DNA of 6,973 bases from contig SUVZ01000200.1 of assembly GCA_015061765.1 (NCBI GenBank), positions 1 to 6,973 on the forward strand. The letters are read 5' to 3'. The translations under genes and the position numbers were made by a program. The notes under the pieces were generated by a model. It had not been told where the DNA came from, searched no databases, and saw only the letters and a program-made list of their open reading frames with translations. The DNA is from Lentisphaerota bacterium. Lineage in GTDB: Bacteria; Verrucomicrobiota; Kiritimatiellia; RFP12; UBA1067. Shown piece after piece: positions 1-6,973 of the stretch; within the stretch, counting starts at the first letter, position 1; each line of letters begins with the position of its first letter.

Positions 1-88
1 TAGAAATGATGTAAAAGCGTGACTTATCGTCCGGGTATTGAAAACGCCCAGATTCATCAATAAATATGCTTAACACCTTTTCTGTCAT
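1..88 (-). CDS. DUF3800 domain protein, N-terminal fragment (runs off the window)
   Basis: Minus-strand frame read down to base 1 gives 29 residues beginning MTEKVLSIFIDESGRFQYPD. The hydrophobic strand followed by Asp-Glu-Ser-Gly near the N-terminus is the hallmark of DUF3800 proteins. These have a predicted RNase H-like fold, and the Asp is thought to be an active-site residue. They are scattered through phages, mobile islands and defence regions, and their function is not settled. An in-frame ATG lies 12 nt upstream at 100 and would add MILT. Neither start has a clear Shine-Dalgarno site, so the start is uncertain. The gene has its own promoter (189-217) and a structured leader (100-181), so it is probably a separate transcription unit from the operon to its right. 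The rest of the gene lies outside the window, so family membership rests on the N-terminal motif only. Confidence 0.72.
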   Translation of the reverse strand, partial: MTEKVLSIFIDESGRFQYPDDKSRFYIIS

Positions 89-99
89 AGTTAAAATCA

Positions 100-181
100 T
101 AAGTGACGAGAATTGCTTCCCGTCACTTAAGGCGGAGAACTTCCCCCGCTTCTCGAAGATCCCTACCTTTCGGTTGAGATC
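100..181 (-). promoter_or_regulatory. Three-hairpin structured leader RNA upstream of the DUF3800 gene
   Basis: Read on the minus strand, three hairpins lie almost back to back. Hairpin I (181-158) has six outer pairs including one G-U, an A-A mismatch, three inner pairs and a GAAA tetraloop. Hairpin II (149-132) has a six-pair stem, GCGGGG with CTCCGC. Hairpin III (129-100) has nine pairs (TAAGTGACG with CGTCACTTA), one mismatch, three more pairs and a four-base loop. Hairpin I starts at the base predicted as +1 from the promoter at 189-217, and hairpin III ends at the first possible start codon. It could be a translational control element, an attenuator or a small RNA. It matches no RNA family I recognise. 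The folding was judged by eye. Confidence 0.5.
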
Positions 182-188
182 GGTTCAT

Positions 189-217
189 ATTATCTCATAT
201 CGCGGTTCAGAAAGCAA
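189..217 (-). promoter_or_regulatory. Sigma-70-type promoter of the DUF3800 transcript
   Basis: On the minus strand, -35 TTGCTT (217-212), a 17-nt spacer and -10 GATAAT (194-189) preceded by TGA (extended -10). The predicted +1 is G181 or its neighbour. The extended -10 matches the other promoters in this window. Confidence 0.6.
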
Positions 218-240
218 GTGGGGAATTTTGAAACACGACG

Positions 241-299
241 CTCCCTGTTCCCTCTTCCCCGTTCCCTGTTCCCCAAGCGAAGCGCTTCCCTCTTCCCTA
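241..299 (-). repeat. Degenerate heptad repeat array overlapping the stop of the 249-aa gene
   Basis: On the plus strand, units CTCCCTG, TTCCCTC, TTCCCCG, TTCCCTG, TTCCCCA, then a 10-base interruption AGCGAAGCGC, then TTCCCTC and TTCCCTA. The last unit contains the TAG stop (299-297) of the upstream gene. The array belongs to the same family as those at 1049-1140, 1514-1536 and 4287-4380. A lone GGGGAA at 220-225 in the opposite orientation may be the remnant of a partner arm. The interruption forms a 5-bp hairpin (AAGCG with CGCTT). No gene lies in 89-296. Confidence 0.85.
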
Positions 300-1046
300 A
301 TCAAGCTGCAACAACTTTATACCAAGATTGCGAAGCTGGTTATTGCGCTCTTCCCACAGATCAAGGTAACGGTCAGAGGTCATTGTTTCCTTGGCTCTTT
401 TCAATTCCGCCTTGGCTCGCTCATAAATCGCAATCTCGGCTTCTTGCCTTTCTGTAAGGCGCTTGCCATATTCAACAACAGTTCCTCCGGCTTGAAGATA
501 TGCACGAGCCTCATCCTTCATTCCTTCGACCATTGCTTTTATTTGCCTCACTTCGAGCGAATCCGATGCCATTATCTCCTGTCGAGAATTCAGAGCCTGC
601 ATAAAGGATTCCTCGCTCGTGTTTCGCTGCCCAGGTCTAACGCCGGGTATTGCAAAACTCGCGAGAAACCTATCCCCCTCCAACTCAAAAACATCAGACC
701 ATCCGGTAAGAATGCCCTTCTCAATTACTGCGACATCCCCTATAATCTGCCGACGCGTCTGATCCTCTTGAAATTGTGCGACCGCTTCATGCTCTCCCTT
801 ACGGGCTCCTGTAAAATAAGCGACACTTCCGACAATTACGGCTACACACACAATCGCTACAAACACCACTCGCTTGCGAACGCCCCTCATTTCCCCATTC
901 GCTTTTGAACCGTCAGCAGCAACAACTTTAATAGCCTTAATGCCGCGTTTGCGAAGTTCAGCGAACACCTCATCTCTCGATGAGGCGTTCATAAAGTCCT
1001 CATGGCGAACGCCGTCAGAGGTCTTGTATGCGTATGTATATTTCAT
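297..1046 (-). CDS. Bitopic membrane protein with GspF-N-like N-terminus, paralogue of the 312-aa protein
   Basis: 249 residues. Residues 1-45 (MKYTYAYKTSDG... to LRKRGIKAIKVV) follow the pattern of the N-terminal domain of GspF/PilC proteins: aromatic strand, Gly turn, Ala-Ser helix, L..RGI. One membrane helix lies at about 59-79 after Arg/Lys residues (RGVRKR), so the N-terminus is probably cytoplasmic and the rest periplasmic. The C-terminal part (about 80-249) is charged and helical. It shares GGTV.EY and a final RNNQLRNLGIKLLQL with the C-terminus of the 312-aa protein, so the two are full-length paralogues. No catalytic motif is visible. The ATG is supported by alignment with the paralogue, but there is no Shine-Dalgarno site: a C/T-rich heptad array ends 2 bases upstream. 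It is the last gene of the operon and its TAG stop lies inside another array. The function is unknown. Confidence 0.8.
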   Translation of the reverse strand: MKYTYAYKTSDGVRHEDFMNASSRDEVFAELRKRGIKAIKVVAADGSKANGEMRGVRKRVVFVAIVCVAVIVGSVAYFTGARKGEHEAVAQFQEDQTRRQIIGDVAVIEKGILTGWSDVFELEGDRFLASFAIPGVRPGQRNTSEESFMQALNSRQEIMASDSLEVRQIKAMVEGMKDEARAYLQAGGTVVEYGKRLTERQEAEIAIYERAKAELKRAKETMTSDRYLDLWEERNNQLRNLGIKLLQLD

Positions 1047-1048
1047 TT

Positions 1049-1140
1049 TAGGGAACGGGGAACAGGGAACGGGGAACAGGGAACGGGGAACAGGGAACGG
1101 GGAACAGGGAACGGGGAACAGGGAACGGGGAACGGGGAAT
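1049..1140 (+). repeat. Heptad repeat array (GGGAACR)12, left arm of the S23 module
   Basis: On the plus strand, TA, then GGGAACG and GGGAACA alternating strictly for five pairs (1051-1120), then GGGAACG twice and GGGAAT. The true period is therefore 14 bp over most of its length. It fills nearly all the space between the S23 gene stop (1149) and the 249-aa gene start (1046). It is oriented opposite to the array at 1514-1536. Confidence 0.95.
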
Positions 1141-1148
1141 ATTCATTG

Positions 1149-1499
1149 TCAGCCTCGCAATTTCTGAATCATCACATAGAGCATCTTGCTGATACTATCA
1201 ATCAGAGCAGATGGAATATCCTTCTCAGCTACATATTGAAATCGTAATGCAAGATCGAGTTGCGTTCTTACTTCAAATAATGAACCTCGTGCAATAGAGA
1301 TAAAATGAGCATATTCACTTCGCGAATCACGCCCATTACCCTCTGCAATATTCGACGGAATAGAAATAACAGCACGTCTCAACTGATCGCACAATGCATA
1401 ACGCTCTTCTTGCGGGAATTTACGAACTAGGCCATACACCTTTTCGCACAGTTCCATAGACTGCTTCCAAACCTCTAAATCTCTATAATCAAGAGCCAC
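1149..1499 (-). CDS. Four-helix-bundle protein, S23 / 23S rRNA intervening-sequence protein family
   Basis: 116 residues, the normal size for the family. Family features seen: YRDLEVWKQSMELCEKVY in helix 1, FPQEERYALCDQLRRAVISI in helix 2, the signature SIPSNIAEGNGRDSRSEYAHF, and ARGSLFEVRTQLDLA in helix 3. Family members are encoded in intervening sequences of 23S rRNA genes (for example Leptospira and Coxiella) and as free genes. They form small, often multimeric four-helix bundles of unclear function. Avd of diversity-generating retroelements has the same fold, but no reverse transcriptase is visible here. The start is GTG at 1499: GAGGG lies 7 nt upstream and an in-frame TGA lies two codons upstream. 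The gene is flanked on both sides by heptad arrays in opposite orientation and separates two operon genes. Confidence 0.9.
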   Translation of the reverse strand: MALDYRDLEVWKQSMELCEKVYGLVRKFPQEERYALCDQLRRAVISIPSNIAEGNGRDSRSEYAHFISIARGSLFEVRTQLDLALRFQYVAEKDIPSALIDSISKMLYVMIQKLRG

Positions 1500-1513
1500 A
1501 ACTCATCCCTCTC

Positions 1514-1536
1514 TGTTCCCTGTTCCCTGTTCCCTA
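1514..1536 (-). repeat. Short heptad array, right arm of the S23 module
   Basis: On the plus strand TGTTCCC three times in perfect tandem (1514-1534) followed by TA. On the minus strand it reads TAGGGAACAGGGAAC and onward. It lies in the 39 nt between the 248-aa gene stop and the S23 GTG start, and the S23 ribosome site begins just after it. It is complementary to the array at 1049-1140. Confidence 0.9.
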
Positions 1537-1538
1537 TC

Positions 1539-2285
1539 TCACCGGCCTTTCTTGGGGTCGAACTGAATCTTCATCGGGTTCTTCGGAATGGAGTGAATTT
1601 CATCCCATATCGCCTTTTGGAAGGAGTTTGTCGGTTGCGCCGCCCAACCTTCCATGCAAGCACGACGATAGGTTGTCTTGCGAGACTGAGTTACACCAAG
1701 ATTCTGAAGGTTGCGCATGATTGACTGCAATGCATCAAACGTGATTCCCTCGCTGTGCAATTTATCAAGATCACTGACGCTCTTGACCGTCTGCATCGGC
1801 GATCCCTTAAACTGCGAAACACCCGCTCCAAGAGTTGCAATCATAACACGAGCGAGCGCCTTATTGAAGCGAGGATTACCTTCAAGTTTAGCCACATTCA
1901 AAACGCCCCACTGCTCTTCCATCGCCACCAAGGTCAAGGGAAGGTTTGCGTCGTTAACGATAAAAACAGCCGCATTCGCACCTGCGGGAACCTTGTCGCC
2001 GAATTTCCACGCCCCCTTCTCGATATCGATTTTCACGCGAATCGCACCATTGCACTTCTTAACCTGTGCATCAATATCCTGAACAGAATATTTTTCCTGC
2101 GCATTCACGATAACGATCCGCCCTGTGCCAGGCTTCTCGATAATGCCGCCTGTCTTCTCCATCATCCGCTGACGAGCCTGCGCCTTCTTCGCAGCCTTCT
2201 CCGCTTCTGTCAATTCAGCCCCCTTCTCCTGAGCATACGAGGCTATCGCGCAAAACGCGACAATTGCAATTACTAACTTCTTCAT
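1539..2285 (-). CDS. Secreted protein of unknown function
   Basis: 248 residues. A classical signal peptide is visible: MKK, then hydrophobic LVIAIVAFCAIASYA, with likely cleavage after Ala18 (ASYA|QEKG). A charged Ala/Lys/Glu helix follows (about 24-45), then a mixed alpha/beta domain with strands such as GRIVIVNAQ, AIRVKIDI and NAAVFIVND and conserved-looking stretches NLPLTLVAMEEQWGVLNVAKL and KTTYRRACMEGWAAQPTN. The C-terminus is basic (FDPKKGR). No HExxH or other catalytic motif is present. The style is like secreted hypothetical proteins of gut PVC bacteria, but I cannot name a family. The start is supported by AAGGA 8 nt upstream. It begins 17 nt after the 312-aa gene, so the two are co-transcribed. 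The partner proteins have periplasmic domains, so a shared envelope role is plausible. Confidence 0.8.
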   Translation of the reverse strand: MKKLVIAIVAFCAIASYAQEKGAELTEAEKAAKKAQARQRMMEKTGGIIEKPGTGRIVIVNAQEKYSVQDIDAQVKKCNGAIRVKIDIEKGAWKFGDKVPAGANAAVFIVNDANLPLTLVAMEEQWGVLNVAKLEGNPRFNKALARVMIATLGAGVSQFKGSPMQTVKSVSDLDKLHSEGITFDALQSIMRNLQNLGVTQSRKTTYRRACMEGWAAQPTNSFQKAIWDEIHSIPKNPMKIQFDPKKGR

Positions 2286-2302
2286 TTCACTGTCCTTTCT
2301 TT

Positions 2303-3241
2303 TTAGTCTTCAATTCCTAATTGTTCTTTTAATTTGGGCGGCAATTTTACAGGCCTGATACCCTTTTGGGCAAGCCTGTTATTTATTTCCGCGATGTAGT
2401 CTGCTGCGAGGTCGGGTTCATCCCTTACGACCTGCAACACACTTTTTTGACATTCTTTCCACTCATTGTGAGCCTGCATCAGTTCGCCTCGGTAGTATTC
2501 GAGAAACGAATCAACCGTACCACCTTCCTTGATGTACTTAATCAGCTCCTTCTTTGCAAGCTCGACCATCTGCTTGGCCTCTTTGGCTTTTTCGCTATCG
2601 CCTTCGAAGATTGGATTTTTAGCCATCAGAATTTCAGCCATGTGAGCCTCGTCACGAATGGGAATACGTGGCAACGGTGGCGGCATCGCTCCTAATTCTG
2701 TCGTGAATATCCAACTCATCACCTGCTCTGTGCCGGTCTTGAAAAGGCGATTGGTTGACGGAGTTAGGTCTATCGGCTTTTTGGCTGCCTCCTCAAAGAG
2801 ATATTGCATCCGCTCTTCCGGGGTCATGGCTCTTAATTTCGCGATGCGCTCGGCCTTCTCTTTATCAACTTTTGAAACCTCCTCAACTGGAGCAGGCGGC
2901 TGCTCCTTTGGCAGAGCCGGTTTTACGGTTCGCACAGTCTTTGGCGGCTTTTTCTCTTTTACTGGAGCCTTCTTAGGCGCTTCTTCCTGACAAAAATAGA
3001 CTAAAGCACCACATAATCCCAATATAGCGACAAGTACCAACAATAATATCTTAAAATTATTAGATGAGACTCCCCGTGATTTATTGGATCGCGAAGACTT
3101 CTTTGTCGCTTCATTTATTAAAATTGGATTGATGCCCTTCTCCTTTAATTTTGGCCAAATGGCATCCTTAGAAGGTGCTTCGATTTGAAGCACCTCCTTA
3201 CCTCCTGTTTTAGCATTGCGATATGTAACATCAAATACCAT
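2303..3241 (-). CDS. Bitopic membrane protein with GspF-N-like N-terminus and Pro/Lys/Glu-rich periplasmic linker
   Basis: 312 residues, first gene of the operon. Residues 1-45 (MVFDVTYRNAKTGGKEVLQI onward, LKEKGINPILIN) resemble the GspF/PilC N-terminal domain. A basic stretch (KKSSRSNKSRG, 47-57) precedes one membrane helix at about 63-83. A linker rich in Pro, Lys and Glu (about 86-130) follows, of the kind that spans the periplasm, then a helical domain with a PEERMQYLFEEAA segment and a C-terminal EINNRLAQKGIRPVKLP. It aligns along its length with the 249-aa protein encoded at 297-1046. A GspF-like role is unlikely, since the multi-pass GspF core is absent. ATG is chosen because AAGGA lies 6 nt upstream and a promoter with +1 near 3261 precedes it. 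The function is unknown; a TonB- or secretion-like scaffold is a guess only. Confidence 0.8.
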   Translation of the reverse strand: MVFDVTYRNAKTGGKEVLQIEAPSKDAIWPKLKEKGINPILINEATKKSSRSNKSRGVSSNNFKILLLVLVAILGLCGALVYFCQEEAPKKAPVKEKKPPKTVRTVKPALPKEQPPAPVEEVSKVDKEKAERIAKLRAMTPEERMQYLFEEAAKKPIDLTPSTNRLFKTGTEQVMSWIFTTELGAMPPPLPRIPIRDEAHMAEILMAKNPIFEGDSEKAKEAKQMVELAKKELIKYIKEGGTVDSFLEYYRGELMQAHNEWKECQKSVLQVVRDEPDLAADYIAEINNRLAQKGIRPVKLPPKLKEQLGIED

Positions 3242-3267
3242 AATAAGTCCTTAATTTAGCACCTAAC

Positions 3268-3298
3268 ATTATACCATAAGTATATGGGGTTAAATCAA
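3268..3298 (-). promoter_or_regulatory. Promoter of the 312-248-249 operon
   Basis: On the minus strand a perfect -10 TATAAT (3273-3268) preceded by TGG (extended -10). A weak -35 TTGATT lies at 3298-3293 with a long 19-nt spacer, so the extended -10 probably dominates. AACCCC lies 12 nt upstream of the -10, exactly as in the lysA promoter. The promoter overlaps the last codons of the integrase gene, and the leader is about 20 nt. Confidence 0.75.
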
Positions 3299-4204
3299 GT
3301 CCGTTACGCGAATATCACCAATATTCGGTTGGGCGGGGTCGGCGTAATAATAGGTAATTGTCTTTATGTCATCGCCCGAAATCGACACAGCCATCTCCGC
3401 TCCGAACTTCTGATATACATGGTCGACACATATTTTCCTCAGTTCATACGCACCTTTCGGACCATTGAAGCCCATATCGCGCATCTTCTGGTTGAGGCGT
3501 ATGAAGATATCGTCATCAAGAGTGGGGAGTTGATCGCCCTCCATCAAAGTCTGTATCTTATTCCAAATCTCAGGATGAACCGGCCATTTGACCGTCCGAG
3601 CCGAGGAGTGAACCGTCTTATTCGGAGTATAGTTCAAATATATGCGCCCTTCTCGTTCGACAAAATTCCTTCGGCTAAGTCTCATGATGTCGCCGTTTCG
3701 CATCGCAAACTCAAGCATCATCGTCGTTACAAACCAAAGCTGATCGATCGGCATAGACCGATACCAATCCTTAACCTTAGCAAGCATCTCTCTTGACGGA
3801 CGCGAATACCGGGGAGCCATCGGCTTCTTGCCAAAAGATGGGAACATCGGCACTTTCCAGCCGTGATCTTCATAATAAGGACGCACCCAACGCGAGAAAA
3901 GCTGCCTAAGCTGGTAAATATATGTCATAGCCGTAATTGGCCGAGTACCGCCCTTCAACAGATCTGCAAGGTACTTGTGTATTAAGGCAGGTTTTACCAC
4001 CGACACCAGCGGAAAGCCGTCTTCTAAATCTTTATAGTCATACCCGTTCTTCAACCTTCTTTCATTCATCCACCGAACAAAGCGCTTAACGCCCTGCTTC
4101 GTATTCTTGACCGTCCCCTTTTCAGGTCTGCCGCATTTCATTCGCTCAATGGCCGCAGCATCCACATAGGCCTTGAGCATTTTATCCATAGTTGGTGTTG
4201 TCAT
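3290..4204 (-). CDS. Tyrosine recombinase / integrase, atypical active site
   Basis: 304 residues, the usual length. The N-terminal part (about 8-115) has the helical core-binding look: VKNTKQGVKRFVRWMNER and TAMTYIYQLRQLFSRWV. The catalytic part shows Arg169 in LEFAMRNGDIMRLSRRNF (the box normally written TGlR..E...L), Lys196 in NKT on the beta-hairpin, Arg256 in YELRK (normally HxLRH) and a nucleophile Tyr in TITYYYADP, most likely Tyr287 from its spacing to Gly277. The two histidines common in the family are replaced (Tyr253 and Asp278). It would cut and rejoin DNA at an att or resolution site. The start has AAAGGA 8 nt upstream. The gene lies about 770 bp from a tRNA-Val gene, which fits integrase of an element, but it could also be a stand-alone recombinase. 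Activity with the changed residues is uncertain. Confidence 0.85.
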   Translation of the reverse strand: MTTPTMDKMLKAYVDAAAIERMKCGRPEKGTVKNTKQGVKRFVRWMNERRLKNGYDYKDLEDGFPLVSVVKPALIHKYLADLLKGGTRPITAMTYIYQLRQLFSRWVRPYYEDHGWKVPMFPSFGKKPMAPRYSRPSREMLAKVKDWYRSMPIDQLWFVTTMMLEFAMRNGDIMRLSRRNFVEREGRIYLNYTPNKTVHSSARTVKWPVHPEIWNKIQTLMEGDQLPTLDDDIFIRLNQKMRDMGFNGPKGAYELRKICVDHVYQKFGAEMAVSISGDDIKTITYYYADPAQPNIGDIRVTDLI

Positions 4205-4286
4205 CGTGTTTTCCTTTCTTTATTGTTTTCTGAGTCCATACCAGCAGACCCTTCAACAATATATTAAACACGATAACTATTTTTTT

Positions 4287-4380
4287 GGGGAATGGGGAAC
4301 GGGGAACGGGGAACGGGGAATGGGGAACGGTAATGAAGTGGTCATGAACCCTCAACCGTTCCCCTTCAACCGCTCCCCTA
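4287..4380 (-). repeat. Inverted heptad-array pair without an ORF (MITE-like)
   Basis: The left arm (4287-4330) is six units GGGGAAT/GGGGAAC plus GG. The right arm (4356-4380) is degenerate: CCGTTCCCC, then TTCAACCG, then CTCCCCTA. The inner ends form a perfect 9-bp stem (GGGGAACGG 4322-4330 with CCGTTCCCC 4356-4364) around 25 bases that encode nothing visible. Orientation and the terminal CCCTA match the S23 module, so it may be a non-coding relative. It lies between the 47-aa gene stop and the integrase leader (4205-4286), where I see no convincing promoter. Confidence 0.8.
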
Positions 4381-4381
4381 A

Positions 4382-4525
4382 TCACGGCAATCTATCAACA
4401 ACCGCTTTCAGTTGCGCTTTCAGTTCATCAAGCTGCTCCCATTCCTCATGAGCCTCCGCATACGCCATCAATCCCTCAATGCGCCGAATCTCTTCTATCA
4501 ACTTATCTCTCTGCTGCATTGCCAT
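4382..4525 (-). CDS. Small charged helical (coiled-coil-like) protein, 47 aa
   Basis: Reads MAMQQRDKLIEEIRRIEGLM then AYAEAHEEWEQLDELKAQL and ends VVDRLP. It is almost wholly helical, with hydrophobic residues at heptad-like spacing and alternating acid/base residues, and has no Cys. An ATG two codons upstream (4531) is possible, but GAGGTG at 4537-4532 lies directly against it and 6 nt from the ATG at 4525, so the latter is preferred. It follows the truncated HNH gene and precedes the integrase in the same direction, so it is probably part of the same accessory unit. A partner-binding or regulatory subunit is conceivable. I do not recognise the family. Confidence 0.6.
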   Translation of the reverse strand: MAMQQRDKLIEEIRRIEGLMAYAEAHEEWEQLDELKAQLKAVVDRLP

Positions 4526-4625
4526 AATCATCACCTCATTCTCATCGGATTAGCAATAATCGTCTATTGAATCTCCACCCGTCCACTCAAGCCCCTGTAG
4601 AATGGTAAAAGCCTTCTCCACTCCC

Positions 4626-4880
4626 TCATCTGAGGTTTTCGACTCGGTTATTGCAGCGATTGGTGTCTATATGATCCACTACCAATTTCTTCGAATCGTT
4701 CTCGCCGTGGGAAACCGTCGCCACAATGATATGCACACGCGCCGTGCCGACCGTCATATACCCCGTCTTTTCGTTCTTCTCACCGAATGTCCAGACATTA
4801 TCCAACTTGCGCGGACGGCTCTCCTTTTTGCACACCCCTTGCTTCATCTCACTTTGGAGAGGTGTTCCGAAGCCCCGCAT
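4626..4880 (-). CDS. HNH endonuclease-like protein, C-terminally truncated
   Basis: Up to 84 residues. The HNH core is clear: ARVHIIVATV (first His), KKLVVDHIDTNRCNNRVENL (central Asp-His and the Asn-Asn...Glu-Asn-Leu end). Upstream, LDNVWTFGEKNEKTGYMTVG is the beta strand usual before it. Such proteins nick or cut DNA and are common in phages, as free-standing homing enzymes and in integrated elements. Family members usually continue after NLR with a Trp and an ENAxxNP stretch, but here a TGA follows NLR at once and no other frame restores it. It is probably cut short, and perhaps inactive. The start is doubtful: the ATG at 4880 has no ribosome site, and an internal ATG at 4847 (MKQGVCKKES) gives 73 residues and overlaps the TGA of a possible 24-codon reading frame (4918-4844). 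The 94 nt between it and the 47-aa gene hold no supported feature. Confidence 0.65.
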   Translation of the reverse strand: MRGFGTPLQSEMKQGVCKKESRPRKLDNVWTFGEKNEKTGYMTVGTARVHIIVATVSHGENDSKKLVVDHIDTNRCNNRVENLR

Positions 4881-4933
4881 ACCGCAAAACCCCCGATTTT
4901 ACGGGCTTTTCGCGCCATCCAACCCCTGAAAAC

Positions 4934-4957
4934 AAAAAAGAGAAGCCGCGCTTCTCC
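4934..4957 (-). terminator. Intrinsic terminator of tRNA-Val
   Basis: On the minus strand a perfect 7-bp stem GAGAAGC (4956-4950), loop GCG, GCTTCTC (4946-4940), followed by TTTTTT (4939-4934). It starts 18 nt after the tRNA 3' end. Confidence 0.9.
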
Positions 4958-4974
4958 TTTTCGATTTTGAATCC

Positions 4975-5051
4975 TGGTGGGGACTGAGGGACTCGAACCC
5001 CCGACCCGCTGCGTGTAAAGCAGCCGCTCTAACCAACTGAGCTAAATCCCC
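4975..5051 (-). tRNA. tRNA-Val (anticodon UAC), CCA encoded
   Basis: 77 nt on the minus strand. Acceptor stem GGGGATT pairs with AGTCCCC (one T-G), followed by A and the encoded CCA. The D-arm contains TTAGCTCAGTTGGTTAGAGC. The anticodon stem is GCTGC/GCAGC with loop TTTACAC, giving anticodon TAC for valine. The T-arm contains GGGTTCGAGTCCC. All normal positions are present. It has its own promoter (5072-5100) and terminator (4934-4957). An integrase and HNH gene lie just downstream of its 3' end, the usual side for integration into tRNA genes. Confidence 0.97.
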
Positions 5052-5071
5052 AAGTTAAAAATTTGCCGCGT

Positions 5072-5100
5072 ATTATATCACAATCATTTTTTCTGTTCCA
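5072..5100 (-). promoter_or_regulatory. Promoter of tRNA-Val
   Basis: On the minus strand -10 TATAAT (5077-5072) with TGA before it (extended -10), a 17-nt spacer and -35 TGGAAC (5100-5095). The predicted +1 is near 5065, about 14 nt before the mature tRNA, with GC-rich bases (CGCGGC) between the -10 and the tRNA. The rest of the lysA-tRNA gap (5101-5153) shows no convincing terminator. Confidence 0.75.
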
Positions 5101-5153
5101 TTGAAAACATCAACAGGCATGGAAAAATAATGTGTCAAACATCGCACCCCGAC

Positions 5154-6419
5154 TCAAAGACCGGGGAAGTCCAGAGTCGCAAAATAATCGGCGAGAGTTT
5201 CGGCGCGACGTATCTGCCTGACGGAACCATCCTCCCCTAGCAGGAGCTCCGCGCTGCGGAGCTTGCCGTTGTACTGGAAGCCCATCGCGTGTCCGTGCGC
5301 GCCGGCGTCATGAAGAACGACAATATCCCCCGGCTTCATCTCGGGAAGCTCGCGGTCGATGGCGAACTTGTCGTTGTTCTCGCAGAGCGAGCCGGTAACG
5401 TCACATTTCACTACCGGACGCTCAGCCGCATCATCCGCCATGAGCGTGATGTGGTGGTATGCGCCGTAGAGCGCGGGGCGCATCAGGTTCGCCATGCACG
5501 CATCGAGGCCGACATACGTCTTGTACGTTTTCTTGATGTGGCGCACACGGGAGACGAGGTATCCGTATGGACCGGTTATGCAACGCCCACACTCCATGTA
5601 CAAACGAGGCTCTGGCAAGCCTTTTGAAACGAGACGCTCTTTACACGCCGTTTCAATCCCCTTCCCGACAAACTCGATATCCATCGCCTGCTGGTCGGGG
5701 CGGTACGGGATTCCGATGCCGCCGCCGATGTTGATGAACTCGAACTCAATGCCGACTTCTGCAGAAATCTCCGCGACAAGATCGAAAAGAAGCGTTGCGG
5801 TATCGATGATGTACTGCGGATCAAGTTCGTTGGACGCAACCATCGTATGAAGCCCGAAACGCTTCACCCCCGCCTCTTTCATCCTGCGGTAGCACTCGAT
5901 CAGCTGTGGCTTCGTGAAACCGTACTTGGCCTCCTCCGGCTTGCCGATGATCGCATTGCCGCCTTTGAGCGGACCGGGATTCCAGCGGCAGCACATGAGT
6001 TCAGGCAACGGCTTGCCAACAGCCTTGAGCGCATTGACGAGAAAATCCCAGTGCGTGATATCGTCAAGATTGATGATCGCGCCAAGCTCCGCCGCCTTGA
6101 GGAATTCCTCCGCCGGCGTGTCGTTCGACGTGAACATGATGGACTCCCCGACATTCCCGACAGCCTCGGCCATGACCAGTTCCGCCATGGACGAACAGTC
6201 GCTACCGAATCCCTCCTCCTTCAGAAGGGCCATCAGGTGCGGGTTGGGCGCGGCCTTCACCGCAAAGAATTCACGGAATCCCCTGTTCCAGGCAAATGCA
6301 GCCTTAAGCCTGCGCGCATTCTCGCGGATCGCCTTCTCATCATAGATATGGAACGGCGTAGGGTGTTTCTCGACAATCGCCTCAAGCTGCGAAACTGTGA
6401 ATGGTGTATTCTTCGTCAT
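5154..6419 (-). CDS. lysA: Diaminopimelate decarboxylase (fold-type III PLP enzyme)
   Basis: 421 residues from the ATG at 6419. It converts meso-diaminopimelate to L-lysine and CO2 in the cytoplasm, the last step of lysine synthesis. Seen: PLP lysine Lys55 in FFAVKAAPNP; GLHTMVAS (His191) where most members have HxHIGS; the phosphate loop GGGIG (232-236); ECGR (276-279) where EPGR is usual; DACMANLMRPALY (306-318); catalytic Cys346-Glu347 in GSLCENND; and HDAGAHGHAM (370-379) with YN at 383-384. These fit the LysA branch better than ornithine/arginine decarboxylases, but the departures mark a divergent subgroup, so a related amino-acid decarboxylase is possible. The start at 6419 has AGGAG 5 nt upstream and lies after the promoter. 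A longer start at 6473 overlaps the recN stop (ATGA) but lies upstream of the -10. The gene is visibly richer in G+C than the accessory region. Confidence 0.9.
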   Translation of the reverse strand: MTKNTPFTVSQLEAIVEKHPTPFHIYDEKAIRENARRLKAAFAWNRGFREFFAVKAAPNPHLMALLKEEGFGSDCSSMAELVMAEAVGNVGESIMFTSNDTPAEEFLKAAELGAIINLDDITHWDFLVNALKAVGKPLPELMCCRWNPGPLKGGNAIIGKPEEAKYGFTKPQLIECYRRMKEAGVKRFGLHTMVASNELDPQYIIDTATLLFDLVAEISAEVGIEFEFINIGGGIGIPYRPDQQAMDIEFVGKGIETACKERLVSKGLPEPRLYMECGRCITGPYGYLVSRVRHIKKTYKTYVGLDACMANLMRPALYGAYHHITLMADDAAERPVVKCDVTGSLCENNDKFAIDRELPEMKPGDIVVLHDAGAHGHAMGFQYNGKLRSAELLLGEDGSVRQIRRAETLADYFATLDFPGL

Positions 6420-6424
6420 GTATG

Positions 6425-6470
6425 CTCCTTTTGCAATTGGCCGTGTATTATACCATGAATACGCGGGGTT
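6425..6470 (-). promoter_or_regulatory. lysA promoter and ribosome binding site
   Basis: On the minus strand -10 TATAAT (6452-6447) with TGG before it, and AACCCC (6470-6465) 12 nt upstream, overlapping the recN stop codon. No good -35 is visible. AGGAG (6429-6425) lies 5 nt before the ATG at 6419. This arrangement decides the lysA start. Confidence 0.75.
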
Positions 6471-6973
6471 CATCTGCCAGACTCCAGAAGTTCCTGCGCA
6501 TGGCGAAGCACGACGGATGTGGCCTTTTCTCCGCCAAGCATGCGGGCGACCTCACGCACACGATCATCTCCTTCAACTTCGCCGATGGTGCTTCTGGTGC
6601 GTCCGCCGGATACAGACTTCGCAACAACCAGATGCCTGTCGCCGTACACGGCTGACTGGGGAAGGTGCGTTATGGCGATCACCTGGTGATGAGCGGCAAC
6701 GGACTTGAGCTTCTCGCCGACCGCCCTTCCGGTCTCCCCGCCAAGGTTTGCGTCGATCTCATCGAAAATCAGGACAGGAATGGCGTCCAGCCCTGCGATC
6801 ACCGCTTTCACCGCAAGCATCACGCGCGCTATTTCACCGGTAGAGGCAATCTGCGCCAAAGGCCTCGCCGACTCGCCCGGATTGGGCTCGAACCTGTACA
6901 CGACGGCATCGCAACCGGTTGAATCCGGTTCACGAGGCTCGAGCGCAACCGAGAAGCCCGCCTTGAGGAACCC
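6470..6973 (-). CDS. recN: DNA repair protein RecN, C-terminal part (5' end outside window)
   Basis: The frame is open from the window edge and gives 167 residues of a protein normally about 550 long. RecN is an SMC-like ATPase that acts at double-strand breaks in recombinational repair. Seen in order: GFLKAGFSVALEP, FEPNPGE, the ABC signature region LAQIASTGEIARVMLAVK, Walker B VLIFDEIDA with the following NLGGETG, and the H-loop AITHLPQ, then the usual C-terminal ARMLGGE...ELL. The signature reads STGE rather than the common SGGE. The Walker A half and coiled coil lie beyond the window. lysA follows at once, and its promoter overlaps this stop codon. Confidence 0.95.
   Translation of the reverse strand, partial: GFLKAGFSVALEPREPDSTGCDAVVYRFEPNPGESARPLAQIASTGEIARVMLAVKAVIAGLDAIPVLIFDEIDANLGGETGRAVGEKLKSVAAHHQVIAITHLPQSAVYGDRHLVVAKSVSGGRTRSTIGEVEGDDRVREVARMLGGEKATSVVLRHAQELLESGR

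Follow-up and report, generated by a model that had tools for sequence, protein, structure and literature searches.

An S23 gene between inverted heptad arrays in a protein operon: a probable insertion element of the intervening-sequence type

Introduction

Why does an S23 gene lie between two inverted arrays of a seven-nucleotide repeat in a protein operon? The question is raised by the window analyzed here, i.e., the whole stretch of 6,973 nucleotides from a Lentisphaerota bacterium. The intervening sequences (IVSs) of 23S rRNA in Coxiella and Leptospira likewise have one S23 ORF within complementary ends. As described in the sections of PMC4990558 that deal with it, the Coxiella IVS has a 28-bp terminal stem and, upstream of its S23 ORF, tandem heptamers whose number varies by strain. 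Unlike that element, the module in the window lies in a protein operon rather than in rRNA, and both of its arms are arrays.

Heptamer repeats of the GGGAATC and GGGGA(C/T)T kinds occur in Xanthomonas and Nostoc, where they are dispersed and transcribed; two Xanthomonas genomes have 70 and 75 convergent pairs (Rehm et al., 2015; PMC4692102). The subject of that paper is G-quadruplexes; it leaves the role of the repeats open, and the terms "S23," "four helix," and "intervening" are absent from its main text. Its heptad is of the same kind as the one found below at Xanthomonas S23 loci. The TAACTGA repeats of Beggiatoaceae are described in a paper whose main text does not contain the term "S23" (PMC4679880). 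Among the open-access PMC matches listed, no title or opening of an abstract states a link between S23 and heptad repeats.

Results

The window contains an S23 (PF05635) ORF that is flanked on both sides by inverted heptad arrays and lies between two operon genes. Two further array features lie outside this module. The features are as follows:

242..273 (+): solitary array of the C type next to the 3' end of the 249-aa gene; also present at locus L172 of genome G001
297..1046 (-): downstream gene of the operon, 249 aa, without a Pfam or NCBIfam match; 2 nt separate its ATG from the module
1049..1140 (+): left arm, a (AGGGAACGGGGAAC)n heptad array that becomes the 3' arm in the S23 transcript, with TAGGGAAC as its outer end
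1149..1499 (-): S23/four-helix-bundle ORF, GTG start, 116 aa; PF05635, TIGR02436
1510..1536 (+): right arm, a (TGTTCCC)3 array that becomes the 5' arm in the S23 transcript, with GTTCCCTA as its outer end
1539..2285 (-): upstream gene of the operon, 248 aa, without a Pfam or NCBIfam match; 2 nt separate its stop codon, TGA, from the module
4284..4381 (+): S23-less heptad hairpin with a G array at 4287-4330 and a C array at 4352-4379

The left array (1050-1139) consists of 6.4 copies of a 14-bp double unit with a 98% match, i.e., about 13 heptads, and the right array (1513-1535) of 3.3 copies with a 100% match. The segments 1049-1075 and 1510-1536 form an inverted pair of 27 nt that is 89% complementary. 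A preliminary description of this DNA had reported pairing at 21 of 23 positions and identical 8-bp outer ends; both were reproduced when 1049-1071 was compared with the reverse complement of 1514-1536. It had also proposed that the arms enclose the whole ORF in a stem of the minus-strand transcript. The predicted fold of that transcript (1030-1560) agrees, with the ORF enclosed by the arms, a minimum free energy of -160.3, and a z score of -3.39, and none of 100 shuffles was as stable. The hairpin at 4284-4381, folded as DNA, gave a z score of -2.64, with 1 of 200 shuffles equally stable.

An Rfam scan of the window matched tRNA alone, and the module lies in a protein operon; it has the complementary ends around an S23 ORF that mark an IVS, but not the location in an rRNA gene. 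S23 was the sole family match between the arms, within which there was no transposase, recombinase, or reverse transcriptase. The window ORFs scanned included no member of a transposase family, and the nine scanned for reverse transcriptase, the enzyme expected of a diversity-generating retroelement, had none. Five ORFs compared with known defense models gave no PADLOC matches.

The S23 protein matched PF05635 with an E value of 8.5e-37 and 126.1 bits (curated cut-off 33.8), and TIGR02436 was also matched; family scans returned only S23-family, four-helix-bundle, and Avd-type models, including a PHROG Avd match with an E value of 1e-5. Its structure model (pLDDT 96) resembled XCC0516 (PDB 2GSC; TM 0.9, 46% identity) and also matched BT_0352 (2RLD). 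Similarity to Avd was weaker (4DWL, TM 0.79, Foldseek E 0.02; DGR complex 8UBE, TM 0.80). The fold is thus held in common with Avd of diversity-generating retroelements, whereas the window has no reverse transcriptase among the ORFs scanned. A solved S23 homologue is a pentamer, and by analogy with Avd we infer that S23 binds nucleic acid.

The preliminary description had led us to expect S23 genes near such arrays in other genomes. Using the window S23 as query among genome contigs, we took the best 80 of 282 relatives, so that these loci are biased to window-like copies. Of 104 loci with a tblastn match, 84 had period-7 tracts at most 400 nt from S23 (85 entries, with L068 twice; the loci are redundant). 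All ten loci nearest to the window copy had such tracts downstream, and nine of the ten had them upstream. We then compared 300 nt upstream of each S23 gene with the reverse complement of 300 nt downstream, counting a score of at least 15 as a pass. In the first set (244 genes, 198 after removal of redundancy, and 190 after dropping 8 with short flanks), 133 of 190 had inverted flanks, versus 6 of 584 sequence windows taken from other parts of these loci. In 69/190, against 1/392 controls, both flanks had clean period-7 tracts. With the downstream flank counted from the stop codon, a variant that misses read-through arrays, 118/190 passed, compared with 2/392 controls and 11/570 mispaired flanks.

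The final set, from many phyla, comprised 326 S23 genes, reduced to 255 after removal of redundancy and to 245 after dropping 10 with short flanks. Inverted flanking repeats were found in 174 of these 245, with 71 falling under the threshold. Far fewer passed when flanks were mispaired between loci (14/976), when S23 flanks were compared in direct orientation (32/245), or when other ORFs in the same loci were used (1/400). Less biased draws across three phyla, from which only the best matches were taken, gave a lower rate that was still far above the controls (39/78; 14/29 for the draw centered on Psychroflexus, 15/25 for Xanthomonas, and 10/24 for an Anaerolineaceae record). Inverted arms are, then, a feature of S23 genes as a class and not a local accident. 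S23 genes were found in 61/80, 37/200, and 31/81 genomes of the phylum draws, often in several copies; there was no match in phage records and a single match in viral contigs. We considered whether S23 genes without detected arms are rRNA IVSs; there was no Rfam match in the 20 loci scanned of 30 scoring below 12. By other readings, some of these 20 (L014, L022, L043, L080, and L182) have arrays on at least one side.

The expectation that arrays accompany S23 genes was borne out, but the heptad GGGAACR given in the preliminary description is not special in itself. Heptads vary widely by locus (AGGGAAC, AGTGATT, AGCTTTT, AGTAGGC, GGGACCG, and others), and within one locus both arms match in inverted form whatever the heptad. 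Among the 174 passing genes, the best period of the upstream arm was 7 in 137, 8 in 25, and another value in 12, and this arm was purine-rich in 155, versus 64% of random upstream segments. Since upstream arms mostly have period 7 and are purine-rich, the arms are oriented relative to the gene. Median arm length was 31 nt. Similarity between heptads increased with S23 protein identity (Mantel r 0.27, reached in 0/2000 permutations), for which shared descent alone could be another source.

Orthologous sites were compared at the module's own junction and on cyanobacterial plasmids. The window from 9 to 4528 is about 94-98% identical to genome G001 (L172), which is also filled with the module but has a left array 56 nt shorter. 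The gene order 312-248-249 is kept in more distant relatives. Of their eight 248|249 junctions, four have a bare stop/start overlap (L315 twice, L317, and L318), one has a short array-free spacer (L317), and three have S23-less arrays of other heptads (L316; arrays judged by eye). Junctions with and without the module, which the preliminary description had proposed to look for, thus both exist among relatives. The window junction has TGA on both sides, as the stop codon of the 248-aa gene and within the ATGA of the 249-aa gene. This arrangement, seen in one case, resembles a duplication of the overlap. The 248|249 junction looks like a repeated target.

Four filled plasmid loci were used as queries, and 11 relatives among the matches listed were compared for empty sites; the comparison was made without a tree, so that it does not polarize gain versus loss. 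The first site, after a traM-like gene, was filled in L178 and L187 and empty in L188, L189, and L191, while L190 had an array element without the S23 gene. The second, after an integrase gene, was filled in L176 and L177 and empty in L192, L193, and L194. At the third, L186 has the unit within what relatives show to be the final codons of a gene, and L195 and L196 are empty. The fourth (nrdB|nrdA) was filled in L173 and empty in L197. Array and S23 gene were jointly missing at the empty plasmid sites. No constant target-site duplication was clear at the plasmid sites; sites other than that of the window copy show small replacements. The neighbors of S23 differ across plasmid records (nrd, cas6/cas4, a traM-like gene, an integrase gene, and others). 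In 11 of the first 14 records the annotated neighbors on both sides are co-oriented, and in three of these 11 (L173, L179, and L183) S23 is antisense to them.

Taken over all loci, gain or loss of the module was seen at operon junctions, at other intergenic gaps, and at one gene end. At the sequence level, arms and gene occur together and are jointly missing at empty sites, and the arms of a locus match each other. Orthologous sites with and without a unit are the general mark of a mobile unit, and it is from such sequence comparison that mobility is read here. We consider it probable that the module, an S23 gene with inverted heptad arms that is gained and lost as a unit, is a small IVS-type insertion element, and S23 is best read as its sole gene. 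The proposal in the preliminary description of an IVS-like module outside rRNA, set in a protein operon, fits the empty junctions in relatives; its suggestions of excision at TA and of arms that are the substrate of S23 or RNase III are kept here as possibilities.

A different emphasis would make the module an RNA-processing element, whose stem is kept for RNase III removal of the S23 segment from host transcripts, with mobility secondary or past. This is compatible with an insertion element, and several observations suit it: the predicted fold places the ORF inside the arms, arms agree within a locus despite differing heptads (the 14/976 of mispaired flanks), and, in the sections of PMC4990558 on the Coxiella IVS, RNase III cuts where the upstream heptamers begin. 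However, S23 is antisense in three of the 11 co-oriented plasmid loci, and therefore a host transcript is not needed to carry the S23 gene; moreover, a cut of this kind severs an mRNA, unlike an rRNA. We regard RNA processing as a somewhat unlikely account of why the stem is kept.

The insertion-element reading also has to be weighed against slippage. Arrays could be microsatellites grown by slippage, with S23 having hitchhiked into array-rich places or been moved by recombination between older arrays. The number of units does vary, as in the shorter left array of L172, some genomes have many arrays at a distance from S23 (G007 has 389 overlapping array-pattern matches), and PMC4679880 states that among long SSRs the heptad class is the most frequent in most genomes. 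That idea was already weakened by empty sites that are array-free, and most loci have inverted arms whose orientation follows that of the gene, while same-locus controls passed in only 1%. An origin by slippage is accordingly improbable.

Among Xanthomonas genomes of the genus set, S23 was matched in 32/35 and GGGAATC arrays in 34/35. A family search placed S23 between accB and accC in L370, whose protein is close to XCC0516, and accB lies beside S23 in eight of the nine loci viewed by eye. The GGGAATC-type heptads beside L370 are next to a close homologue of the 2GSC structure, at what is one place in most Xanthomonas loci viewed. The flanks of the accB-side loci are G-rich and C-rich, of the GGGAATC or GGGATTG kind, and short in L375 and L381; in the ninth locus, L361, S23 precedes carB and has GGGGACC heptads. 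Exact GGGAATC units were present in 22 of 30 S23 loci, on one strand per locus, with variants in the other arm. The accB-adjacent S23 looks vertically inherited. In L361-L389 several S23 frames extend far from stop to stop (up to 506 aa), some running through arrays, and annotated lengths are therefore perhaps unreliable.

It is very improbable that the arrays are a local regulatory module that supplies a domesticated S23, serving a host function, with its ribosome-binding site and its terminator, for although the purine-rich upstream arm lies a median of 36.5 nt ahead of the S23 domain, where it might act as a Shine-Dalgarno sequence, and accB adjoins S23 in most Xanthomonas loci viewed, orthologous sites are patchily occupied and genomes carry several S23 copies, with unlike heptads in the loci seen.

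At the level of whole genomes, the relation of array number to S23 number is mixed. The three Xanthomonas genomes without S23 had 18, 0, and 8 GGGAATC matches, and the others 4-159 (p 0.007, uncorrected for shared ancestry); adding two genomes with partial or fragmented S23, chosen post hoc, gave p 3e-4, again uncorrected for shared ancestry. In 58 genomes of the genus of G001, S23 count did not correlate with GGGAAY array matches (rho 0.06-0.08), and G047 had 53 array matches without S23. When these genomes were split by heptad, exact-type S23 was present in two of 58, with 28 and 117 matches (p 0.01, n = 2). Array-rich genomes without exact-type S23 were G035 (78), G004 (80, near-type), and G047.

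Discussion

How might an insertion element with S23 as its sole gene work? The S23 protein would bind the heptad arrays that flank its own gene, and single strands of the element, DNA or RNA, would fold into a hairpin through pairing of the inverted arms. A host enzyme, or one supplied in trans, may use this hairpin to copy or insert the element. Solitary arrays and hairpins that lack S23, including the one at 4284-4381, would be decayed or non-autonomous derivatives. As with rRNA IVSs, RNase III may also cut transcripts at the stem.

MITEs and REP/RAYT elements are small inverted-repeat units with gene-less derivatives. The module differs from them in that its arms are tandem arrays and not one terminal repeat, and no transposase or RAYT gene was found. 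Viewing S23 genes and heptamer repeats as one unit gives a testable role to both, each so far unexplained, and places rRNA IVSs in a larger class. It also raises the question of how an Avd-like protein works without an adjacent reverse transcriptase.

More tentatively, we raise the possibility that S23 is the agent behind many bacterial heptad arrays, propagating its own heptad both as arms and as non-autonomous arrays elsewhere. If so, S23-propagated heptads would account for the GGGAATC repeats of Xanthomonas, the short tandem heptads of cyanobacteria, and the TAACTGA repeats of Beggiatoaceae, and rRNA IVSs would be merely copies that landed in rRNA. The cyanobacterial "STRR" heptads may be S23-linked repeats, and the Beggiatoaceae repeats are a further candidate.

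Some further observations concern other modules and the surroundings of this one. L068 has two S23 modules about 1.3 kb apart, with unlike heptads. On plasmids from two genera, Anabaena sp. 90 (L175) and Pseudanabaena galeata (L180), annotated cas6 and cas4 genes flank an S23 module with long arrays, and the annotation next to L175 gives type I-D. Where the window has the heptad hairpin at 4284-4381, L172 has about 118 nt of another sequence, and there is therefore turnover at the hairpin spot too.

The left part of the window is 94-98% identical to G001 C62:1432-5932, while 5153-6362, on the lysA side, is just 72% identical to G001 elsewhere (C46). From these identities, the left part resembles an island that was transferred recently and has an end near tRNA-Val (4975-5051). 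A 304-aa ORF at 3290-4204 (-) has no Pfam match and a PHROG integrase match with an E value of 5e-11, and is likely to be the recombinase of the island. An 84-aa ORF at 4626-4880 (-), with an HNH_3 endonuclease domain, adjoins tRNA-Val.
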